Shown: positions 1 through 44,143 of the stretch, piece by piece
Layout of the letters: every line of letters starts with the position of its first letter
Numbering within the stretch: the stretch's first letter is position 1
IMG/VR virus record: IMGVR_UViG_3300031951_000346
Location: 1 to 44,143 of that record
Direction: 5' to 3' (one strand)
Origin: a virus
Length of the DNA stretch: 44,143 nucleotides
Translations under genes and position numbers: made by a program
The notes under the pieces: generated by a model
Databases searched by the model: none
Seen by the model: the letters and a program-made list of their open reading frames with translations, nothing else
What the model was told of the DNA's origin: nothing

Positions 1-146
1 ACTGCACGCTGTTGACGCTTGCGATTGTAGCCGACAGCCCGGCAATCCATGCAACAATAGGCGCCTGATTTGTAGCCCTGAAACACCCGGTAGCACACCG
101 TGCAAACCTTGCTTGATCGGGCTATCTCAATCGTTTCTGGCTGCAT
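1..146 (-). CDS. Small zinc-ribbon-like protein, cut by the window edge
   Basis: The reading frame starts with ATG at 146 and runs off the left edge, so only the first 48 residues are visible. It shows a CTVC pair near residue 15 and a CCMDC cluster near residue 34, followed by a basic stretch (NRKRQQR). Two CxxC-type knuckles 15-20 residues apart fit a small zinc ribbon, which would suit nucleic-acid binding. The start overlaps the 3' end of the HTH gene at 127-453 by 20 bases, as expected in a compact leftward operon. The function is unknown and the zinc-binding call is inferred from cysteine spacing only. Confidence 0.6.
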   Translation of the reverse strand, partial: MQPETIEIARSSKVCTVCYRVFQGYKSGAYCCMDCRAVGYNRKRQQRA

Positions 147-453
147 GACGCTTTATCTCCTGAATGATCTGGTGAATGCGTTGCTTGCTTAAACCTAGCG
201 CTCTGCCAGCCGTTTCTAGCGAGGCATCAGGGTGATGTCTGGTGTAATTCAGATACCGCTCAACCGGTGCCGATGGGTAAGGCTTGCGCTTGCGGTCGAG
301 GCCTTGGCCGGATTTGTGTTTCTTGATCCACGACATCAGGGTAGGGATTGTTATCCCATATCGTGCAGCAACGCTTTTCATGCTCTCCCGATCGTTAATG
401 ACCTTTAGCACGATATACAGGCGCTCGGCCTCTGTGTGGTGTTTGGTGGTCAT
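127..453 (-). CDS. Tandem helix-turn-helix DNA-binding protein
   Basis: This 108-residue protein has two HTH-like segments. The first, around residues 25-48 (SVAARYGITIPTLMSWIKKH), resembles the HTH of IS3-type transposase OrfA and related regulators. The second, around residues 78-102 (SLETAGRALGLSKQRIHQII), resembles a sigma-region-4-like HTH. No catalytic domain follows, so this is more likely a small regulator than a transposase, and no second transposase gene or terminal repeat lies nearby. ATG 453 overlaps the stop of the upstream membrane-protein gene (ATGA), so translation is probably coupled. Its target is unknown. Confidence 0.7.
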   Translation of the reverse strand: MTTKHHTEAERLYIVLKVINDRESMKSVAARYGITIPTLMSWIKKHKSGQGLDRKRKPYPSAPVERYLNYTRHHPDASLETAGRALGLSKQRIHQIIQEIKRHAARND

Positions 454-629
454 CGCGTCGCCTCCAGCAAACAGGTTTTATAGGTCAGTGTTGTCTGCTT
501 CTGGCACGCAGCCTGAATGTCGCTGGTGGCCGCCACGCCAGCAACACACCAGACGATCACGGATAACAGGCACGCCATGATAATGACGCTGGCAATGCCG
601 TTGAAGATGCGGTCGATTGTTGTTCTCAT
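450..629 (-). CDS. Small single-span membrane protein
   Basis: This 59-residue frame starts ATG at 629, overlapping the stop of the 46-residue gene upstream, and ends at 450, overlapping the HTH gene start. Residues 10-34 form one hydrophobic span (around GIASVIIMACLLSVIVWCV) followed by a polar tail with cysteines at about residues 42 and 53. This fits an inner-membrane protein with a short cytoplasmic N-terminus and a periplasmic tail. Both ends being ATGA-type overlaps is the main evidence that this frame is the real gene rather than the longer frame running through the same bases. The function is unknown. Confidence 0.6.
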   Translation of the reverse strand: MRTTIDRIFNGIASVIIMACLLSVIVWCVAGVAATSDIQAACQKQTTLTYKTCLLEATR

Positions 630-766
630 TGGTCAAAATCCTCATATTCCATAAATTCTTGCAATTCTGCCATTTCCTCTTGAAATTTTTTATGCTGTTC
701 AACGGTAACTCCGTAATATGCAGCCTGTTCTTTAATTGCCGTGTCAAGGCGTGCTAAATTATTCAT
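626..766 (-). CDS. Small acidic protein of unknown function
   Basis: This 46-residue frame starts ATG at 766. The leader on the minus strand contains a GGAG Shine-Dalgarno element. The product is charged and probably helical, with an acidic C-terminal half (EEMAELQEFMEYEDFDQ). Its stop overlaps the start of the membrane-protein gene (ATGA), and it follows the LPD29 gene with a gap of 33 bases. I do not recognise the family. Support comes from the ribosome-binding site, the operon position and the coupling overlap. Confidence 0.55.
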   Translation of the reverse strand: MNNLARLDTAIKEQAAYYGVTVEQHKKFQEEMAELQEFMEYEDFDQ

Positions 767-799
767 CGTCTCTACTCCGTTTATGGGTGGTTGTGGGTG

Positions 800-1282
800 T
801 TAGGCGGCTTTGGCGCGGGTTAGGATGTCGTCCCAGAAACTTTCCCGATAACCTGTAAACATTTGATAAACCATTTGTGAGCCGTAAATATCCCAATCAT
901 GGCTAAAAAAGTTACCCATGTTTTCCATTGTTAAACCCTCAAAACCGGCATACATTCCTTTAATGTGGCGGATAATTGCCGCGTCCATCTCATTGCTGCG
1001 GTTGTTGTTTAAGCGGGCAAACTTAACTTGTGGCAAGTTTTCGTTGTAGTTGGTGTATTCATAGCAATCTGTCATTCCGTCAAAATGGCCATATACGTAT
1101 TTGGCAAGGATTGTCTCGATTTTCTTTACGATAAACGGCGGCAAATCCTCACACCGAACATTCACACTGTTGCCCATTGAGTAGGTGTCACTGGTCACAG
1201 AAAACTTTGTGCCGGGTAAAAGTGCCTTCAATTCCTTGCGGATCATTGCGGCGGCTTGGGCTGCTGTGCTTTTGGTTTTCAT
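800..1282 (-). CDS. LPD29-domain protein
   Basis: This 160-residue protein matches what I know of the large polyvalent protein-associated domain 29. It has an N-terminal Ala/Lys helix (AAAMIRKELKALLPGTKFSV), a strand-turn segment (DTYSMGNSVNVRC) and the diagnostic HFDGMTDCYEY motif near residues 86-96. LPD29 occurs within giant polyvalent proteins of phages and conjugative elements and as a free protein in phages; its biochemical role is not established. This is the first gene of the leftward operon. Its ATG at 1282 follows a GAGGG ribosome-binding site and a sigma70-like promoter at 1331-1359. The C-terminal half (residues 100-160) is less recognisable and may be phage-specific. Confidence 0.75.
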   Translation of the reverse strand: MKTKSTAAQAAAMIRKELKALLPGTKFSVTSDTYSMGNSVNVRCEDLPPFIVKKIETILAKYVYGHFDGMTDCYEYTNYNENLPQVKFARLNNNRSNEMDAAIIRHIKGMYAGFEGLTMENMGNFFSHDWDIYGSQMVYQMFTGYRESFWDDILTRAKAA

Positions 1283-1330
1283 CGTCTTAATCCCTCTTGT
1301 TTGTCCGGGCCGTGTTGTCCCGATAAATTA

Positions 1331-1359
1331 ACAATACAGATATGTTGGGGTGGCGTCAA
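1331..1359 (-). promoter_or_regulatory. Candidate sigma70-type promoter for the leftward LPD29 operon
   Basis: On the minus strand, TTGACG (1359-1354) is followed by a 17-base spacer and TATTGT (1336-1331). Transcription would start near 1324, about 42 bases before ATG 1282. The spacing is ideal and the -35 matches consensus at five of six positions. Confidence 0.6.
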
Positions 1360-1404
1360 GGGGTAATTTATTTAATTATGTGTTTTATTTTTAGAGGGGG
1401 GGGT

Positions 1405-1416
1405 ATGTTATAACAT
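1405..1416. repeat. Perfect 12-bp palindrome in the control region
   Basis: ATGTTATAACAT is a perfect palindrome in an AT-rich stretch between the divergent operons. A similar ATGTTATAATGT sequence overlaps the rightward -10 region at 1732-1743. It could be an operator or an AT-rich melting element. There is no direct evidence for a binding protein. Confidence 0.4.
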
Positions 1417-1512
1417 TGCATATAAGGACATAAAGATATGTTTATATGTGCATGTCTCTATGTGCGCGTAGCAGTATTATGGAAAATCAGAAATAGACTG
1501 GATTTCACTCTT

Positions 1513-1531
1513 TAGTCCCAGAATGAGACTA
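1513..1531. promoter_or_regulatory. 19-bp dyad operator-like repeat, copy 1
   Basis: TAGTCCCAGAATGAGACTA is an imperfect dyad: TAGTCYCA, three variable bases, then its near complement. It is one of four copies at 1513, 1665, 1687 and 2084. A half-site-like GCGACTATC follows at 1541-1549. Conserved arms with variable centres are typical of a dimeric repressor or activator site. Confidence 0.6.
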
Positions 1532-1664
1532 TCTCGATTTGCGACTATCTTTCAATCAAGCAACGATCAAAAGTCCATCAAAAGTTTGCGCATTGATATT
1601 GTTAGGTTATTTGCATTTGCACGGTAAAATTGGGCGAATCAATCAAAAGATTGTCAAACAAAAT

Positions 1665-1705
1665 TAGTCCCACTTTGAGACTAATATAGTCCCACATCGA
1701 GACTA
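1665..1705. promoter_or_regulatory. Tandem 19-bp operator-like repeats, copies 2 and 3
   Basis: Copy 2 is 1665-1683 (TAGTCCCACTTTGAGACTA) and copy 3 is 1687-1705 (TAGTCCCACATCGAGACTA). Their starts are 22 bp apart, about two helical turns, so bound dimers would lie on the same DNA face. Copy 3 ends two bases before the rightward -35 element at 1708. That position fits an activator touching RNA polymerase, or a repressor blocking it, at the head of the late operon. Confidence 0.65.
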
Positions 1706-1707
1706 TC

Positions 1708-1736
1708 TTGACGTAAGCACGCCTTAGCGTTATGTT
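1708..1736 (+). promoter_or_regulatory. Candidate promoter of the rightward late operon
   Basis: TTGACG (1708-1713), a 17-base spacer and TATGTT (1731-1736) form a sigma70-like promoter. An overlapping TATAAT at 1736-1741 has a 22-base spacing to the same -35. Transcription would start near 1743-1748, just before ATG 1760. The two operator repeats lie immediately upstream. Confidence 0.55.
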
Positions 1737-1759
1737 ATAATGTAACAGGGAGTAGGGCC

Positions 1760-2179
1760 ATGGCGCATAAAATGCCGCACACCACAGGCGATAGCACTAA
1801 ATATCGAGGCCAGGACACGCTTGACGCAGTGGACGCCTATATTGCTGGCCGGTGGCGCGAGGTTGAGGGGCAGGTCTGCCCTACAATGACGGGTTTTGCC
1901 GTGTGGTCAAAAATCAGCAGGCCAACCCTCGGAAATTGGGCTGACAAGCACCAAGATTTTGCCGCAAAACTCACAGAATTAAAAACATTCTGTGAAAATT
2001 ATTTGGTTCAAGGGGCGCTCGGTGAGCTCTATTCCGCGCCGATTGCCAAGCTGGTGCTATCCCATGCGCATGGATACGTCGAAAAGTCCCAGATTGAGAC
2101 TATTGCGCCCCAAACACCTGAGGGTGTAATCGGGTCAATTAAAAAATTGCTGGGAAATCGTGGGGAAAATAGCGAGTGA
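1760..2179 (+). CDS. terS: Terminase small subunit
   Basis: This 139-residue protein is immediately followed by the terminase large subunit and opens the packaging and head module. A helical DNA-binding region is visible around residues 20-75 (DAVDAYIAGRW, then TGFAVWSKISRPTLGNWADK, an HTH-like segment). A helical assembly region follows (residues 75-115), ending with a basic tail. TerS recognises the packaging start on phage DNA and regulates the TerL motor. The ATG follows GGGAG and AGGG sequences. The gene contains a fourth copy of the upstream 19-bp operator-like repeat (2084-2102), which may be a packaging or regulatory site. Identification rests on position, size and HTH-like sequence, since TerS proteins diverge widely. 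Confidence 0.8.
   Translation: MAHKMPHTTGDSTKYRGQDTLDAVDAYIAGRWREVEGQVCPTMTGFAVWSKISRPTLGNWADKHQDFAAKLTELKTFCENYLVQGALGELYSAPIAKLVLSHAHGYVEKSQIETIAPQTPEGVIGSIKKLLGNRGENSE
2084..2102. promoter_or_regulatory. 19-bp operator-like repeat, copy 4, inside terS
   Basis: AAGTCCCAGATTGAGACTA differs from the other copies' conserved arms only at its first base. It encodes KSQIET in TerS, so the DNA repeat is kept inside coding sequence. This hints at selection on DNA, for example as a distal operator for looping or as a packaging recognition site. Confidence 0.55.
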
Positions 2180-3702
2180 CCGTCTGGATCAGCAACGAGC
2201 AACTGGCTGATTTAACCGCGCAGGTCGAAGCGGCGCTTGCCGATCTGGACGATGCCGGGCGGAATCAGGCCGCATCCCTGCTAGAACGTGCGTTGATCCA
2301 GCACAAACAATCAAGAGCGTTCGCGTTTTTTAACGATACCGACACCATGCACGGCCAGGCGCTGTATCACTCGCGGCACCGATACCCGCGCCACATGGAA
2401 TTTCTGGCCAGCAAATGCAGCCAGCGATTGTTTCGGGCCGCAAACCGTGTCGGTAAAACAGAGACAGGCGCGTATGAGGTGGCCCGGCACGCAACAGGGC
2501 TTTATCCGTCATGGTGGAATGGCACGAAATATCATCAACAGGTCGATATATGGGCCGCTGGTAAAACCAACGAAACAACGCGTGACATTATCCAGCAAAA
2601 ACTATTCGGCAATGTCATTACAATCAACGGCAAGCGTGCCTTTACAGGTGACGGCGCAATCCCAGGCTGGTTGATCGGTGATATTACCTGGCGGCAGGGC
2701 ATTCAGGGGCTGGCCGATACCGTCAAAATCAAACACGTCCCGTCCGGCGAGTGGTCAACAATCGGCCTGAAATCCTACGAACAGGGCCGGGGATCGTTTG
2801 AGGGCACAGCAAAACACGTTGTGTGGTGCGATGAAGAGCCACCGATGGACGTTTTCAGTGAGTGCCTGATCCGCACGGCGACAGTTTTCGGCATCGTTCT
2901 GGTTACGTTCACGCCGCTGGAGGGCATGTCCGAGGTCGTGCGGTCGTTTATGGAGGCTAAGGCCGGGCAAAGTCGTCTCACGGTCACGGCGGGCTGGGAC
3001 GATGTTCCCCATTTGGACGAGAAAACCAAGGCCGAATTGCTGGCCAGCATCCCGCCACATGAACTTGACGCACGGACAAAGGGCATACCGTCCCTGGGTT
3101 CCGGCGCTGTTTACCCTGTGTCGTGGTCAGATATTACCATTGATCCGTTCCAGTTGCCTGAGTTCTGGCCGCGAGCGTATGGCCTTGATGTTGGTTTTCG
3201 CGCAACCGCTGGTCTGTGGGGCGCGTGGGATAGGGACAACGACACCTGGTATCTTTACCGCGAGTATAAACAAGGCGAGCAACAGCCAGCGTCGCACGCA
3301 GCAGGGATTAAACTGTCAGGGTCGTGGGTGCGCGGCGCGATTGATCCGGCCAGTCGTGGCCGGTCACAGGTTGATGGCAAGCGCTTGTTTGACGAATACC
3401 TCTCGCTGGGCCTCAATCTGGTGCCAGCAGACAACGCGGTCGAGGCTGGCGTGCATCGCTGCCTGATGGGATTGCAGACCGGGAAGATCAAGGTTTTCAA
3501 TACCTTAGTGCAATTCAGAAGCGAATATGAATCCTATCGCCGGGATACGTCCGGCAACGGGAAAATCGTCAAAGAACACGATCACCTGATGGACGCATTC
3601 AGATACCTGATGATGTCCGGGCCGAAAATCGCACAAACCAGACCAATTCCACGGGCGTTAAACGTCAGCTACAGACCGGGGCAGAACAATGCAGGATATT
3701 GA
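2176..3702 (+). CDS. terL: Terminase large subunit (ATPase and nuclease)
   Basis: This 508-residue packaging motor starts with GTG at 2176, overlapping the terS stop (GTGA). The N-terminal ATPase has an adenine and Walker A region at residues 87-95 (RAANRVGKT) and a Walker B with catalytic glutamates near 215-221 (VWCDEEPP). The C-terminal RNase H-like nuclease shows the acidic residues of GLDVGF (about 336-341), AIDPAS (about 388) and DHLMDAF (about 469-475). TerL pumps DNA into the prohead and cuts it at the end of packaging. Length and motif order are complete. The VWCDEEPP form of Walker B is common in podovirus and siphovirus terminases of the Terminase_6 type. Confidence 0.93.
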   Translation: MTVWISNEQLADLTAQVEAALADLDDAGRNQAASLLERALIQHKQSRAFAFFNDTDTMHGQALYHSRHRYPRHMEFLASKCSQRLFRAANRVGKTETGAYEVARHATGLYPSWWNGTKYHQQVDIWAAGKTNETTRDIIQQKLFGNVITINGKRAFTGDGAIPGWLIGDITWRQGIQGLADTVKIKHVPSGEWSTIGLKSYEQGRGSFEGTAKHVVWCDEEPPMDVFSECLIRTATVFGIVLVTFTPLEGMSEVVRSFMEAKAGQSRLTVTAGWDDVPHLDEKTKAELLASIPPHELDARTKGIPSLGSGAVYPVSWSDITIDPFQLPEFWPRAYGLDVGFRATAGLWGAWDRDNDTWYLYREYKQGEQQPASHAAGIKLSGSWVRGAIDPASRGRSQVDGKRLFDEYLSLGLNLVPADNAVEAGVHRCLMGLQTGKIKVFNTLVQFRSEYESYRRDTSGNGKIVKEHDHLMDAFRYLMMSGPKIAQTRPIPRALNVSYRPGQNNAGY

Positions 3703-5782
3703 TTATCAACAGGAAGACGCGGATCAAAAGGCGTTTGCCGCCGTGCAGGGCATCGCCGGGCATATTCTTGGGCTTTGTGCTGAGGCCGAGCGGTCAAAAA
3801 CCTCAGTGGAATTGCGCTGGCAGAAATCAATTCGGCAGTACGAGGGCGTTTATGAACCCGGCGAGGCACCGACAACCGGCGCAAAAGTCTATATCAAAGC
3901 GACCCTTGCAAAAGTCAACAAAATCCGTGCCCGGCTTTATGACACGCTTTTTCCCTCTGATGCACAAAACTGGGACATTCAGCCAACGCCGCAAGCCTCG
4001 CTCGATCGGGATATAGAGAACGGCACGGGTGATCCTGAGGCTGCGAAACAGATTCAAGAGGCCGCCCGGCAGGCCTGTGACGCAATGCGCGACCTGATAG
4101 ACGATCAGTTGTCTGAGGCTGATTATTCCGCAGTTTTTCGTGACGTGATCGACGACTGGACGCTATACGGTGTCGGTATCGTCAAGGGGCCAGTTTCGGA
4201 ATCATGCACGCACGGCGCATGGATGCGGGACGAAACGGGAAACTACACGCTGGCAAAGGGCGGTCATATCAAGCCGGTTGTTGTGCGGGTCGATCCGCTG
4301 TCGTTCTTTCCCGATCCGAACGCCACCAGCGTTAAAGATGCTGAATATTTTTGCGAACGCCGACCGCTGACCAAAGCGCAGATGCGTAAACTGGCAAATG
4401 ATCCCGGGGTCAATAAACGCGCTTTGATTGAGGTGTTGAAAGCAGCGCCACTTGAGATGATGCCCACGGTTTACAACAGTGGACAGGCAGAATTAAACGA
4501 TATCCGCAATAAAGCCGACAAAATCATCGTGTGGGAATGGCACGGATCACTGACCGCCGAACAGGTGCGCCAGATTGCTGACGCCTACGGTGATGAGGGC
4601 CTGTCTCAATTATTTGCAGACGATGACCCCCTAATCGATATCCCGGTAGTCGCACTGGTGGCAAATAATCAGGTGTTGAAATTGTCCCCGGCACCGCTTG
4701 ATACAGGCGAAAGTGTTTATTCAGTCGTACCGTATGTGCGCGTTGAAAACAGCATCTGGGGCCTGTCCGAGTGCGATTTGATCCGGGACAGCCAGACGGC
4801 GCTGAACAGTGCGTGGCGGATGGTTCTTGACAATTCCGCCTTGTCAACCCGGCCTCAACTGGTGGTGGATAAAGCGGTGATTGAGCCGGTGGACGGCGAT
4901 TACTCGATCACGCCCGGCAAGGTCTGGGCACGGGCACAGCAGGCCGTCCCTGCAAATTATCCGCCGTTTGAATTGTTCAAAATGGAGGGTTTCCAGGAAG
5001 AATTGTTGCAATTGGTGTCCACGGCCAAGGAGTTTATGGATTTGGAATCGTGCCTGCCAGCGTGGGCAGAGCCGGAGCCGGGCGCAACGCCAAGCAACAC
5101 CGCGTTTGGCACAGCGATGATGATTTCATCGTCCAATGTCAACTTTAAGCGGCTGCTGAAAAACTTCGATGACGACATCACGAAGCCGATTATACGCCGG
5201 TTCTACCAGTGGAACATGCAATTTGCGCCCGATGAAACCGTCAAGGGTGATATGCGCGTGATCGCCAAGGGCAGCACGTCACTGCTGGCCCGTGAGATGC
5301 GCGGTCAAACGATTATGGCAATGCTGCAATTCGGGCAGTCGCCACTGCTGGCCCCGATGACCAAGATTGATGAATTATACCGGGAGGCGTTCCGGGCAAA
5401 CATGCTTGACCCGGATCAGTTCCTCAAGTCCCCGGCAGAATTGCAGCAAGATGCAGAGATGGCCGCGCAACAGGGTCAGGCGGTTGATCCGGCATTGCAG
5501 CGCGACCAGATTAAGTATCAAACACAGCTTCAGCTTGCAGAGATGGATAGCCAGACGCGCTTGCAGCTTGCTAATATCACGCGTGAAACTGCAATGGCAA
5601 AGCTTTCAGGCGACCTTAATATTAGTATGGCCGACCTCGAAGCCATGCTGACCAACGCACAAGCGGAGCGCGACCATAAAGAGCGGTCGCAAGCGGCAGA
5701 AACGGCCCTCAAAAGGCAACAAACCGCCATCGAGACAACGACAGGCGTTGATGTGCCAGACGGTACGAGGTTCGCCGGATGA
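3689..5782 (+). CDS. Portal (head-tail connector) protein
   Basis: This 697-residue protein lies directly after TerL, overlapping it by 14 bases. This position, the size and the organisation fit a podovirus portal of the large 600-760-residue kind. The N-terminus is helical with basic and acidic wing regions (residues 1-130), a beta-rich core runs through residues 150-450, and the C-terminus (about 590-690) is a long Gln-rich coiled coil (QLQLAEMDSQTRLQLA) fitting the portal barrel. The portal forms the dodecameric ring through which DNA enters and leaves and on which the adaptor sits. No protease is fused to it. Fine family assignment is uncertain. Confidence 0.85.
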   Translation: MQDIDYQQEDADQKAFAAVQGIAGHILGLCAEAERSKTSVELRWQKSIRQYEGVYEPGEAPTTGAKVYIKATLAKVNKIRARLYDTLFPSDAQNWDIQPTPQASLDRDIENGTGDPEAAKQIQEAARQACDAMRDLIDDQLSEADYSAVFRDVIDDWTLYGVGIVKGPVSESCTHGAWMRDETGNYTLAKGGHIKPVVVRVDPLSFFPDPNATSVKDAEYFCERRPLTKAQMRKLANDPGVNKRALIEVLKAAPLEMMPTVYNSGQAELNDIRNKADKIIVWEWHGSLTAEQVRQIADAYGDEGLSQLFADDDPLIDIPVVALVANNQVLKLSPAPLDTGESVYSVVPYVRVENSIWGLSECDLIRDSQTALNSAWRMVLDNSALSTRPQLVVDKAVIEPVDGDYSITPGKVWARAQQAVPANYPPFELFKMEGFQEELLQLVSTAKEFMDLESCLPAWAEPEPGATPSNTAFGTAMMISSSNVNFKRLLKNFDDDITKPIIRRFYQWNMQFAPDETVKGDMRVIAKGSTSLLAREMRGQTIMAMLQFGQSPLLAPMTKIDELYREAFRANMLDPDQFLKSPAELQQDAEMAAQQGQAVDPALQRDQIKYQTQLQLAEMDSQTRLQLANITRETAMAKLSGDLNISMADLEAMLTNAQAERDHKERSQAAETALKRQQTAIETTTGVDVPDGTRFAG

Positions 5783-5973
5783 TACACGCGATCCACAGAA
5801 CCCTCGAATGGCCCGACTACAAACAGTTTCTACGCGCCCAGCGATACAAATTGATGGAAGCGCTGGCCACTCCTGGATTGCCTCACGATGAATCAAACCT
5901 CCTTCGAGGCCAGATAATTGCCATTCTTGCACTTGAGAATGGCGATATTGACAAAACAGCAAAAAGGACGTAA
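5779..5973 (+). CDS. Small head-module protein of unknown function
   Basis: This 64-residue protein starts ATG at 5779, overlapping the portal stop (ATGA), and ends three bases before the scaffold gene. It looks mostly helical (PDYKQFLRAQRYKLMEAL, then NLLRGQIIAILALENGD). A small helical protein is often found between portal and scaffold in podoviruses, where the role is usually unassigned. The tight fit between two confident genes makes it very likely to be real. Confidence 0.65.
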   Translation: MIHAIHRTLEWPDYKQFLRAQRYKLMEALATPGLPHDESNLLRGQIIAILALENGDIDKTAKRT

Positions 5974-5976
5974 ATT

Positions 5977-6789
5977 ATGACAACCAATGATGTATCCGCG
6001 CTTGAACAACAAGCCCAGGGTAGCGATGTTTCTGGTGACGTTGAACTGCAAAAGGCAGAACAACAGGCAACCACTGAACAAGCGCCCGTGACGGATAACG
6101 CGACACCAGCGCCAGAATCAGACGAAACACCCGACAAAATCATTGAATCACTCGAAGCCTTGCTTGAGAAAGAGCAGCAGCGAAACAGGTCTAATTTTGG
6201 CCGTGTGTCAAAACTGACCAAGACGCTCGCAGAAATCCAGCAAGAACGCGACGAGTTAAAGGCCCGGCTCGAAGAGATGACCGCGCCCAAGATTGATCTG
6301 GTTGCGCTTGAGCAAGATTATCCCGATATGGCAACTGCTGTTAAGGCCTTGTCCCATCAGGTTGATAGTCTGAAAAAAGCCCAAACAGTAGCAAAGCCTG
6401 AAAGCGTTCAGATTGATGACGTGGAGTTTCAACGGCGACGTGCAGCCCTAAGCGCAAGTCACCCCGATATGGATCAGATCGCAAGCGACGAAAACTTCTG
6501 GCGATTTGTTCAGCAATCATACGGGCAAGATGGCGTGGCGGATATAAGAAACAGCACTGACCCGAACGTGCTTTCCGACGTTCTCACTGACTACAAAAAC
6601 GCTACCAGGGTGAAATCACAGGTATCAACCCTGCGCCAGAGGCAGCTAGCGGCTACGACCGCAGCACCAGCGCAGAAAGCAGCCTTCAAAGAGGTGACCA
6701 GCGTCCGGGACTTGGATTTTTCAAAGATGTCGCCGGATGAATTAAACCACTATGCAGCGCTGTATGAGAAAGGACAGTTAAAATCATGA
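5977..6789 (+). CDS. Scaffolding protein
   Basis: This 270-residue protein lies directly before the major capsid gene and overlaps its start (ATGA). It has an acidic, Gln- and Ala-rich, low-complexity N-terminal third and a long predicted coiled coil around residues 50-105 (KIIESLEALLEKEQQRNR, then KTLAEIQQERDELKARLEEM). The helical C-terminus ends with a short basic tail (YEKGQLKS), the usual capsid-binding end. Scaffolds of this kind direct prohead assembly and then leave. The ribosome-binding site is AAAGGACG. Assignment rests on composition and position, since scaffold sequences are poorly conserved. Confidence 0.85.
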   Translation: MTTNDVSALEQQAQGSDVSGDVELQKAEQQATTEQAPVTDNATPAPESDETPDKIIESLEALLEKEQQRNRSNFGRVSKLTKTLAEIQQERDELKARLEEMTAPKIDLVALEQDYPDMATAVKALSHQVDSLKKAQTVAKPESVQIDDVEFQRRRAALSASHPDMDQIASDENFWRFVQQSYGQDGVADIRNSTDPNVLSDVLTDYKNATRVKSQVSTLRQRQLAATTAAPAQKAAFKEVTSVRDLDFSKMSPDELNHYAALYEKGQLKS

Positions 6790-7805
6790 CGACTTATGCC
6801 GGTACTACCCAAGGCGTCAATCAGTTTATGGCGGTTGATGCTCTGAAACAGATTAAAGCACAATCTGTTTTAACACGAATGGGCGCTGTTAAGCCAATTC
6901 CTAAAAACAACACCTTGAACTATCAACATCGCCGCCCCCAGGTGATGGCCGCTACAACCGCCCCATTGGTTGAAGGTGTTACGCCGACACCGTTGACAAG
7001 CGGTTACGACATCATCACAGGCACCGTTAAGCAATACGGCAACTGGGTTCCGACAACCGATGTCATCAAAGACGCGTCATCTTATCCGAAGCAGTTGCAG
7101 GAAATCGCGCAAGAATTGGGCGAGCAGGCAATCCGTTCAATCGAGCGCCTCGCTTTCTTTGCTCTTCGCGGCGGCACCTCGGTCACCCGCTCAAACGGTT
7201 CGGCCAGAAGTGATATCAATACGCCTGTTTCTTTGCAAACAATCCGTATTGCTGTTCAGTATCTGATGAACAATCAGGCCCGGACAACCAAAGGGAAAAT
7301 CACTGCGGGATCAGGCGAAAGCACTGTGCCAGTGCCTAAGGCCTATATCGCGGTTGCCCACCCTTACTTGCGTAACGATATTCAAAACTTGCCGGGCTTT
7401 AAGCCTATCGAGCGTTACGCCCGTACTGACGACATGATTGAAGGAAACGGTGAAGAAATCGGTACGATTGATAGCGTCCGCGTTATCATCTCAACCGCTT
7501 TTGACGCCTTTGCGGACGCTGGCGGTGCCAAAGCTGGTTCTGGCACAACAATGCTGTCAACCAGTGGAACCAACGCCGACGTTTACCCGATCCTGATCTT
7601 TGGTGATGAAGCCTTCATCCATTGCGGCATCACTGGCTCTGATAGCACAAACATTCAGATATTGCGGAGTGAGCCACAAGTCAGTTCATCTGACCCATTG
7701 GCACAGCGCGGTACGATTGGCTGGAAGACCTATCATGACACCAAAATTGTCAATGATTCATGGATGACCCGCATCGAGTGTGCAGCTACTGACCTCAGCG
7801 CATAA
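6786..7805 (+). CDS. Major capsid protein, N4-gp56-like
   Basis: This 339-residue protein has the HK97-fold pattern of the N4-gp56 capsid family. The N-terminal arm has VDALKQIKAQSVLTRMG, followed by PLVEGVTPTPLTSG, the TGTVKQYGNWVPTTDVI strand (E-loop side) and a long spine helix (LQEIAQELGEQAIRSIERLA). A domain near residues 190-240 includes VAHPYLRNDIQNLPGFKPIERY. It forms the icosahedral shell. No protease gene was seen nearby, which agrees with families that do not cleave their capsid protein. Two structural genes follow without a promoter. Gene order and sequence make this one of the firmest calls here. Confidence 0.9.
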   Translation: MTTYAGTTQGVNQFMAVDALKQIKAQSVLTRMGAVKPIPKNNTLNYQHRRPQVMAATTAPLVEGVTPTPLTSGYDIITGTVKQYGNWVPTTDVIKDASSYPKQLQEIAQELGEQAIRSIERLAFFALRGGTSVTRSNGSARSDINTPVSLQTIRIAVQYLMNNQARTTKGKITAGSGESTVPVPKAYIAVAHPYLRNDIQNLPGFKPIERYARTDDMIEGNGEEIGTIDSVRVIISTAFDAFADAGGAKAGSGTTMLSTSGTNADVYPILIFGDEAFIHCGITGSDSTNIQILRSEPQVSSSDPLAQRGTIGWKTYHDTKIVNDSWMTRIECAATDLSA

Positions 7806-7837
7806 TGGTCGCTAGCGGAAAAGAAAGGAATTAAATT

Positions 7838-8161
7838 ATGTCATCTTTACCAATTACCGGGACGGTTACGGGGACTGGTTCCGCGATTAACGTCTCTTTA
7901 GGCTTCGCGCCCGGATATGTAAAAATCTGGAACGAAACCGACACGAAGAAAGGCACGCTGGAGTGGTCATCCACTATGGCGGCGGCTTCGGGCTGGAAAA
8001 CCCTCAATGATGCGTATGTGACCCGGATCACATCGAATGGTATTTCTGCGTACACCGGCTCAACAACTGCCGGTGTGGGCTTTACCATTGGGGCAGATAC
8101 CGATCTGAATGGCGCATCTGATGTGATCCATTACATCGCTTTCCCGATCCGGGTGGCCTAA
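7838..8161 (+). CDS. Small beta-rich virion protein, possible head decoration protein
   Basis: This 107-residue protein follows the capsid gene by 32 bases with an AAAGGAA ribosome-binding site. Its sequence alternates strands and turns (GTVTGTGSAINVSLGFAPGY, then VKIWNETD) with no charged helices, as in small capsid decoration or cement proteins. The C-terminal half ends in a strand IHYIAFPIRVA. Genes in this position commonly encode abundant head surface proteins. I cannot name a family, so decoration is inferred from position and composition. Confidence 0.6.
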   Translation: MSSLPITGTVTGTGSAINVSLGFAPGYVKIWNETDTKKGTLEWSSTMAAASGWKTLNDAYVTRITSNGISAYTGSTTAGVGFTIGADTDLNGASDVIHYIAFPIRVA

Positions 8162-8162
8162 T

Positions 8163-8657
8163 ATGAGTGTATGGGCTGAACCAATCAAGCCCGGTGTGCT
8201 GACGGCAACAGACCTTAAGCACTACCGGCAAATCCCTGAAGCAGGGGCCTTCCTTGCGGCGGCTGTTGCTTCGGGCCGGACAAAATCAAATGTTGGTTTT
8301 GTTATCTCGCCCGGATTAACAAACATTGCGAATGTTGAGGTTCGGTTTCTGTCGCATGACAACAAGTTAGTTCCAGCGCCAAGAGTGTTTGATATTTTCT
8401 TGTCGGATGCTGCAACCGGAATAGGGCTAACAGCAACAACAGCATCTGGAACCGTTCAGGCAAAATCAGCATCTGGAACGCTGTTGTTTACCTATACGGC
8501 TAAAAAGCTGTTGAAGGTGCAGACGCTGGCAACAGGCTCTTATACGCTTGAGATCACAGACTCGGCAAAGACCGGCTTTTATGTGGCCGTTGTCGATCCT
8601 GTGTCTGGCTTGCCTATACTGTCGCGCAAGCTTGTTACCGCTGATTACGGCGCTTAA
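8163..8657 (+). CDS. Beta-rich virion protein
   Basis: This 164-residue protein starts one base after the previous stop. It has many short beta-type segments (ANVEVRFLSHDNK, VFDIFLSDAATG, KSASGTLLFTYTAKK, GSYTLEITD, TGFYVAVVD). The layout resembles immunoglobulin-like or jelly-roll surface domains on phage heads. A strong terminator follows directly, so it closes the capsid transcription block. The family is not recognised; a second decoration or fibre-like head protein is plausible. Confidence 0.6.
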   Translation: MSVWAEPIKPGVLTATDLKHYRQIPEAGAFLAAAVASGRTKSNVGFVISPGLTNIANVEVRFLSHDNKLVPAPRVFDIFLSDAATGIGLTATTASGTVQAKSASGTLLFTYTAKKLLKVQTLATGSYTLEITDSAKTGFYVAVVDPVSGLPILSRKLVTADYGA

Positions 8658-8663
8658 TACAGG

Positions 8664-8688
8664 GGCGGGGTGAAAGCCCCGCCTTTTA
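8664..8688 (+). terminator. Rho-independent terminator after the capsid block
   Basis: GGCGGGG (8664-8670), loop TGAAAG, CCCCGCC (8677-8683), then TTTTATT. This 7-bp GC stem with a T-run is a textbook intrinsic terminator. It would boost capsid and decoration transcripts relative to downstream tail genes. Confidence 0.85.
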
Positions 8689-8717
8689 TTCTCTCAACAA
8701 CATGAAAGGCCCGTCAC

Positions 8718-9200
8718 ATGTACGACCGCGCAAAACTGATTAAGGCAATCGAAACACACAATCTTGAAGTGGACAAGCGCAGCACTCTGGACAAGCTGAT
8801 TGACGCTGTGCGCAATGGCACGAATGAAGCCGTCCTTGAAAGCTGCAAAGCTGATACTGGTTACGATGCCATCCAAAAGGACATGGCAATTAACTTTGGC
8901 CGGACAGAAACACTTGAGGAAAAAGCTGACAAAGCCGCTTATGTGATTGTCAACATTGTGCAATCCTATGAAAGCACAGAGCCAAACTATGTGATTTTAG
9001 GCCACAATCTGCGGCAGATTAAAGTGGAGCGCGGTGTGCCTGTAAAACTGGAGCGGTGTTTTTTTCATTCTCTCAAAGAAGCCGTTATCACGCAGCCTCA
9101 CTTTGTCGGCAACGATGGCCGGGCTGATCCGCTGGCAACTTCTGGCGTGATCTTGCGCGAAGTGCCCCGTTATCCATATCAAATTGTTGGGGTGGCATAA
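8718..9200 (+). CDS. Virion-associated protein of unknown function
   Basis: This 160-residue protein begins after the terminator at ATG 8718, preceded by GAAAGG. The N-terminal half is helical (YDRAKLIKAIETHNLEVDK). The C-terminal half contains a short conserved-looking element, GHNLRQIKVERGVPVKLERC, then FFHSLKEAVITQ. Similar elements occur in phage proteins encoded between capsid and adaptor genes, where they are usually annotated as structural or hypothetical. No catalytic motif is visible. A head completion or whisker role is inferred from position only. Confidence 0.55.
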   Translation: MYDRAKLIKAIETHNLEVDKRSTLDKLIDAVRNGTNEAVLESCKADTGYDAIQKDMAINFGRTETLEEKADKAAYVIVNIVQSYESTEPNYVILGHNLRQIKVERGVPVKLERCFFHSLKEAVITQPHFVGNDGRADPLATSGVILREVPRYPYQIVGVA

Positions 9201-9204
9201 GATC

Positions 9205-9897
9205 ATGAATTATCTTGAGATATGCCAGAGGGTTGCCAAGCTGTCCGGGACGATTGGAGACAATCTCCCGGCCAGTGTTGTGTCGCAAACTGGCCGTCTT
9301 GGGTTGATTGTCACGCTGGTTCAAATGGCGTGGGACAAGATTCAGAACGCGCGTGCTGATTGGAATTGGGCGCGTTCTGAATATGATGAAAAGGCTCTGA
9401 TTGTCGGGCAGAACGCCTATACCGGCATCGGCCTTGGTCTGAGTGACCACAAGTTTTTCATCGTTGACAAATATACGCCAGTGCTTTGCTACCGGGTGGC
9501 TGATGGGATTGCACAGCAATATGAACTGATACCTCTGGACTGGGGCACGTTCAGAAAGCGTTACCTGGTCGGTAATGTCACTGATAGCGCCCCTTTTCAT
9601 GTGACGATCCGGCCAAGGGATGGGGCGCTGATGATTGGCCCTGCGCCAAACGAAGCATACAAGATTGCCGGTGAATACCTGCTGACCAATCAGGTGTTAT
9701 CCGCAAGCGCCGATATTCCACGGCTGCCGACTATTCACCATGACGTGCTCGTGCATCAGACCCTGGTTGATCTTGCTGGATATGATGAAGCGGCCGGGCC
9801 GTATCAGTTTGCCACCGCAGACCTCCGCGTGGCATGGCAACGGCTTGTGCATGACCAGATACCGAATATTACCGTCACGTGGGCATATAAACCATGA
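9205..9897 (+). CDS. Head-tail adaptor-like protein
   Basis: The best start is ATG 9205 (MNYLEICQRVAKLSG), giving 230 residues; an upstream TTG in frame has no support. The N-terminus matches the pattern of podovirus adaptor proteins: a first helix with EICQRVAKLSG, then VSQTGRLGLIVTLVQMAWDK and QNARADWNWARSEY. A beta domain follows, then a helical C-terminus (YDEAAGPYQFATADLRVAWQ). Such adaptors bind the portal and receive the nozzle or tail tube. Its place between portal/capsid and the nozzle-like gene agrees. It overlaps the next gene by four bases. Confidence 0.7.
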   Translation: MNYLEICQRVAKLSGTIGDNLPASVVSQTGRLGLIVTLVQMAWDKIQNARADWNWARSEYDEKALIVGQNAYTGIGLGLSDHKFFIVDKYTPVLCYRVADGIAQQYELIPLDWGTFRKRYLVGNVTDSAPFHVTIRPRDGALMIGPAPNEAYKIAGEYLLTNQVLSASADIPRLPTIHHDVLVHQTLVDLAGYDEAAGPYQFATADLRVAWQRLVHDQIPNITVTWAYKP

Positions 9898-11990
9898 GGG
9901 GCGGCCAACAAACCATATACACGGCACTGGGTGGGGGGCTTGATCTTGTCACGGCCCCTATTAACCGTGCGCCTGGCGGTTTGATTTCGTGCCTGAATTA
10001 TGAGCCGCGCCCAGAAGGGTATCGCCGGGTGAAGGGCATTGAACGATATGATGGCCGGGCGCTGGCGTCTGAAGCCTCATATTGGACAATCAGTTACGAT
10101 GCTGGGGTTGCCTCGATTGCTGAGGGCAACACGGTCACGGGTGCAACATCTGGGGCCACGGGGAAATGCCTTGTTGCGGCAACAATCACAGCAGGATCAA
10201 CCGGCACGCTTGTTTTGACGGATGTGACCGGCACGTTCCAGGATAATGAGGCGTTGCAGGTGTCTGCCGTTACCAAATGCACAGCAAACGGCGTTGCTGT
10301 TGAGCGCGGGGCATTGACGGATACGCTGGATAGCACCTATCTGCAAGACGCGATCGAGACGCGCCGGGCGTTAATCAACCCTATTACAGGCTCTGGCGCG
10401 ATTAGGGGCGTGTGGATATACAACAGCGTGACCTATGCGTTCCGCGATAATGCTGGGGCGACTGCGTGCGTGATGTGGAAATCAACGGGATCAGGCTGGA
10501 CAAGCGTTGATCTTGGGGTGTCTGTGTCGTTCACAACCGGGCTTGCTGCTGGCATCGCTGAGGGCGCGACACTGACCGGCGCGACATCGGGAGCAACTGG
10601 AACCGTGCGCCGGGTGATTGTCACCAGCGGGGCGTTTGCGGCCAATAACGCAGTCGGGCGGATTATTCTGACGGGCGTGACCGGGACATATAGCAATGGC
10701 GAGTTTCTACAGATCAGCGCATCAACACGCGCCACGGCATCGGCGGCGAGCATGGCGATCACGCTGTTGCCTGGCGGTAAATATGAGTTTCAGAACTACA
10801 ATTTCTATGGGGCCAGCAACTTAAAGCGCATGTATGGATGCGATGGGGTGAACAAGGCTTTTGAGTTTGACGGCACGGCGTTTGTTCCGATCATAACCGG
10901 CATGGCTAACGATACGCCCAAGCACCTTGCTTGCCACAAGAATTATCTGTTCTTGTCGTTCGCCGGTGGGTCGTTGCAGTTTTCAGCCCTGGGCAATCCG
11001 ATCTCATGGTCTGTTGTGTTGGGCGCTGGTGAAATTGGTTTGGGCGATGAAATCACTGCACTGGTTCCGGGCTATCAATCAACCATGCCGGTATTTGGGC
11101 GCAACAAAACGGCCATTCTTTACGGCGATGTGTTTGGTGGATCGGGTGCGGATGCCAGCTTGAAAGTGCTTTCGGAAGAGGCTGGCTGTATTGAGTGGAC
11201 AATGCAGCTTCTAAGCACACCTATTTTCGTTGATGATCGGGGTATAAGGTCGCTGCAAGCCGTGCAGGATTTTGGTAATTTTAGCATCGGGACGCTATCA
11301 ACCAACATCAAGCCGATCCTTGATCGTTACAAGGAGTTAGGTGTTTATCCGGTTCAAAGTGTGGCAATACGCGAGACAAACCAGTTAAGGCTGTTCATGT
11401 CTAACGGTGCTGGCCTGATTATGGATATGTCCAAGGTGGCGGCTGGCGGCAATGTTGAGTTTACCAATTTCAAGCTGACCAAAAACGATGTTGATCTGGT
11501 GGTTAGCGCGGTTTCTTCCTGCGAGGATAACAACGGCAATGAGGTTATCACCTTTGGTTCAACTGATGGTTATGTTTACCGGATGGAAAGCGGCACATCA
11601 TACGATGGATATGCTGTTACGGCCTATGTTCGGATGCCGTTTGCGCACTTCAAACAGCCGACTATTGAAAAACGGTACCACAAAGCCACGATTGAATGCA
11701 GCACAACAAGCGTTGTGGCTCTGAGCATTGCCGCAGATTTTAGCTATGGCTCGCTGGAATTGCCAAGCCTTTCAGCGGTTGATCTTGATGTTGCTGGTGG
11801 CGGCGGATTTTGGGACGAAAGCAACTGGTCGCAATTCCTCTGGTCACAGGTTGAGGGACAGGCAGAGGCGTATATTTCAGGCATTGGCACAAACATATCC
11901 GTTGTTGTCCTGTCGCAAGAAACCTATTCCGATCCGCACACGTTGCACGGCATCGTGTTTCACTTTTCACAAAGGAAGCTGAAAAGATGA
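9894..11990 (+). CDS. Tail nozzle-like structural protein
   Basis: This 698-residue protein starts ATG at 9894. Its N-terminus (GGGLDLVTAPINRAPGG, then SCLNYEPRPEGYRRVKG) is characteristic of podovirus tail proteins encoded after the adaptor, often called nozzle or tail tubular protein. Two internal repeats of about 60 residues, near residues 75-135 and 222-285, share the motif TGATSGATG, then a TGT-type strand turn and an LTGVTGTY or LTDVTGTF element; they look like inserted beta domains. The middle part (PVFGRNKTAILYGDVFGGSG) suits a beta-propeller. It probably forms the tail tip through which DNA exits. The subfamily is uncertain. Confidence 0.7.
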   Translation: MRGGQQTIYTALGGGLDLVTAPINRAPGGLISCLNYEPRPEGYRRVKGIERYDGRALASEASYWTISYDAGVASIAEGNTVTGATSGATGKCLVAATITAGSTGTLVLTDVTGTFQDNEALQVSAVTKCTANGVAVERGALTDTLDSTYLQDAIETRRALINPITGSGAIRGVWIYNSVTYAFRDNAGATACVMWKSTGSGWTSVDLGVSVSFTTGLAAGIAEGATLTGATSGATGTVRRVIVTSGAFAANNAVGRIILTGVTGTYSNGEFLQISASTRATASAASMAITLLPGGKYEFQNYNFYGASNLKRMYGCDGVNKAFEFDGTAFVPIITGMANDTPKHLACHKNYLFLSFAGGSLQFSALGNPISWSVVLGAGEIGLGDEITALVPGYQSTMPVFGRNKTAILYGDVFGGSGADASLKVLSEEAGCIEWTMQLLSTPIFVDDRGIRSLQAVQDFGNFSIGTLSTNIKPILDRYKELGVYPVQSVAIRETNQLRLFMSNGAGLIMDMSKVAAGGNVEFTNFKLTKNDVDLVVSAVSSCEDNNGNEVITFGSTDGYVYRMESGTSYDGYAVTAYVRMPFAHFKQPTIEKRYHKATIECSTTSVVALSIAADFSYGSLELPSLSAVDLDVAGGGGFWDESNWSQFLWSQVEGQAEAYISGIGTNISVVVLSQETYSDPHTLHGIVFHFSQRKLKR

Positions 11991-13144
11991 CCTATTTCAC
12001 ACCAACAGATGTTGGCGCACCGAATACGCTGGCACGGGTTCAAAATATTGAATCAAACTTTCAGGCTATCGCTGACGGGTTTGCGCTGGTTGAAGACGAT
12101 ATTGTCGATATTTACGTCACGGCTGGCGGCACAGCAAACGCACTGACTGCAACCGTGACGCCTGCGCCGGTGTCTTATGTCGATGGTTACTATGTGGCGT
12201 TTAAGGCGATTGCAACAAACACCAGCCGGACTGTGACGCTTAACGTCAATGGTGTGGGCGCGGTGGTTATTGAAGATGCGGCGGGTGGTCAAATTAACAT
12301 TGGTGATCTGGTTGCTGGGTCGATCAATGCGGTGCGGTATAACAGCACGCACGCTTCTTGGCAGTTAATCAGCATCGGCGCAACAGCGGCCATTCAGGCA
12401 ACAGCGGCGGCGGCCAGTGCTTCGGCTGCATCTGCTAGCGCGGCGGCGGCGGCGGCGAGCGCGGCGGGGGTTAATCTGCCTTCTGTCACGGCCGCAGATA
12501 AAGGCAAAAAGCTATTTGTCAACACGGCTGGCTCTGGCTACGAATTGCGGAACCCAACAGTTTTAACAACAAACACAACGGTTTTGAATGGCGATGTTGT
12601 GGTTGCGGATAGCAGCGGCGGGGCTTTTACGGTCACATTGCCAGCCAGCCCGGCGACAGGTGCACAGGTTGAGATATTCCGTCAAGGGGCAAACACGGTC
12701 ACAGTGGGGCGCAACAGCAGCACGATTGAAACTGTTGCATCTGACTGGGATATTCCGCGCGACAAGCTAGCGGTGATCTTTGTCTATGACGGCACGACAT
12801 GGCGGCGCTATCATTCGGAGCGCAATCCGGTTGTCGATAAGGGTTCTGTCGGCACGGGAACAGTCACATTTAATTACGCCAACGGAAAAAACCAAAAACT
12901 AACCGTGACCGGCAATTTGACGATTGCGCTAACTGGCGGTGTTGCTGGTGAATTTGACCAAATGGTGATTGAACTTGTCAACGGCGGCTCGGCCACGATC
13001 ACATGGCCGACTGTGACATGGATGGTTGGCGATGGCTCAAGTTCGGCATCATTTGCAAGTTTGGGGATAACGCTGGCAACATCCGGCACAAACTTTATTG
13101 GGTTCAAGTGGAACGGCACAACCAACTTTGGAAGGGCTGTTTGA
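11987..13144 (+). CDS. Tail fibre protein
   Basis: This 385-residue protein overlaps the nozzle gene by four bases. The N-terminus (residues 1-60) would attach to the tail. After a beta module (residues 45-125), an Ala/Ser-only heptad stretch lies around residues 133-158 (AAAASASAASASAAAAAASA), a collagen-like or coiled trimer spacer seen in phage fibres. Two further beta modules follow (about 175-280 and 285-385), the second ending GFKWNGTTNFGRA. Fibres of this type bind the host surface. The stop codon overlaps the next fibre gene's start by one base (TGATG), so the two are probably made together. Confidence 0.75.
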   Translation: MTYFTPTDVGAPNTLARVQNIESNFQAIADGFALVEDDIVDIYVTAGGTANALTATVTPAPVSYVDGYYVAFKAIATNTSRTVTLNVNGVGAVVIEDAAGGQINIGDLVAGSINAVRYNSTHASWQLISIGATAAIQATAAAASASAASASAAAAAASAAGVNLPSVTAADKGKKLFVNTAGSGYELRNPTVLTTNTTVLNGDVVVADSSGGAFTVTLPASPATGAQVEIFRQGANTVTVGRNSSTIETVASDWDIPRDKLAVIFVYDGTTWRRYHSERNPVVDKGSVGTGTVTFNYANGKNQKLTVTGNLTIALTGGVAGEFDQMVIELVNGGSATITWPTVTWMVGDGSSSASFASLGITLATSGTNFIGFKWNGTTNFGRAV

Positions 13145-14082
13145 TGAATATAACTGATTTTGGTGTGAAAACGGTAGGGGTGTCGTGGACGAAGAACCAG
13201 ATAAGCACGGCCGGTCATGTGTATTATGATGTTTGCTGGAATGGCACCGCATGGTGCCTTGTTGGCAACAATGGCGCTGGAACCGGGTTGATTTACACAG
13301 CCTCAACGCCGAGCGGAACATGGACGAGCCGGTCGCCAACGACAAGCGCAGCGAATCTTTATGCCTGCGCAACTAATGGGGCACGGTTTGTTGTTGTTGG
13401 CGCAACCTCGGCAAATCCGGGGGTCTATTCTAATGACAATGGTGCAACATGGACGCTTAACGGCATTCATCAAGCAGCTTGGCGTGGGTTGTGTTTTGGC
13501 GGCGGTTTGTTTGTGGCTGTTGCAAATACTGGTGGCGGCACACCACTAGCGTCAACCAGTTCTGATGGGATAACATGGACAAGTCAAACCATTGGGACGG
13601 CCGATTGGGAGGATGTCTTTTATGGTGGCGGTCTTTATGTGGCTGTTGGCAGAGCGGGCGCAATATCAACATCACCAGATGGCGTAACATGGACTGCACG
13701 CACTAGCGGCACAACGGATAATTTATGGCGCGTTCGATACAAAGCTGGTGTTTGGCTGACCGTCGGTGCGCCCGGTGTTGGTGGTGCTGGTCGGGCATTG
13801 TTGTCATACGATGGCATTACATGGGCCAATCAAACATTACCGGCGCAAGCCGAAAACCTCGTGGGGCTTGGCGTGCACAAAAACTGGTTTCTTGCCGGGC
13901 CGCAAGCCTCTACCTATTCAGCACAAGTGTGGCGCTCAATTAGCGGCCTTACTGGTGGCTATCGCACAGGATCCACGGGAATTCCAACACTTGCGACAAT
14001 TTACGGCATTGCTTCCGATGGTGTCAATATTGTGGCAATATACACCGCATCAAGCGATAATGGCGTACTGATTTCAAGCTAA
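13144..14082 (+). CDS. Beta-propeller tail fibre or receptor-binding protein
   Basis: The coupled start ATG 13144 gives 312 residues; longer in-frame extensions would overlap the previous gene fully and are unlikely. At least four Asp-box-like repeats appear: SNDNGATW, SSDGITW, SPDGVTW and SYDGITW. Each follows a strand such as RFVVVG, LFVAVAN or LYVAVG, at spacings of about 40 residues. This is the pattern of a sialidase-type beta-propeller or WD-like lectin domain. No catalytic arginine triad is evident, so binding rather than hydrolysis is more likely. It is probably the tip that recognises the host glycan. Confidence 0.7.
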   Translation: MNITDFGVKTVGVSWTKNQISTAGHVYYDVCWNGTAWCLVGNNGAGTGLIYTASTPSGTWTSRSPTTSAANLYACATNGARFVVVGATSANPGVYSNDNGATWTLNGIHQAAWRGLCFGGGLFVAVANTGGGTPLASTSSDGITWTSQTIGTADWEDVFYGGGLYVAVGRAGAISTSPDGVTWTARTSGTTDNLWRVRYKAGVWLTVGAPGVGGAGRALLSYDGITWANQTLPAQAENLVGLGVHKNWFLAGPQASTYSAQVWRSISGLTGGYRTGSTGIPTLATIYGIASDGVNIVAIYTASSDNGVLISS

Positions 14083-14093
14083 AGGGGCTGAAA

Positions 14094-15224
14094 ATGGCAA
14101 CATTTAAATATGGCGCAACCAGCGCGGCGCAGGAAGCAGAACGGCAAGGGTTTGTTAATGCCGGGTATAATCCGGCAAATGGCTTTGGCGGCGGGAAAGC
14201 CGTTGCATGGGCCGCGCAACAAGCAACCCCTTCGGCAACACCCAAGCCTGTTACAACACCAGCCACCACATATAAATATGGAGCCAATAGCGCAGCACAA
14301 GAGGCTGAACGCGCAAAGGTGTTTCAGGATGATGCGGCACAGGGCGGCAATCTGCAATCCCTTTATGATAGCGGCCAGTTTCAGTTTGGCAATGGGGCGC
14401 TAAAGGTTTATGACGCAACGCGCAAAGCCACGCTTAACCAAACGCAGCCATACAAAGCGCCGACTGTGCAGCCTGTGGGGTTGCTTAATGTTAATTCTGT
14501 GCCAACGGCTGACAGTGAGGTCAACCGGATTGTAACGGCTGGCAGTCCTTTGCTTGACGCAGCACGAACACGAGGCCAAGGGTTTGCACAACAGCGCGGT
14601 TTGTTGAATAGCAGCATTGCCGGGCAAGCGGGGGAACAGGCGGTCATTGAGACGGCGACACCTCTGGCGCAAACGAACGTATCGTCTGCTTTGTCACAGA
14701 ACCAGCAGGCCAATCAGATCAATGCAGCGGCACAGCAACAGGCGCAACAGCTTGAGGTTGGCGCTGGGGTTGATTATTCAAAAATCAATCAGTCCGCACA
14801 GCAATTTAATCAGGGCTTGCTGGACAATGCGGCCAATCGGGAAAATCAGGTTTTGTTGCAGGGAATGCAAAGCGCCGCAAATGAAAAAACTGGCCTTGCC
14901 TCCACGCTGCAAACCATCAACGCGCAGTATGAGACGAACATTACGAATCTGAACAACAATCGCGACATTCCGGCGGATGCACGCAAACAGCTTGAGGCGT
15001 CATTTGCGCAGTCGCGTGACAATCAGATTGCCGCACTGCAAGCCGTGTACAACGTGCCCCTTGGTGATTACTTTGCCGCGCCTCAACCCGGCCAGCAACC
15101 GGCCACGCCAGCAAATTCAGCCACAGCATCGGCAGACATTAACACCCTGATAAACACGTTGCAGGGGCAAAAGCTAAATGATACAATGAAACAACAGCTT
15201 CTTGCTGTTTTGGCGCGCCAATGA
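14094..15224 (+). CDS. Internal virion or tail protein with duplicated N-terminal motif
   Basis: This 376-residue protein has a repeated motif near residues 3-16 and 60-73 (FKYGATSAAQEAER and YKYGANSAAQEAER). The middle is Gln/Ala/Asn-rich and helical (QANQINAAAQQQAQQLEVGA), with long coiled-coil character to about residue 310, followed by a Pro/Ala-rich linker and short helix. This fits ejected internal proteins or tail rod components. It heads a group of five overlapping genes leading to the giant ejection protein, which favours an ejection role. The repeat may be a packaging or assembly tag. The family is not recognised. Confidence 0.55.
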   Translation: MATFKYGATSAAQEAERQGFVNAGYNPANGFGGGKAVAWAAQQATPSATPKPVTTPATTYKYGANSAAQEAERAKVFQDDAAQGGNLQSLYDSGQFQFGNGALKVYDATRKATLNQTQPYKAPTVQPVGLLNVNSVPTADSEVNRIVTAGSPLLDAARTRGQGFAQQRGLLNSSIAGQAGEQAVIETATPLAQTNVSSALSQNQQANQINAAAQQQAQQLEVGAGVDYSKINQSAQQFNQGLLDNAANRENQVLLQGMQSAANEKTGLASTLQTINAQYETNITNLNNNRDIPADARKQLEASFAQSRDNQIAALQAVYNVPLGDYFAAPQPGQQPATPANSATASADINTLINTLQGQKLNDTMKQQLLAVLARQ

Positions 15225-15700
15225 GTAGCCTATTCGTTCGCCCAGCCGAGTTTACCGACATCCCTGATGTTGTTGCGATCATTGCAGATGGTCACAAAAG
15301 ATCAAGGTACAAGGATCAAGCTTGGTGTGAGGGCAAATTGAAAACCATCCTGCGCAACGCAATTATGAGGCACGGAAAAGGGCGCGAGGCTTGCGCCTTT
15401 GTTGCTGTGTCTGGCGGCAGCGTGGTGGGTGTGATTGTTGGCGTTCTTGATCGGCTGTATGGCATCTCGATCAATCCTTACGCCACAGATGTTTTTTTCC
15501 TGACCAAACAGAACGCTCCGGCAAAGGCTGCTGCCGCATTGCTTAATCAGTTTGAGCAATGGGCAAAGTCAATTCCAGACCTGATTGAAATCCGCCTGGG
15601 CAACACTGGCGCGGTCGTTGATTACGTCAAGAGCGGGTCTCTTTATGATCGGCGCGGGTATGAACGCGACGGGTATTTTTTCAGAAAGGCCATGCAATGA
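15221..15700 (+). CDS. GNAT-type acetyltransferase-like protein
   Basis: This 159-residue protein starts ATG at 15221 (ATGA overlap). It follows the GNAT fold order: beta1 FVRPAEFTDIPDVVAIIADG, then ACAFVAVSGGSVVGVIVGVL (strands 2-4), and AKAAAALLNQFEQWAKS with a long helix. The C-terminal strand IEIRLGN precedes YDRRGYERDGYFFRKAM, the typical end of GNAT proteins. The classical pyrophosphate loop (Q/RxxGxG/A) is degenerate (TKQNAPAKAAA). Podoviruses often carry a GNAT-like gene among ejection proteins. It may modify a virion or host protein, but the substrate is unknown and activity may be lost. Confidence 0.7.
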   Translation: MSSLFVRPAEFTDIPDVVAIIADGHKRSRYKDQAWCEGKLKTILRNAIMRHGKGREACAFVAVSGGSVVGVIVGVLDRLYGISINPYATDVFFLTKQNAPAKAAAALLNQFEQWAKSIPDLIEIRLGNTGAVVDYVKSGSLYDRRGYERDGYFFRKAMQ

Positions 15701-16551
15701 GTGGGGTGGCAAAAGGCGTTGGCAAGGTTTTCAAAAAGGTTGCAAAGGTTGTAACCAAGGTTGCGCCGTATGTTTTGGCTGCTGCTGCCGTGGTGTTTAC
15801 GGCTGGCGCGGCTATTCCGGCTGTCGGTGCAGCGCTGGGTGGCGCTACATTGTCGGGCACGCTGGGGGCTGGCGTTGCGTCTGTTCTTGGCGAGGGGGCG
15901 TTATCCAGTATTGTCACCGGGGCCTTAACCAAGGCGGCGTATGGCGCGGCGATTGGTGGCATCACCTCAAAGCTGACCGGCGGCAAGTTTTCTGACGGCC
16001 TCAAAATGGGCGCATTGACTGGCGCAATCGCTGGTGGTGTGGGTGAGGCCGTGTCACAAGCCGGGCTGTTCGGATCGTCTGCCGCCACAGGGGCAACGCC
16101 GGGCGTATCTGAGGCCATTCAGCCAGAAGGTGCCTATGCGCCGGGTGCAGTGCAATCTCAAACACTCGCGCCGCAGGGCTTGTTAAATTCCGGGGGAATG
16201 TCAACACCAGCGCCCGGTTTTGAATTGGGCAATGCGACATCAAGCGCCACAAGTGCGGCTGATTCTGCTGGCGGCCTATTGTCAAAAGGCGGTTGGCTGG
16301 AACGTAACGGCGATTTGGCCGGGAATGTTATCACCGGTTTGGGCAAAGGCTTGCTTGGAAGTAGCGAGGCAGAGGCCGCAGCAAAAGCCGAGCGTGAAAA
16401 GGTCAATATGGCGCGTGAAAACTACGCTGGCGCTGGTGGCTTGTTGGCCTATCAGCCAAACATTCAGGGCCTGACAAAGTTTGGGCAAAGCCGGAATTTC
16501 GGCGGGTATGTGCGCGATCCTGGCACGGGTAGGTATTTATGGCAGAGTTAA
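15697..16551 (+). CDS. Gly/Ala-rich membrane-active ejection protein
   Basis: This 284-residue protein starts ATG at 15697 (ATGA overlap). A basic amphipathic N-terminus (KGVGKVFKKVAKVVTKVA) is followed by hydrophobic Gly/Ala-rich segments (YVLAAAAVVFTAGAAIPAVG, then GAAIGGITSKLTGG, then ALTGAIAGGVGEAVS). This is typical of podovirus internal proteins that insert in the host envelope during DNA ejection. The C-terminus ends GYVRDPGTGRYLWQS, a putative assembly tail. Neighbours on both sides overlap it. Function is inferred from composition and position. Confidence 0.6.
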   Translation: MSGVAKGVGKVFKKVAKVVTKVAPYVLAAAAVVFTAGAAIPAVGAALGGATLSGTLGAGVASVLGEGALSSIVTGALTKAAYGAAIGGITSKLTGGKFSDGLKMGALTGAIAGGVGEAVSQAGLFGSSAATGATPGVSEAIQPEGAYAPGAVQSQTLAPQGLLNSGGMSTPAPGFELGNATSSATSAADSAGGLLSKGGWLERNGDLAGNVITGLGKGLLGSSEAEAAAKAEREKVNMARENYAGAGGLLAYQPNIQGLTKFGQSRNFGGYVRDPGTGRYLWQS

Positions 16552-17069
16552 TGGATATGGGGCGCGGGTTGCTTGAGCAGCCAGAGGCGGTGCCGGGCGA
16601 AGAGCAAGGCAATGTCACGCCAGAAGAACAGGCGCAATATGAAGAGATCGTTAACGCTGGGCGTATCCTGATCTATGACAAAGCGTTCAGCGCAAACTTT
16701 CTCAAGCAGATCAATGATGCCCAAGACAAGGCCGATGTCTGGGCAAACAACACGGTTGCCGTTGCCAAGCGCCTAAATGACGAATTGCAGCCACAGGGCT
16801 ACATTCTGTTTAGCGCCGTGACCGAACAATTATTCCCGATGCTTGGTGATTTTGCCAGCCAAGCCGGTATTTATGAGCCGACACCGGAAGACACGGAACG
16901 CGCCTTAAATCTGGCTATGGGCAAAGCAATCAAGCTGTTCAACATTGATCCGAACAGCCCTGAAATCCAGCAGGACTTTGCCGCCATACAACAAGCCGAT
17001 CAGTCTGGTGCATTGCGCGGCCTAGAGCCACCGGCAACCGGGTTGCTTGGAAAAGGGGGCGCAGCATGA
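16539..17069 (+). CDS. Virion protein of the ejection cluster, unknown function
   Basis: This 176-residue acidic protein begins with ATG at 16539 and overlaps the preceding gene by 13 bases. It is mainly helical (VTPEEQAQYEEIVNAGRILI, then LKQINDAQDKADVW) and ends with a Gly-rich tail (LLGKGGAA) similar in style to LLSKGG in the preceding protein. The next gene starts on its stop (ATGA). I do not recognise a domain. Its constant association with ejection genes suggests a structural or chaperone role. Confidence 0.5.
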   Translation: MAELMDMGRGLLEQPEAVPGEEQGNVTPEEQAQYEEIVNAGRILIYDKAFSANFLKQINDAQDKADVWANNTVAVAKRLNDELQPQGYILFSAVTEQLFPMLGDFASQAGIYEPTPEDTERALNLAMGKAIKLFNIDPNSPEIQQDFAAIQQADQSGALRGLEPPATGLLGKGGAA

Positions 17070-17803
17070 ACTGGAAAGGGCTTCTTGGCGGTGTGGCCGT
17101 TGGTGTCGGCACCACGCTGAAAGATCGTGCAGATGCAGCGCAGAAAGAGCGGTTGCAAGAACTGGCTTATGCCAAAGAGCAAGTCATTCGCCAGCAGGAT
17201 CAGGCTTTCAGGGCAACCGAAGCTGAGAAGGGCCGCACTTTTGAAGCAACGCAGGGCGAGGCAAAGTCAAAGCGCGATTTTGAAAATGAGCGCTCTTTGC
17301 TTGAGCAGAAGAACCAGTATGAACAGCCAGCCCTTGCGGCAGATATTGAGGCAAAACGGGCCAATGCAGAAGAAAGCCGGGCGCGTGCTAAATATTATGG
17401 CGAGGGCGGCGGCTCTCCTGGTGGCCGTGTTAGCACGCCAGCCGCCATTCAAAAGGCCGACGCAATGGTTGAAGCTGCAAGGATGAGCAACCCGAACCTG
17501 ACGTCTGAGGAAGAGGCAAACATTCGCATGATAGCGTTGGGCGGTGCGCCGAGCGCACGGGATGATGCAAAATCAATTGACGGGCTGTTTAGGATTTATA
17601 CCAAGGAAAACCCACGCATTGACGCTGACCGGCGTTTCAACGAATTGTCTGCCGAAGAAAAAGCCAATTACGTTAGAAATGTTAGCGGTCAATTGACTGG
17701 TCGCAAAACAACCCCATCCCAGGCCACAACGACAGCGACAACGCAAGGGGCTGATGGTGGGGATTGGGTGCGTGATGCAAACGGCAAATGGGTGCGTAAA
17801 TGA
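17066..17803 (+). CDS. Coiled-coil virion protein of the ejection cluster
   Basis: This 245-residue protein opens with a Gly/Val-rich hydrophobic segment (GLLGGVAVGVGTTLKD), then a long charged coiled coil at about residues 20-110 (RADAAQKERLQELAYAKEQV, then RSLLEQKNQYEQPALAADIE). The C-terminal part holds a helical block and a Thr-rich linker, ending GGDWVRDANGKWVRK. This would suit an internal protein anchored in the membrane by its N-terminus and oligomerising by the coil. It overlaps its neighbours by four bases at both ends. The family is unknown. Confidence 0.5.
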   Translation: MNWKGLLGGVAVGVGTTLKDRADAAQKERLQELAYAKEQVIRQQDQAFRATEAEKGRTFEATQGEAKSKRDFENERSLLEQKNQYEQPALAADIEAKRANAEESRARAKYYGEGGGSPGGRVSTPAAIQKADAMVEAARMSNPNLTSEEEANIRMIALGGAPSARDDAKSIDGLFRIYTKENPRIDADRRFNELSAEEKANYVRNVSGQLTGRKTTPSQATTTATTQGADGGDWVRDANGKWVRK

Positions 17804-20800
17804 GAATACGCGGCCCCGATGGCGTGTCATATAATTTGCCTGATGGCTTGTCTGATGATGACATCGCATCATTTCTTGATGAGCGATACGCACCAGAGCC
17901 TGTATCTGCACCAGAAAAATCATTTGGTGAAAAAGCTGGAAACCTTGGGCGCGGCTTTTTGGAAAGCGCCAGCCAAGCGCAGGGCGGTTTATACACAACC
18001 GCAGGTGTAGCGGCTGAACCGTTTTTTCCTGAAACTGGCCAATATCTAAAACAAGTCGGGGCCGATCTGCAAGCGACAGATTTAGGCTATGAGCCGACAA
18101 CCACATTTGAGGATGTTAAACAAGACCCTCTGGGCAACATTGTGCCTTTTGTTGCTGAAACAGGCTTCACCAGTTTGCCGCAAATGGGGACGTATCTTGT
18201 TAATCCTGCTGTTGGCTTATTGTCGCAGACTGGACAAATCAGCCAGCAACGCGCCCAAAATGAAGGCCGCGCTTTGCCGACATTGCAAGATGCGTCAAGG
18301 GCTGCACCGGCTGCGCTGGCATCGAGTGCAATTGAAGGGCTGGGGATTGACCGGATATTCAAAGCAGGGGCTGGTGAAGCCCTCAAACAAGGCATCAAAC
18401 CATTCTTGAAAGATGTGGGCGGCGCTGCTGTCACAGAAGCAATAACCGAGGGCATCCAATCGCCGCTTGAATATGCTGGCGGCACGCTTGGCACAAAGGC
18501 CGGTTTTGATCCTGCTGCTGCGCTTGAGCAATCCGCCGCTGGGGCTTTAACTGGGGCTGGCGTTGGTGGCACATTACGTGCTGGTGTTTCTGGTGTTGAT
18601 GCCTTGCGAGCCAGAGAATTAGTGCCATACGTCAAGCCGGGCGATGTCGAAAGCCCGTTGCCGACTGACCTGATTGCCGAAGGCCGCAAACTGGCCGATG
18701 ATGCCAGCAAAGCGCCGATTGGTGGCGCTGGCCCTGATGCGTCGATCCCAGTGCCCAGGCAAATCACAGGCGCACCGCCGCCGGTTGATGCGTTTGTTGA
18801 TCTGTTGGATGAAGCCGGTAATGTCGTTGGTGAGTGGAATCCTGTTCAGGGTATTGCCCGGCCCAGGGGTTCCGCTGATATGCCAGCGCAGCCTGTGCAG
18901 CCAGAACAGGCGGTGACGATTACAGAGCCAGCAGCGCCACAGGTAGAGCCGCAGCCTGTTCAGGAATTGCCAATTCAAAATACCGCGTCAGAGCAGCAAT
19001 CAGAGATGTTTGCGCCGCCGGTTCAGGATATTGTGCCGCAAACACAGCAAACAGGCGGTTTTGAAGCACCAATTGCACCGCCAAATCCCAACATGCCAAG
19101 GCCGCGTGATGAAGAGGGTCGGACGTATGTTAAAGAAGCACAGGCCGATCTGGCAGACGGGACGCAAATCCCTGTCAAATATGCGATTGTTGAGGCCGAT
19201 AGCCTGATAACATCAAACGATGATGATCTGCGCGAGAACAAAAACTATCCGCAAGAATTGCAGCCACGCAATCGGGATAGAAGCGGCGCGGTTCAACAGG
19301 TGGCCAGTATTGAGAACAACCTGAACCCGCGCTGGCTTGATAACAATATTTTTGCCTCACAGGGTGCGCCGATTGTTGGTCAAGACAATGTTGTTGATAG
19401 CGGCAACGGTCGAACCATTGGCATTCGCCGGGCATATAAATCAGGCAAGGCCGAACCATATCGCAGCTATTTGATCCAGCAATACCCCGAAGCCGCCGGG
19501 TATCAAAACCCCGTTCTTGTTCGCGTGCGTCAGAATGAGATGACGATGGAACAACGCGCCGCGATGAACCGCACGGCGCAGGATGGCGGGACGTTGAAAC
19601 TGTCTGATGCTGAACAGGCACAAGCAGACGCAGCAGAATTAACTGACGATATGCTGGCAATGCTCAAAGGGCCAAGGGTTGACAGCACGGACAATCTGGC
19701 GTTTGTGCGTCGGTTCAATAACCGCGTTTCCGGCGTGAATGATCTGAATGCGCAAACACAGGCTGGTGGTACAATCAGCGCGGAAGGTATCCGCCGGATC
19801 AATAATGCGCTGTTGGCAAAGGCCTATGGTGATAGCAACATCGTTGCATCATTGACAGAAAATCCCGACAACGACATTAAAAATCTTGGCGGCGCGTTGC
19901 AAGATGTAGCCGGGCCGTTCGCACAAATGGCGGCGGAGGCAAAGGCTGGCAAAATCAATCCAGATGGCGATGTGTCAGCAAATCTTGTTGAGGCCGTCAA
20001 ACTGGTGCAGCAGTCGCGCCAGAACGGCACATCCCTTGCGGATACCGTCAAACAAATCAGTCTTGACGGGACAGAGATAAGCCCGATCACGCGGTTGTTC
20101 CTTGATCTGATGTTTCGCAACCGGGAAAGCTACAAGCAGCCAGTTGGGCGGCAAAGGCTGGTTGATGCGCTGCAATTTTATGTCGATGAAATCCGCGCAA
20201 CGCAGCCAGAGCCAGACGTGTTCGGTGAGCCGCCAGTGTCGCCTGAGCAGGTTTTAACGCAAGCTGTCAGAAAGCTGGATGACTCCTTCGCCAAGAAGGT
20301 TTATGAGGATGAAAAGGCGGTTGAGCCGGTTGCTCCTGCCGTGCCGGTAACACCAGCCGAACCACAAGCAAAGGCACCAAAAAATGAAACCGTCACCGGA
20401 ACAAGTGGCCCTGAAAATGTATCAGAAAATGCTGGCGGAAGAAACCGATCCGAAGGAAAAGCTGGTGCTGGAAAGCCGGGTCGCAAATCTACAAAAAAGG
20501 CTCTCGAAGCCAAAGGCTTAAGCGGCGACACGACAGAGCAATTCGACAAGAAAAGCGGCAATCTGGCGCAGCGGATTTATCGCGCCGGGTTGCGGTCGTT
20601 TGGGGCACAATTGCGCGTTGAGCCTGTTGAAGATGTCATTGTTTTCAATGGCAATGAGGCAACAGGGGCGCTTTCTGAGGTCAATCAAGAAGGGTTTTCG
20701 CCGGAATATTGGGCGTCTGTGGTGCTTGGCGGTCGGTCAGATGCGGAAACCATTGCTACGCTGAACCATGAGGGCATTCACTATCTGCGTGCTATCGGGG

Positions 20801-23800
20801 CGCTTGATGGCGTTTGGCCAGCATTGAGCAAGAAGGCGCAGATTTGGGCGCGTGACTTTGGCATCAAGAACGTGCCAGCTTATGCCAATTTAACCGAGGA
20901 TCAGCAGCTTGAAGAAGCGGTTGCGGTGGCTTATGCAAAATGGGCTGGTGGCAATTTACAACAGGCTGGGTTTGCGGCGCGGTTCTTTGAAAACTTGAAA
21001 ACATTTCTTGCCAGAACAAAAGCGTTCTTCCGCAGTGAGAAATTCACGCACTGGGAGGATGTCTTCAAAGACATCAAAACCGGCGCTTATCGCGACGTTC
21101 AGGCAAAAACTGAAAAAGCGCCTGTTGCGGCGGAACCGTTGCCAGCAGCAAGAACAATCTCTTTCCGTCGGAACAGTGCTTTTCTTGCGCCAGCAATATC
21201 AACCTTGTTGCGCAATGATCCGGCTGCGCGTCAACGCATCAACAGCATTGCTGTCATGAAAGAGCATGAGGCCAAGATTGACCGGAACGAAAAGCGTCGG
21301 GCGGTTGTGGCTGGCATTGAGGCCAAACTGCGCGGCGAGATGGAAACGCTGTTAAAGCGCAACGCTGATTTGAAAGATATTCAGTATGACCGCAAACAGG
21401 CTGAGACGATCCAGGACACTACGCGCCAGATAAACGAAAAGAACAAGCAGATTGATGCGCTGGATCGTTCGTATAGAAACGCCGACAATGCCGGTAAGGT
21501 GAAAATCCAGAGCGAAATACAGGCTCTTGAAAAAGAAGTTTCTGCCCTCGAAGATAAGCGCAAGGCGGCTAAAGCTGGCGTTTCCAAAGAAGAAAAGCAG
21601 CGGATTAAAACACGCTTGTCTGAAAACGCACGGTCACTTGAGCGGTTGCAGGATAAACTGGCATCGGCGAACAAGATGCTGGACATCCTCGATGCCAAGA
21701 TTGCCAACAGTGAAGCGGCGCAAGATGCTATTTGGGCCAACATCGAGAAAGACGGGCCGCTGGATATTAAGCCGGGCGATAAGTTTGATGTGTTTGCAAA
21801 ACTTGACGCAGACGGCAAGCCGATTGACACAAAATATTACCCGGCAACATCACAAGCAAAAGCCCCTGATGGTTATACATCGCAAGGCCAGTTTGAAGTA
21901 TGGGGCCAGCCCGGCGGTCGGCCATTGCTCAAGCGTGAATTGTCGGCTGGTGAGCAGAAAGCCCTAAAAGAGTTAAACGACAAACGCGCCGTGCAGCCAA
22001 TGACGGGATTATTCGATCATTTGTATTCACCTGATCGGGATGTTTACGGCAAGGAAGCATCTATGCAGTGGGTAAAGCTGCAATCTGATGACATGATCCG
22101 CAATTTCCAGGATCGTTTTCTTGACCTAACACGATTGGTTGAGTCGGTTGAACAGGCTGGTTTTGTCTTGCCGGACGAAGCCAATGTTGATTTTCTGCGC
22201 CGGACATGGGCGGCAAAGGCAGCGGATCGTATTGAGAAGCTGAAACGCAATTCGGTTGATCCGATTCTGCAAGGGCTGGTGGCGCGTGATATTGATCTGG
22301 CTGAGTTTGAGGAATATCTCTATGCCAAGGTCGCGCCAGAAGTAAACGCTGCCGTTGCCAAGATTAACCCGGCATTCAATGAAGACGAAGGCTCTGGCAT
22401 GACCAACGCCGAGGCGGCGCGGGTGCTTGAGGCCGTTGAACAATCCGGCAAGACGGCTGATTTTGAAGCGATCGCGCAGCTTGTCTGGGACATGAACAAC
22501 AACGCCCTTGACCTGGCGGTTGAGTCCGGCCTGATAACAGCCGATACGGCCAAGGCATACCGCGAAAACACCCCGCATTATGTGCCGTTGCGGGGCAATC
22601 AGGAATTGTTGGGCGATGATCCCGATCTGCCGCGCATTGGTTCCGGGTTCTCTATCAAGGGCGATGAGAGCAAGCGGCGCTTGGGGCGATCCAGCAAGGC
22701 GCAGACGATCCTTGCCTACGCAATCAGCCAGGCAGAACAGACCATTGTTCGCGCTGAAAAGAATGCTGTTTCGCAGGCATTGATCGAATTTGCAACCGCG
22801 TTTCCTGATGAAAATATCTGGACGTTGGAAAAGGTCGAGATGCGCCCAGTGGTGTCAAATGGCATCGTCACAATGCGCCCAGCCAAGGCAATTCAGGATC
22901 GTGATTATACCCTGTCGGCAAAATTTGAGGGCGCAGAGTGGCGGTTGAATTTCAAGAAAGAAAACAAGATTGGCGCTGAATTGGGCAGTGCGTTTAGAAA
23001 CCTTGACGCAAACCAGATGAATGCTTTTGTCCGCGTCATGCGCGTGTTTACGAATGTGTTCAAGGCAATCAACACCCGGTTTTCACCAAACTTCACCCTG
23101 ACCAATTTGCAGCGCGATCTTGGTTTTGCAGCAATTACCCTGACCAAGTTTGAAGAAGAAGGGCTGGTTAAGGATGTCATGCGCGATTATGGCCGCTCTG
23201 TGAAGGCCGCCTATCGCGCTGCCAAGGGTGAATTTACTGGCGAATGGGGCCAGTGGGCGGATGAGTTTGGCGCGGCAGGGTCAAGGACGGCTATCATTGA
23301 ATTGAAAGCTGTCGCCGATCTTGCGGCCAATCTTGAGCGCGATCTCAAAAATATGAAGTCGGGCATAACCCCAAAGAAGGTTTTTGACACAACCCTGCGC
23401 ATGATTGATGAGGTTAATAGCGGGATTGAGGTCGGGTTGCGCTTGGCTGTTTATAAGAATCTGCGTCAGCGCGGCTACACAAAAGAGAGGGCGGCCAATG
23501 CGGCCCGGCGTGTCACGACAGATTTTAATCTGCGCGGTAAACTGTCGCCAACAATGAATGCGCTCTATGCCTTCTCTGGCGCGGCGGTGCAGGGCACAAC
23601 CGAAGCCTTGAAGGCCCTGACACATAAAAATGTTCAGGTCATTTCTGGCGGCCTTGTTGTGGCTGGGGCCATGATGGCGCTTGTTAATGCCCTGATCTCG
23701 CCAGATGACGAAGACGGCCAAAGTGTTTACAGCAAAATATCGGAATCTGATAAATCCCGCAAATTGGTTTTTGTCTTGCCCGAAGGCTTGGCTACCAAGG

Positions 23801-24696
23801 AAATGCCGTATATCCGGCCTGTCACCCTGCCATCATTTTTCAGCATGTTCTGGAATTTGGGCCGACATATCGCCGAAGCCGCGCTGCAAGTGGAGACACC
23901 AAGCGAAGCGGCTGGGCGTATGGCAATGAATGTCATTGACAGCATAAACCCGCTTGGCGGAGCACAAAGCTGGTGGACGCTTGTTGCCCCGACAATTCTT
24001 GATCCTGGCGTTGAATTGCGCCTGAACCAGGACTGGACGGGCAAACCGATTGTGCCGGAGCATGGGAAATACGATTACCGGCCTGACAGCCAAAAATATT
24101 ATGCCAACACGTCCGAGATTTCAAAAGGCATTGCCCAGTCGCTGAACAGTATGACTGGCGGCAGTGACGTTGAAAAAGGGCTGGTTGATGTGTCGCCAGC
24201 CACGCTTGACTATCTCTTTGGTTACGCAACCGGCGGCACAGGGCGCTTTTTCAAGGGGCTGGTTGATTATGCTCAAGGCATTGCCGATCCAGTGCGTGAG
24301 AACAAACCATCATCCCTGCCTCTTGTCGGGCAGTTTCTGGGCAATGACATGGCATGGTATCCAGCACGCGCCTTTTATGATCGTGCGGCAAAGATTGATG
24401 CTTTTGCTGAATACGCCAAGCAATACGAAGATGCCGGGCGCAATCGTGAATTGAATGCCCTTTATGAAAAAGATGGCCGCATGGACGATATGTCGGCCAC
24501 GCTTAAAGAGAGCCGCCGTGATCTGAAACGGGCTAAATCTGACCGCGCAGAAATAGAAGTCGATTATGCCGAGAAGCGGATCAACCGGGCAGAATATGCA
24601 AAGCGTCTTGAAAAGAACGACGCTGAACAAAAGGCTATCTTTGATGGTTTCAACAAAGAGTGGAATGACTACAACAAGAAAGGCGTTATAAAATGA
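17800..24696 (+). CDS. Giant polyvalent ejection protein with DdrB-ParB-like, zincin and LPD38 regions
   Basis: This 2298-residue protein is the largest in the window and starts ATG at 17800. The N-terminus (DGVSYNLPDGLSDDDIASFL) is a short motif common on phage ejection proteins. Residues about 430-640 resemble the DdrB-like ParB domain (VVDSGNGRTIGIRRAY near 530). A zincin-type metallopeptidase motif HEGIH lies at residues 990-994, with a candidate third ligand in LEEAVAVAY (E1038 or E1039). Residues about 1195-1315 are a coiled coil. Residues about 1740-2050 match large polyvalent-associated domain 38 (KAINTRFSPNFTLTNLQRDL), with a hydrophobic segment near 1947-1966. The C-terminus is a charged helix. 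Such proteins are injected with the DNA and may act in the cell at once. Domain limits are approximate. Confidence 0.8.
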   Translation: MRIRGPDGVSYNLPDGLSDDDIASFLDERYAPEPVSAPEKSFGEKAGNLGRGFLESASQAQGGLYTTAGVAAEPFFPETGQYLKQVGADLQATDLGYEPTTTFEDVKQDPLGNIVPFVAETGFTSLPQMGTYLVNPAVGLLSQTGQISQQRAQNEGRALPTLQDASRAAPAALASSAIEGLGIDRIFKAGAGEALKQGIKPFLKDVGGAAVTEAITEGIQSPLEYAGGTLGTKAGFDPAAALEQSAAGALTGAGVGGTLRAGVSGVDALRARELVPYVKPGDVESPLPTDLIAEGRKLADDASKAPIGGAGPDASIPVPRQITGAPPPVDAFVDLLDEAGNVVGEWNPVQGIARPRGSADMPAQPVQPEQAVTITEPAAPQVEPQPVQELPIQNTASEQQSEMFAPPVQDIVPQTQQTGGFEAPIAPPNPNMPRPRDEEGRTYVKEAQADLADGTQIPVKYAIVEADSLITSNDDDLRENKNYPQELQPRNRDRSGAVQQVASIENNLNPRWLDNNIFASQGAPIVGQDNVVDSGNGRTIGIRRAYKSGKAEPYRSYLIQQYPEAAGYQNPVLVRVRQNEMTMEQRAAMNRTAQDGGTLKLSDAEQAQADAAELTDDMLAMLKGPRVDSTDNLAFVRRFNNRVSGVNDLNAQTQAGGTISAEGIRRINNALLAKAYGDSNIVASLTENPDNDIKNLGGALQDVAGPFAQMAAEAKAGKINPDGDVSANLVEAVKLVQQSRQNGTSLADTVKQISLDGTEISPITRLFLDLMFRNRESYKQPVGRQRLVDALQFYVDEIRATQPEPDVFGEPPVSPEQVLTQAVRKLDDSFAKKVYEDEKAVEPVAPAVPVTPAEPQAKAPKNETVTGTSGPENVSENAGGRNRSEGKAGAGKPGRKSTKKALEAKGLSGDTTEQFDKKSGNLAQRIYRAGLRSFGAQLRVEPVEDVIVFNGNEATGALSEVNQEGFSPEYWASVVLGGRSDAETIATLNHEGIHYLRAIGALDGVWPALSKKAQIWARDFGIKNVPAYANLTEDQQLEEAVAVAYAKWAGGNLQQAGFAARFFENLKTFLARTKAFFRSEKFTHWEDVFKDIKTGAYRDVQAKTEKAPVAAEPLPAARTISFRRNSAFLAPAISTLLRNDPAARQRINSIAVMKEHEAKIDRNEKRRAVVAGIEAKLRGEMETLLKRNADLKDIQYDRKQAETIQDTTRQINEKNKQIDALDRSYRNADNAGKVKIQSEIQALEKEVSALEDKRKAAKAGVSKEEKQRIKTRLSENARSLERLQDKLASANKMLDILDAKIANSEAAQDAIWANIEKDGPLDIKPGDKFDVFAKLDADGKPIDTKYYPATSQAKAPDGYTSQGQFEVWGQPGGRPLLKRELSAGEQKALKELNDKRAVQPMTGLFDHLYSPDRDVYGKEASMQWVKLQSDDMIRNFQDRFLDLTRLVESVEQAGFVLPDEANVDFLRRTWAAKAADRIEKLKRNSVDPILQGLVARDIDLAEFEEYLYAKVAPEVNAAVAKINPAFNEDEGSGMTNAEAARVLEAVEQSGKTADFEAIAQLVWDMNNNALDLAVESGLITADTAKAYRENTPHYVPLRGNQELLGDDPDLPRIGSGFSIKGDESKRRLGRSSKAQTILAYAISQAEQTIVRAEKNAVSQALIEFATAFPDENIWTLEKVEMRPVVSNGIVTMRPAKAIQDRDYTLSAKFEGAEWRLNFKKENKIGAELGSAFRNLDANQMNAFVRVMRVFTNVFKAINTRFSPNFTLTNLQRDLGFAAITLTKFEEEGLVKDVMRDYGRSVKAAYRAAKGEFTGEWGQWADEFGAAGSRTAIIELKAVADLAANLERDLKNMKSGITPKKVFDTTLRMIDEVNSGIEVGLRLAVYKNLRQRGYTKERAANAARRVTTDFNLRGKLSPTMNALYAFSGAAVQGTTEALKALTHKNVQVISGGLVVAGAMMALVNALISPDDEDGQSVYSKISESDKSRKLVFVLPEGLATKEMPYIRPVTLPSFFSMFWNLGRHIAEAALQVETPSEAAGRMAMNVIDSINPLGGAQSWWTLVAPTILDPGVELRLNQDWTGKPIVPEHGKYDYRPDSQKYYANTSEISKGIAQSLNSMTGGSDVEKGLVDVSPATLDYLFGYATGGTGRFFKGLVDYAQGIADPVRENKPSSLPLVGQFLGNDMAWYPARAFYDRAAKIDAFAEYAKQYEDAGRNRELNALYEKDGRMDDMSATLKESRRDLKRAKSDRAEIEVDYAEKRINRAEYAKRLEKNDAEQKAIFDGFNKEWNDYNKKGVIK

Positions 24697-25037
24697 GTAC
24701 AGTTGCACGCGATAGCACCGGCGTCCCGTTCGATGCGTTTAATCTTTCAGCAGGGGCTGCAAGGGGGATGAACCTTGCGGTTGGTGTCGAGCAAAAAACT
24801 GTTGCCCTTGGTGATGCCGGGCAAGGGACGCAAACTGCCGTGTTGATTACATGCGAATCAGCAACATGGGTGAAATCTGGTGCCGCACCGACAGCGACAA
24901 TTGACCCAACAGCCTGCACTTTGCTGGCCCCTGGGATTTCATACTATTTCACGGTTGGGCGCGGCCATAAAATATCTGCCTTGTTGCATACTGGATCGCC
25001 AGATTCTGTAATTTCAATCACTGAATTTGTGGCATAA
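24693..25037 (+). CDS. Small virion protein, beta-rich
   Basis: This 114-residue protein starts ATG at 24693, overlapping the giant gene's stop. It has a Gly/Ala-rich N-terminus (FNLSAGAARGMNLAVGVEQK) then strands (TAVLITCESATWVK, ISYYFTVGRGHKISALLH) and ends ISITEFVA. This looks like a small beta-sandwich virion component. The place between the ejection gene and a large fibre gene suggests an adaptor or surface protein of the tail. No family is recognised. Confidence 0.5.
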   Translation: MSTVARDSTGVPFDAFNLSAGAARGMNLAVGVEQKTVALGDAGQGTQTAVLITCESATWVKSGAAPTATIDPTACTLLAPGISYYFTVGRGHKISALLHTGSPDSVISITEFVA

Positions 25038-25049
25038 GGAGAAACTGTT

Positions 25050-26789
25050 ATGTCTTTTTGGAATCTCGTACGCGGGGCGCTGTATCCCGGAAACAGTATC
25101 ATTCTTAATCCAACACAATCCGGCAATGTTGACGGTTCCGATGGCGACACCACGCGCCGTATTGAGATTGCGACCTATCAGCAAGCAAATGGCGGCGCAC
25201 CGTACGGCGACCTTTTACGGTTGATTTCATTGGGCGGCCGGGCAAAAGGCGGTGTCAAATGGTATGGCGAAGGAAGCACTGCAATAATCGTGCCAACTTT
25301 GCCATCTACAACAACCGGCACTTTCAACATTACCGCCGGGACTGACATTATTATTAGTGTTGATGGTGTGTCCTATGACATCGAATTCACATCCACAACG
25401 GTTTTGACGGTTGCAATTAACGGCGGCACAGCTAGGACATTGACGCGCTCTGGCGGGTGGTTTGCCGCTCTTGCTACAACAACGCAGGCAGAGCTTGCCC
25501 GTGCTCTAACCGCCGCGCTAAATCCTCTTGATGCGGACACAATTTCTGGCGTCACTCTTAGCAGCACCGTAGGGATGCAAGATAGCCAGGCTCAATGCTT
25601 TAAGGATACTCTTAACTTTGATGAGTTTGACGGCTTAATCATCGCAAGCCCAATCCAAGGCGTTGTTTCCAGTATCAAAGCCACTGGTGGCACAGCAGGG
25701 GCGGCGCTGGGGCTTACCAACGAGGCCAGCCCGGTTGCGTCTGGTGCGCTGTTGACACTGCCCGTGTCAAGCAACCGCGTGTTTCCGATTACAGGCAGCA
25801 CCACGCTTAATATGATCGTCAACACAAGCTGGACGGCAGGCGATGTTATTGCTTTGAAGTTCGGCAGCGCCATTACTGTCGCCCACAACACAGGCAGCAG
25901 CACCAGCACGAACAACAGAATTTATCTCAAGGACAAGACAAGCTGGGCCGCATCTGCGGGTGATGTTATTTACCTTACAAACAACACGGACGCGGACGGC
26001 GGGAACAACTATTGGTATGAGGTCGGCAGAACCGTTGGCACAAATGCACGGTTCCAGTGGGCGTGGATACTGGCACATTTCATGCCCAATAACGTGTCGT
26101 CTGAAAACCAGCACCAGCACATCAGCTTTGAGGTCGCTGACCGCAAGGGCGATATGCAAACGCGCCTTGGTATCATTTACGGCTCAAACAAAACGCTTGT
26201 GACGGTGACATCCGCAGACTTTGCTGTGAATGGTGGCCGCATCTTAGTTGATCCTACCAGCGGGATTGTTGGCACGAGCGATATTACTCCACAAAACAAA
26301 GTGCGGCGCTGGCGGATGCGGACGAACAGCACGACAAATAACCTTGATTTTCAAGTTTACGATGATACTGGTGCCACTTCAACAACGCTAATGTCACTGG
26401 ATCGGGCGTCCCAGGCTGTGGTGTTGTCAGCCATGATCCAAGAGAAGCAGCACACAACAGCAAGCACTGTGGCCGCTGGCGGCGGTTATCTGTTGACACC
26501 AACGCCAATTAACGGGAACCAAATTTTTGTCAACACTTCGGCTGATATGCGGCTGATTGCAAACACAAACTGCCAAGCTGGCACTCGCATTGTTGTGCGT
26601 TTTATTGGCTCTGCAACTATTAACCACAATCAAACATCTAGCCCAGCCCCCACCGCAACAAATAGGCCAATATGGCTGGCTGGCTCTGCCAACAAAACTA
26701 TTGGTGCAAATGGCGCAATGGCAACATTTCGTTATAGTGGCACAAGCTTTAGTGACCGCTGGGAGCTCGAAAGCCTGATTGAATATTGA
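25050..26789 (+). CDS. Tail fibre or spike protein with duplicated beta modules
   Basis: This 579-residue protein has an AAGGAGA ribosome-binding site. The N-terminus (FWNLVRGALYPGNSIILNPT) would attach to the tail. Two related modules of about 80 residues occur near 245-320 and 490-575. Both have a start like PITGSTTLNMIVNTSWTAGD, the pattern xGSAxTVxHN, a Ser/Thr/Asn-rich turn and a final W-containing strand (YWYEVGR and RWELESL). These resemble trimeric fibre head modules. A middle stretch (QHQHISFEVADRKGDMQTRL) is polar with His residues. It probably contacts the host surface. No depolymerase active site was seen. Confidence 0.65.
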   Translation: MSFWNLVRGALYPGNSIILNPTQSGNVDGSDGDTTRRIEIATYQQANGGAPYGDLLRLISLGGRAKGGVKWYGEGSTAIIVPTLPSTTTGTFNITAGTDIIISVDGVSYDIEFTSTTVLTVAINGGTARTLTRSGGWFAALATTTQAELARALTAALNPLDADTISGVTLSSTVGMQDSQAQCFKDTLNFDEFDGLIIASPIQGVVSSIKATGGTAGAALGLTNEASPVASGALLTLPVSSNRVFPITGSTTLNMIVNTSWTAGDVIALKFGSAITVAHNTGSSTSTNNRIYLKDKTSWAASAGDVIYLTNNTDADGGNNYWYEVGRTVGTNARFQWAWILAHFMPNNVSSENQHQHISFEVADRKGDMQTRLGIIYGSNKTLVTVTSADFAVNGGRILVDPTSGIVGTSDITPQNKVRRWRMRTNSTTNNLDFQVYDDTGATSTTLMSLDRASQAVVLSAMIQEKQHTTASTVAAGGGYLLTPTPINGNQIFVNTSADMRLIANTNCQAGTRIVVRFIGSATINHNQTSSPAPTATNRPIWLAGSANKTIGANGAMATFRYSGTSFSDRWELESLIEY

Positions 26790-26809
26790 TCGCACACAAA
26801 CGCAACCCG

Positions 26810-26818
26810 TGGTATAAT
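26810..26818 (+). promoter_or_regulatory. Candidate extended -10 promoter before the lysis genes
   Basis: TGGTATAAT (26810-26818) is a perfect extended -10 element, which can work without a good -35. Transcription would begin near 26825, at or within the first codons of the following gene. That gene could then start at ATG 26829 as a leaderless message. Confidence 0.45.
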
Positions 26819-27056
26819 GGATATGAACATGGCACCGAATGACAACGAAATGGGCAGGATGTCGGCATCGATCGAATCTTTGCAAAAAACTGTTGTGTCT
26901 CTTGAGTCAAAGGTTGACACCTTGACTGTCAATATCAATGAGATAAAGATGCTTGAGGCCAAGCGGCAGGGCGCAGAAAGCGTTGCCAAATGGCTGATTG
27001 GTATTATAGGCGGTGTCGCCGGTGCCGTGTTAAGCCGTATTGTCCATGGGATGTGA
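26817..27056 (+). CDS. Coiled-coil protein with C-terminal membrane span, possible holin-like protein
   Basis: This 79-residue protein has a heptad-rich N-terminal coil (residues 15-45, SIESLQKTVVSLESKVDTLT) and one C-terminal transmembrane span (residues 58-76, VAKWLIGIIGGVAGAVLSRI). This is the layout of XhlA-type haemolysin-related proteins that lie next to phage endolysins. Three Met codons open the frame (26817, 26823, 26829) and none has a clear Shine-Dalgarno, so the start is uncertain. It lies just before the endolysin, so a holin-like or holin-accessory role is reasonable but not proven. Confidence 0.6.
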   Translation: MDMNMAPNDNEMGRMSASIESLQKTVVSLESKVDTLTVNINEIKMLEAKRQGAESVAKWLIGIIGGVAGAVLSRIVHGM

Positions 27057-27060
27057 GAAC

Positions 27061-27810
27061 ATGAAAACCCTATCCCCCAACGGTCGCGCTAAAATCAAGC
27101 AGTGGGAGGCGTTAAAGCTGGTTGCTTATCTCGACCCAGTAGGCATCTGGACAATCGGATACGGCCATACAGGCGATGTTAAAGAGGGTGACGTTATCAC
27201 GAAGCCACAGGCCGAAAGATTGCTTGACGATGATATATCCGTCGTCACACGGGCAATTGAGCGATACGTCAAGCCGCATATCATCGAAGCCATGACGCAA
27301 AACCAATATGACGCCTTGGTGTCGTTTGTGTTCAATGTCGGAGCTGGGGCGTTCCAGAAAAGCACGTTGCTGAAAAAGCTGAATAACGGTGATCTTGATG
27401 CTGTGCCGGGCGAATTGGCAAGGTGGAATAAGGGTTATAACCCAAAAACAAAGCGGAAAGAAATTGTTGACGGCCTTGTGAACCGCCGTAAGGTCGAAGC
27501 CGACCTCTGGACAACTGGCCAAGCCACTGGCAAATTCGTCTCCAGCAATTATGTCGTTCCCGTTCCACCCGTCAAACCCGAACAGGTCACAGCAGCCGGG
27601 GCCAGCACAGCAACAGGGCTTGCAACCTTGGCCGATCCTGTTACAAAGGTCATCGACTCCCTGCAAACCCAGCAACAAGCGCTGTCCTCTGGTGACAAGA
27701 TTCAGATGGTCATTGGCGGAATCATTGTGCTGGCTGGGATCGTTGGCTTGCTCATGGCATGGCAACAGGCAGGGAGACCATTGCCATTTGTGAACCAAAA
27801 AGCGGCCTAG
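27061..27810 (+). CDS. Endolysin, T4-lysozyme-like muramidase (GH24) with C-terminal membrane span
   Basis: The start is best placed at ATG 27061, giving 249 residues. The GH24 catalytic triad has exact T4-lysozyme spacing: E16, D25 and T31 in QWEALKLVAYLDP and GIWTIGYGHT. The rest of the domain includes ALVSFVFNVGAGAFQKSTLL and WNKGYNPKTKRKEIVDGLVN. It cleaves the glycan backbone of peptidoglycan at the end of infection. After residue 150 comes a Pro/Ala/Thr linker and then a hydrophobic segment (MVIGGIIVLAGIVGLLMAW, about residues 219-237). A C-terminal anchor is unusual for soluble endolysins and may tether it to the membrane. Confidence 0.92.
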   Translation: MKTLSPNGRAKIKQWEALKLVAYLDPVGIWTIGYGHTGDVKEGDVITKPQAERLLDDDISVVTRAIERYVKPHIIEAMTQNQYDALVSFVFNVGAGAFQKSTLLKKLNNGDLDAVPGELARWNKGYNPKTKRKEIVDGLVNRRKVEADLWTTGQATGKFVSSNYVVPVPPVKPEQVTAAGASTATGLATLADPVTKVIDSLQTQQQALSSGDKIQMVIGGIIVLAGIVGLLMAWQQAGRPLPFVNQKAA

Positions 27811-27837
27811 TTTAACTAAATGGTGGTTTTAGTTAAA
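27811..27837 (+). terminator. AT-rich inverted repeat after the endolysin
   Basis: TTTAACTAAA (27811-27820), a 7-base loop and TTTAGTTAAA (27828-27837) form a perfect 10-bp stem directly after the endolysin stop. There is no T-run after it, so it may be an RNA 3'-end stabiliser or weak terminator rather than an efficient one. Confidence 0.45.
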
Positions 27838-27881
27838 GTATGGTTTACATAATCGCATAGGGTCGGCAATGCCAGCACAAC

Positions 27882-27917
27882 AAAAAGGCCTCGCCAAGTT
27901 AATGACGAAGCCTTTTT
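27882..27917. terminator. Two-way intrinsic terminator between convergent operons
   Basis: AAAAAGGCCTCG and CGAAGCCTTTTT form a stem with one mismatch and a 12-base loop, with A-runs and T-runs at the outer ends. It can stop transcripts from both sides, namely the rightward late block and the leftward operon ending at 28025. Confidence 0.8.
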
Positions 27918-27920
27918 AGC

Positions 27921-28010
27921 AACCGGATTTTAACCGGTGCGCCCTGTCGCCAAAGCGATAGGGGAGATACAACGGGTGGAGACGGCCTTGACCGAAACGG
28001 AACCCGTCGC
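27921..28010. other. Gene-free stretch with three potential hairpins
   Basis: The stretch between the two-way terminator and the leftward gene at 28025 shows no convincing gene. It can form an ACCGG/CCGGT hairpin (27922-27938), then a 9-bp stem with a CAAA loop (CCCTGTCGC at 27942-27950 pairing with GCGATAGGG at 27955-27963). An ACGGGT/ACCCGT closing stem follows to about 28010. The 9-bp stem has one G-U pair if read on the plus strand, hinting at plus-strand RNA, but this rests on one base pair. Confidence 0.35.
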
Positions 28011-28024
28011 GTGCAATGATTTTA

Positions 28025-28351
28025 TCAGGGGGTGGGTAGGGTGTCAATCTCGCTGCCCCCACACATTTCGATTGCGCGTTTGGCTCTTTTACCCCATTCT
28101 GATAAAGGCTCATTATCATCATACCAATTATCATAAAGCCCCTTCAACGCCTCAAGCAACATGGCGTTCTGATATAACAGCACGCCCAGCCGTTTATCTA
28201 TCTCAATCATAGAAACCTTTGGGATGGTTACGGTCTCCCCTATGAGGCCCTGCAAAGAGAAAAAGTCATGGTGTGAGTTGATCCGGCCGGATCGGGGCGA
28301 CGCCAAGGGTGCCATGCCCTGATCTATTGGTGATTTCTTGTCATCACTCAT
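28025..28351 (-). CDS. Small phage protein of unknown function
   Basis: This 108-residue protein is the last gene of the leftward operon. Its start overlaps the upstream stop (ATGA). It begins MSDDKKSPIDQGMAPLA and has a helical middle (RLGVLLYQNAMLLEALKGLY) and an acidic C-terminus. The helix ALLYQNAMLLEAL resembles LQSQNALLLDTLKNL in the upstream protein, so the two may share a helical motif that dimerises. I do not recognise a domain. Operon position and coupling support expression. Confidence 0.6.
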   Translation of the reverse strand: MSDDKKSPIDQGMAPLASPRSGRINSHHDFFSLQGLIGETVTIPKVSMIEIDKRLGVLLYQNAMLLEALKGLYDNWYDDNEPLSEWGKRAKRAIEMCGGSEIDTLPTP

Positions 28352-28878
28352 TTTTTACCCTCGCAGCTTTTAATTACGGATTCGGCGGCTTTCCACGCGG
28401 GTATCCACTTGTCCAAATCTACCAGCCCGCGCTGCGTTGCCAACAAATCCTGACATGCGACCAGATTCTTTAATGTATCGAGCAACAGGGCGTTTTGGCT
28501 TTGCAGTGCGCTGACCTCGGCCAGCAGTTCATTTGCTAATTGAATCGTCTTGTGCGATCTGGTTGCTTTGGTGCTGATATGCCAGCCCGTTCGCCTTTTT
28601 ATGTGCGGCAGGGTGTGGATCACCGGCTGTTCTGGCTCCCAGCTAGACGGGTCTTGTTGCACTGACCATTCAAATAAGACCGGCTTGCGCTCTGTGTCAT
28701 CGGTCATTGTTCGCTCCTGTTTTGCCTGTTCTGACTTGAATTCAGCCTCTGTAATTGGCAGGCCGTTCTTGTAATAACACCTGATAATTCTGCCCGTGTC
28801 TAGATTGAGTTTATATGACACGCCATCGCGTGGGCCGAATTGATAAAGAGCGGCGTCCTCGGCAAAATCTGATGTCAT
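28348..28878 (-). CDS. Unknown protein, apparent in-frame fusion of two small genes
   Basis: The frame gives 176 residues from ATG 28878. Residues 1-57 and 58-176 look like separate proteins. At M58 (ATG 28707) there is a second start with a strong AGGAGCG ribosome-binding site, and its surroundings (28703-28717) repeat the start region at 28874-28890 minus two bases. With those two bases restored the first part would end Q-E-R-E-Q-stop, the same ending as the gene upstream. So a 2-base deletion seems to have joined two genes, and the second part can still start alone. The second part has a coil (ELLAEVSALQSQNALLLDTL). The functions are unknown. Confidence 0.65.
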   Translation of the reverse strand: MTSDFAEDAALYQFGPRDGVSYKLNLDTGRIIRCYYKNGLPITEAEFKSEQAKQERTMTDDTERKPVLFEWSVQQDPSSWEPEQPVIHTLPHIKRRTGWHISTKATRSHKTIQLANELLAEVSALQSQNALLLDTLKNLVACQDLLATQRGLVDLDKWIPAWKAAESVIKSCEGKK

Positions 28879-29087
28879 TGTTCACGCTCCACACGGTAAG
28901 AGGGTTTTGCTGCGTTCCAGCGGGTTATTGCGTTATTTATAAGAATATGAAGCTCGTTTAGATCATCACGATCCGACCGTGACAATAGCCCTGGGACATG
29001 ATGCAAAACTTTATCTATAAATCTTTTTTGCTCGCTAACTACCGTTAAAATCATTTCCATTTCATCATCGGTGAACATCATTTTCAC
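28875..29087 (-). CDS. Small helical protein of unknown function
   Basis: This 70-residue protein overlaps its neighbours by four bases at both ends. It is almost wholly helical: DDEMEMILTVVSEQKRFIDK, then DRDDLNELHILINNAITRWN. The C-terminus VEREQ is produced by the ribosome-binding site and start of the next gene. Size, charge and repeated coupling suggest an early phage protein. No family is recognised. Confidence 0.55.
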   Translation of the reverse strand: MKMMFTDDEMEMILTVVSEQKRFIDKVLHHVPGLLSRSDRDDLNELHILINNAITRWNAAKPSYRVEREQ

Positions 29088-29431
29088 TCCTTCCTTTTCT
29101 CAAACGCTGCAATCAGCGGGTTATCCCGGCCAAATGCGGCGCGGAGTTCTGCGGCGGTTAAATAAATACAAACATTACCATCATCAGAAGTGCTTTCTTT
29201 CAAATACCGAAACCTAGCAAATTCAATTCCTTGCCATTGCCGCATGACCGTATCAAGAATGTTCCGTTCCGCTTGCTCCCTAGCCTCTTGCTCCTCAGCT
29301 TCTCGGTTGTTGCGCTCGCAAATTTCCTGGGCTTTTTCCATGATTGTTTCAGGATCATGGCCTCGCCGCGTCAATTCTGTTGCAACAAGGAGAGCGCCAA
29401 ATGATGTGGGTTTGTAATCATCGTCAGTCAT
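29084..29431 (-). CDS. Small charged protein of unknown function
   Basis: The start is placed at ATG 29431, seven bases after GGAG, giving 115 residues; an upstream ATG at 29446 has no ribosome-binding site. The first third contains a Thr/Arg helix (FGALLVATELTRRGHDPETI). The middle is very charged (RNNREAEEQEAREQAERNIL) and probably a coiled coil. The C-terminus (ICYLTAAELRAAF-like segment, ending FEKRKE) may be globular. It overlaps the winged-helix gene upstream by eight bases. The function is unknown. Confidence 0.55.
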   Translation of the reverse strand: MTDDDYKPTSFGALLVATELTRRGHDPETIMEKAQEICERNNREAEEQEAREQAERNILDTVMRQWQGIEFARFRYLKESTSDDGNVCIYLTAAELRAAFGRDNPLIAAFEKRKE

Positions 29432-29660
29432 TGCTGTCTCCATCAAGTAGCCCCTCGGCGGCCCATTGCGTCACCATGTAGTGAACAGAAAGCGGGACAT
29501 AATACGTTTGTGTTTTGAAAATCATCCCTATTTTGCGCTCTATTAAGCCCTTATTAACCAGTGCTTTTAACGTCTGCGGGTTCGCATACGCACCTTCACT
29601 GCCGCAATAAATTTTACCCAATTCAATTTGCTGCGCTTTGGTTAGTGATGATATATTCAT
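29424..29660 (-). CDS. Small winged-helix-like DNA-binding protein
   Basis: ATG 29660 follows a strong AGGAGAGG ribosome-binding site, giving 78 residues; in-frame codons further upstream lie inside the preceding gene. The sequence fits a winged helix: SLTKAQQIELGKIY (helix 1), ANPQTLKALVNKGLIERK (helices 2-3 with the recognition end) and a beta wing (FKTQTYYVPLSVHY). The segment LVNKGLIE is the usual end of a MarR/ArsR-type recognition helix. It probably binds DNA as a regulator. It is nested 38 bases into the end of the small gene upstream. Confidence 0.6.
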   Translation of the reverse strand: MNISSLTKAQQIELGKIYCGSEGAYANPQTLKALVNKGLIERKIGMIFKTQTYYVPLSVHYMVTQWAAEGLLDGDSND

Positions 29661-29784
29661 TATACCTCTCCTCAATCCTATACCCAGGGTCGGAAACAAT
29701 CTTCTCAAATGACAAGTCTAGCGTTTGCGTGTTGGACGTCGCGCGACAGCGCCATTTGCGTAAAGGCTTTTTTTTCTCACTCAT
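29623..29784 (-). CDS. Small basic protein of unknown function
   Basis: This 53-residue frame starts at ATG 29784 (or ATG 29787) after AGGGG. It has a basic start (SEKKKPLRKWRCRATSNTQ) followed by an acidic helix-like part (FEKIVSDPGYRIEERYNEYI). The last 38 bases overlap the winged-helix gene in another frame. It fills a gap of 134 bases between two coupled genes, which argues for a real gene. No family is recognised. Confidence 0.5.
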   Translation of the reverse strand: MSEKKKPLRKWRCRATSNTQTLDLSFEKIVSDPGYRIEERYNEYIITNQSAAN

Positions 29785-29794
29785 CATCCCCTAC

Positions 29795-30172
29795 TTAAAC
29801 CGGGTCTTTTGGCATTTCGGCCCAGTGAGTGGGTGGGTTTTCAAGAAACCACCGGTATTCAATTTCGTCTATTGGGCCACCATTTTTGTAAGCTTCAATC
29901 CGCCAAAATCCCTGACCGGAAAACAAGACATGATCGTAAAGGGCGCGACACCAGCCATACTCAGGCCAGAACATCAAATATTGGCCGTCTGTTGGTATAT
30001 CATCATCGACTTTGTGGTAGGTAAAAGTTTCATTTAAGAAAATGTAACGCTCCATCTCCTCCAGCCGATCCGCCGCTTCTGCGATGGCCGCATTGGCAAC
30101 GCCGTCACCAGACTGGATGTCTTGCGCCAGAATGCGCATGGCTTTGATTAGGGTGGGTGTGTCTGTTCTCAT
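29795..30172 (-). CDS. DUF551-like phage protein
   Basis: This 125-residue protein has an N-terminal helical part (TPTLIKAMRILAQDIQSGDG, a pattern frequent in phage early proteins) and a C-terminal part like DUF551. There, DIPTDGQYLMFWPEYGW corresponds to the usual LPxxGxxVLV strand and PTHWAEMP to the final THWMPLP motif. DUF551 proteins are common in phage early regions; their function is unknown. The start overlaps the upstream stop (ATGA). A shorter DUF551-like protein occurs at 34993-35250. Confidence 0.65.
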   Translation of the reverse strand: MRTDTPTLIKAMRILAQDIQSGDGVANAAIAEAADRLEEMERYIFLNETFTYHKVDDDIPTDGQYLMFWPEYGWCRALYDHVLFSGQGFWRIEAYKNGGPIDEIEYRWFLENPPTHWAEMPKDPV

Positions 30173-30381
30173 TGATCTACCCTCGTAAAGTTTTTCATGA
30201 ACTGCGGGAGGTCGCGGATGTAAATTTCTGGCGATTGGTCAAGGTGTGAATAAAAAACACATGTAATCGGCCTTGACGACCACAGGTTCCAAACGCCAAC
30301 ATCTCTGACAATATAGATGCCACCCTCTTTGTGCTGCCACGCTTCGCCGGGCCTCGGCATGCCCTGTAGCAACTCTGTCAT
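30169..30381 (-). CDS. DUF1653-like small protein
   Basis: This 70-residue protein starts ATG at 30381 over the preceding stop. Its pattern PRPGEAWQHKEGGIYIVRD, then ITCVFYSHLDQSPEIYIRDL, then QFMKNF resembles DUF1653-like small beta-barrel proteins, which have a YRHxKGxxYxVL start and an xxRPLxxF end. These are widespread in bacteria and phages with no assigned function. The match is partial, so the family call is tentative. Confidence 0.5.
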   Translation of the reverse strand: MTELLQGMPRPGEAWQHKEGGIYIVRDVGVWNLWSSRPITCVFYSHLDQSPEIYIRDLPQFMKNFTRVDQ

Positions 30382-30599
30382 TCCTGATCCTCATCACAAA
30401 TGTGGTCGCCCACGCCATTAACGCGCGGCACGATCCCGAAGCCGCCCCCATAGATGTACTGGCAGCCGGTGGCTTTGTCTGTCACAGCAATAGGCTCGTA
30501 ACCCTTCGGGTGGGCCTTGTTATACAAGTCCCAGCCAGTGTTAATAATCGCCAGCCCGACCAATAGCACCAGCATCGCTGGCATGAGTTTGTCGATCAT
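30378..30599 (-). CDS. Membrane-anchored protein with DUF6440-like C-terminus
   Basis: ATG 30599 follows GGGAGG, giving 73 residues. Residues 5-22 form one membrane span (MPAMLVLLVGLAIINTGWDL). The C-terminal part TDKATGCQYIYGGGFGIVPR, ending GDHICDEDQE, resembles the DUF6440-type TGVQYL motif. It is clearly related to the protein at 42844-43062, which has TDPPTGCEYLIYG and MTPRLLPNGDQVC in the same arrangement. Both have a pair of Cys that could form a disulfide, so the tail may be periplasmic. The function is unknown. Confidence 0.6.
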   Translation of the reverse strand: MIDKLMPAMLVLLVGLAIINTGWDLYNKAHPKGYEPIAVTDKATGCQYIYGGGFGIVPRVNGVGDHICDEDQE

Positions 30600-30636
30600 T
30601 TTGTTTTCCTCCCCATTGTTAAAAAGTGCCGAAGCC

Positions 30637-30855
30637 TTACCGCCTGCCGCCGCGCAAATTGTGGCGTATCCACTCTTTTTTATAAATTTCAACATCCTCT
30701 TTTACCGTGCAAACCCCACATGCGATCAAGACAGCAACGATAATATGAATTAAGATGCCTATAATAGCGGGAAGCAACACCAGCCACCACGACCATGCGA
30801 TGACGCCCGTTAGTTTCAGGGCAATAAACAGAACCTGTAAAAGTGGAAAAAACAT
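30637..30855 (-). CDS. Two-span membrane protein, Fragile-X-F-type phage protein
   Basis: This 72-residue protein has a GGAGG ribosome-binding site. The sequence LQVLFIALKLTGVIAWSWWL is the characteristic first half of the small phage family known as transmembrane Fragile-X-F protein, followed by a second span (PAIIGILIHIIVAVLIACGV) and a charged tail (KEDVEIYKKEW). The role is unknown; the family is common in phages of Gram-negative bacteria. It is the first protein gene after the tRNAs in the direction of transcription. Confidence 0.7.
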   Translation of the reverse strand: MFFPLLQVLFIALKLTGVIAWSWWLVLLPAIIGILIHIIVAVLIACGVCTVKEDVEIYKKEWIRHNLRGGRR

Positions 30856-30877
30856 TTCATCCTCCGTTTTTTAAAAG

Positions 30878-30952
30878 TGGTTCAAGGGGCCGGGATTGAA
30901 CCGGCGACCGATCGGTTATGAGCCGACAGCTCTGCCACTGAGCTACCCTTGA
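30878..30952 (-). tRNA. tRNA-Met type, anticodon CAU
   Basis: The minus strand folds as a full cloverleaf. The acceptor TCAAGGG/CCCTTGA has 7 perfect pairs, the D-arm is GCTC/GAGC, the anticodon arm is GTCGG-CTCATAA-CCGAT, and the T-arm is GCCGG-TTCAATC-CCGGC. Discriminator A and CCA are encoded (30881-30878). Anticodon CAU could mean elongator Met, or Ile2 if C34 is changed to lysidine. A first pair U-A instead of the initiator C-A mismatch rules against an initiator tRNA. Confidence 0.9.
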
Positions 30953-30957
30953 AAAGT

Positions 30958-31026
30958 GCCGAAGCCGGGACTCGAACCCGGAACCATGTCTTACAAAGAC
31001 ATCTCTACCAGTTGAGCTACTTCGGC
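30958..31026 (-). tRNA. tRNA-Thr, anticodon UGU, shortened
   Basis: The minus strand has acceptor GCCGAAG/CTTCGGC, anticodon arm ATGTC-TTTGTAA-GACAT (anticodon TGT) and T-arm CCGGG-TTCGAGT-CCCGG, all perfectly paired. It is only 69 bases before the discriminator. The D-stem has three pairs (CTC/GAG), and bases corresponding to positions 25-26 are missing; the variable loop has four bases. CCA is not encoded, unlike in the neighbouring tRNA, which begins four bases after the discriminator. Confidence 0.85.
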
Positions 31027-31071
31027 GTAAAACTGGCCTGCGCTCTTAATGACTCTGCCCTATTGTCTAGG

Positions 31072-31168
31072 AGGGCGCACACGAGTCACGGCTTCTTCGG
31101 CCACGAGAGACGCTTTTGATTGACGATAGCCCGGCCACAGGCTAACGAAAGGAGATTGTGCGCGCCCT
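31072..31168 (-). ncRNA. Candidate structured RNA next to the tRNA genes
   Basis: Read on the minus strand, 31168-31158 (AGGGCGCGCAC) pairs with 31082-31072 (GTGTGCGCCCT) in an 11-bp helix with one G-U pair. Inside lie a TAGCC/GGCTA hairpin and a 7-bp hairpin (TCGTGGC/GCCGTGA) containing two G-U pairs, giving a three-way junction shape. All three G-U pairs would be A-C mismatches on the plus strand, so the structure supports a minus-strand RNA, the same direction as the tRNAs. No gene fits here. It sits between the 35-residue peptide gene and tRNA-Thr and would be in their transcript. Confidence 0.5.
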
Positions 31169-31178
31169 AACTTGTTCC

Positions 31179-31286
31179 TTAGTCTGTGGTGTCGTTGCCA
31201 ACCTCGACTGTATCCGCGCCGCCCTCAACGGTTTCGGCGGCTACTGTGTCGTTGTCGGTGTCTATGGTGTTTTCAATGTCAGACAT
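31179..31286 (-). CDS. Small acidic peptide
   Basis: This 35-residue frame starts ATG at 31286 after AGGAATG. It is very acidic (ENTIDTDNDTVAAETVEGGA, ending EVGNDTTD) with no basic residues. Small acidic phage peptides include DNA mimics and host-protein inhibitors, but nothing here proves such a role. It is the first gene after a candidate promoter and precedes the structured RNA and tRNAs. The ribosome-binding site and operon position support it. Confidence 0.45.
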   Translation of the reverse strand: MSDIENTIDTDNDTVAAETVEGGADTVEVGNDTTD

Positions 31287-31342
31287 TTTTCATTCCTGTG
31301 TAATCGGATGGTTCGATAAAAGCGCCATGTGGCGACAAACAC

Positions 31343-31371
31343 AGCTAACCACACCCAGGTCGCCACGTCAA
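31343..31371 (-). promoter_or_regulatory. Candidate leftward promoter with overlapping inverted repeat
   Basis: On the minus strand TTGACG (31371-31366), a 17-base spacer and TTAGCT (31348-31343) form a weak sigma70-like promoter upstream of the peptide, RNA and tRNA genes. An inverted repeat GTGGCGAC (31329-31336) and GTCGCCAC (31359-31366) brackets the spacer and -10, which would suit an operator. The -10 is poor. Confidence 0.35.
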
Positions 31372-31397
31372 CAGATTTGTTCAGGAATAAAAAAGAA

Positions 31398-31423
31398 AAA
31401 ACCCGGCGAGGGAACCGGGTTTT
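31398..31423. terminator. Two-way intrinsic terminator
   Basis: AAAACCCGG (31398-31406), an 8-base loop and CCGGGTTTT (31415-31423) form a perfect stem with A-tract and T-tract flanks. For leftward transcripts coming from the cargo and early operon it would be a stop before the tRNA operon. For rightward transcripts it lies before the spanin genes. Confidence 0.8.
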
Positions 31424-31487
31424 CTCATAGGCACAAACAAGGGAGGAAAACAATGTATCATGGGGAGACATGATTGTGCTATCATGG

Positions 31488-31502
31488 CTCAAAAGTTTTG
31501 AG
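31488..31502. repeat. 15-bp inverted repeat before the spanin gene
   Basis: CTCAAAAGTTTTGAG is a perfect 7-bp inverted repeat around a single G, just before the ribosome-binding site of the Rz gene at 31512. It could be an operator or an RNA hairpin that controls translation. No binding protein is identified. Confidence 0.35.
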
Positions 31503-31511
31503 AGGTCAAGT

Positions 31512-31877
31512 ATGTTTCCAGTCCTGCCGACAAAATTCATTGCTGCCGGTGTGGTGTTCCTGATTGCGGTCATTCCGGCTGTGTATTGCTTTTGGCGCAT
31601 TGACACCCTAAGCAACCAGCTCGCCGTAGCACACAGCGTTGCCAAAGCTGCAACCGAAGCCAACATGCAGAACCTCGCCACTATTGAAAGCCTCAAGCGC
31701 GACCGGGAACGCATCACCGCCGCGCTGGCAGCCACAACGGCAGAAAACCAGCGCAGGGCAGCGGCCCTTGCCAAAACAAGGAAAGCAATCAATGAAACCA
31801 ACGATCAAAGCCCTGTTGCCCCTGTTGTGCGTGACGCTATTGTCGGCGTGCGCGACGGACTGCAAGCCGGTCACTGA
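31512..31877 (+). CDS. Rz: Inner-membrane spanin (Rz-like)
   Basis: This 121-residue protein from ATG 31512 follows GAGAGG six bases upstream. One N-terminal membrane span (residues 8-28, FIAAGVVFLIAVIPAVYCFW) is followed by a long periplasmic coiled coil (residues 30-95, LATIESLKRDRERITAALAA), as in Rz-type i-spanins. It joins the outer-membrane partner to fuse the membranes in the last lysis step. The partner gene starts inside it in another frame. An alternative start at ATG 31470 adds 14 residues and overlaps a six-codon frame (31453-31473) with a good GGGAGG site, so start choice could be regulated. The gene is far from the endolysin. Confidence 0.8.
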   Translation: MFPVLPTKFIAAGVVFLIAVIPAVYCFWRIDTLSNQLAVAHSVAKAATEANMQNLATIESLKRDRERITAALAATTAENQRRAAALAKTRKAINETNDQSPVAPVVRDAIVGVRDGLQAGH

Positions 31878-32046
31878 GACGATCTATCTGCGCCAAGAAG
31901 TGCCGCCAGCGTTGCTGACCTGTGCGCCTGTGCCTGTTGGTGATGTTGCCACGTCCAGTGACGCAGCGCGGTTTATCGTTGACCTTGGTGATGCCTACGG
32001 GCAGACATGTGCAAACCTAAAAGCAGTGGGGGAGATTGTGAAATGA
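31792..32046 (+). CDS. Rz1: Outer-membrane lipoprotein spanin (Rz1-like)
   Basis: This 84-residue protein starts ATG at 31792, inside the Rz gene in another frame, and extends past it. The signal peptide MKPTIKALLPLLCVTLLSAC ends in a lipobox (LLSA, then Cys20), so the mature protein is an outer-membrane lipoprotein. The mature part has Pro and several Cys (CKPVTETIYLRQEVPPALLT), typical of o-spanins. It binds the Rz partner across the periplasm. The nested arrangement is the classic Rz/Rz1 layout. Its stop overlaps the next start (ATGA). Confidence 0.85.
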   Translation: MKPTIKALLPLLCVTLLSACATDCKPVTETIYLRQEVPPALLTCAPVPVGDVATSSDAARFIVDLGDAYGQTCANLKAVGEIVK

Positions 32047-32408
32047 CCACTATCACTATCATCTGGGCAGCCATCTTCGGCGCACTGGTCAATAGAGCGC
32101 GGGGACATGACTGGGGCATCAGCACGCAGTTTAATCGCATCCTGTTTGGCGTTGCCTGGGGCTTGACCATTGGCGCTGCCGGGTTCCCGTTCTGGCCTCT
32201 ATTCATCGTCTCCGGCTGGCTGTCGTGCATATTCGGCCATGGCGCACATCAGCGGATGCACAAGCAAGTATATGGCCAGCAGTTCGATCACACGGAAAAA
32301 CTGACCCGCTGGCTGCCGCATGTGGCCGGGCCGTGGCGTGATGGCTGGGCGACGGTTGTGCTTGTTTTCTATGATGGTGAACTGGTTTACAGCCATAAAG
32401 CTGTTTGA
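32043..32408 (+). CDS. Membrane protein of the lysis cluster, C-terminus replaced by antisense of hsdR
   Basis: The coupled start ATG 32043 gives 121 residues. Two to three hydrophobic stretches are visible (ITIIWAAIFGALVNRARGHD, then ILFGVAWGLTIGAAGFPFWP, then LFIVSGWLSCIFGHGAHQ). A position after the spanins suggests a lysis function such as a holin, but the sequence is not of a known holin class. From about residue 102 (base 32346) the frame runs antisense through the hsdR fragment, so the last 20 residues (ATVVLVFYDGELVYSHKAV) are foreign and the native C-terminus is lost. Whether the hybrid works is unknown. Confidence 0.6.
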   Translation: MTTITIIWAAIFGALVNRARGHDWGISTQFNRILFGVAWGLTIGAAGFPFWPLFIVSGWLSCIFGHGAHQRMHKQVYGQQFDHTEKLTRWLPHVAGPWRDGWATVVLVFYDGELVYSHKAV

Positions 32409-32792
32409 TTTTGGATTATCAAAATCCACCAGCCACACTTTGTCACCCGCAATGCTTCCATCAGGACGTGTATATTCTACATCTACCCCATCCACCAACA
32501 AACGATGGAATAGACGGTTATCTTCGATCATCTCAGGTGCGGCAGATCGTGTTGCTTTACGGAACGCGTCATCAATGGCTTCGCTCGGTATTTTTGGGTT
32601 AATCCGCGCAAGAGCCGAGCGCAGCTCATCCTCAAGCACAACTTGCGAATAATCCTCTGCGCCCGTAAGCGGATTGATACGCGGCAAGGTGCTGCCGTGG
32701 CTGTAGCTATAGTCTAGCTCCTGAAGCCATTCCAATGCAGCTTGTTCAACTACGTCTTCATTAAAATTGGTCACATTTTCCCTTTTACTCAT
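32199..32792 (-). pseudogene. hsdR: Truncated type I restriction subunit HsdR (N-terminal 149 residues)
   Basis: The frame starts ATG at 32792, overlapping the stop of the DUF2326 gene by eight bases. Residues 1-149 follow the HsdR N-terminus: EQAALEWLQELDYSYSHGST, YSQVVLEDELRSALARINP, LFHRLLVDGVDVEYTRPDGS and FMAVNQFTIIENKHNRRP. In intact proteins this continues into the nuclease strand with an ExK motif, which is absent. The homology stops near 32346, and the last 48 residues are antisense to the phage membrane protein. The helicase motor and nuclease are lost, so this fragment cannot restrict DNA. A residual regulatory or decoy role is possible but unproven. Confidence 0.85.
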
Positions 32793-34518
32793 TGAACCTA
32801 AATCCCATAAGGCTGTCTTTTGGGTCTTGGTCTTTAAGTGTTAAACGAATAAATCTATTAACATCGAACTCGCCACTGAAATCATCCCTAGGAAGTGCGT
32901 CTGAGTTAAAGGCACAAATATATTGGAAACCACTTTCACATGCTTTCCGATGTGCATGCTCTAAAGCCTGTGCGGTTTGTCTAGAGTCTACCCCATCAAA
33001 GATGGTACTATCATGTACTAAAAAATTAATCAGACCGCGTTTTGCAAACAAATTAACTAACATGAGGTCATAGCAAAAGATTTTCATTTTACCGACGCCT
33101 TCGCTACTACTGCGGGGTATCTCAACATCAAAACTATAGCCGTTGTCCGATACGTTAATTATTAGGTTGCCAGACTCGTTATAAAGAGCTTGTGAATTTT
33201 CATTGAAGCCAGCAACAGCCTTTTCCCATTCGGTTCGTGATTGTTCATAATCTCTCTGGAGCTTGGTTTCTAATTCAATTTTTTCAGCCTTAATTTCCTT
33301 CTTCCGTGTGGACATCTCTTGGATATCTGAAATCCGTTGACGTATTTCTTCGAGCTTTGCTTTTTTCTCCAAAAGACGCTCCTGAAGCACCATGAATTCC
33401 TCTAATGCTCCATGCGTACTAAGCACAGACATCAACTCTGCCCGCTTTGTAGTTTCCGATTTTACAATCCGATCATTCTCTGAGATTTGGTTCTTAAGCT
33501 CTTCGATCTCAGCTTGCAAAAAATGCCTCCTATTTTGCACTATTTCATTATGAAATTTCTTGGCTTCTGCGAGCGTTTTTTTAACCGTATCACCAAAGGT
33601 CAGTCCTGCTTCCTGATAAAGAATCTCAACGGCAGAGGAATCTGGAGCTTGCTCGGAGTGAACAGAATCCTGATAACGTTCTAGCTTCCTACGCAGCATA
33701 AGATTTTTATTGGATGCATCGTGAATATTACGAGTTAGCGTGTTTGCCTGCTCTTGGATTTGCTGATATTGGGGGTGCACTTTAAATTCAGAAAGAGCGG
33801 ATTTTTCTTTATCAAATTCTATCTGCAATCTTACGCGTTCTGCTTCAAGTTCGCCTTTGGAGGATACTATCCCGGTTTTCACCGCTGCATTAAGAGAGAT
33901 TACGGCCTTATTTTTATCTTTTATTTCCTGTACATCAGCGGCATGATCCCAATTTAATCCTAGAAGAAATGCATTATGCACCTGTGAGTTCCAAGCGGGC
34001 TGCCCTCTAAAGTAGCTAAAGGGCGTACTGTAAGCATCAACGCCACTTCTTACAAAATAAGAAATCAAATTTCTAAAGGAAGGAGCGTATTTTGTACGGC
34101 TAATGCTTGAAAGTCCAAAGAGGCAGATTCCTAGTAATTTTTTCCAGTCTACAGCTTTATAAAATTCAAACCCATCCTCTTGGTCTTTTTCTGGTGCGAA
34201 TGGTAGCTTGGTTAAGTTTCCTTGAACTTTAATAATCCCATGATTTCCAATGCTTCTTGCTGCGGTAATGCGTTCACCAAAGAGATCCAATTCAATATAA
34301 AAGATCCAATTTTTTATTGTTTCTAAAGGCAGGATTTTTTTATTTGAATCTGCCCCTAAGCAAAAATGGATGATATTAATTAGACTAGTCTTTCCCAGCC
34401 CATTTCTTGAATCTTTCTTATCAGACTCGCTTTTTTTATCAGCCAATATAATGTTTAAACCGCTCTGAAATTCAACGGCTTTGAACCTAGGGTCACTTGC
34501 ATATATGCGGTAAATCAT
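32785..34518 (-). CDS. ABC-3C system ATPase with DUF2326 domain
   Basis: This 577-residue protein is an SMC/ABC-type ATPase. Walker A is RNGLGKTSL at residues 38-46. A central coiled coil (about residues 190-430) includes KGELEAERVRLQIEFDKEKS and ERLLEKKAKLEEIRQRISDI. The C-terminal DUF2326-type region holds GVGKMKIFCYDLMLVNLFAK and the LVHDSTIFDGVDSRQ motif at about residues 500-514. Families of this kind are the ATPase of ABC-three-component systems, predicted bacterial anti-phage systems, often near restriction genes. It overlaps the middle-component gene by four bases and hsdR by eight. No third (effector) gene is present. Its codon use and AT-rich sequence are unlike the flanking phage genes. 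Confidence 0.85.
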   Translation of the reverse strand: MIYRIYASDPRFKAVEFQSGLNIILADKKSESDKKDSRNGLGKTSLINIIHFCLGADSNKKILPLETIKNWIFYIELDLFGERITAARSIGNHGIIKVQGNLTKLPFAPEKDQEDGFEFYKAVDWKKLLGICLFGLSSISRTKYAPSFRNLISYFVRSGVDAYSTPFSYFRGQPAWNSQVHNAFLLGLNWDHAADVQEIKDKNKAVISLNAAVKTGIVSSKGELEAERVRLQIEFDKEKSALSEFKVHPQYQQIQEQANTLTRNIHDASNKNLMLRRKLERYQDSVHSEQAPDSSAVEILYQEAGLTFGDTVKKTLAEAKKFHNEIVQNRRHFLQAEIEELKNQISENDRIVKSETTKRAELMSVLSTHGALEEFMVLQERLLEKKAKLEEIRQRISDIQEMSTRKKEIKAEKIELETKLQRDYEQSRTEWEKAVAGFNENSQALYNESGNLIINVSDNGYSFDVEIPRSSSEGVGKMKIFCYDLMLVNLFAKRGLINFLVHDSTIFDGVDSRQTAQALEHAHRKACESGFQYICAFNSDALPRDDFSGEFDVNRFIRLTLKDQDPKDSLMGFRFNE

Positions 34519-34742
34519 GCTGCTGCCCTCACTATTTTATCGCTTCTAGTTTCAACGAGTCCCAGCAGAAACAGTAAGTCTAAGCCCAGCACAAATCTTT
34601 CAAAGTTTCCAACATTCGAAGCGGATTTCACCTCATCCCATAGACCAGATAAGGTTTTTTCTACGGACAGGTGTTTTAATAACAACGAACCGACGCCGAT
34701 AAGTGCTTCATGTTCACGAAGGTATTTGTTTGGAAGAATCAT
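34515..34742 (-). CDS. ABC-3C middle component, MC6-like
   Basis: This 75-residue protein overlaps the ATPase start (ATGA). The pattern ILPNKYLREHEALIGVGSLL, LSGLWDEVKSA and NFERFVLGLDLLFLLGLVET fits the small winged-helix middle component of ABC-three-component systems, best the MC6 type, which starts with LPTKHxxxExSLxGxG and ends with a helix like FVLALDLLYxLG. In these systems the middle component links the ATPase to a toxic effector. Here no effector follows or precedes it, so it may have lost its partner or use another. The start follows GAGGTG. Confidence 0.8.
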   Translation of the reverse strand: MILPNKYLREHEALIGVGSLLLKHLSVEKTLSGLWDEVKSASNVGNFERFVLGLDLLFLLGLVETRSDKIVRAAA

Positions 34743-34754
34743 TTTTCAAACACC

Positions 34755-35000
34755 TCACATAAATGGAACAAATGCGTCAGTATAGCTAGGCTCGCCGTAA
34801 CGCTGCCCCCAGCCATCCACAAGGCCGCGCAGGAATGCGCGAGCAGCGGGATGGTCTTGGCTTGTGGCTGCCCCTAGGCAAAGCCCAACATCTTCCGCAT
34901 CTGCAAGCGGGGTGTTGATGTTAAAGCGCGTCTCCATGCGCCCGTTTTCGATGTCGATGTTGATAAAAGCCCTGGGCTTCTTTTTGAATGGGTTAATCAT
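34755..35000 (-). CDS. Small phage protein of unknown function
   Basis: ATG 35000 follows GGGAG, giving 81 residues. A basic start (INPFKKKPRAFINIDIENGR) is followed by a strand-rich part and a helix with VGLCLGAATSQDHPAARAFL, ending SYTDAFVPFM. This is the last phage gene before the cargo junction. It overlaps the DUF551-like gene upstream by eight bases, so it belongs to the early operon. No domain is recognised. Confidence 0.6.
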   Translation of the reverse strand: MINPFKKKPRAFINIDIENGRMETRFNINTPLADAEDVGLCLGAATSQDHPAARAFLRGLVDGWGQRYGEPSYTDAFVPFM

Positions 35001-35250
35001 TTTTCTCTCCCTCTGGGTTTGGCATTGCATAAGCGTAGTGTGTTGGTCGTCTTGTGGTTACAATCCACCTACCCAACCCATCCATTAACTGGAATTCTCC
35101 GTGCCCTGTTTTCCCAAGTGCGTTTTTCCATTTATCGCATAGTTGCCATTTGTCATTTTTTCTGTGGGGAAAATAAAGCCACAATGGGCCGGACGGTAGT
35201 TTGTCGCCCACAGGGAAACATTCAAACTCAATTTTTAATGGCTCACTCAT
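34993..35250 (-). CDS. DUF551-like small protein
   Basis: This 85-residue protein starts at ATG 35250 (ATG 35253 is an alternative). It has an LPSGPLWLYFPHRKNDKWQL segment and ends RRPTHYAYAMPNPEGEKND. The order GPLW, a W-rich strand and a final THxxxMP motif resembles DUF551 proteins, which usually end THWMPLPEPP. It shares the pattern with the longer protein at 29795-30172. The role is unknown. Its start overlaps the 3' end of the preceding gene. Confidence 0.5.
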   Translation of the reverse strand: MSEPLKIEFECFPVGDKLPSGPLWLYFPHRKNDKWQLCDKWKNALGKTGHGEFQLMDGLGRWIVTTRRPTHYAYAMPNPEGEKND

Positions 35251-35671
35251 CATAAACCTGCCCTTCCGCCACCGTCACGCCGTTGCGCTCGATGCGGATG
35301 ATGTGTGGGCAATCCTTGTCTCCTTCATTTGGTTCAAAATACCATCCTTCCCTAGTCCAACTCCTGTCCCCCGTTCTGATCGGGTAGGAAACATTGGCAC
35401 AAATTTTACTAAAGCGATGCCTGTACCCGCTGTTGCTAACAAAAATATCCTCTGGGATCATTGCCATGGCTTTAAGAAACTCCGGCACAGTCGGCAGTTT
35501 TGGCTTTGGTGGCTCAGTCACAATTTTCTCAGTGACGGTGAAGTGGGTTGTTTGCTCAGGTCGCTTGCCCTTGGTTGTGATGTCGGCACATGCTATGGAT
35601 GAACCCGGTGGCAACAAGGATATCATCTCATTGGGGTAAAAAACCCCCGGTATAAATTCAGTCGTTGTCAT
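35243..35671 (-). CDS. Member 1 of an unnamed phage paralogous family (PTVPEFL...RIERNG)
   Basis: ATG 35671 follows AGAGGAAAGG, giving 142 residues; longer in-frame starts have no ribosome-binding site. After an extended N-terminus (residues 1-55) comes the shared core: LPTVPEFLKAMAMIPEDIFV, a variable strand region, GDRSWTREGWYFEPNEGDKD, then PHIIRIERNGVTVAEGQVYD. Three other genes (36933-37238, 39298-39639 and 39632-39934) have the same core. The invariant end suggests a beta-sheet with a conserved Arg/Asn turn. No known family is recognised and the function is unknown. Confidence 0.65.
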   Translation of the reverse strand: MTTTEFIPGVFYPNEMISLLPPGSSIACADITTKGKRPEQTTHFTVTEKIVTEPPKPKLPTVPEFLKAMAMIPEDIFVSNSGYRHRFSKICANVSYPIRTGDRSWTREGWYFEPNEGDKDCPHIIRIERNGVTVAEGQVYDE

Positions 35672-35675
35672 CACC

Positions 35676-36071
35676 CTATCCTTTCCTCTGTTGTGTTTTG
35701 TAATAACCCGCCTCGATGTGCTTATCACACCAGCGAGGCTTTCTTCTTCTGTGCATAGCCGCCTCATTGCAAAAATGAAACCCGGCAATCTTGGGGTCGC
35801 CGATTGGCCAGCAACATTTCTCAACATCCAGCGCCATGATGGCCCGTTCTGCCGGTGTGCGCCTGTCATTCCTGCGCGGCCTTACGGCGGCAGTCCTACG
35901 ATGCAACACTTGCATGGATGGGCGCTTTTCCAATAGCCCCGCATCCATGGCACGTTTCCTGACACCGCACACCGCGTTTTTGGTAACGCCAACAATCTTG
36001 GCAATGGCTGTCGTTTTCATTGTGGCGTCCTGTGACAACTCAATGACCTGTTTGCGCTGTTCGGGTGTCAT
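35676..36071 (-). CDS. GcrA-like cell-cycle regulator homologue
   Basis: ATG 36071 overlaps the stop of the small membrane gene upstream (ATGA), giving 131 residues; an ATG 15 bases earlier is possible. The N-terminus has a GcrA-type HTH (EQRKQVIELSQDATMKTTAI, then AKIVGVTKNAVCGVRKRA). After a basic linker, the C-terminus has the GcrA signature CCWPIGDPKIAGFHFC, then RRRKPRWCDKHIEAGYY. GcrA of Caulobacter relatives binds sigma70 and promoters carrying methylated GANTC. This homologue could redirect host RNA polymerase or compete with host GcrA. A second homologue lies at 38003-38596. Confidence 0.82.
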   Translation of the reverse strand: MTPEQRKQVIELSQDATMKTTAIAKIVGVTKNAVCGVRKRAMDAGLLEKRPSMQVLHRRTAAVRPRRNDRRTPAERAIMALDVEKCCWPIGDPKIAGFHFCNEAAMHRRRKPRWCDKHIEAGYYKTQQRKG

Positions 36072-36178
36072 GATGCCATTTTCCATAATATTGCTATCAG
36101 CACCCCGACCAAAATTGCCAGCGCATCACGCCATGGCGTTGCTGGGGCGTTGTGATCTTGGCGCTCATAGCCGTTCAT
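36068..36178 (-). CDS. Tiny single-span membrane protein
   Basis: This 36-residue frame starts at ATG 36178, overlapping the GH18-like gene's stop, and its own stop overlaps the GcrA-like start (ATGA at both ends). It has a polar N-terminus (NGYERQDHNAPATPWRD) and one membrane span (ALAILVGVLIAILW). The double coupling is the main support. Small membrane peptides of this kind are common in phage early operons. The function is unknown. Confidence 0.5.
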   Translation of the reverse strand: MNGYERQDHNAPATPWRDALAILVGVLIAILWKMAS

Positions 36179-36936
36179 CGTTTTGTCCATATCTCCATCA
36201 GCGCACCAAGGTCATTGATAGCAATTCCTTGGCATAGCGGGAACTGGTCAACTACCTCATTTTTGTGGCGTTCTAGCGCAGCAATAATGTTGGCCTTTGT
36301 TTGCCCTGCATAGCTTTGGCCCGGCTCTTTCTGTGCATCCACTGAAAACCCAGACCAGAACGGCACGTATTTTGTGGTCTCAATATTGGCCGTCTGGTTT
36401 CGGCAAATATGGGGTTTGGTGTTGTAAATCATCAGTGCTAAAGAATTGGCCATCGCGGCTAGTATGGACGATGCCTCGACCCCTGCAAGCCCGATCTTTG
36501 CCATCTGGGGCACCATGGACAGGGTGACAGGCTTGTCGATGGCCTGAGCATGCAGTGATCCCAGCAAAGCAATGTAGTTTCTAATCATTGCTTGCTTTTC
36601 GATGTATCCGCCGATCCGCCATGTTGTTGTTGCCCAAGGCTCAACATCAAAATGGATTCCGTCAAAATGTTCATGGCCCCACTCGACATAGGTTTTAAGG
36701 GATTGTGCTTGCGCGGTCTTTGGACTGATAACCCATGATTTATCCCCAACCAGTGCCTCGATCCTGATGCCGTCGCGGCGCAGTGGTGCTAGGCGCTTTA
36801 TCGCGTCTTTGTCTTGCCACAACTTGCTGAATGACAGCCATAAGGTCGGCTGCTCCCAGTCTTTCAGGAAATTGTGCACATAGTCGATATTGCCGGGGTT
36901 GCAGCAAGCCGTTTGTGCCCAGAATGCGTATTTCAT
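36175..36936 (-). CDS. Putative glycoside-hydrolase-like (GH18-type barrel) protein
   Basis: This 253-residue protein has strand-helix order compatible with a TIM barrel. The segment FDGIHFDVEPWATTTW resembles the GH18 active-site motif DxxDxDxE with the catalytic Glu kept (about residue 98) but His in place of the second Asp. Other barrel-like strands are PTLWLSFSKLW, RIEALVGDKSWV, VTLSMVPQM and LALMIYNTK. No signal peptide is evident, so it would act in the cytoplasm or be released at lysis. A glycosidase in an early operon is odd. Activity is uncertain because of the altered motif. Confidence 0.5.
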   Translation of the reverse strand: MKYAFWAQTACCNPGNIDYVHNFLKDWEQPTLWLSFSKLWQDKDAIKRLAPLRRDGIRIEALVGDKSWVISPKTAQAQSLKTYVEWGHEHFDGIHFDVEPWATTTWRIGGYIEKQAMIRNYIALLGSLHAQAIDKPVTLSMVPQMAKIGLAGVEASSILAAMANSLALMIYNTKPHICRNQTANIETTKYVPFWSGFSVDAQKEPGQSYAGQTKANIIAALERHKNEVVDQFPLCQGIAINDLGALMEIWTKR

Positions 36937-37238
36937 TGGCTTCCCCCTGTGTAGTATCGCTGCCCCTGTGCCACGACTTTCTTGCCGCGCAGAATCTTGA
37001 CGATGTGAAGGGCGCGTAGATCGCCTTGTTCATCCAGCCGCCCCCAGCCGTTTAAGGTAAAGTTCCAGTAATCTGTGGTCATGATAGGGCGGTCATTGTC
37101 TGCGCCATCAATTCCTGCAAAGTTAACATGCCGTCCATGGTTTGTGACCAGCGTGTCGCCAACAGCAATGCCATCACGCAGAAAGTCCGGCACCAATGGC
37201 AACGGCTTGCGGCGGAATAGGGTTTTTAGGTTAATCAT
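36933..37238 (-). CDS. Member 2 of the PTVPEFL...RIERNG paralogous family
   Basis: This 101-residue protein overlaps its neighbours by four bases at both ends. A basic start (INLKTLFRRKPLPLVPDFL) is followed by RDGIAVGDTLVTNHGRHVNF, then MTTDYWNFTLNGWGRLDEQG, and the family ending ALHIVKILRGKKVVAQGQRY. Compared with the other members the final motif has IVKILRGK instead of IIRIERNGK. The core is conserved in order and spacing. The family is not known to me and the function is unknown. Confidence 0.65.
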   Translation of the reverse strand: MINLKTLFRRKPLPLVPDFLRDGIAVGDTLVTNHGRHVNFAGIDGADNDRPIMTTDYWNFTLNGWGRLDEQGDLRALHIVKILRGKKVVAQGQRYYTGGSQ

Positions 37239-37765
37239 GTGTTGTTTCCCTTATGACCATCCCCATCAAGTGTTACCTTGAAAAGCTGGCGTGAATGGGT
37301 GTGGTAAATCACAATGCCCTCTGGCTTCATAAAACCGGGCGCGGCAATGCTGCCCTTGCCAATCAATTGCTGTATGGCGTGATTGATTTTACCATCCTCA
37401 AAAACACCACTGTAAAGCACCGGCACAACATGGCAACACGATGGCCGATCATCAGCCCAGCGGCCCACGTTAAACAACGACCATCTCTTTTCTGTCAGGC
37501 CATACCGGCGCTGAATACCATTGCCCCACCATTCGCCATAGTGATGGCCCGGCCCCAGTTTCTCGATCAGCTCATCTTTGTTGTCGTGCGCCCATCGTGA
37601 AAAGCCGTAGTTGTCATCCTCTGGCGTTATCATCCGATTGCGCGATTGCGTGAAAAACTCACCGTTCTCACCAATGGCAACACAGGCATTTGTGCCATCC
37701 AGCTTTTCAGTGATGACAATATCCCGATACAGGCGCGATATTTTGTTAAATTCTCTAAATTCCAT
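37235..37765 (-). CDS. RNA ligase-like nucleotidyltransferase
   Basis: This 176-residue protein carries the ligase motifs in order. Motif I is EKLDGTN with nucleophile Lys21. The following segment FTQSRNRMITPEDDNYGF includes the Arg of motif Ia. HYGEWWGNGIQRRYGL is motif III-like. KPEGIVIYH is motif IV and LFKVTL is motif V. The size matches small phage and bacterial RNA ligases that lack the extra domains of T4 Rnl1 and Rnl2. It would join RNA ends using an AMP-enzyme intermediate, for example to repair tRNA cut by a host nuclease. The phage also encodes two tRNAs. ATG 37765 opens the frame. Confidence 0.82.
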   Translation of the reverse strand: MEFREFNKISRLYRDIVITEKLDGTNACVAIGENGEFFTQSRNRMITPEDDNYGFSRWAHDNKDELIEKLGPGHHYGEWWGNGIQRRYGLTEKRWSLFNVGRWADDRPSCCHVVPVLYSGVFEDGKINHAIQQLIGKGSIAAPGFMKPEGIVIYHTHSRQLFKVTLDGDGHKGNNT

Positions 37766-37766
37766 C

Positions 37767-38018
37767 TCATTTATCCTTTGCTGTTACAAACCGTGCCCGT
37801 GGGAACTCGATCACGTTCTCACCGGCCTCACTGATGTCGATGGCCTCTTGTAAAGCCAGCGGGATTTTCTCTTGATTGGCCGCCTCAATAAAGGCATCAT
37901 TCAGGCGCTCAAATATGGCATCAAACACACCACGGTCAATCGGTATGGTGTCGCTGCCTAATTTCCCGATGCGCTCAAGGTCATCAAGAAGACCCGATAG
38001 TGTCAAGGCGATGGACAT
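37767..38018 (-). CDS. Small acidic protein of unknown function
   Basis: This 83-residue protein overlaps the GcrA-like gene by 16 bases and ends one base before the ligase start. It is helical and acidic (ALTLSGLLDDLERIGKLGSD, then FDAIFERLNDAFIEAANQEK), with a short basic end. No family is recognised. It sits between a regulator and an RNA ligase and is probably co-expressed with both. Confidence 0.55.
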   Translation of the reverse strand: MSIALTLSGLLDDLERIGKLGSDTIPIDRGVFDAIFERLNDAFIEAANQEKIPLALQEAIDISEAGENVIEFPRARFVTAKDK

Positions 38019-38596
38019 GGCGTAACCCCCTCTGGTGGCTGTGGCAATCTGTAAGCTCTTTTGTAATGCTTCTCGCAGTAAGGCAGTTTACCGTCCCGAT
38101 CCCTGCGGCAGAACCGAAAACCAGCTTTCCCCGGGTGCCCCACCGGCCAGCGGCATTGCTCAGTGGTAAGCGCCATAACAGCAGCCAAGGTATCCGGCAT
38201 ATACCGCTCACCCTTTGGCTCGGGGATTTTGTAAACAGGCTTTGTTTTACCCTTGTAAATAGGCTTGGGCTTTGGTTGCGGTGGACGTGAAGCAAGCTTC
38301 TGCCGCCCAAGCCCCAGCAGTCGCAACTTATTACGAACCCCCTGCGGTGATTTTCCGACAATGGCGGCAATCTGGTCTGACGTCATGCCGTTGCCGTGCA
38401 GTGCTATGATCTTATCAACCATCTCCTTAGGAAAAGCCGGGCTGTTTTTCTCTTTTTTGAGCTTGAGTATTCGTATGCGTTTTTTAACAGAGTCCAAAGA
38501 CCGCCCAAGCTTTTCCGCTATCTGCCGATTGGTTAGATTGCCCCGGCTTTGTTTGATGATCTGATCCTCAGCCGGGGTAAATGGGTTGTTGCTCAC
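38003..38596 (-). CDS. GcrA-like regulator with extra N-terminal HTH
   Basis: This 197-residue protein has three parts. Residues 5-47 form a Myb/SANT-like HTH (FTPAEDQIIKQSRGNLTNRQ, then IAEKLGRSLDSVKKRIR). Residues 53-98 form a GcrA-type HTH (EMVDKIIALHGNGMTSDQIA, then AIVGKSPQGVRNKLRLLGL). After a Pro/Lys linker, residues 147-183 carry the GcrA signature CRWPVGHPGKAGFRFC, then KLPYCEKHYKRAY. The first HTH is an extra domain compared with host GcrA of about 170 residues. It probably targets host or phage promoters through sigma70 and DNA. It overlaps the first gene of the operon by four bases. Confidence 0.8.
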   Translation of the reverse strand: MSNNPFTPAEDQIIKQSRGNLTNRQIAEKLGRSLDSVKKRIRILKLKKEKNSPAFPKEMVDKIIALHGNGMTSDQIAAIVGKSPQGVRNKLRLLGLGRQKLASRPPQPKPKPIYKGKTKPVYKIPEPKGERYMPDTLAAVMALTTEQCRWPVGHPGKAGFRFCRRDRDGKLPYCEKHYKRAYRLPQPPEGVTPCPSP

Positions 38597-38931
38597 CGTG
38601 GCCCCCAGTAATATTCGTTCAAGCTTTTGCGCACCAGGAAATCTGCCATCGTCTCAGGTTCGTCTCCCTCAAACTTGGCAAACACCATTGCCTCGGTAAT
38701 GCCGCTTCTTTTCAGGACGGTTTCAACATCCAAAACGCCTGTCTTGACGTTTATGGTGACGTTATCAATCATCAGCTCGCCCTGATAACGATAGCCCGTA
38801 AAAACCAGTTCAAGGCTGCAAAAATTAGCTTCTGGATCATTTGTCAAAACCCATGTTGCCGGGTCATCGCACGTGTCCACGGGCTCGTTAATCAAAATGT
38901 CGATCTCGAATGATGCTGTTAAGTCAGTCAT
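38593..38931 (-). CDS. First gene of the leftward operon, unknown protein
   Basis: This 112-residue protein starts ATG at 38931 after GGGAG and lies directly behind the leftward promoter at 38958-38986. It is acidic and beta-rich in the first two thirds (CSLELVFTGYRYQGELMIDN, then VTINVKTGVLDVE) and helical at the end (ETMADFLVRKSLNEYYW). First genes of phage early operons are often host-takeover or anti-host factors, but I can only infer that here. No family is recognised. Confidence 0.6.
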   Translation of the reverse strand: MTDLTASFEIDILINEPVDTCDDPATWVLTNDPEANFCSLELVFTGYRYQGELMIDNVTINVKTGVLDVETVLKRSGITEAMVFAKFEGDEPETMADFLVRKSLNEYYWGPR

Positions 38932-38957
38932 GTTAATCTCCCGTTGTCTGTAAATTG

Positions 38958-38986
38958 ATTAAACACAACAAATTTGTTTAGGTCAA
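38958..38986 (-). promoter_or_regulatory. Leftward promoter with palindromic operator in the spacer
   Basis: On the minus strand TTGACC (38986-38981), a 17-base spacer and TTTAAT (38963-38958) form a good sigma70 promoter. The perfect palindrome AACAAATTTGTT (38967-38978) fills most of the spacer. A protein bound there would block RNA polymerase. The divergent promoter has a sister palindrome. Confidence 0.7.
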
Positions 38987-38994
38987 CAGGAATA

Positions 38995-39023
38995 TTGACA
39001 AACTCAACAATATTGTTCATGTT
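38995..39023 (+). promoter_or_regulatory. Rightward promoter of the HTH gene with palindromic operator in the spacer
   Basis: TTGACA (38995-39000), a 17-base spacer and CATGTT (39018-39023) form the promoter. The palindrome AACAATATTGTT (39006-39017) lies inside the spacer. Transcription would start near 39030, which is the ATG of the HTH gene, so the message may be leaderless. The two palindrome centres are 39 bp apart. Confidence 0.7.
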
Positions 39024-39029
39024 AGGGGC

Positions 39030-39281
39030 ATGACAAACATTTTTGCACGGCTTTTAGAGGCCAGCCCCAACGTAAAAAGATTATCTGTTGACATCGGCAT
39101 CGGCAGGAACCGGCTGTATGCGCTCGCCAGTGGCAAATCAGAGCTTCGGGCCAGTGACTGGGAAATTGCCAAAGCCGCACAGGCTATTTACCTGTGGGAG
39201 CGGTATTTGAGAGATATGAAACACCCGCCGGATATTGCTACTGAGGATTTAGAGCTGTATCGGCGGGAGTTGGGGCTTTAA
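39030..39281 (+). CDS. Cro/CI-like HTH regulator
   Basis: This 83-residue protein is the only rightward gene between 32.4 and 44.1 kb. Residues 14-45 form a Cro/CI-type HTH (VKRLSVDIGIGRNRLYALAS, then GKSELRASDWEIAKA). The rest is helical (AIYLWERYLRDMKHPPD) and may dimerise. Its ATG lies at the expected transcription start, with no room for a Shine-Dalgarno, so it is probably translated from a leaderless message. Palindromes in its own promoter and in the divergent promoter suggest it represses both, as in a phage switch. No integrase is in the window, so lysogeny is unproven. Confidence 0.75.
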   Translation: MTNIFARLLEASPNVKRLSVDIGIGRNRLYALASGKSELRASDWEIAKAAQAIYLWERYLRDMKHPPDIATEDLELYRRELGL

Positions 39282-39297
39282 GTGTATTCCTGCCAAA

Positions 39298-39639
39298 TTA
39301 AAACCAAGTGGCCACGTTAAAAAACATTCGGCGCTTAGGTTTTGGTTCGCGCTCACTCCAGTCTGGCACATGAAGCTGACCACGATATGGTTGCATATCA
39401 AGCGCGACAGCTTTTCCATTTCTCTCAATTTTGATTATATCAAGGTTGTCTGGCATCCCGCCCCGCGAATTAAGAATATTGTCAAAATTATTATCATGAG
39501 CGCTGTATTCTGGCCCTTGCCACACCAGTCTTGTGTAAGAAAAATGCTCTCGATACTCGTCTGATATAACAAGCACATCTCCGCGCCGTAACAACCCATC
39601 ACAAATAAACTTTTTCACTGTTGGTAGCACTTCAGTCAT
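39298..39639 (-). CDS. Member 3 of the PTVPEFL...RIERNG paralogous family
   Basis: ATG 39639 follows an AGGA site, giving 113 residues; a start further upstream lies inside the preceding gene. The core is LPTVKKFICDGLLRRGDVLV, then SDEYREHFSYTRLVWQGPEY, NNFDNILNSRGGMPDNLDII and KIERNGKAVALDMQPYRG. The ending differs from the other members by a 20-residue extension rich in basic residues. It overlaps the next member by eight bases, a tandem duplication. The function is unknown. Confidence 0.6.
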   Translation of the reverse strand: MTEVLPTVKKFICDGLLRRGDVLVISDEYREHFSYTRLVWQGPEYSAHDNNFDNILNSRGGMPDNLDIIKIERNGKAVALDMQPYRGQLHVPDWSEREPKPKRRMFFNVATWF

Positions 39640-39934
39640 TGTATTCCTGCCCCTTTGCAACCACCTTGCCATTTCGCTCAATGCGGATTATGTGGGTCGA
39701 TAATTTGCATCCATTTCTAGAAAAAAGATACCAGCCTCTTTCTGAAAAATTACCAAAATCAGTTGTTTCAATTGGGTGGTTCTTGTATAAGCCTCGCTCT
39801 GTGAATTCTGTTTGCCCAAAGCGATTCAAAACCAGAATATCCCCTCTTTGCACACCATTACGCAAAAACTCCGGCACCGTTGGCAGCCGTGACTGCTTGC
39901 GCTGGGATAGGTGTTTTAGATATTGGATCATCAC
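39632..39934 (-). CDS. Member 4 of the PTVPEFL...RIERNG paralogous family
   Basis: This 100-residue protein starts ATG at 39934, overlapping the stop of the dUTPase fusion (ATGA). The core is clean: LPTVPEFLRNGVQRGDILVL, then NRFGQTEFTERGLYKNHPIE, TTDFGNFSERGWYLFSRNG and THIIRIERNGKVVAKGQEYN. This is the shortest full member and shows the family best. Basic residues are frequent at the start (KHLSQRKQSR). The function is unknown; nucleic-acid binding is possible given the Arg/Asn-rich end but unproven. Confidence 0.65.
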   Translation of the reverse strand: MMIQYLKHLSQRKQSRLPTVPEFLRNGVQRGDILVLNRFGQTEFTERGLYKNHPIETTDFGNFSERGWYLFSRNGCKLSTHIIRIERNGKVVAKGQEYND

Positions 39935-40680
39935 GCCACCCCCGTCGAGCCAAAGCCGCCCGTTCGTTCTGTTTCGTCAAGTTCATCGACCTGTTCAAGC
40001 ACAACTTCTGGCAGTTTGATGATTTTCATCTGGGCGATGCGGTCGTCAGGCTCAACAATAAAGTCACGGATGCCGCTGTTGTATAGAATAACGCCAATCT
40101 CGCCGCGATAATCACTATCAATCAGGCCGGGGCTGTTGGTGATGGTGATCCCATACTTCAACGCAAGGCCGGATCGTGGTTGTATCTCGCCAGCGTATCC
40201 GGCGGGAATTGCCATTGCCAAGCCGGTCTTGATTAGACGTTGCTCCCCCGGCGGTATCAAGTCACCCTCCAAAGCCGCCAGGTCAAAAGCCGCACTGCCA
40301 GCCGTGGCGTATTGCGGCATCTTGGCGCGTGGGTCTAAGATTTTGACTTTTACGGTGGGGGTCATTATCGATGGTTTGTTCTCAAGATCATTAAGGCAGT
40401 TGTTAACCATTGTGATGATGTCCTCGTCCCATCTGAGTAAATGATCGACTCGCGCAATGCTACTCATGATCGTGGTGTGATTGCGGCCTGACAGCGCCTT
40501 GGCAATCCGTGTTAGAGAATACCCTATTTTCCGGTAGGCAATCCAGCACGCAATGTGCCTAGCTTCCGAAACGCATTTTGTCCGGTTTCGTTCAACAATC
40601 AGTGTTTTGTCAATGCCGGTGTTTTGAGCCACCACCGACAAAATCGTGTCAAACTTCCTGCGCGGCGCGTGGGTTGTCAT
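39931..40680 (-). CDS. dut: DnaA domain IV fused to dUTPase
   Basis: This 249-residue protein has two parts. Residues 25-82 match the DNA-binding domain IV of DnaA (ARHIACWIAYRKIGYSLTRI, then AKALSGRNHTTIMSSIARV), including the GRNHTT signature. Residues 106-249 are a complete trimeric-type dUTPase with all five motifs: AGSAAFDL, PRSGLA, GLIDSDYRGEIG, RIAQMKI and RTGGFGSTG. The dUTPase keeps uracil out of DNA and makes dUMP. No ribosome-binding site precedes M106 (ATG 40365), so a fused protein is the likely product. The DnaA part could bind DnaA boxes at host or phage origins. I know of no such fusion as a named family. Confidence 0.85.
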   Translation of the reverse strand: MTTHAPRRKFDTILSVVAQNTGIDKTLIVERNRTKCVSEARHIACWIAYRKIGYSLTRIAKALSGRNHTTIMSSIARVDHLLRWDEDIITMVNNCLNDLENKPSIMTPTVKVKILDPRAKMPQYATAGSAAFDLAALEGDLIPPGEQRLIKTGLAMAIPAGYAGEIQPRSGLALKYGITITNSPGLIDSDYRGEIGVILYNSGIRDFIVEPDDRIAQMKIIKLPEVVLEQVDELDETERTGGFGSTGVA

Positions 40681-40683
40681 TGC

Positions 40684-40833
40684 TCAAAACTCCCTCAATG
40701 TGTCTGTAAACTTAACCGGTGTTTTAAGCCCGTCAAGAAACGCCTCGATGTTCTTCAACTTGCTCTTGCTGCGGAACCCGTCCGTTATTAGGCGGCGCAG
40801 TTCGGCCTCTTGTTCTGGGGTCATGCGAGTCAT
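40684..40833 (-). CDS. Small protein of unknown function
   Basis: ATG 40833 follows a strong GGAGGGG site, giving 49 residues. The sequence is helical and charged (MTPEQEAELRRLITDGFRSK, then NIEAFLDGLKTP). It overlaps the stop of the small membrane gene upstream (ATGA) and ends three bases before the DnaA-dUTPase gene. No family is recognised. Confidence 0.55.
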   Translation of the reverse strand: MTRMTPEQEAELRRLITDGFRSKSKLKNIEAFLDGLKTPVKFTDTLREF

Positions 40834-41009
40834 GGTTTTGCCCCTCCACAAGCTGGTTTCAATAATACCGCGCACACCGCCGGGTCAACTTTCCCGGCAA
40901 TGCAGGTGTTGAATTTCTTTTCAGCCCCAGTTGGTGAGAATGCAGCAAGGGCAAAGAGTGCAAACACGAAGATTAAGGCCCAGACAATGGCCCAGCCAAA
41001 TTCATCCAT
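40830..41009 (-). CDS. Small single-span membrane protein
   Basis: This 59-residue frame starts ATG at 41009, overlapping the ATPase stop by one base (TAATG). Residues 5-25 form a membrane span (WAIVWALIFVFALFALAAF). The tail holds three Cys (TCIAGKVDPAVCAVLLKPAC) that could form disulfides in the periplasm. Coupling at both ends supports it. The function is unknown. Confidence 0.55.
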   Translation of the reverse strand: MDEFGWAIVWALIFVFALFALAAFSPTGAEKKFNTCIAGKVDPAVCAVLLKPACGGAKP

Positions 41010-41548
41010 TACCTTACCTCCACGCCTTCCTTGGTCAATGCAGCTAGCTGCTGTGCTTCATAGCTTCTGGCAATGATCTTACCATTATCACGATCCAAAG
41101 CACTTTGCCCCAGTCGGAAACACACCCCTTCAAGCCGCCCTTCATACTCACACGCCACTTTTGCAAATGCCGTGACGCAATCCCAGCTGTGGGTAGCGAC
41201 AAAGATTTGAAGGTTTTTTTCAACACATTCGGCAAAAATGTGTTGCCACGCGCCCTCAAATTTAGACCAGTGAAGCCCGTTGCGCTCCATCTCGTCAACC
41301 AAGCGTATTTTGCAATGTGGTGTGTAATCAAAAATATACTCCCAATTGTGGGTGATATTGGCTTCTGAATTTACCCACCACGCTGCTTCTGCGTTATAAT
41401 AATTTGGTGGTTCTGTCTCCAGCCACTCAAGCAACCGGGTCTTGCCGCTGTCGTTATCTCCGACAATCAGATTGACATCTCCGCACTTGACGGAAAAATC
41501 CTTGAACGGTGCAAAGTCGGCTATGTGTATTTCTTCAATGTGTTTCAT
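41009..41548 (-). CDS. ABC/OLD-type mini-ATPase
   Basis: This 179-residue protein has the N-terminal strand IADFAPFKDFSVKCG and Walker A GDNDSGKTRL (residues 30-39), as in SMC, RecF and OLD-like ATPases. A Walker B-like LVDEMERNGLHW lies around residue 85 and the H-loop FVATHSWDCV near residue 117. The signature region and the coiled-coil or lobe insert are missing, so the protein is only the head of an ABC ATPase. Phages carry such short ATPases in early operons. A recombination or anti-defence role is possible. It overlaps the upstream gene by four bases. Confidence 0.7.
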   Translation of the reverse strand: MKHIEEIHIADFAPFKDFSVKCGDVNLIVGDNDSGKTRLLEWLETEPPNYYNAEAAWWVNSEANITHNWEYIFDYTPHCKIRLVDEMERNGLHWSKFEGAWQHIFAECVEKNLQIFVATHSWDCVTAFAKVACEYEGRLEGVCFRLGQSALDRDNGKIIARSYEAQQLAALTKEGVEVR

Positions 41549-41889
41549 TCTTTCTCTCCTTCGTATTTTGGCGAGGCGGCCTCTTTTCCAGCCTGGTCAA
41601 TCAGTCGCAGCAATTCGTTTATGTTATCCATGGCGCATCTCTCAATCTCCCCATCAAAATCATCATCTTCATCGTAAGAAAACACTCCCCAGTGCGGGCC
41701 AAGACTATCGTCAACCGTAAGGTAAACGCAGACTAATTTACTGGCTGATTTTTTAACGCAATATCGAATTAAAGCCCCATTAAAAGAAGGCATGATTGCC
41801 ACTTTCCAATCAGCGGGAAACTGAATAAAAGGAATCTTTGGTGCCCATTCTCGCCAAAAATTTTCTATTTCAACTGGTATTTTCATCAT
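41545..41889 (-). CDS. Small protein of unknown function
   Basis: This 114-residue protein overlaps both neighbours by four bases. It is acidic in the C-terminal half (SYDEDDDFDGEIERCAMDNI) with a helical end (NELLRLIDQAGKEAAS). The N-terminal half has strand-like segments (PFIQFPADWKVAIMPSFNGA, KLVCVYLTVDDS). It directly precedes the mini-ATPase gene and may work with it. No family is recognised. Confidence 0.55.
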   Translation of the reverse strand: MMKIPVEIENFWREWAPKIPFIQFPADWKVAIMPSFNGALIRYCVKKSASKLVCVYLTVDDSLGPHWGVFSYDEDDDFDGEIERCAMDNINELLRLIDQAGKEAASPKYEGEKE

Positions 41890-42140
41890 TTTGTCCTTTC
41901 AAGCGTAAGCCTATGATTTCGGCACAAGTATTGTAAAAGTCCCCAGAAAGATTTATAGGGCAAATTTTTAGGGCCTGGCTCCCAGAGCGAATTGCTTCGA
42001 TCAAAATAAACCCAGATTCCATCTTCTTTTCTTAGCCAACTACCAGGGAAGCCTTGCTCCATAAACGATTTTACGCATTCCTTGGGTGTGTTGCCCTCAC
42101 CAACAACAGTGCTGCCATTCATAAACAACGTGTATTTCAT
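41886..42140 (-). CDS. Small protein of unknown function
   Basis: ATG 42140 follows GAGGG, giving 84 residues; an upstream in-frame ATG lies within the preceding gene. The sequence KYTLFMNGSTVVGEGNTPKE, then ECVKSFMEQGFPGSWLRKED and an aromatic C-terminus (YKSFWGLLQYLCRNHRLTLE) suggest a small alpha/beta fold. Its start overlaps the ASCH-like gene's stop. The function is unknown. Confidence 0.55.
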   Translation of the reverse strand: MKYTLFMNGSTVVGEGNTPKECVKSFMEQGFPGSWLRKEDGIWVYFDRSNSLWEPGPKNLPYKSFWGLLQYLCRNHRLTLERTK

Positions 42141-42844
42141 CACTTCACCCTCTCGAAAGACAAAGCCCAGACCCATGGATTGGCGTCCCAGCTTTTGACC
42201 GGGTCGTTGCCGTAAATGGATTGCCAAAGATGCTTAAACGCGTTTCTGGCTGTGACATATCTTGCAAATGTTTCTGTTCCTGTTTTAACAGGAACCCCGG
42301 TGTAAAAATATCCATCTGAGCCTTGAACAATCCCCTCAGCGATAGCGTCTGCCTCGCTAATGTTGCGCAACCGCTCAACGCGAATGTCGGTGATCCGTAG
42401 GGTGATCCGGCTGGCCCAGCGGGGCATGTGAATAGATGGTTTCCATTGGCTTTTATCAATCAGAAAGCCATCACCATCACACCATTGAAAGTGACCATCG
42501 GCTGCATAAACTACAGCTTTTGAAAACGGCATGTCGCCCACTTGAATGTGTGGCCGGCCAGGCCAGTTGTCTTGATTTTCAACATTTATCGCAACTGCCC
42601 AAGTTTCGCGCACCCAAAGATGGTCGCCCGGTTTGCCGTATGGGCATTTTTTGGCCAGTTCTTCTGGTGTAAAACCATCCTCGTATTTTTTCCAATTTAA
42701 CACCCATTCTGGTTCGTCATAATTTGCCTCAAAGCCAGAATCTATGACGGGCCGCGGCAATATCACCAGCCGCGTCATTTTCTTGATGTTTGCCAACACA
42801 GCACGAACCATCGGCGCGTTGAATGATATTGGTTTTTCTTTCAT
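42140..42844 (-). CDS. ASCH/PUA-like phage protein
   Basis: ATG 42844 follows GAGGGG, giving 234 residues. The start ISFNAPMVRAVLANIKKMTR, then CPYGKPGDHLWVRETWAVAI, and the end SWDANPWVWALSFERVK match a common phage protein family with an ASCH-like beta-barrel of the PUA fold. A further conserved block is SIHMPRWASRITLRITDIRV, followed by RLRNISEADAIAEGI. ASCH proteins bind RNA or modified nucleotides, and some cut RNA. The exact role of the phage type is not established. It overlaps the membrane gene upstream. Confidence 0.7.
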   Translation of the reverse strand: MKEKPISFNAPMVRAVLANIKKMTRLVILPRPVIDSGFEANYDEPEWVLNWKKYEDGFTPEELAKKCPYGKPGDHLWVRETWAVAINVENQDNWPGRPHIQVGDMPFSKAVVYAADGHFQWCDGDGFLIDKSQWKPSIHMPRWASRITLRITDIRVERLRNISEADAIAEGIVQGSDGYFYTGVPVKTGTETFARYVTARNAFKHLWQSIYGNDPVKSWDANPWVWALSFERVK

Positions 42845-43062
42845 CACTTCCCCTCTCCTTTCCCGCAAACCTGATCGCCGTTTGGCAATAGTCGCGGGGT
42901 CATTGTTGTGCCGTAAATCAGATACTCGCACCCGGTCGGCGGGTCGGTGGCGATGGTGATTTTTGGCTCGGATGGCTTATCACCAGCCCCAAGCCGTAAA
43001 TATGCGGTGCCAATAAGGCATACAGACAGCAGCGCGATCAAAAACCTTTCCCATGTCATCAC
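42844..43062 (-). CDS. Membrane-anchored protein with DUF6440-like C-terminus
   Basis: This 72-residue protein starts at ATG 43062 (or 43059). One membrane span lies at residues 6-24 (RFLIALLSVCLIGTAYLRLG). The tail ITIATDPPTGCEYLIYGTTM, then TPRLLPNGDQVCGKGE matches the tail of the protein at 30378-30599, which also has a membrane span. So the phage has two members of this small family far apart. The function is unknown; the two Cys could pair outside the membrane. Confidence 0.6.
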   Translation of the reverse strand: MMTWERFLIALLSVCLIGTAYLRLGAGDKPSEPKITIATDPPTGCEYLIYGTTMTPRLLPNGDQVCGKGEGK

Positions 43063-43370
43063 CCCATCCCCTCGTCTAAAATCTGCTGTTTCTTGATCTT
43101 CAAGAAAGCATAATAGGCAATATCATTGCTGTATGGGGCCAGAAGATCGTCAAGCCGTTGCTGAACTGCCTCTTTCTGTTCTGGGCTGGCATCCTTGTTT
43201 TCATACAGGATTTCATAATATTCTTCGGCTGTTTTCCACATCTCAGCGTTTGAAGCTTGCTTCATGTCCCAGATGGTCTGCATGACCTCTACCGCCCCTT
43301 CTGCACAGGGCTTTTCGATGTATCGCCTGACGATTGCGTCAAATTTTGCGATGTCTTCTTCTCTCATCAC
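43059..43370 (-). CDS. Small helical protein of unknown function
   Basis: This 103-residue protein starts at ATG 43370 (or 43367). It is nearly all helical (EDIAKFDAIVRRYIEKPCAE, then AEEYYEILYENKDASPEQKE), ending ILDEGMG. The final EGMG is coded by the repeated junction element with the ribosome-binding site of the next gene. No family is recognised. Confidence 0.55.
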   Translation of the reverse strand: MMREEDIAKFDAIVRRYIEKPCAEGAVEVMQTIWDMKQASNAEMWKTAEEYYEILYENKDASPEQKEAVQQRLDDLLAPYSNDIAYYAFLKIKKQQILDEGMG

Positions 43371-43633
43371 CCCATCCCCTCGTTGTTCATTGCGGCCAGT
43401 TTTTCTAATTCTTCTTTAGCCCCTCTCAACCCTTGGCGAGTTGCAAGCGCCCCATAATATGGAATCCGCTCGGCTCCGTCATATTCACCCATGGCCTCAC
43501 CAATCAATATCCAAGAGGGCGCATATTTTTTTATTTCCCGGCCAAGACGTGCCTCTTTGAAGCCAAAAATATCGGCACCATCCTTAAGGCCAAGTAAAAA
43601 CTCAAAATGTTCTTTGTTCAGATTTTTCATCAC
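43367..43633 (-). CDS. Small protein of unknown function
   Basis: This 88-residue protein starts at ATG 43633 (or 43630) and overlaps both neighbours. It has an N-terminal helix (NKEHFEFLLGLKDGADIFGF), a Tyr/Gly-rich middle (IGEAMGEYDGAERIPYYGAL) and an end LEKLAAMNNEGMG shared in style with the next protein upstream (AEIAAMDNEGME). The shared end is due to the repeated junction. The function is unknown. Confidence 0.55.
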   Translation of the reverse strand: MMKNLNKEHFEFLLGLKDGADIFGFKEARLGREIKKYAPSWILIGEAMGEYDGAERIPYYGALATRQGLRGAKEELEKLAAMNNEGMG

Positions 43634-43977
43634 TCCATCCCCTCGTTGTCCATTGCGGCTATTTCCGCATCAATAATTTCATTACAAGCAGCCCTGATTT
43701 GAGCAATTGCAGCATCGCACCGCTCTTGGTGGTTTTCGCCCCAAAACTTCTGCCCTTGAATCCACTGGCTGCCCGGCATTGACCACTTGTAAAGAAACAC
43801 AGAGCGGTCGGCCCCATCTCCCTTGTTTGGTCTGCCCCGAAAGATAGAAAGAACCCTTTTTTTGTGTCTGATTTTGGCAATTAGATTATTAACATAAAGG
43901 TTTTCATTTTTTATCTTTTCGTCCGGCGTGCGCTGTTTATTGCCGTGCTTTCTTCTTGCTCTCGGTTTTCCTAACAT
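43630..43977 (-). CDS. Basic small protein of unknown function
   Basis: ATG 43977 is the first start after the GapR stop, giving 115 residues; longer frames run antiphase through the gapR gene and are rejected. The N-terminus is very basic (LGKPRARRKHGNKQRTPDEK, then NLIAKIRHKKRVLSIFRGRP), suggesting nucleic-acid binding. The C-terminal part is mixed (SQWIQGQKFWGENHQERCDA, then IIDAEIAAMDNEGME). AGG sequences precede the start at close spacing. The family is unknown. Confidence 0.5.
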   Translation of the reverse strand: MLGKPRARRKHGNKQRTPDEKIKNENLYVNNLIAKIRHKKRVLSIFRGRPNKGDGADRSVFLYKWSMPGSQWIQGQKFWGENHQERCDAAIAQIRAACNEIIDAEIAAMDNEGME

Positions 43978-44002
43978 CCTATAGCCTAACCTTCCCACGT
44001 CA

Positions 44003-44143
44003 TCACCCCATCCCCAGCGCGTTCTTGTAAAGCTCGACCAATTGCTCTTGCTCTTGGCGGGTGGCTTTGTCCAGTTTGCGCAGTTTGATAATCTCGCGCA
44101 TAACTTTAACGATGTAGCCTTCACCCTTGGCCTCGGCGTAAAC
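44003..44143 (-). CDS. gapR: GapR-like (DUF2312) nucleoid protein, C-terminal part
   Basis: Only the last 46 residues are in the window; the gene runs off the right edge. VYAEAKGEGYIVKVMREIIK, then LRKLDKATRQEQEQLVELYK and the end NALGMG match the C-terminus of GapR/DUF2312 (EVFAEAKxxGFDxKxLRxxIxLRK, then a helix ending LYxxALGM). GapR is an alphaproteobacterial protein that binds overtwisted DNA ahead of replication forks and transcription. Phages of alphaproteobacteria often carry a copy, probably to handle their own DNA. The stop is part of the junction repeat. Confidence 0.85.
   Translation of the reverse strand, partial: VYAEAKGEGYIVKVMREIIKLRKLDKATRQEQEQLVELYKNALGMG

Follow-up and report, generated by a model that had tools for sequence, protein, structure and literature searches.

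A candidate structured RNA conserved in two distantly related bacterial viruses

Just upstream of two tRNA genes in a virus record, a short gene-free stretch is predicted to fold into a branched structure, which raises the question of whether it encodes an RNA and, if so, what that RNA would do. The window analysed here is the whole of record IMGVR_UViG_3300031951_000346 (44,143 bases). The initial annotation placed the RNA on the minus strand at 31072-31168, as an 11-bp closing helix around two hairpins in a region free of genes. The last point agrees with the ORF list, which has no ORF of at least 60 aa over the stretch.

31072-31082, minus: 3' strand of the closing helix, paired with the 5' strand at 31158-31168 in the minimum free energy (MFE) fold of the window alone
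31179-31286, minus: ORF of 35 aa in the window, immediately 5' of the element, with none like it noticed in L007

Folding the minus strand of 31072-31168 does return this arrangement, with an MFE of −37.6 kcal/mol. One of 200 dinucleotide shuffles was at least as stable, and in a repeat with 1,000 shuffles 14 were as stable (z = −2.51). The plus strand reaches −37.3 kcal/mol (z = −2.66, 11 of 1,000 shuffles), and 36 of 2,938 genome windows (97 nt, taken every 30 nt on both strands) are equally or more stable. Because z is close to −2.5 on both strands and these genome windows equal or better it, the 97-nt fold by itself is weak evidence for a structured RNA and picks no strand. The minus strand had been chosen on the strength of three G-U pairs; the fold holds four (two of them in hairpin 2 and one each in the closing helix and hairpin 1), and on one sequence they fail as a pointer, the plus strand being equally stable.

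Conservation in a distantly related virus

Two independent examples of the element are available, the window and a distant relative, L007; a further contig, 3300032093_000450, is near-identical to the window and carries the same DNA, including the element. The window and L007 have in common a set of genes with 24% to 73% protein identity, the proteins neighbouring the element being 43% to 73% identical, and blastn returned nine HSPs between the two contigs, the sole non-coding one being the element itself (31034-31158, 81.7%). The L007 contig (30,248 bp) is without any tRNA gene, yet carries the element, which is therefore independent of the tRNAs. It occupies the same gene position there as in the window, flanked by the spanin genes on one side and the shared small-membrane-protein gene on the other.

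The conserved core has a sharp 5' boundary and equals L007 in 68 of 73 alignment columns, and a second conserved block, 31034-31047, is identical at all 14 positions. The 97 bases first delimited are too short, as the element reaches 31034. Conservation of the core is unusual for non-coding DNA, though not unique, because the best other 73-nt stretch, a coding one in gene 800-1282 (minus), matches L007 at 67 of 73 nt. That stretch, at about 1176-1248, stands far above its surroundings, and another constrained element, of DNA or RNA, may lie there. The parts of the present element are as follows.

31034-31168, minus: whole candidate structured RNA element, about 135 nt, from the blastn match to L007 and alifold
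31087-31158, minus: conserved core
31162-31167, minus: 5' strand of helix A' (6 bp), partner of 31108-31113; flank alignment hand-fitted
31148-31158, minus: conserved unpaired strand CAATCTCCTTT (alignment with L007), resembling an anti-Shine-Dalgarno stretch
31124-31147, minus: hairpin 1 (2+7 bp, interrupted by a U-U mismatch), invariant at every pair
31114-31123, minus: conserved unpaired strand TCAATCAAAA, facing 31148-31158 (alignment with L007)
31108-31113, minus: 3' strand of helix A', also in the alternative helix B (31106-31113)
31099-31103, minus: 5' strand of helix D, TGGCC, partner of 31034-31038
31087-31105, minus: hairpin 2 of the initial annotation, rival of helix D
31083-31089, minus: 5' strand of helix C, GTGACTC (GTGGTTG in L007), partner of 31049-31055
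31049-31055, minus: 3' strand of helix C, GAGTCAT (CAGCCAT in L007)
31040-31046, minus: AGAGCGC, helix B partner of 31106-31113, inside the 14-nt conserved 3' block
31034-31038, minus: 3' strand of helix D, GGCCA (alifold)

No third homologue was found in viral collections searched with RNA patterns, proteins, and protein alignments, in which only 3300032093_000450 and L007 carry the element besides the window. Among 20 pattern-matched viral stretches these two held the full core and the 18 others lacked it, as did 14 other stretches from another viral pattern scan; contigs L002, L003, and L005 gave no match to the element, and blastn against phages and plasmids returned fragments only (E 2 to 8). 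A genome-collection match to a Pseudomonas MAG was set aside, since only the pattern matched and the sequence looks like a hairpin next to a Shine-Dalgarno site. One RNA model (R2) gave three matches at E ≤ 0.01 in 398 genomes, where about four are expected by chance. The best genome match (L101) lies inside an ORF that, from its translation, reads as a transporter; for matches L102 and L103 the examination covered an alignment and a tRNA search only. Over 49 virus records the same model gave, besides L007, three weak matches, one of them in contig L047, whose sequence was read and judged unrelated. A second model (R3) gave one weak match over 48 virus records, again in contig L047, and none in 385 genomes of one class, which is a weak negative as this search had no positive control.

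RNA families were searched with Rfam 15, in which no family matches the element either at the gathering threshold or weakly, with E up to 10. The whole window returns its two tRNAs only, the region 31020-31320 a single chance match outside the element (sR22, 31177-31232), and L007 two plus-strand matches attributed to chance, both away from the core. Neither ARAGORN nor RF00005 finds a tRNA-like fold in the element, ARAGORN calling only the two neighbouring tRNAs. In the part of the literature covered, the element is not described.

Consensus fold and competing helices

A sequence-only MAFFT alignment of the window and L007 was folded with RNAalifold. The consensus retains hairpin 1, and the closing helix of the initial annotation, which is not conserved in L007, gives way to helices B (31106-31113 with 31040-31046) and C (31083-31089 with 31049-31055). 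As RNA, the strands of helix C are GUGACUC and GAGUCAU in the window, GUGGUUG and CAGCCAU in L007, with two-sided compensatory changes at two pairs and a one-sided change at one pair. Helices B and C together hold two two-sided and two one-sided changes with no pair lost, and all 26 consensus pairs are canonical in both viruses. The first proposal had looked to homologues for compensatory changes of this kind, and helix C supplies them. A shuffle control on pair changes (143 of 500) is non-discriminating because only two independent sequences enter it.

Column shuffles separate the strands. The minus-strand consensus scores −29.65, with z = −2.85 (4 of 1,000 shuffles), versus z = −0.99 (157 of 1,000) on the plus strand; for alignment columns 61-142 the minus strand gives z = −3.57 (2 of 1,000) and the plus strand z = −0.63, several alignment stretches having been tried, so that the best single z is not to stand alone. 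In a coding control, 82 window-strands were drawn from eight pairs of orthologous genes after exclusion of windows with over 25 gapped columns; z averaged −0.4 (sd 1.03), two window-strands reached −2.85, and none −3.5. Together with the conserved core and the compensatory changes, this strand difference moderately supports the minus-strand RNA first proposed. Two simpler units were rejected. Taken alone, the core with its two hairpins shows no excess of folding on either strand (z = 0.19 minus, −0.19 plus), and a duplex between the 3' block and the core is no better than shuffles (360 of 1,000 and 348 of 1,000), so helix B by itself is disfavoured.

The 5' flank was added to the alignment in a hand-fitted register, and the alignment of helix A' is thus fitted to the structure. 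With the flank so placed, the extended consensus scores −34.6 versus −31.55 and pairs A' with hairpin 1 and D with C, such that A' encloses an internal loop of conserved bases plus hairpin 1 and D encloses C; its column shuffles, subject to the same hand-fitting, give z = −3.58 (1 of 1,000). The 3' half, D and C, is free of hand-fitting and gives z = −3.78 (2 of 1,000) on the minus strand. Between the window and L007, helix A' has three one-sided changes with pairing kept at all of them, and the last pair of helix D is C-G in the window and U-G in L007. Helices A' and B share 31108-31113 and are mutually exclusive, their pairs being all canonical in both viruses (two sequences, with A' fitted); helix D and hairpin 2 likewise exclude each other.

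Folded alone, the window favours the 11-bp helix (−43.5 kcal/mol) by 2.6 kcal/mol over A' with C (−40.9) and by 5.6 over B with C (−37.9). For L007 alone, the corresponding energies are −39.8 for A' without C, −38.2 for A' with C, −37.9 for a 5-bp outer helix, and −35.9 for B with C. In transcripts starting at the core, B with C is the MFE fold of the window and lies within 0.6 kcal/mol of the MFE in L007. Since there are two sequences only, they do not decide between the three competing folds. Taking the comparative evidence as a whole, 31034-31168 on the minus strand of this bacterial virus probably encodes a structured RNA.

Operon context and possible roles

Three genes follow the element on the same strand.

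30956-31026, minus: tRNA-Thr(TGT) (ARAGORN), 7 nt downstream of the element, missing in L007
30878-30952, minus: tRNA-Met(CAT) (ARAGORN), missing in L007
30637-30855, minus: small membrane-protein gene, first downstream ORF common to both viruses (58% over 31 aa)

They belong to a minus-strand operon spanning about 31.3 to 27.9 kb, with the element at its head, and co-transcription of the element with the tRNAs is plausible from their orientation. In L007 a sequence TTGACA-17-TTCTAT, read by eye, would place the transcription start roughly at the opening base of A'; a promoter scan of the L007 region did not list it, and no comparable promoter was seen beside the element in the window. No intrinsic terminator was found in L007 3600-4700 or, in the window, between the element and the tRNAs. 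The terminator scan of the operon gave one minus-strand site, 30284-30262, with 4.3 expected for the region, and no clear terminator requiring antitermination was seen within the window operon. Upstream of the element, a terminator-like hairpin with a T run at 31426-31395 (minus) may insulate the operon from early minus-strand genes. Inside the operon, at 28047-28019 (minus), is a sigma-70 promoter close to consensus (11 of 12), TTGACA-17-TAAAAT with a TG ahead of the second hexamer.

A GcrA-like protein is encoded in the window and GapR in L007, both of families not known outside Alphaproteobacteria; in a control, GapR matched 1 of 14 genomes, Caulobacter. Their presence suggests an alphaproteobacterial host, and the phages probably infect members of this class. 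Elsewhere in the window, one ORF (39931-40680, minus) combines two Pfam domains, a dUTPase and the C-terminal DNA-binding domain of DnaA, apparently an unusual fusion, and ORFs 35243-35869, 36933-37238, and 39632-39934 (all minus) match one L007 ORF (27296-27850) and seem to be paralogues within a single unnamed family.

Because of the position of the element, a leader role is our best guess, held tentatively: a phage structured RNA heading the minus-strand operon and acting during transcription. The RNA would fold into two domains, A' with hairpin 1 and D with C, in each of which invariant bases form an internal loop between an outer and an inner helix, and it could switch to B, hairpin 2, and C by reusing the same strands. 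Exchange of A' and D for B would then control the operon by antitermination or attenuation. A direct translational switch of the next ORF is less likely, since two tRNAs intervene in the window and their 5' processing would cut the transcript.

Nearly as likely as an operon leader, and thus a real if uncertain possibility, is a stable small RNA that is released from the transcript and acts elsewhere. In the window, RNase P could release it at the 5' end of tRNA-Thr, only 7 nt past the element, and its conserved single-stranded UCUCCUU could pair with Shine-Dalgarno regions, or the RNA could bind a host protein. Conservation of this unpaired 5' strand in both viruses fits such a role, and several gene starts can pair with it, but so can any strong Shine-Dalgarno sequence, which makes the target matches unspecific; moreover, no target gene common to both viruses was seen, and the release site is not known in L007.

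It is unlikely that the element is a DNA-level site (an origin, a regulator-binding site, or a packaging site) with conservation unrelated to RNA. The sharp 5' edge of the core and the lack of fold excess in the core alone would suit such a site, whereas the compensatory changes in helix C and the bias of the consensus fold to the minus strand argue against it.

The roles suggested in the initial annotation, a processing signal, tRNA mimic, or decoy belonging to the tRNA cluster, now seem very unlikely. Two tRNA genes do adjoin the element on its strand, and both viruses encode RNA-joining enzymes, although different ones (RNA_ligase PF09414 at 37235-37765, minus, in the window; RtcB at 6967-8178, minus, in L007). 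Against a processing signal or tRNA-cluster RNA stands the L007 element, which has no tRNAs beside it, and neither mimic nor decoy was supported by any of the tests, ARAGORN and Rfam making no tRNA-like call. Least credible of all is that the stretch encodes a short conserved peptide, or is conserved by chance: one minus frame has no stop across the window's core and a coding stretch elsewhere is conserved to a similar degree, but a 1-nt indel in the L007 core shifts the frame, three of its four substitutions would be non-synonymous (read by hand), and the only phage match to the peptide has an E of 7.

The operon leader thus stays our first choice, and the element is a well-defined candidate for whose function we offer inference only. 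A stronger version is rather improbable: the element would found a new class of leader RNA in phages, its two invariant internal loops would form a sensor or an RNA-polymerase-binding site, and exchange of A' and D for B would switch the operon. If the conserved RNA in these two little-studied phages is real, it would make an additional family and might uncover a means of operon control.

Comparison with known phage RNAs

RNAs C and D of phage T4 are small stable RNAs of its tRNA cluster. Compared by description, the present element has a tRNA-cluster location in common with them and differs in not being tied to tRNAs. Theta ribozymes, HDV-like RNAs with a nested double pseudoknot and a catalytic C, are likewise structured RNAs adjoining phage tRNAs, with a cleavage site within about 5 nt of the tRNA 3' end (PMC10879173). 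In contrast, 31034-31168 lies 5' of both tRNAs rather than at a tRNA 3' end, and is also present without tRNAs in L007.

Structured non-coding RNAs of phages are few, one account putting those described by 2021 at 21 (PMC8545117). The phage motifs manA, wcaG, and PhotoRC-II, found by comparison, occur within phage genes or close to them, and several lie in possible 5' UTRs (PMC2864571); the element resembles them as a phage-gene-associated structured RNA. Unlike them, it has no Rfam match, and no metabolic gene was recognised among the scanned operon proteins.

Another point of comparison is the put RNA of phage HK022, an antiterminator of about 70 nt with two stem-loops that acts in cis on RNA polymerase, putL lying just downstream of its promoter and putR about 270 nt downstream (PMC9378689). 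By that description, put is about half as long as the element (about 70 versus about 135 nt), which in addition has predicted competing helices; what the two would have in common is a phage RNA with two stem-loop domains at the head of an operon, a design that in put needs no dedicated protein.

Follow-up and report, generated by a model that had tools for sequence, protein, structure and literature searches.

Paired 12-bp palindromes within divergent predicted promoters of a phage, and the small protein that is their probable repressor

The 98-bp intergenic region between two divergent genes of the virus record IMGVR_UViG_3300031951_000346 (44,143 bases, analysed at full length and referred to here as the window) contains two perfect 12-bp palindromes, AACAAATTTGTT and AACAATATTGTT, each lying in the spacer of a predicted promoter. 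We propose, with a probability of about 0.68, that this is a phage repressor locus, in which the 83-aa protein encoded by the rightward gene binds both palindromes and represses its own gene together with the leftward operon. It is probable that the operator pair is real and well placed and that the regulator is a small repressor; control of this style is already known in phages, and the protein itself is new and unrelated. The features concerned are as follows.

38003–38596, minus strand: GcrA homologue (PF07750, E 6e-16), second gene of the leftward operon
38593–38931, minus strand: 112-aa protein without a family, first gene of the leftward operon; its structural model (pLDDT 41.5) is too poor for use
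38958–38986, minus strand: predicted leftward promoter TTGACC-17-TTTAAT, rank 29 of 441,080 in a consensus-weight scan
38967–38978, no strand: AACAAATTTGTT, the palindrome on the left, a predicted operator between the -35 and -10 elements of the leftward promoter
38995–39023, plus strand: predicted rightward promoter TTGACA-17-CATGTT, rank 37 of 441,080 in the same scan
39006–39017, no strand: AACAATATTGTT, the palindrome on the right, a predicted operator between the -35 and -10 elements of the rightward promoter, abutting the -10 element
39007–39036, minus strand: alternative predicted leftward placement TTGTCA-18-TATTGT, rank 32, with a similar score
39030–39281, plus strand: 83-aa predicted Cro/XRE-like helix-turn-helix protein (coding score and model)

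The two palindromes have their outer ten bases in common and differ in the central two (AT versus TA), and their centres are 39 bp apart. The record has no exact AACAAWWTTGTT site besides these, and the overlapping identical contig IMGVR_UViG_3300032093_000450 contains the same two and no others. In both palindromes, 6 bp separate the centres of the ACAA/TTGT half-sites. Longer dyads overlap the palindromes at 38960–38980 and 38991–39014, and given these the true operator could exceed 12 bp. Neither AACAAATTTGTT nor AACAATATTGTT was found in the titles and abstract openings of the regulatory papers searched. Single palindromes are uninformative here: 10 perfect ones of at least 12 bp were counted in the window, which is not above the mean of 13.7 in 30 shuffles. 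The pair is a different matter. When 20,000 dinucleotide shuffles were made, 19 had at least two palindromes inside the 98-bp region, and 1 had two that agreed in their outer five bases. Across the whole window there is one pair of 12-bp palindromes that are identical at 10/12 positions or more and lie within 60 bp of each other, as against none in 100 whole-window shuffles. An extended direct repeat, AAAC-A/T-C before both palindromes, was also considered and set aside; the flank identity of 13/28 was reached in 670 of 20,000 shuffles, and the repeat is weak and partly owed to promoter elements.

The consensus-weight scan, which is built on hexamer frequencies, covered 441,080 promoter placements in the window, and both palindromes lie wholly within the 17-bp spacers of the top-scoring placements, one per strand, in the region. 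The leftward promoter comprises a -35 element (TTGACC) at 38986–38981, a spacer at 38980–38964 and a -10 element (TTTAAT) at 38963–38958; the rightward promoter comprises a -35 element (TTGACA) at 38995–39000, a spacer at 39001–39017 and a -10 element (CATGTT) at 39018–39023. The sequence-only reading had placed a perfect palindrome in the 17-base spacer of each divergent promoter; its sequences and coordinates proved exact, and all four hexamers fall within its range of 38958–39023. Its description of the arrangement as a mirror image, however, is only approximate, the offsets from the -35 and to the -10 element being 2 and 3 bp on the left and 5 and 0 bp on the right. The promoter calls are predictions, because the rightward -10 element is weak (3/6 match to TATAAT) and the alternative leftward placement (TTGTCA at 39036–39031, TATTGT at 39012–39007) has its -10 element within the right palindrome; a stricter promoter scan listed neither the leftward (38958–38986) nor the rightward (38995–39023) promoter. 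With TATAAT-like spacing, rightward transcription would be predicted to begin at the ATG at 39030 or close to it, and the rightward mRNA may therefore be leaderless. GANTC sites, which would suggest a link to the host cell cycle, are absent from the intergenic region.

The 39030–39281 reading frame has a coding score of 0.147 per codon, the other five frames scoring from -0.13 to -0.38. It is the sole plus-strand gene amid minus-strand neighbours, divergent from 38593–38931 and convergent with 39298–39681. Its product matched nothing in NCBIfam, nor in Pfam with the cutoff relaxed to E ≤ 10; a single PHROG match was weak (E 0.083), a PF01381 profile search gave a match in neither the window record nor the overlapping contig, and by sequence (HTH_3/HTH_26-type profiles) the protein does not fall within the XRE/Cro-CI group. 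A single-sequence structural model of low confidence (pLDDT 61) places helices at residues 4–11, 15–22, 26–33, 43–62 and 71–81. Foldseek returned nothing for it at E ≤ 0.001. The low-confidence model aligned best to YdaS (Z 5.3, 2.6 Å over 57 residues), then to the restriction-modification control proteins C.BclI and C.AhdI (Z 4.4), Aca11 (Z 4.2) and 434 Cro (Z 3.7), with many XRE chains at Z 3.5–4.8, although Z values of such size can come from a common arrangement, for which reason the product is only probably a Cro/XRE-type helix-turn-helix protein.

No sequence kin of the 83-aa protein was found among the viral contigs, genome contigs, phages and plasmids searched, beyond the identical contig IMGVR_UViG_3300032093_000450 (100 % identity over 13,578 aligned bases), which is the only relative of the locus among the viral contigs; the genome contigs, phages and plasmids searched likewise contained none. 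Since no such relatives were found, there is no phylogenetic footprint for this locus. With other genes of the window as queries, the dUTPase matched two loci (L006 and L007), in the first of which the dUTPase has other genes around it, and the capsid protein matched three identical and three distant loci.

Exact pairs of the palindrome, 15–45 bp apart, were found in 116 genome stretches and 18 viral ones, the identical contig being among the latter. Next to such pairs and pointing outward from them are 159 ORFs, of which we scanned 100, representing 66 of 133 loci, against Pfam; the numerous copies of a single Bacteroides record were taken out by hand, as were overlapping ORFs of smaller size, and some of the loci represent the same virus (L015 and L025 have identical flanks). 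These ORFs gave TetR_N 6 times, HicA 5 times, HTH_3 3 times and ArsR-like HTH_20 3 times. The control consisted of 100 other ORFs of these loci, chosen as the longest per strand by a rule slightly unlike that of the flanking set; in it HTH_3 occurred twice, and TetR_N, HicA and HTH_20 were not among the 25 commonest families listed. HicA was confirmed singly at four loci with AACAAWWTTGTT pairs upstream of hicA (L017, L019, L026 and L104). In three related viral contigs (L023:267–329, L028:681–740 and L029:720–779) a AACAATATTGTT pair is intact and the interior is partly changed by substitutions and gaps; in two of the three, L028 and L029, a small winged-helix-turn-helix (HTH_39) gene adjoins the pair. 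Two further loci with the same 39-bp centre spacing (L040 and L136) carry ArsR-type genes in alphaproteobacterial genomes and were rejected as look-alikes and no kin. At L020:1–130, at a contig start, TTGACA is followed directly by AACAAATTTGTT in a promoter-like spacer, and a leftward ATG upstream is cut by the contig end; this too is a look-alike of the phage locus. Because the pairs adjoin TetR, HicAB, ArsR and winged-helix-turn-helix genes, the palindrome is a frequent operator form used by several helix-turn-helix families, a common operator shape and the mark of no single one; an operator is therefore favoured here, and the motif does not name its binder.

The same neighbours lend some weight to a reading in which the palindromes are operators of another protein, either a host repressor of the TetR-, ArsR- or HicB-like kind or another phage protein such as a second small helix-turn-helix protein, the 39030 product then being merely a regulated gene. 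The phage does have a second Cro-like gene (L008:5455–5652), but the divergent promoter region belonging to that gene contains other dyads and lacks AACAAWWTTGTT, and the phage's sole two copies of the palindrome sit at the 39030 gene's own promoter. We therefore regard another binder as unlikely. That one protein binds both sites, and that it is the 39030 product, had been put forward from the sequence alone; a single binder is indirectly supported by the rare shared motif, the divergent autoregulator layout, the helix-turn-helix-like model and the motif's neighbours elsewhere, and the identification with the 39030 product is retained as likely. Binding of both palindromes, with autorepression, is thus its most likely role.

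The sequence-only reading had also suggested that the two sites, being unlike at their centres, could be bound with unequal affinity; the switch would then be an ordered one, in which one promoter closes first. By analogy, such a switch would be plausible enough: ten outer bases are identical and the central two differ (AAATTT versus ATAT centres), and the 434 and P22 repressors are reported to sense indirectly central bases that they do not contact, these bases altering affinity and central A-tracts raising it (PMC3317979). The flanks of the two palindromes are also unlike each other, however, as is their placement in the promoters, and placement alone could alter repression. A third, middle operator (TCAACAGGAATATTG), which a lambda-like array would call for, was rejected, being matched in 12,197 of 20,000 shuffles in which the -35 boxes were kept, i.e. 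at chance level. The two-affinity switch appears unlikely; if the centres do differ in affinity, the locus would represent a minimal natural indirect-readout system, in which two promoters have the same ten contact bases. Chance resemblance of two palindromes in A+T-rich promoter DNA, with no binding protein, is very improbable: the lack of enrichment of 12-bp palindromes and the choice of the site from a 44-kb window would allow it, but the rarity of a comparable pair in both local and whole-window shuffles and the location of both palindromes within promoter spacers speak against it.

We return to the proposal that the 83-aa protein is the repressor. Made rightward from 39030, it would bind both palindromes as a dimer and, as each palindrome fills most of the gap between the -35 and -10 elements, the bound dimer would sterically exclude RNA polymerase. 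Occupation of the right site would result in autorepression of the 39030 gene, and occupation of the left site would turn off the leftward operon, i.e. the 112-aa gene, the GcrA homologue and the genes beyond. On a new infection, we infer, both promoters would be free and a burst of leftward gene expression would follow, until the repressor built up and both promoters closed. For a phage protein that is an orphan, the locus may offer a regulator–operator pair that is compact and testable; it also points to control of the phage GcrA homologue. It is quite improbable, on the other hand, that the protein represents a new family of tiny phage repressors without sequence kin in the sets searched, its leaderless transcript beginning next to its operator and its two palindromes, unlike only at the central step, serving to close its own gene and the GcrA operon in set order, so timing interference with the host cell cycle.

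By analogy with known systems, the 83-aa protein is best read as an autorepressor that would act in the manner of Cro, KorA or the Aca proteins. It would share with 434 Cro and 434 CI, the lambdoid XRE repressors, small size, a helix-turn-helix fold, divergent promoters, symmetric operators inside those promoters and possibly an indirect reading of the central bases. Unlike the lambdoid systems, with their three-site operator array, the phage locus has one operator per promoter, and the protein has no detectable homology and no partner repressor at the locus. A lambda-type pair of opposing CI and Cro repressors sharing a multi-site operator was not found, the leftward gene (38593–38931) having no match to any helix-turn-helix family and the middle site being at chance level. 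In 434 operators the half-sites are 10 bp apart, centre to centre; here they are closer, at 6 bp, which would be an unusual contact distance for a 434-type dimer. In the Aca systems, acr and aca genes form one operon with the aca gene downstream. A small phage helix-turn-helix protein that would curb an early burst of adjoining genes resembles the Aca autorepressors, and Aca11 is among the structural alignments of the low-confidence model; the 39030 regulator, however, is divergent from 38593–38931 rather than downstream of and cotranscribed with an acr gene, and no anti-CRISPR is known at the locus. The HicAB operators with HTH-type HicB resemble the present sites in the AACAAWWTTGTT pairs upstream of hicA noted above, but HicAB forms an operon whereas the phage genes are divergent, and neither 39030–39281 nor 38593–38931 matches the HicA or HicB families. 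KorA of IncP-1 plasmids is reported to recognize a 12-bp perfect palindrome, GTTTAGCTAAAC, overlapping a promoter element of its own gene (PMC2680271), and so has in common with the phage locus a 12-bp perfect palindrome at the promoter of the regulator's own gene; the KorA motif differs, overlaps the -10 element and acts with KorB, and no homology is shown.

The integrase (PF00589), resolvase (PF00239) and ParA-type AAA_31 (PF13614) families were each found in neither of the two records, both of which are fragments; the missing integrase may be a further difference from the lambdoid phages. A second, shorter GcrA-like protein is encoded at 35676–36086 (minus strand), and at 39931–40680 (minus strand) a DnaA C-terminal DNA-binding domain is fused to a dUTPase. 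A cluster at 32199–34742 (minus strand), comprising MC6 (the ABC-3C middle component), a DUF2326/CTD10 ATPase and HSDR_N, resembles a phage-borne ABC three-component defence system. The second small Cro-like gene (minus strand; HTH_26, E 7.8e-4) lies past the window end (window position 44143 corresponds to L008 position 12505) and is divergent from an AAA_24 gene and followed by a Prim-Pol primase gene; the intergenic region beside it (L008:5653–5793) is A+T-rich, with a GC content of 33 %, and contains other dyads.

Follow-up and report, generated by a model that had tools for sequence, protein, structure and literature searches.

The question raised by this locus was whether a DnaA-type DNA-binding domain and a dUTPase are genuinely encoded as one phage protein and, if so, what such a protein might do. 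The window, meaning the whole stretch of DNA analysed, comprised 44,143 nt of an uncultured bacterial virus (IMG/VR record IMGVR_UViG_3300031951_000346).

Identification and verification of the fusion gene

On the minus strand, positions 39931–40680 formed a single uninterrupted frame of 249 codons with the ATG at 40680 and the stop at 39931–39933. The encoded protein consisted of a complete DnaA domain-IV fold (residues 11–101), a linker of about four residues, and a dUTPase (residues 106–249). The coordinates, the strand, the 249-aa length, and the ATG start given by the first-pass annotation were all exact. The two-domain pattern appeared in none of 100 shuffles of the window.

A second assembly, IMGVR_UViG_3300032093_000450 (L002/L221), carried the same frame with 0 mismatches across the 10,210 bp surrounding the fusion gene; therefore, a frameshift or assembly artefact confined to one assembly was excluded. 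The window was incomplete: because the two ends of this second contig overlapped both ends of the window, adding about 12.4 kb of IMGVR_UViG_3300032093_000450 (L221, 1–12504) to it closed a circle with a length of about 56.5 kb. A third sample yielded a contig that agreed with it at 99.99%. The DnaA_C-dUTPase fusion is real and unusual. No published DnaA-dUTPase fusion was found in the open literature searched, where this one is apparently unreported.

The DnaA-type domain

The DnaA domain-IV-like DNA-binding domain (residues 11–101; 40378–40650, minus strand) matched the Pfam Bac_DnaA_C family over a core of residues 11–78 with 59.4 bits (3.5e-16), above the curated cut-off of 31.5. Residues 11–98 aligned without gaps to residues 377–464 of E. 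coli DnaA (1J1V), which placed the natural end of DnaA at residue 101, matching the end of E. coli DnaA; for this numbering, the 1J1V chain was assumed to start at E. coli residue 374. AlphaFold modelled the DnaA half alone with a pLDDT of 91, and the full-length model showed a six-helix DnaA domain IV followed by the dUTPase fold; its confidence was low only at residues 1–7, residues 103–105, and the C-terminal arm (241–249). The GRNHTT signature named in the first-pass annotation was present at residues 65–70 (40471–40488, minus strand), corresponding to G-R-D433-H434-T435-T436 of E. coli.

In E. coli DnaA, the base-reading residues at the DnaA box are reported to be R399, P423, D433, H434, T435, and H439 (PMC7561715). 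Their equivalents in the fusion were R, T, N, H, T, and S, so that three of the six were kept and three were changed (P423T, D433N, and H439S), whereas 59 of 87 relatives kept five or six. The equivalents of R399, R407, H434, T435, and T436 were all retained, and that of K415 was Y. The mutations R399A and T435M cause a box-binding defect in E. coli (PMC5742627), and both positions were kept in the fusion. D433 and L438 read position 7 of the box (PMC8235120); since their equivalents were N and M, the DnaA-box specificity of the domain has probably shifted. DNA binding by the fusion is likely, and a classical DnaA-box specificity is uncertain.

The protein shared the fold of domain IV and the core residues for DnaA-box contact with the bacterial initiator DnaA, but it had none of domains I–III. 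Only DnaA_C and dUTPase-type domains were found by Pfam, and the AAA+ ATPase of domain III was absent. The fusion cannot act as an initiator of the DnaA type.

The window contained 3 copies of the motif TTWTNCACA where 4.95 were expected, and no cluster of DnaA boxes rose above chance in the window or in the rest of the circle. Despite this absence of enrichment on the phage, the target of the domain could be host DNA.

The dUTPase domain and the junction

The second half was a complete dUTPase (residues 106–249; 39934–40365, minus strand). The Pfam dUTPase profile matched residues 119–247 at 1.5e-30, above its curated cut-off, and the NCBIfam match of this half was dUTP diphosphatase (5e-47). 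As the first-pass annotation had proposed, all five motifs were intact in the same frame as the DnaA-type domain: PRSG (168–171), D188, Y191, DRIAQ (213–217), R239, and GGFGSTG (241–247), including the key residues S170, Q217, and F243. In Foldseek, the single-chain AlphaFold model matched the jelly-roll fold of solved dUTPases with a target-normalised TM of up to 0.95, and solved relatives shared 40–50% identity. Judged from its family, the dUTPase half would be trimeric and active. It shared all five motifs and the fold with trimeric dUTPases (PF00692; TIGR00576), from which the fusion differed by an additional 105-residue N-terminal DnaA-type DNA-binding domain.

The junction, KPSI (residues 102–105; 40366–40377, minus strand), appeared as a low-confidence hinge (pLDDT below 50 at 103–105). 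M106 aligned with the start of free dUTPases, including the first residue of the free dUTPase L072. Because the natural end of DnaA was residue 101 and the start of free dUTPases corresponded to M106, the two proteins were joined end to end, four residues apart. Since the junction thus combined a natural C-terminus with a natural start, a single lost stop codon between neighbouring early genes would be the simplest origin; codon 102 (AAA) was one base from TAA. The host genes dnaA and dut lay about 6–8 kb apart in opposite directions in several sphingomonad chromosomes (L017, L018, L023, L045, L056, L058, and others). An origin by rearrangement of these neighbouring genes was not supported, since the phage domain was nearer to phage proteins in a tree of few columns.

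Gene neighbourhood and translation starts

The fusion was the sole dUTPase and the sole DnaA_C domain on the circle. Upstream lay a small gene of 63 aa (40684–40875, minus strand) and downstream a gene of 100 aa (39632–39934, minus strand), both without a family match. Because the stop of the 63-aa gene was 3 nt before the ATG of the fusion, the two may share one transcript; the downstream gene overlapped the stop of the fusion by 4 nt and was assigned to the same operon. Many genes of this phage abutted or overlapped by 4 nt. The near-identical 15-nt stretches CCGGTGTTTTGAGCC/CCGGTGTTTTAAGCC were found at 40616–40630 in the fusion gene and at 40716–40730 in the 63-aa gene, once each.

The same minus-strand block held an RNA ligase gene and a homologue of the cell-cycle regulator GcrA (38003–38596, minus strand; PF07750, 6e-16), which hints at an alphaproteobacterial host; the N-terminal part of this protein also matched ParB and sigma-70 region 4 helix-turn-helix profiles. 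GcrA homologues are also found in phiCbK-like phages (PMC9437464). The rest of the circle encoded Prim-Pol, AAA_24, YqaJ recombinase, and helicase proteins. At 32199–34518 (minus strand), a 577-aa protein with DUF2326 and CTD10 (ABC-three-component) domains adjoined a 197-aa HSDR_N protein, a pair that looks like a phage-borne defence-type module. A 2298-aa protein at 17800–24696 (plus strand) matched different large phage families of unknown function in its N- and C-terminal halves. Just past the right end of the window, a pentapeptide-repeat protein was encoded (L002, 1981–2442, plus strand); some pentapeptide-repeat proteins act in gyrase protection.

The full-length start was preceded by the Shine-Dalgarno sequence GAGGGAG (40690–40696, minus strand), 9 nt from the ATG, with a duplex energy of −8.0 kcal/mol. 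The first-pass annotation had stated that no ribosome-binding site separates the two domains. This held for M106, which had almost no Shine-Dalgarno pairing (−2.7), but not for M91 (40408–40410), where GAGG stood 11 nt upstream (40422–40425, minus strand) with a value of −5.9, about equal to the median (−5.6) of 31 gene starts chosen within the window. It is possible that a shorter dUTPase of 159 aa is also made from M91.

Distribution of the fusion and of related proteins

Free-standing DnaA_C proteins were common in environmental phages, at least 183 being confirmed by scan. Of these, 80 were kept for inspection, and in none of the 80 loci, scanned for both domains, was a dUTPase fused to the DnaA_C protein or located within about 3 kb of it. 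Their neighbours were often genes for replication initiation, helicase loading, primase, and methyltransferase. The nearest neighbours of the fusion's DnaA_C domain in a weakly resolved 96-column tree were the phage proteins L133, L163, and L164 and not host DnaA, and the top Foldseek neighbours of the DnaA half were free-standing phage 'DnaA C-terminal' proteins. Like these proteins (PF08299, uncultured Caudovirales; NCBIfam NF004688/PRK06030 hypothetical proteins), the fusion has a phage-borne DNA-binding domain without AAA+; unlike them, it carries an in-frame dUTPase, whereas theirs end after the domain or bear other extensions.

Searches of 50,697 phage records, none of which covered 80% of a query of residues 1–177, and of 72,556 plasmid records revealed no other intact fusion. 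None was found in genome contigs by a search reaching close relatives only, or in 385 alphaproteobacterial and 399 proteobacterial genomes (784 drawn) with a threshold of E <= 1e-42, chosen to drop dUTPase-only matches and used without a positive control among the genomes. When about 2.9 million viral contigs were scanned with four degenerate two-domain patterns that tolerated linkers up to about 5 codons shorter or 15 codons longer, the sole true fusion among the inspected matches was that of this phage. Long matches such as those in Klebsiella phage Centimanus and Pavpe01 were rejected, because the region upstream of their dUTPase held stop codons or lacked a DnaA domain, as was a Peribacillus plasmid match over residues 49–247, in which the dUTPase was a separate gene starting at the M106 equivalent.

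In BFVD, the top structural match was A0A8S5RQ76 (264 aa), which aligned across 257 columns and was not among the 50 best structural matches to the DnaA half alone. This protein may have a similar two-part layout. It was the one structural lead from the search for the same architecture in other phages that the first-pass annotation had proposed; the architecture itself was not found. Within the searched sets, the fusion was seen intact in one phage population only.

Proposed function and alternative explanations

The preferred reading, held with moderate confidence, is that a free-standing phage DnaA_C protein and the sole dUTPase of the phage were fused end to end into a single early protein, in which the dUTPase is tethered to DNA. 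The fusion would be expressed early and its dUTPase half would trimerise as its family does. Up to three DnaA-type helix-turn-helix domains would hang from the trimer on short flexible hinges and hold the dUTPase on DNA, presumably at the sites used by free-standing phage DnaA_C proteins inside phage replication modules. The dUTP would be cleared next to replicating phage DNA, and the DnaA_C domain would keep its original replication or regulatory role. Against tethering stand the absence of box enrichment and the Shine-Dalgarno-like site at M91, which could release free dUTPase.

The nearest working analogy, though not a relative, is the betaretroviral nucleocapsid-dUTPase, e.g., that of Mason-Pfizer monkey virus, which likewise has about 250 residues with some 95 N-terminal nucleic-acid-binding residues followed by a dUTPase and is reported to be a homotrimer (PMC4261571 and its ref. 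29). It differs in being a gag/pro frameshift product with a nucleocapsid protein where the phage fusion has a helix-turn-helix. A bolder and improbable version of tethering would be a site-directed dUTPase, a trimer with its own sequence-specific DnaA-type readers that cleans the pool at phage replication sites or shifts its grip on DNA with the dUTP level.

Neither variants nor homologues of the fusion turned up in the searched sets, and this singleton therefore gives no evidence that selection keeps the halves together. For this reason, the main rival to a tethered dUTPase is an accidental stop-loss fusion, in which one base change joined two neighbours, the halves kept their old jobs, and the linkage is functionless. 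It is tentatively entertained as the foremost alternative: the junction lies exactly at the natural end and the natural start, codon 102 is a single base from a stop, the fusion was seen in one population only, and adjoining genes are frequent in this phage. However, both halves are undamaged, and if the dUTPase is trimeric, tethering must alter its behaviour somewhat. Somewhat more doubtful is the production of two proteins from one gene, the full-length form and the 159-aa dUTPase from M91, which would combine in trimers that carry fewer than three DNA-binding domains. The site at M91 is within the range of the real starts of this phage, but 8.6% of 163 internal ATGs had equally good Shine-Dalgarno pairing by chance, M91 lies inside the last DnaA helix, and the start of the full-length form is stronger. 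A start at M91 is compatible with any other reading, and the confidences placed in the rivals overlap.

The first-pass annotation had suggested that trimers might occupy DnaA boxes with high avidity and so block initiation of replication in the host. Avidity through trimerisation is plausible given the dUTPase family, the core contacts R399, H434, and T435 are kept, the GcrA homologue hints that the phage may influence the cell cycle of its host, and prophage proteins inhibiting initiation exist, e.g., the YfdR cluster (PMC4776307). Against these points stand the three changed base contacts including D433N, the Y at K415, the weakly resolved grouping of the domain nearer to phage proteins than to host DnaA, and the lack of box enrichment on the phage; moreover, a plain DnaA_C protein would suffice, leaving the dUTPase superfluous. 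Nothing points to a block of the host origin, which has no direct support; the suggestion is considered unlikely. Least probable is a dUTP-responsive regulator, in which nucleotide binding or closing of the C-terminal arm of the dUTPase alters the grip of the DnaA_C domain on DNA as a switch set by the dUTP level. Phage dUTPases are known as regulators, e.g., as SaPI Stl antirepressors (PMC5608427, PMC4914113), and the dUTPase of T5 serves a second function apart from catalysis (PMC10815766), but no coupling is visible in the sequence and the hinge is flexible in the AlphaFold model.

Significance of the fusion

Without a conserved homologue, the claim made for this protein stays modest. Free-standing DnaA_C proteins are widespread in environmental phages but have been little studied, and the fusion adds to them an example joined to an enzyme. 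The enzyme dUTPase keeps uracil out of DNA and is usually viewed as free and soluble. If the improbable site-directed version is true, the fusion would be the first case in which an initiator domain directs a nucleotide-pool enzyme to defined DNA sites. With its sole dUTPase linked to a domain that reads DNA, this phage would offer a simple test of whether the place of dUTP destruction matters.
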